A DNA stretch of 9,529 nt, from positions 1 through 9,529 of the forward strand of contig JAGGXT010000208.1 of assembly GCA_021162905.1 (NCBI GenBank), written 5' to 3'. The DNA is from Candidatus Odinarchaeota archaeon. Its GTDB lineage: Archaea; Asgardarchaeota; JAGGXT01. The number at the start of each line of letters is the position of its first letter. Positions within the stretch are counted from its first letter, which is position 1. The notes under the pieces were generated by a model. It was given only the letters and a program-made list of their open reading frames with translations, searched no databases and had not been told where the DNA came from. The position numbers and the translations under genes are program-made. Below are positions 1 through 9,529 of the stretch, piece after piece.

Positions 1-47
1 GGTAAATAATACGTATGATGAAAAAATCTTTTCGTCGGCTATTTCAT

Positions 48-125
48 ATAACTTTGTTTTAATCAACAAAGCAGTTGAAAATCAAGTATCTAACAAATAA
101 TAACATTGTTTTAATCAACAAAGCA
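48..125. repeat. Two direct copies of a 26-nt palindromic repeat
   Basis: Copies lie at 48-73 and 100-125 and differ at one base (position 53 versus 105). The start-to-start distance is 52 nt, close to five DNA helical turns. Each copy contains a dyad: CTTTGTT (52-58) and AACAAAG (65-71) are perfect arms around a 6-nt centre, and in the second copy one arm base has changed. The second copy ends about 14 nt upstream of the likely TATA box of the HAD gene, so tandem regulator binding sites are one reading. A short CRISPR remnant is another, but two units with a 26-nt spacer and no neighbouring cas gene do not support it. Confidence 0.75.
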
Positions 126-138
126 TTTTGATAGAAAA

Positions 139-147
139 GTTTAAAAG
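139..147 (+). promoter_or_regulatory. Probable TATA box of the HAD gene
   Basis: The A/T-rich box GTTTAAAAG follows a purine-rich stretch (GAAAA) that could serve as a BRE. A start site about 25 nt downstream (near 170) would leave a leader of roughly 25 nt before the ATG at 196. No strong Shine-Dalgarno is seen in that leader, only a weak GAG at 182-184. This is inferred from position and composition only. Confidence 0.4.
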
Positions 148-195
148 ATAATGATACGCTACTTAGTTTAACTTTTCTTTTGAGAGTTGTAGCAC

Positions 196-867
196 ATGGG
201 TATTAGAGCTTGTTTAATCGACTTGCATGGTACGATAGCTCGTGTTGATGATCCAGTTGATGAGTTAACAATCAGTGATTTTCTTGTTCAACACGGTTAT
301 CATATTTACCCTCAACAAATTAGAGCTGCATGGTCGTTTGTTGCTTTCATCGATTATCCAAGATATGGCTATAAGAGCTGGTATAGTTATTTAAGGCGAA
401 TATTTCAAAGGTTAGGTGTCAAAGTTGATCGGGACACAATCAAGGGGCTTATCAAACTTTTAGATAGAACTTTTGTGATATACCCAGATGTGTATGATTT
501 TCTGAAAGTGGTCAAGAAGGATTTATCGCTAAAAACAGCTATTGTGACGACGATTGCAAAGTTCAAGTTTTACAAATATCTGAAGCCGATATTGCCGTAT
601 ATAGACCTTCTGATGACTGGATATGAAGCCAGATGCGAGAAATCAAATCCGAAAATATTTATTGAAACTCTCAATCGTTTGAACGTAAAGCCGAATGAAG
701 CCATAATGATAGGCGATAGTGTTTTAGTGGATATAATAGTTCCAAAACGAGTGGGGATACGTACAATTTTCCTAGATAGAAGCAGTGATCAAGAAAAACC
801 AGAACTTGCGGATGCGAAGGTAAACAATCTAATAGAGGCAATAGATGTAATTAAGAAATTTCTATAA
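196..867 (+). CDS. HAD-superfamily hydrolase with a DLHGT motif I
   Basis: This is a 223-residue protein of the haloacid dehalogenase superfamily, probably a soluble small-molecule phosphatase. Motif I reads D9-L-H-G-T13: the nucleophilic Asp9 is present, but the usual second Asp (DxD general acid/base) is His11. Motif II is the Thr at 118/119 after a hydrophobic strand (AIVT). Motif III is Lys149 in the segment EKSNPKIF. Motif IV is GDS (173-175) with Asp179 four residues on, as in subfamily I enzymes with an alpha-helical cap, here roughly residues 20-95. Length is normal for the family. The ATG at 196 places motif I nine residues in, as expected. It stands alone on the plus strand and converges with the next gene. 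The substrate cannot be assigned. The His11 substitution may alter or weaken phosphatase chemistry, since dehalogenases and phosphonatases also deviate at this position. Confidence 0.85.
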   Translation: MGIRACLIDLHGTIARVDDPVDELTISDFLVQHGYHIYPQQIRAAWSFVAFIDYPRYGYKSWYSYLRRIFQRLGVKVDRDTIKGLIKLLDRTFVIYPDVYDFLKVVKKDLSLKTAIVTTIAKFKFYKYLKPILPYIDLLMTGYEARCEKSNPKIFIETLNRLNVKPNEAIMIGDSVLVDIIVPKRVGIRTIFLDRSSDQEKPELADAKVNNLIEAIDVIKKFL

Positions 868-876
868 TCTGAATGA

Positions 877-889
877 TTAAGGTCCTTAA
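877..889. terminator. Short perfect palindrome between convergent genes
   Basis: TTAAGG (877-882) and CCTTAA (884-889) flank a single T, between the stop of the HAD gene (867) and the stop of the opposing gene (895). Its position suggests a shared transcript end, but it has no adjoining T-run and a 1-nt centre cannot form a normal hairpin loop. A protein binding site or chance are alternatives. Confidence 0.25.
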
Positions 890-894
890 ACAAG

Positions 895-1587
895 TTAAAA
901 CAAACCACCGTAGATATCGAGAAGCTTTTGCGACGAATAAGCAAAGGTAGAGAGGAGTTTATTATTTATTCTTTTACAAAGGCTAAGTATGTTAGAATTT
1001 AGGTGAACACCTATTGATGAGATTATAGAAATCGACTTGAAAAACGCCTTCTCTCTGGCTTCTGAGACAGATGACAAACCTCCACTTATCTCTTCGAGTG
1101 CAAGCGAGAATATATTAACAGATAATGAGATTGAAAAAAGCATCAGAAAAACTATCATAATCTCTACATTGAGAAGAAGCTCTGGATGTTGTTTTAAATT
1201 GCTAATTGACTTATGCATCGATTTATCCTCTAAGATCGATTCAATGATTTCTCTAACAAGCTTTTGATTTTTCTCTAATAGACACTCAAATGTTTCTAAT
1301 GCTACCGTAAAAAGCTTAACTGTTCTTATCTCAGCATCATGTTCCTTAAGTTTTAAGAGATCATATTTCTCGGATAGAAGTAAAAGGAAGTTATTGATAT
1401 AGGCCTCGTTTTTAAAGTCCTTATAAAAGGAAAATTCCTCAGCTATATATTTTGTAGGTATTGATAAAATCTCTCTGTGGAGACTCTTAGCAATTCCTAT
1501 TTTTCTCTCTTTTAGTTCCTTCAGTCTTATGTATAGAGCAATTCCGAGCAGTTTAAAAATTCCTAGTTCCTCGAGTGTAAGCTGCAT
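895..1587 (-). CDS. Unrecognised helix-rich protein, second gene of a two-gene unit
   Basis: I do not recognise this 230-residue protein. It is rich in Leu, Ile, Ser, Lys and Glu and appears almost wholly alpha-helical. Residues about 8-26 and 61-82 look amphipathic and charged. The stretch 137-163 is strongly hydrophobic and could be one membrane helix or a buried core helix. A Ser-rich helical tail follows (165-230). No Cys pairs, nucleotide-binding loops or catalytic motifs are visible. It starts 24 nt after the stop of the DUF1648 membrane protein on the same strand, so the two are probably co-transcribed. The ATG at 1585-1587 has only a weak upstream GATGTGA. The coherent 230-codon frame and operon placement argue that it is real. 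A regulator or partner of the membrane protein is a guess from context only. Confidence 0.65.
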   Translation of the reverse strand: MQLTLEELGIFKLLGIALYIRLKELKERKIGIAKSLHREILSIPTKYIAEEFSFYKDFKNEAYINNFLLLLSEKYDLLKLKEHDAEIRTVKLFTVALETFECLLEKNQKLVREIIESILEDKSMHKSISNLKQHPELLLNVEIMIVFLMLFSISLSVNIFSLALEEISGGLSSVSEAREKAFFKSISIISSIGVHLNSNILSLCKRINNKLLSTFAYSSQKLLDIYGGLF

Positions 1588-1611
1588 AATAATTCACATC
1601 TTATGTCTATT

Positions 1612-2118
1612 TCATTCCTTATTGTTTGATTTCTCATAAACATATTTCTTTATTGCTATAAGAAACAATGCAAACACTGTGGGTGCATATATGAGAATAA
1701 ACGGAAAGTTGAAGAAGAAAAACGTCCCAGAAGTATTAAACATTATGATATCCGAAATGTACATACTGAGCGTTACTAATACAATAATAATTATCATTCC
1801 AACATAGTTTGGCAGATATTTTGTTCTGACTTTATATGCGCCGCCGTAACGTGTATGGAGAGTAACGTACTCTTTTTCTGTCTTCATAGCATAAAGAGTC
1901 ATTCCTACGAAGAGAGCTATTAGGAATATGTTGATTATCAGGAATTTAGCCATAAATGACTGTTTGGAAGAATAATCGGTCACTTTCCCAGTTATTAGCC
2001 AACTTACCGCAATGGTTTCTGGCAGAGACATCCATAGATTGTATAATAACGAAAATTCAATAAAGTAAAGTGCTCCAACTGTTAGGAATATTGGCTTGTT
2101 TACTTTGATATTCGCCAT
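1612..2118 (-). CDS. DUF1648-type small integral membrane protein
   Basis: This 168-residue protein has four predicted membrane segments at about 8-29, 56-78, 104-125 and 134-157. The loop after the first helix reads LPETIAVSWLITGKVTDYSSK (32-52). It matches the DUF1648 signature: LP, an I/V-rich turn, Hx/Wx, a Gly, then D-[GY] and a Ser/Lys. The family includes the N-terminal part of SdpI, the bacterial immunity protein and signal-transducing membrane receptor, but most archaeal members are uncharacterised. The usual His of the 'ipvHwn' part is replaced by Ser/Trp. The ATG at 2116-2118 is well supported by GGTGAT (2122-2127 on the reverse strand), three bases upstream. It is the first gene of a unit with the unrecognised 230-residue protein. 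A membrane sensor or immunity-like role is an inference from the family. Confidence 0.75.
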   Translation of the reverse strand: MANIKVNKPIFLTVGALYFIEFSLLYNLWMSLPETIAVSWLITGKVTDYSSKQSFMAKFLIINIFLIALFVGMTLYAMKTEKEYVTLHTRYGGAYKVRTKYLPNYVGMIIIIVLVTLSMYISDIIMFNTSGTFFFFNFPFILIYAPTVFALFLIAIKKYVYEKSNNKE

Positions 2119-2121
2119 TGG

Positions 2122-2127
2122 ATCACC
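2122..2127 (-). promoter_or_regulatory. Ribosome binding site GGTGAT for the DUF1648 gene
   Basis: On the minus strand GGTGAT matches the archaeal anti-Shine-Dalgarno exactly. It sits 3 nt before the ATG that ends at 2116, which fixes the start codon. Confidence 0.7.
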
Positions 2128-2169
2128 AAATATTACACTAATTTTAGAGACTTAAAAATTTAATTCGTG

Positions 2170-2176
2170 TATATAA
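2170..2176 (-). promoter_or_regulatory. Probable TATA box of the DUF1648 unit
   Basis: The minus strand reads TTATATA here. A start site about 25 nt downstream, near 2145, would give a leader of about 27 nt that contains the GGTGAT ribosome binding site. Placement is consistent with an archaeal promoter; there is no further evidence. Confidence 0.4.
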
Positions 2177-2258
2177 GTGATTTCATTCATTTTTATATAT
2201 AATAAGCCGACAAAAATCTTATTTTTTAAAAGTAAAGGATGTTCTATGGATTTAATGG

Positions 2259-2270
2259 TTTAAAAATAAA
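2259..2270 (-). terminator. T-rich archaeal-type terminator after the EamA gene
   Basis: The minus strand reads TTTATTTTTAAA about 25 nt after the TGA of the EamA transporter. Archaeal RNA polymerase commonly stops at such T-runs without a hairpin. No stem is seen upstream of it. Confidence 0.35.
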
Positions 2271-2295
2271 TATATACGATTTTTATAATGTTTAG

Positions 2296-3156
2296 TCAAA
2301 ACAAAAGAAGAATCGCTAACGCAATTAAAATGGATCCAATTATTGAATTCACTCCTGGAATTTCGTTGAACAATATTACTGCAAGTATTGATGCCGATAT
2401 TGGCTCGAGGAGTGCCATCATTGCTGTTTCATAAGGTTTTAATGTCTTTACAGAAGCTATGTATAAGGTATGCCCTATTGCGGTTGGCAATAATCCTAAT
2501 GCGAGAAGAATAAGTATTGTATAATAATCCAGCGGAATATGAATTCCACCTTGCGTTGGAATACAGTATAGATAAACAACGATAAAGCCAATCATAAAAT
2601 TCGATACCATCAGAATTTTAGCATCAACCCTTTTTCTAAGGTCGGCACCTAGATTTAGATAAAAAGCTTCAAATGTAGCTGCCAGAAGAGCTTCGAGATC
2701 TCCGATAATATTTCCAGCTGATACACCCTTTTCTGTTAGAGTTATTGTGAGTATGCCGGTAAACCCTAATAGCACGGAAAGAATTTCTCTTCTAGATGGC
2801 TTCGTTCGGAATAATATGAGTGATAGAATTAAAGCTTGAATGGGAGCGGTATTTACAAAGATTGTTGCATGTAAAATCGTTGTATGCTTGACAGATGCAA
2901 CAAAGAATATAAATTGTAAACCTAAAAGCGAACCCATTAGAATATGCTTCCAATTGTAGTTCATTAATACTCTGATAAACTGTTTTAACTCATTTCTTAA
3001 ATATATCAGCAGCAACAGAGCCCAAAATCCTATAAACAGTCGTGCAAATGCAATAGAGTTGCTGTCAACATTTAGCAAAAGTCTAATGAATATAGGGGCA
3101 GTTCCAAATGAAAAACCTGCTATTATACCTATCGCAATAGACACTACTTTTCGCAT
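2296..3156 (-). CDS. EamA/DMT-superfamily transporter
   Basis: A 286-residue integral membrane protein with ten predicted helices in two repeated halves of five, the drug/metabolite transporter arrangement (two EamA domains). The first half covers about residues 4-134 and includes the family-typical GTAPIFIRLLL near the start. It ends with a helix of the form 'EILSVLLGFTGILTI'. The second half starts around residue 145 and ends with the typical 'LLEPISASILAVILFNEIP' segment, a Pro- and Glu-containing EamA signature, followed by the last helix. Family members export amino acids, nucleosides or other metabolites; the substrate cannot be read from sequence. I chose the ATG at 3154-3156 because a GGTG ribosome binding site (3163-3166) sits 6 nt upstream. 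A longer reading from a TTG at 3166-3168 would place that site inside the coding sequence. The gene is divergent from the OPT transporter. Confidence 0.88.
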   Translation of the reverse strand: MRKVVSIAIGIIAGFSFGTAPIFIRLLLNVDSNSIAFARLFIGFWALLLLIYLRNELKQFIRVLMNYNWKHILMGSLLGLQFIFFVASVKHTTILHATIFVNTAPIQALILSLILFRTKPSRREILSVLLGFTGILTITLTEKGVSAGNIIGDLEALLAATFEAFYLNLGADLRKRVDAKILMVSNFMIGFIVVYLYCIPTQGGIHIPLDYYTILILLALGLLPTAIGHTLYIASVKTLKPYETAMMALLEPISASILAVILFNEIPGVNSIIGSILIALAILLLF

Positions 3157-3242
3157 AAAATACACCAATCAGAAGTTTCCAGAAATACTATATGTGTATA
3201 ATGACTTCATGAATCTATTATAAAATTACTATTTAGGCATAA

Positions 3243-3281
3243 TCGATGGAATCAATAAATACTATTTATTGCCAGTATCGA
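3243..3281. promoter_or_regulatory. Concentric dyad between divergent transporter genes
   Basis: Two inverted repeats share the same centre at 3262. The inner pair is CAATAAAT (3253-3260) and ATTTATTG (3264-3271) around ACT. The outer pair is TCGAT (3243-3247) and ATCGA (3277-3281). It lies between the starts of the EamA (minus) and OPT (plus) genes. Symmetry of this kind fits an operator bound by a dimeric or tetrameric regulator that could control both promoters. An 8-bp AT stem with a 3-nt loop is the alternative. Confidence 0.45.
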
Positions 3282-3284
3282 CAA

Positions 3285-3292
3285 AGTTATAA
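3285..3292 (+). promoter_or_regulatory. Possible TATA box of the OPT gene
   Basis: AGTTATAA lies just downstream of the concentric dyad and about 45 nt before the start codon. A start site about 25 nt downstream, near 3313, would leave room for the GAGGT ribosome binding site. This is a positional inference. Confidence 0.3.
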
Positions 3293-3324
3293 CTGCAGAA
3301 TTAAGAAAACAGATAAAAACATAT

Positions 3325-3329
3325 GAGGT
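3325..3329 (+). promoter_or_regulatory. Ribosome binding site GAGGT for the OPT gene
   Basis: GAGGT lies 6 nt before the ATG at 3336 and supports that codon as the start. Confidence 0.6.
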
Positions 3330-3335
3330 ACTCGC

Positions 3336-5024
3336 ATGGAAGTAGACACTAAAAACCCATTAACAATGCGTGCAATATTTTTTGGCATTTTTCTTGGGGC
3401 ACTTTTGGATTTTTTGGATATCTATTTATCATATAAAGTTGGTATTGCTGCAATTGGAGGTACTTTTATCTTGGGATACCTACTACTTAAGCTAACTGGT
3501 GAATATAACTACAGAGAAAATGTTGTGATTCTAATTATCGTTGGAGCGATGTCTTTGCCTGCTTTTGGTGTGAGTGCCAATATAGCGGCTCTTGTAGTTT
3601 TTAGGGATTACCTGGCACATACGATCTATATTTCTATACCATTAATAGTAGTTGTGTCGCTGGTTGGCTCTATTCTTGGTGTACTTCTGCTATATCCCTT
3701 GAGAAAACAATTTTTAGAGCTTAGATGGCCCATGATATTACCAACAGCAACTATTGTTAAGGCACTTGCCGAAAAGGGCGAGTATTTTAGAAGAGCTCTG
3801 TATGGTTTAATTTCATCCATGATAATAACAATCTCAGCTTTTGTTTCAAACCTAAGAACCCTTAGATTAAAGTACATGCCATCCTTTATAGGTTTTGAGA
3901 TTTCTCCTTTAATGTTTGCGGTTGGATTTTTTATATCGTTTACTGGTTCTCTACTACTATTAATAGGCTCAATATATAGCATTTTGGTGTGGTATTTCAT
4001 TGAGGGAGGGGTCTCAAATATAACAATCAGTGAGCATATTACAAATCCGATGATCTTTTCTATAGCAATTCCCATGATGGTTACAACGGCCTTCTTAAAT
4101 TTATATGAAAACAGACATGTGTTTAAAGAGACTTTCAGAAATCTTAGAGTTGGAGATGACGAGGGCTTAATCCCAAGTTGGGCATCCTTTGCATCTCTAG
4201 TTTTATTACCAATTTTCTCTCTGATTGGTTTAGCGTTGGTCCCTGGACTGCCATTTGATATGATTATTGATATAAGCAAAGTCATCGTTTTTGCATTACC
4301 TATTGTTTTTATTTCTGCCATCTTTCTTGCTAGAGCGAGAGGAGAGTCTGGATTTTCAGTAAGCTTCACAGTTGATGTTGTTCTAATTCTTGCGACTGTC
4401 CTTTTCCTTCCTGATGTTGAAGATATGTTTATAGCCTTTGCAATATTAGGGTCCTATGAATTTGCATCATTGATATTTTTGAATTATATGAAATTTGGTC
4501 AGCTGACAAACGTCGATGAAAAAACTGTCTTTAAAGCTATTTTAATTGGAATAATTCCTGGAGTTGTTATAACCGCACTCTCTATTTGGTCCTTTCACTA
4601 TCTACTTGGAGGACTCGGAAGTGAGAATTTCCCCGTGCCAAATGCTTATGCGGCCGGGGGATATATCTTAGGGGTAGTTCAAGCAATAAAAAGTGGAGTG
4701 GTACCACCTATTTATGATCCTTACTTAGTTGTAGTTTCTGTAGTATTAACTATTGCCTTACAACAAGTTTTTAAGAGACTAAAAGTTCGCGGATTCTCAC
4801 CAATAATACTTGCAATAGGTATGCTTGTTCCCCCATCATACATATTTCCGATATTCCTTGGTGGTCTACTTGATTTATATTTAAAAATCAAAAACAAGCA
4901 TGATAAGAGCAAAGCCAAAAAGGTTTATGAAAACGCACTTGTCTTCCTCAGTGGTGTTGCTGGTGGCGAAGGCATAGTGTTACTGTTTATGACATTACTC
5001 GTAATAATTTTCCTACTAATATGA
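3336..5024 (+). CDS. OPT-family (oligopeptide transporter-type) permease
   Basis: This 562-residue polytopic membrane protein probably has 14-16 helices. It opens with the OPT hallmark segment LTMRAIFFGIFLGALLD (9-25), followed by Tyr/Lys-Val-Gly (30-36), equivalent to 'N-Y-x-x-L-K-x-G'. The segment RWPMILPTATIVKAL (130-144) matches the OPT 'fP...a.a..l' signature. FEISPLMFAVGFFI (187-200) matches the mid-protein 'eis..l..vG.' helix. The C-terminal half has a second Gly/Pro-rich region including PVPNAYAAGG (about 432-441) and GMLVPPSYIFPIFLGGLLD (about 492-510), also typical. OPT proteins take up peptides, modified peptides or metal chelates by secondary transport; many archaeal members have unknown substrates. 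It is divergent from the EamA exporter and is followed by a gene-poor stretch. I am confident of the family but not of the substrate. Confidence 0.82.
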   Translation: MEVDTKNPLTMRAIFFGIFLGALLDFLDIYLSYKVGIAAIGGTFILGYLLLKLTGEYNYRENVVILIIVGAMSLPAFGVSANIAALVVFRDYLAHTIYISIPLIVVVSLVGSILGVLLLYPLRKQFLELRWPMILPTATIVKALAEKGEYFRRALYGLISSMIITISAFVSNLRTLRLKYMPSFIGFEISPLMFAVGFFISFTGSLLLLIGSIYSILVWYFIEGGVSNITISEHITNPMIFSIAIPMMVTTAFLNLYENRHVFKETFRNLRVGDDEGLIPSWASFASLVLLPIFSLIGLALVPGLPFDMIIDISKVIVFALPIVFISAIFLARARGESGFSVSFTVDVVLILATVLFLPDVEDMFIAFAILGSYEFASLIFLNYMKFGQLTNVDEKTVFKAILIGIIPGVVITALSIWSFHYLLGGLGSENFPVPNAYAAGGYILGVVQAIKSGVVPPIYDPYLVVVSVVLTIALQQVFKRLKVRGFSPIILAIGMLVPPSYIFPIFLGGLLDLYLKIKNKHDKSKAKKVYENALVFLSGVAGGEGIVLLFMTLLVIIFLLI

Positions 5025-5052
5025 AAGAAATGCACTAAAGCAATCCTTTGTT

Positions 5053-5397
5053 TCAATTAATAAAAGTGCAGAGATAAATGACACTATTAAGCAACACAAA
5101 GAAAAATGCGGCTGCTAAGTTAGGATCTATCGTTGTTAATTGGAAACTCTTGTGATCTCTCTTGTTAACCAGTAACTCAAATTACTTGACTTACAGTTTG
5201 GATATTAATGTAAGAAAGTTGCTCAGACAGCATCGAACCTAGCGTTCCTAGTACAAACGTTGAAATGGGCGAAATGCCAATTCCATATCCCATAAAATAT
5301 GCTAGCATACCAAATTTAGTCAATAGCCAGAAGCAATACCATACATATCCTTTATACTATCTCTAAAACGGTCTACATTTTCATCAAAAAATAAAGA
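5053..5397 (-). pseudogene. Frameshifted relic of a small membrane-protein gene
   Basis: Read on the minus strand from about 5397, three successive frames each give coherent protein sequence. Segment 1 contains FFDENVDRFRDSIKDMYGI and hits a TGA at 5320-5322. Segment 2 in another frame contains TKFGMLAYFMGYGIGISP followed by STFVLGTLGSMLSEQL and hits a TGA at 5177-5179. Segment 3 in the remaining frame contains ELLVNKRDHK and then NLAAAFFFVLLNSVIYL, ending at the TGA at 5053-5055. Each junction can be repaired by a single-base indel near 5321 and 5178. Joined, they give about 115 residues with two or three membrane helices. The Gly/Pro/Ser pattern of segment 2 is loosely like an OPT C-terminal helix, but I do not claim that family. 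The 5' end is missing or undefined. Confidence 0.45.
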
Positions 5398-5403
5398 GTT
5401 AAG

Positions 5404-5493
5404 GTGATAGAATTTTATAGAGAAAAAGAGTTTGATTTTCTAAGTCGATACAGGAAATTTACAACACTTTATCGTGAAAAGCCTCAAAAATAG
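5404..5493 (+). pseudogene. Short ORF resembling an archaeal ATPase N-terminus
   Basis: From the GTG at 5404 a 29-codon frame reads VIEFYREKEFDFLSRYRKF and ends at a TAG (5491-5493). The pattern 'I-x-F-Y-x-R-E-K-E-x-x-F/L-L' is what archaeal ATPases of the ATPase_2 (AAA-type, COG1672) family carry just before the P-loop domain. Nothing after the stop continues the domain: no Walker A motif is seen. If the match is right, this is the decayed 5' end of such a gene. It overlaps the edge of the opposite-strand relic, and its stop codon lies inside the left arm of a long inverted repeat. It may be chance in an AT-rich stretch. Confidence 0.3.
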
Positions 5494-5539
5494 AATAATA
5501 GCATGTAAAATGATTTATCTTATTATTCTATAGTTTTTG
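5485..5539. repeat. Long inverted repeat (16-bp stem in two parts)
   Basis: TAGAATAATA (5491-5500) pairs perfectly with TATTATTCTA (5521-5530) around a 20-nt loop. After a 3-nt bulge (5531-5533), CAAAAA (5485-5490) pairs with TTTTTG (5534-5539). On the plus strand this ends in a T5 run, so a stem-loop terminator is possible. The length and position next to decayed genes also allow the end of a lost mobile element. Nothing else of such an element is visible. Confidence 0.55.
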
Positions 5540-5581
5540 ACCCCTCTTACCCTCCTCCAATTTCCTAACTTGTTCTTTTCT

Positions 5582-5603
5582 CAAAATTAAAAAAAGTTAA
5601 AAG
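5582..5603 (-). terminator. T-rich terminator after the FAD oxidoreductase
   Basis: The minus strand has a T7 run (5589-5595) flanked by further T-rich runs, about 40 nt beyond the TAA of the oxidoreductase gene. This is the usual archaeal hairpin-free stop signal. Confidence 0.45.
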
Positions 5604-5632
5604 AGTGTTAAATGAAATGGTAATATTGGAGC

Positions 5633-6973
5633 TTATTTGCTCATTTTTCTCCATGCATCTTCTGCTGCGGCTATTATTGGATAAGCTGTTGGCGGTGATG
5701 TAAGTAGTGGATGCGTACCTATTTGCATTAGGCAAAGTTCTGCAGCGGTCAATCCCTCCTGGATTGCAAGTCCTACGATATTTATCATTTCTCCAACACT
5801 CTTTCCACCAATGATCTGTCCTCCTATTATGACACCGTCCTTTGAAAATATAAGTTTGACCTCGATAGAACTTGCATCAGGGATTTTTGAAGGATGCCTA
5901 TCAAATCCCTTAGCTCTACCTACAACTATTTCGAAGCCTTCTTTTATGGCAACTTCTTCTGTGATTCCTGCCGCGGCAAGAGCTATGTTTCCTGCGTAGG
6001 TTGAGAATATGCCTATATCACCTTTATTTTTTCTTATGACTCCAAGATTGAATAGGTTTGTCCCAGCTATACGTGCTTCGAAGCATGCTGTTGATGCAAG
6101 CATTAGCTTGGTTGGTTTTCTTGTGAAGAAATCTTTGTGTTCAACGCAGTCTCCTACAGCGAAAATATCTGGTTCACTGGTTCTCATATATTCGTCAACC
6201 CATATCCCACCGCTTGTTCCAACTCTTATGCCAGCTTTCTTTGCAAGTTCTGAATTTGGTTTATAACCAACGGAGAAAATGACTAGGTCAGCTTCGATTT
6301 TACCCCCGTCTGCAAGCTCGACTCCCTCAACCCTATTTTTCCCTAAGATCTTTTTAGCTGTAGAATTTAGATAAATTTTTATGCCATTTGCTTCAAGCTC
6401 CTTTTTAACGATTTCTCCGAACTCTTTATCAAAGGCCGCAGGTAGTAGATGATCCATCATTTCGACGATTGAAACGTTCTTGCCCAATTTTCTTAGTTCA
6501 TCACTTACTTCAACGCCTATGAAGCCCCCTCCCACAATGACTATGTTTTCTGCTTCCTTAACTGCATCATACAACTTTTTTAGATATTCAAAGCTTTTTG
6601 AAACAACGTAAACTCCTTCTAAATTGCTTCCTTCGATGTTTAAGAATATTGGCTGTGATCCTGTGGCAAAAACAAGTTTTTCATATTCTATCTCCTCCCC
6701 ACTCGACATTTTAACGATTTTCCTATTTTTATCTACGTCTACGACCTCACCAATTATGAATTGTACTCCTAAATTTTCTACTGATTTAGTGGGCATTATG
6801 TCTGCTTCAACCGAACCAAGCGTGGCAAAAATGTACGGGATTCCGCAAGGAATCATACTTACCTCTTCTTTCTTTACTATGACAACACTTTTTTCGGGGT
6901 AAAATTTTTTAACTGTAGCAGCAGTAACCATGCCAGCAGGGCCACCACCAATAATTACGGCATCGTATTTCAT
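5633..6973 (-). CDS. FAD/NAD(P)H oxidoreductase, CoA-disulfide reductase / NADH oxidase family
   Basis: A 446-residue cytosolic flavoprotein of the pyridine nucleotide-disulfide oxidoreductase superfamily. The FAD-binding GGGPAG is at 9-14 near the N-terminus. A single redox Cys43 lies in IPCGIPY, as in CoA-disulfide reductases, NADH oxidases and polysulfide reductases (one Cys rather than the CxxxxC of glutathione reductase types). ATGSQP is at 103-108. The second Rossmann motif, VGGGFIGVE (147-155), binds NAD(P)H and is followed by an acidic residue (Glu171) at the end of its second strand. The FAD-ribityl motif FAVGDC is at 271-276. A C-terminal dimerisation domain ends with H421-P. Family reactions include NAD(P)H-dependent reduction of CoA disulfide, polysulfide or oxygen. 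I cannot choose between them. I prefer the ATG at 6971-6973, with GGTG (6980-6983) 6 nt upstream, over an in-frame GTG at 6983-6985. A T-run follows the gene, which appears monocistronic. Confidence 0.9.
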   Translation of the reverse strand: MKYDAVIIGGGPAGMVTAATVKKFYPEKSVVIVKKEEVSMIPCGIPYIFATLGSVEADIMPTKSVENLGVQFIIGEVVDVDKNRKIVKMSSGEEIEYEKLVFATGSQPIFLNIEGSNLEGVYVVSKSFEYLKKLYDAVKEAENIVIVGGGFIGVEVSDELRKLGKNVSIVEMMDHLLPAAFDKEFGEIVKKELEANGIKIYLNSTAKKILGKNRVEGVELADGGKIEADLVIFSVGYKPNSELAKKAGIRVGTSGGIWVDEYMRTSEPDIFAVGDCVEHKDFFTRKPTKLMLASTACFEARIAGTNLFNLGVIRKNKGDIGIFSTYAGNIALAAAGITEEVAIKEGFEIVVGRAKGFDRHPSKIPDASSIEVKLIFSKDGVIIGGQIIGGKSVGEMINIVGLAIQEGLTAAELCLMQIGTHPLLTSPPTAYPIIAAAEDAWRKMSK

Positions 6974-7028
6974 TTTACACACCACTCAGTATTTGAGAAC
7001 TTCAAGAGTATCTTAAACTTAGAAAAAT

Positions 7029-7142
7029 TTAAACTTTTTTAATTTTTTTAAAAACTTTAAAACTCATTCCAGCAGTAAACCCTTTAATTCGTTCAATATT
7101 CTCAAGTATGACCTTGATAAGAAGTGAAACATCTCGCTTCAT
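7029..7142 (-). pseudogene. Truncated HEPN-family toxin (HepT/DUF86) remnant
   Basis: A 37-codon frame starts at the ATG 7140-7142 and stops at TAA 7029-7031. It begins MKRDVSLLIKVILENIERI and continues with GFTAGMSFKVF. This is the standard N-terminal helix of HepT-type HEPN proteins: 'M-x-R-D', 'L-x-x-I-L-x-x-I-x-x-I', then 'F', 'T', 'G', 'M-x-F-x-x-F'. A complete HepT is about 110-145 residues and carries the RNase motif RX4-6H in its second half. Here the frame runs out in an A/T-rich tract, so that motif is absent. The ATG overlaps the TGA of the nucleotidyltransferase relic (ATGA), the usual arrangement of MntA-HepT pairs. It lies just upstream of the oxidoreductase gene on the same strand, and its decayed 3' end may now contribute to that gene's promoter. 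Confidence 0.75.
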
Positions 7143-7408
7143 ATATAAATAGCCTCATTAAGAATTTTCTCTTTTAATTCGGGTCGAATGTCTTTTTTAG
7201 GTACAAGATCTACCTTTATTCCAAGAATATCAGAAAGGTATTCTCTAATCTAACAAAATCAACCAATAAATCAATATCACTCATTTCTTTCTACTCTCCC
7301 CTTGCATAGGAGCCAAAGATTCCAATCTCTTTTACCTTAAAACGTCGTTTCAGTTTCTCTTTATGTTTAGCTATTTTTTATCTCTTCAAGTTCCTTCGTT
7401 TTTTCCAT
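7139..7408 (-). pseudogene. Decayed minimal nucleotidyltransferase (MntA antitoxin)
   Basis: On the minus strand, from the ATG 7406-7408, the frame reads MEKTKELEEIKNS and stops. After a shift in an A6 run (7374-7379) it continues as EKLKRRFKVKEIGIFGSYAR. A TAG (7291-7293) then interrupts the nucleotidyltransferase signature GSYARGE-x-KE-MSDIDLLVDF, which holds the GSxxxGxxxxxSDxD metal- and nucleotide-binding core. A second shift, probably with loss of several codons, follows 'VDF'. The last frame gives EYLSDILGIKVDLVPKK and a normal end (LNEAIYI, TGA 7139-7141). In intact pairs MntA AMPylates and inactivates the HEPN toxin. With two frameshifts and a stop this copy cannot make a working protein. 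The family call is secure. Confidence 0.85.
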
Positions 7409-7418
7409 CTCTAGGAAT

Positions 7419-7430
7419 TAATATTTATTT
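7419..7430 (+). promoter_or_regulatory. Possible TATA region of the methyltransferase gene
   Basis: An AT-only stretch (TAATATTTATTT) lies about 65-75 nt before the start codon, immediately upstream of the relic antitoxin's start on the opposite strand. A second candidate, GATTATATTG (7453-7462), is closer to the gene but would leave almost no leader for the ribosome binding site. The choice is uncertain. Confidence 0.25.
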
Positions 7431-7480
7431 CAGTAATAATAATTAATGTAATGATTATATTGTCTATGCGTATTTGAAAA

Positions 7481-7486
7481 GGAGGT
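7481..7486 (+). promoter_or_regulatory. Strong ribosome binding site GGAGGT deciding a TTG start
   Basis: GGAGGT is followed by three consecutive TTG codons at 7487, 7490 and 7493. Spacing is 0, 3 and 6 nt respectively. Six nt is the normal distance in this window (compare the EamA, OPT and oxidoreductase genes), so the third TTG is the likely start. Confidence 0.6.
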
Positions 7487-7492
7487 TTGTTG

Positions 7493-8881
7493 TTGATATC
7501 GTACATCGAGATATTAAATAAAAGTTATTATGAGGGTAAGCTTGTCTCAGCAGACGATTTTAACATGAGGGTTTGGAAAGTAGCATCTAAAATAGTAAAG
7601 GAGTACAAAATAAAGTACGACCCTGAGAACATAATACCGTGTGATAATACTTTAGCTGATGATGTGTTTAACGCTGGGTTAGAGTTGTTTCTTGAATTGG
7701 GAGTTTATAATATTAGTAGCCGACGAGTGATACGAATTGACGAATCTGATGTTAAAGAGTATTTAAAGAATGTACGTGATGAAATTGCTATAGGAGCTGG
7801 TAAGGAGGCCAGAATACTAAGGAAGAGGGAGGTTGAGGATACCAGACCACCCATGATACTTGGAGGAGTAATTGAAGGAAATCCCGAAGAAGGAGAACCT
7901 TTCATTAAACTATATGAAACCATAGCCAGAGAACCCTTAATAGATGGCATATATTTTGGACCACCAACAGTAATAAAGGGAGTAACAATAGTTCATGATT
8001 CGCCTCTCGAAGTTATAGCAGCTGCTAATGCAGTTAAATGGATAAAAGAAAGCTTACAAAGAGTTGGTAGACCTGGATTACATTTGATCAGTGCGCAACC
8101 CTCTGCAATAGGAGACATGACAGCTTTTGGTATAGAGAATGGTCTAACAAAGACCGATGCTATAGCAATTCCTATCATTAGTGAAATGAAGACAGATAAT
8201 GCTCAATTAAGCAAAGTTGCGTATGCTTTGGAAAATGACATAATTCCAAATCCATATCGTGTTCCAATGGTTGGTGGATTTGCTGGAGGCCCAGAAGGAA
8301 CAGCTCTTGTAGGAGTAGCTAGCCTATTTATGGCTCTTATAATTTATCAGGGATATAAAGGGTACATAAATTTCGATGTTATCAGAGTGATGCCACCTGG
8401 AAGTACAGCAAGAGATGTTCTTTGGGTAAGAAGTATTGTCGGGCAAGCAACCCAGAGAAATACAAAGGTCATTTCAGGTGCCGGATTAGTTACATACGCA
8501 GGACCAGGAACAGAAATGATGTTTTATGAAATTGCTGCTGGTACAATAACACACACGGTGTCTGGATTTCATGTTATGCATGGAGTGAGGAAAACCAAAT
8601 TAACAAAACCGAATCAATGTAGCGGACTGGAAGCAAAATGGGAAGCTGAAGTAGCTTATGCTTCAACGAAACTTAAGCGTGAGGAAGCTAATGAGATAGT
8701 TAAGATTTTGTTAAAAAAATATGAAGATAAAATAAGAGATGCCCCAGAGGGATTGACTTTTGGAGAAATATACGATTGGAAAACACTCAAGATAAAACCA
8801 CAAGTATACGAAACTTACATAAAAATTAAAAAAGAACTGGCAGATTTAGGCTTGGATTTTAGTATAGTTGAATCAGAATAG
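7493..8881 (+). CDS. Pyrrolysine-free MtmB-family methyltransferase homologue
   Basis: This 462-residue protein matches monomethylamine:corrinoid methyltransferase MtmB over its whole length (about 458 residues in Methanosarcina). Shared landmarks are GRPG (192-195), LTKTD (218-222), SEMK (230-233), the GGFAGG loop (261-266), YAGPGTEM (335-342) and a final Leu-Gly-Leu-Asp-Phe. MtmB moves a methyl group from monomethylamine to the corrinoid protein MtmC, using pyrrolysine encoded by in-frame TAG. Here the pyrrolysine site, seven residues from the Arg of RPG, is Ile199 (ATC, 8087-8089). The residues aligned with Glu229, Glu259, Gln333 and Tyr335 of M. barkeri MtmB are Ala225, Tyr255, Gly331 and Val333. 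The frame is otherwise intact and ends in TAG. I therefore infer a stable methyltransferase-fold enzyme with a different substrate, as in non-pyrrolysine MttB relatives. It starts at TTG 7493. No corrinoid protein is adjacent. Confidence 0.88.
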   Translation: MISYIEILNKSYYEGKLVSADDFNMRVWKVASKIVKEYKIKYDPENIIPCDNTLADDVFNAGLELFLELGVYNISSRRVIRIDESDVKEYLKNVRDEIAIGAGKEARILRKREVEDTRPPMILGGVIEGNPEEGEPFIKLYETIAREPLIDGIYFGPPTVIKGVTIVHDSPLEVIAAANAVKWIKESLQRVGRPGLHLISAQPSAIGDMTAFGIENGLTKTDAIAIPIISEMKTDNAQLSKVAYALENDIIPNPYRVPMVGGFAGGPEGTALVGVASLFMALIIYQGYKGYINFDVIRVMPPGSTARDVLWVRSIVGQATQRNTKVISGAGLVTYAGPGTEMMFYEIAAGTITHTVSGFHVMHGVRKTKLTKPNQCSGLEAKWEAEVAYASTKLKREEANEIVKILLKKYEDKIRDAPEGLTFGEIYDWKTLKIKPQVYETYIKIKKELADLGLDFSIVESE

Positions 8882-8893
8882 CATTGTGTCTTT

Positions 8894-9436
8894 CTAATCT
8901 TCTAACTCTACAATAAAGTCACAATGATCATCACCTTTATAAAGTGACGTTGGATTGCTGACTTTCATTTTCGGGTTAAGAACTTCGGCAACACCAACAT
9001 CAAAGTATGCATAAATTTGGCAAATCTCCTCTGGTGTTCCAATGCTCTTCCAGATATCTACCAGTGGGCATGCAGTATAGTATATATGGAACTTCTTCTT
9101 ATTTAGCGCTAATAATTTAAACTTATATTCCATTGAGGGATCCCAGCCACCTTCAATCTTATAGAAGTCAAGGACATTGGCTTTTCCAGGAGTTATGTTA
9201 AGCTCTTTTACTTTCTCTTCAGCATACTTTCTTCCGAGAAATCGCATTACTTCACATGCTAACTTTATTCCCTCTTCTCCGTATTTTTCTTTAAGCATTT
9301 TCACGAAACCACCGAATAATAATGCCCATTGTTTTGCAAGAAATTTAACTCTATCTTCTGGTGTCATTTCTCCTATTAAACTTCTTGCTAATTCTAATAG
9401 TTCCTTTTCTTTTTCGGTTAATTCTTTTTCACTCAA
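8894..9436 (-). CDS. Protein resembling L-2-amino-thiazoline-4-carboxylate hydrolase family
   Basis: A 180-residue soluble protein. The N-terminal 80 residues are highly charged and helical. The C-terminal half is alpha/beta and holds four spaced conserved-looking features: CPLVDIW (123-129), Cys139, Asp146 within YFDVGVAEVLNP, and GDDHCDF (168-174). This Cys-P, D, N/P, G-D-x-x-C-x-F pattern is what I recall for the ATC hydrolase domain (PF14196), which in Pseudomonas opens the thiazoline ring during L-cysteine formation. Many members from anaerobes have no known role. Cys61 is a further Cys. The start is the TTG at 9434-9436 with AAGGAGG (9444-9450) 7 nt upstream. It ends with TAG 12 nt from the stop of the MtmB homologue, tail to tail. 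A thiol- or metal-dependent hydrolase or a ligand-binding protein are both possible. Confidence 0.6.
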   Translation of the reverse strand: MSEKELTEKEKELLELARSLIGEMTPEDRVKFLAKQWALLFGGFVKMLKEKYGEEGIKLACEVMRFLGRKYAEEKVKELNITPGKANVLDFYKIEGGWDPSMEYKFKLLALNKKKFHIYYTACPLVDIWKSIGTPEEICQIYAYFDVGVAEVLNPKMKVSNPTSLYKGDDHCDFIVELED

Positions 9437-9443
9437 CCTGATT

Positions 9444-9450
9444 CCTCCTT
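9444..9450 (-). promoter_or_regulatory. Strong ribosome binding site AAGGAGG for a TTG start
   Basis: The minus strand reads AAGGAGG followed by 7 nt and then TTG (9434-9436). This is the same combination of strong site plus TTG start as in the opposing methyltransferase gene. No ATG or GTG lies at a suitable distance. Confidence 0.65.
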
Positions 9451-9493
9451 AATTTTTTTTCAACTTTTTATTTTTTTAAAAATATTCTTGCTT

Positions 9494-9503
9494 TTATTTA
9501 TAA
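9494..9503 (-). promoter_or_regulatory. Probable TATA box of the ATC-hydrolase-like gene
   Basis: The minus strand reads TTTATAAATA. A start site about 25 nt downstream, near 9470, would give a leader of about 35 nt holding the AAGGAGG site. Positional inference in a very AT-rich stretch. Confidence 0.35.
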
Positions 9504-9529
9504 AATAGCTAAAAAGGTTTAAATAAAAC

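What the first reader, a model, noticed from the sequence alone, without database searches (positions are those of the whole stretch)
7493..8881. Full-length MtmB homologue without pyrrolysine and without the pyrrolysine-site residues
Seen: an intact 462-codon frame with MtmB landmarks along its whole length, but the codon aligned with pyrrolysine 202 (M. barkeri numbering, RPG-x-x-x-O) is ATC for Ile. Around gap-free anchors (LTKTD/SEMK, ISG...YAGPGTEM), the residues aligned with Glu229, Gln333 and Tyr335 are Ala, Gly and Val. Glu259 falls on Tyr after a one-residue insertion. These are the side chains I recall around pyrrolysine in the crystal structure. Known: non-pyrrolysine members of the MttB family changed substrate (MtgB demethylates glycine betaine). 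Inference: this is the MtmB-family counterpart, a methyltransferase with a new methyl donor and possibly a different activation mechanism. I am not aware of a characterised example.
Basis: partly seen in the sequence, partly recalled or inferred. Interest (0 to 1): 0.9.

Follow-up and report, generated by a model that had tools for sequence, protein, structure and literature searches.

The report
Pyrrolysine-free relative of methylamine enzyme MtmB
This archaeal gene encodes an intact relative of a methane-pathway enzyme that normally needs the rare amino acid pyrrolysine; it lacks that residue and belongs to a large group with a different active site and an unknown methylated food compound, a kind of enzyme first shown to work only in 2026.

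Summary

It is no isolated oddity. It sits in a large group (119 distinct rows, archaeal and bacterial names) with its own signature: Glu128, Tyr154, His197, Phe/Tyr/His255, Arg366 together in 114 of 119 rows and 0 of 125 others. The statement that no example is characterised is out of date: MtqB of Methanococcoides methylutens Q3c (PMC13044021, 2026) is a Pyl-free MtmB acting on tetramethylammonium and choline. I could not obtain MtqB's sequence to compare.

Six relative genomes (Bathyarchaeota drafts) show no PylS over cut-off and no MCR hit, but RACo (6/6) and MtrH (4/6); corrinoid-protein genes adjoin the methyltransferase genes. Most likely: a Pyl-independent methyl donor:corrinoid methyltransferase feeding tetrahydropterin/Wood-Ljungdahl metabolism; substrate unknown, perhaps a zwitterionic quaternary amine (inference). 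The window holds no corrinoid gene; its host is unknown, perhaps Asgard.

The parts
7493..8881 (+). Pyl-free MtmB-family (PF05369) methyltransferase, 462 aa, TTG start, TAG stop
7481..7486 (+). GGAGGT, probable ribosome-binding site 6 nt before the TTG start
   Evidence: sequence; function inferred
8087..8089 (+). ATC codon (Ile199) at the column of pyrrolysine 202 of M. barkeri MtmB
   Evidence: positive control
7874..7876 (+). Glu128, group-specific (118/119 rows; Gly132 in MtmB1)
7952..7954 (+). Tyr154 (119/119 rows of the group, 4 of 125 others; Val157 in MtmB1)
8081..8083 (+). His197, two residues before the Pyl column on the same strand (117/119 rows, also 37 of 125 others; Gly200 in MtmB1)
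8255..8257 (+). Tyr255 at the column of Glu259 (Phe/Tyr/His in 118/119 rows, 9 of 125 others)
8588..8590 (+). Arg366 (117/119 rows, 15 of 125 others; Ala368 in MtmB1)

Best explanation
The gene encodes a working, pyrrolysine-independent methyl donor:corrinoid methyltransferase of the MtmB fold. It would take a methyl group from a methylated compound that does not need activation by Pyl (most likely a quaternary ammonium compound, possibly one with a carboxylate) and pass it to Co(I) of a separate MtxC-type corrinoid protein. A RACo/RamA-type protein would keep the cobalt reduced, and an MtrH-type methyltransferase would hand the methyl to a tetrahydropterin for the Wood-Ljungdahl methyl branch rather than to coenzyme M for methane. 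Shown: fold, loss of Pyl and its contact residues, group, group signature, partner genes in relatives. Inferred: activity, partner use in this host, direction of methyl flow, substrate class.
For: Fold of MtmB over 449 residues at 1.5 A with a confident model, pLDDT 95.5. Conservation over a group of 119 distinct rows. Corrinoid-protein gene (PF02310+PF02607) 3 nt upstream of a group member at L003 7890-8543, with PF02607 hits beside group members in G002, G004 and G005 too. RACo gene 129 nt after the group member in L006. In the 6 relative genomes: PylS over cut-off 0/6, MCR-alpha 0/6, RACo 6/6, MtrH 4/6. In G003 a cluster of two Pyl-free MtmBs of another branch, two corrinoid proteins, RACo, MtrH and three URO-D proteins. 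Precedent: MtqB demethylates tetramethylammonium and choline without Pyl (PMC13044021, Results read).
Against: The window has no corrinoid protein, RACo or second methyltransferase among the proteins scanned in its 9.5 kb. The host genome is not held. Partner genes come from relatives at 42-45% identity. In the wider Thermoproteota sample 54 of 128 MtmB places had no listed PF02607 hit within 5 kb (list cut). The URO-D proteins in the G003 cluster leave transfer to coenzyme M or another acceptor possible. No substrate or activity data. Whether the signature side chains point into the cavity was not measured, because model coordinates are not exposed; strand register supports it for His197 only.
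Confidence: 0.7

Rival explanations
1. It is an MtqB-type enzyme: same substrates (tetramethylammonium, choline) and same subgroup as Methanococcoides MtqB.
For: MtqB is the only characterised Pyl-free MtmB I found.
Against: The paper's text puts the MtqB branch near Pyl-encoding MtmBs, with a conserved Met and Cys and aromatics near the ligand; the window group lies apart from the MtmB1 set with strong support and has a Glu/Tyr/His/Arg signature. The MtqB sequence could not be obtained here, so this is not a direct test.
Confidence: 0.1
2. It is still a monomethylamine methyltransferase that manages without Pyl, using His197/Glu128 or Tyr255 in its place.
For: MtqB showed low monomethylamine activity without Pyl, 11 nmol/min/mg.
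Confidence: 0.08
3. It demethylates something other than a quaternary amine, for example an N-methylated guanidino/amide compound or a non-nitrogen methyl or chloromethyl donor.
For: In relatives an arginase-family gene lies next to (L003) or one ORF away from (L002) an MtmB gene, and a formamidase-family gene next to one in L004. A Pyl-free MtmB-superfamily protein of 'Ca. Formimonas warabiya' had the highest fold change on dichloromethane (PMC9768040, passages).
Against: Neighbours differ between relatives, none is in the window, and the MtmB copies next to them are divergent copies outside the window group. The dichloromethane-induced protein was reported as about 30% identical to other family members.
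Confidence: 0.25
4. It is a decaying or non-catalytic MtmB remnant.
For: Stand-alone gene in the window, without partner genes; a broken gene lies just upstream.
Against: Intact frame, probable ribosome-binding site, near-identical second record P0001, and the five signature residues kept.
Confidence: 0.06

Closest known systems
MtqB, non-Pyl MtmB homologue of Methanococcoides methylutens Q3c (PMC13044021)
   Same: MtmB family, no pyrrolysine, works with a cognate corrinoid protein
   Different: MtqB is in a methanogen, next to its corrinoid gene mtqC, and lies near Pyl-MtmBs in the printed tree according to the paper's text; the six sampled genomes of the window group show no MCR or PylS. Sequences not compared directly.
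MtmB1, monomethylamine methyltransferase of Methanosarcina barkeri (PDB 1L2Q, 1NTH)
   Different: No Pyl; Glu229, Glu259, Gln333, Tyr335 replaced; Glu128, Tyr154, His197, Arg366 in place of Gly, Val, Gly, Ala; insertion at residues 290-296
MtgB and other non-Pyl MttB-superfamily enzymes (PDB 2QNE, 9YCE)
   Same: Barrel methyltransferases without Pyl that use quaternary amines; same logic (substrates recalled and from PMC13044021)
Ga0180325_111810, non-Pyl MtmB-superfamily protein of 'Ca. Formimonas warabiya' (PMC9768040)
   Same: Pyl-free MtmB relative outside methanogens
   Different: Bacterial, induced on dichloromethane; function untested; not compared directly

Membership tests
MtmB family (PF05369) | Profile match over the whole length above the curated cut-off | tested here: met
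   291 bits against 25; residues 12-454 of 462 on profile 10-450
MtmB family (PF05369) | MtmB fold | tested here: met
Monomethylamine:corrinoid methyltransferase MtmB (enzyme) | In-frame TAG (pyrrolysine) at position 202 | tested here: not met
   ATC at the column; two control genes show TAG there
   Ala225, Tyr255, Gly331, Val333
Monomethylamine:corrinoid methyltransferase MtmB (enzyme) | Transfers methyl from monomethylamine | not testable with these tools
   needs assay
Non-Pyl MtmB homologues | PF05369 protein with a sense codon for a standard residue at the Pyl column | tested here: met
   Ile199, codon ATC. In its group of 119 distinct rows the column reads Leu 63, Ile 30, Val 17, Ala 3, Arg 2, Thr 2, Asn 1, Lys 1; rows were taken as open frames or database proteins of 423 aa or more, so genes with an internal TAG would mostly have been missed
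MtqB (QMA/choline methyltransferase) | Groups with MtqB; its conserved Met/Cys and aromatics | not tested
Three-component corrinoid methyltransferase system | Corrinoid protein gene adjacent | tested here: inconclusive
   None found in the window; adjacent in relatives G002-G005 by Pfam and in G001 by motif only
MttB/MtgB superfamily (COG5598) | Closest fold is MttB | tested here: not met

The most novel reading that the evidence does not exclude
The window group is a separate enzyme class within the MtmB fold: it replaced the Pyl chemistry by a Glu128/Tyr154/His197/aromatic255/Arg366 site that binds a methyl donor not yet assigned to any corrinoid methyltransferase (the Arg/Glu pair would suit a zwitterion), and it feeds C1 metabolism in archaea and bacteria that make no methane and no pyrrolysine.
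Probability: 0.35. Interest if true: 0.62.

Novelty: new variant of a known kind. Interest (0 to 1): 0.43.

Why it matters
Non-Pyl MtmBs are widespread, and according to PMC13044021 only MtqB among them has a demonstrated function. A five-residue signature separates one large group from the other members sampled here and gives a direct handle for predicting, docking and assaying its methyl donor. If that donor is new, it adds an anaerobic C1 source for Bathyarchaeia and other uncultured lineages and bears on how an enzyme family can gain or lose dependence on the 22nd amino acid.

Tried and rejected
Searched and found empty or uninformative: whole genome of the window (none held); NCBIfam for the protein (0 families); Rfam and tRNA scans of the window (nothing); first genome-contig scan (52 stretches, none a relative); plasmid records by tblastn (no match).

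Idea that the downstream PF14196 gene (8894-9436, -) belongs to the system: PF14196 has a hit in 6 of 6 relative genomes and in 12 of the other 58 MtmB-bearing genomes. In the six, no hit shares a contig with an MtmB gene. In four others (G219, G066, G222, G032) they share a contig, but the nearest pair is about 16 kb apart start to start (G222) and the rest 97 kb or more. So there is co-occurrence without linkage; left as a remark. An earlier count said 'never same contig', which is wrong. Idea that an OPT transporter goes with MtmB because L004 also has one near its MtmB genes: the two OPT proteins are only 24% identical over 235 columns, so not pursued.

Against or limiting my reading: 74 of 128 MtmB places in Thermoproteota had a listed PF02607 hit within 5 kb and 54 did not. 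TIGR02367 has hits in 55 of 64 genomes; only 5 of 64 pass its cut-off, and the control genomes show the same weak hits. Six genomes is a small number, and all are draft MAGs, so absences are weak evidence. His197 alone is not specific to the group (37 of 94 rows of other branches have it). The group was drawn from the same alignment in which the signature was then counted. Host assignment rests on one gene.

Full report

The pyrrolysine site. In two alignments Pyl202 falls on Ile199 (ATC). Glu229, Glu259, Gln333 and Tyr335 fall on Ala225, Tyr255, Gly331 and Val333. As a positive control I read MtmB genes of two Thermoproteota genomes through the same procedure. G405 and G459 show an in-frame TAG exactly at the Pyl column and keep Glu, Glu, Gln, Tyr. 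Both genomes pass the PylS cut-off, and in G405 pylS lies on the same contig, about 1.2 kb from that gene.

How common it is. A search of 5.8 billion proteins, in which the 7995 candidates sharing most words were scored, gave 323 relatives at E <= 0.001, the best 120 listed. The nearest are P0001 (98%), P0002 (57%, named Candidatus Bathyarchaeia) and P0003 (55%, same name). In those 120 plus the window, the Pyl column is Leu 64, Ile 28, Val 12, the rest mixed. Such proteins were found as open frames, so Pyl genes with an internal TAG would mostly be missed or appear as pieces. A tree of 98 rows (IQ-TREE, LG+C20; bootstrap/SH-aLRT) puts the window with P0002 (100/99), inside a set of 32 rows (100/99); MtmB1 sits in a separate set of 18 (100/99). 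That set of 18 also holds Pyl-free sequences with Gln, Cys, Lys, Ile, Leu or Met at the Pyl column. Of the 31 rows near MtmB1 (MtmB1 included), 30 keep Glu at the Glu259 column and 27 Tyr at the Tyr335 column. So Pyl-free sequences as a whole do not form one clade: some sit next to Pyl-MtmB, and the window's group stands apart.

A group signature. In an alignment of 268 MtmB rows (244 distinct), the group that holds the window (139 leaves, 119 distinct rows, FastTree support 0.955) has its own conserved residues. Glu128 is found in 118/119, Tyr154 in 119/119, His197 in 117/119, Phe/Tyr/His255 in 118/119 and Arg366 in 117/119. All five occur together in 114 of 119 rows, in 0 of 31 rows near MtmB1 and in 0 of 94 other rows; singly, His197 also occurs in 37 and Arg366 in 15 of those 94. 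The group includes database entries named Bathyarchaeia, Syntrophobacter and Sulfotelmatobacter. By secondary structure these residues lie at or near the ends of barrel strands; His197 is two residues before the Pyl column on the same strand. That they line the cavity is inference.

Relatives and their genes. Six genomes with named contigs (L001-L006, Candidatus Bathyarchaeota; G001-G006) carry group members. In L003 a corrinoid protein gene (PF02310 + PF02607) ends 3 nt before the first of two tandem MtmB genes. PF02607 hits lie next to group members in G002, G003, G004 and G005. In G001 an ORF with the DxHxxG motif stands there (not run through Pfam, and the list was cut). In G006 the contig starts inside the gene, and a RACo gene follows it. 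In these six genomes PylS over cut-off is 0 of 6, MCR-alpha 0 of 6, RACo 6 of 6 and MtrH 4 of 6. G003 also has a cluster MtmB, corrinoid, MtmB, corrinoid, RACo, URO-D, MtrH, URO-D, URO-D (one 280-aa frame between RACo and the first URO-D was not scanned), whose MtmBs belong to a different Pyl-free branch. Over the MtmB-bearing Thermoproteota sampled (64 genomes: 20 of 256 in the class search and 47 of 398 in the phylum search, three shared), 74 of 128 MtmB places lie within 5 kb of a listed PF02607 hit, a lower bound because that list was cut. PylS passes its cut-off in 5 of 64 and MCR-alpha in 21 of 64.

The window's own surroundings. Upstream on the other strand is an FAD disulfide-reductase-family gene (5633-6985), and before it an OPT transporter (3336-5024, +). 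Downstream and convergent is a PF14196 gene (8894-9436). None is an obvious partner. The OPT protein's named relatives are Odinarchaeota (70%) and Asgardarchaeia (60%), while 2 of 398 Thermoproteota genomes have a match, the better at 44%. The host may thus be an Asgard archaeon, on the evidence of one gene; the closest named relatives of its MtmB are Bathyarchaeia.

How it most likely works. Shown: family, fold, absence of Pyl, replaced contacts, group signature, partner genes in relatives. Inferred: the enzyme moves a methyl group to Co(I) of an MtxC-type corrinoid protein, RACo keeps the cobalt reduced, and MtrH passes the methyl to a tetrahydropterin. Characterised Pyl-free MttB-family enzymes use quaternary amines, as does MtqB (tetramethylammonium 37, choline 42, monomethylamine 11 nmol/min/mg; none with trimethylamine or glycine betaine; PMC13044021 Results). 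A quaternary amine is therefore the most likely class here as well. Arg366 and Glu128 would fit a zwitterion, but this is a guess.

What is known. [quoted passage not shown] It mentions Asgard archaea among the carriers. PMC9768040 (passages) reports a non-Pyl MtmB-superfamily protein induced on dichloromethane. PMC11291895 (passages) proposes non-Pyl MttB in Asgard archaea feeding the Wood-Ljungdahl pathway. PMC9723677 (passages) reports MtmB in Sifarchaeia, where only MtbB carries a Pyl codon. PMC11264602 and PMC8065059 (passages) mention mtmB in other archaea. PMC10945360, PMC10667645 and PMC9635834 were seen as passages only. In seven full-text searches and the passages read I saw no description of this five-residue signature or a substrate for this group; none of the searches asked for the residues themselves, and most subscription papers are not held, so this is weak evidence of absence.

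Verdict. Observation confirmed; interpretation partly right; novelty reduced by MtqB. A solid, testable variant within a known kind.

Noticed in passing
window 7100-7400 (-): Remnant of a minimal nucleotidyltransferase-like gene (GSYARGE and SDIDLLVDF motifs, recalled as typical of that family) broken by a stop and by a change of frame.
   Followed up: partly
P0129-P0161: Full-length relatives close to Pyl-MtmB (up to 57% identity) with Gln, Cys, Lys, Ile, Leu, Met or other residues at the Pyl column, nearly all keeping Glu259 and most Tyr335: possible recent losses of Pyl, or Pyl written as Lys in some.
   Followed up: partly
window 8894-9436 (-) and G001-G006: PF14196 proteins occur in 6 of 6 genomes of the window group and 12 of 58 other MtmB-bearing genomes, without close linkage to MtmB genes.
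   Followed up: partly
L093 (G002:C234): A group member carries a TAG away from the Pyl column, where homologues have an aromatic residue; probably a mutation or assembly error.
   Followed up: no
L086 (G003:C22), 5212-16381: Pyl-free MtmB cluster with two corrinoid proteins, RACo, MtrH and three URO-D proteins in a genome without PylS over cut-off or MCR hits.
   Followed up: partly
L002, L003, L004: Arginase-family (L002, L003) and formamidase-family (L004) genes near divergent MtmB copies in relatives; a possible hint at N-rich substrates.
   Followed up: no
L001 4605-5144 and L004 10777-11298: DUF2284 (predicted metal-binding) genes directly after and convergent with the MtmB genes in two relatives.
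   Followed up: no
window 3336-5024 (+): OPT transporter with 8 relatives at E <= 0.001 among the candidates scored, the two named ones from Odinarchaeota and Asgardarchaeia.
   Followed up: partly
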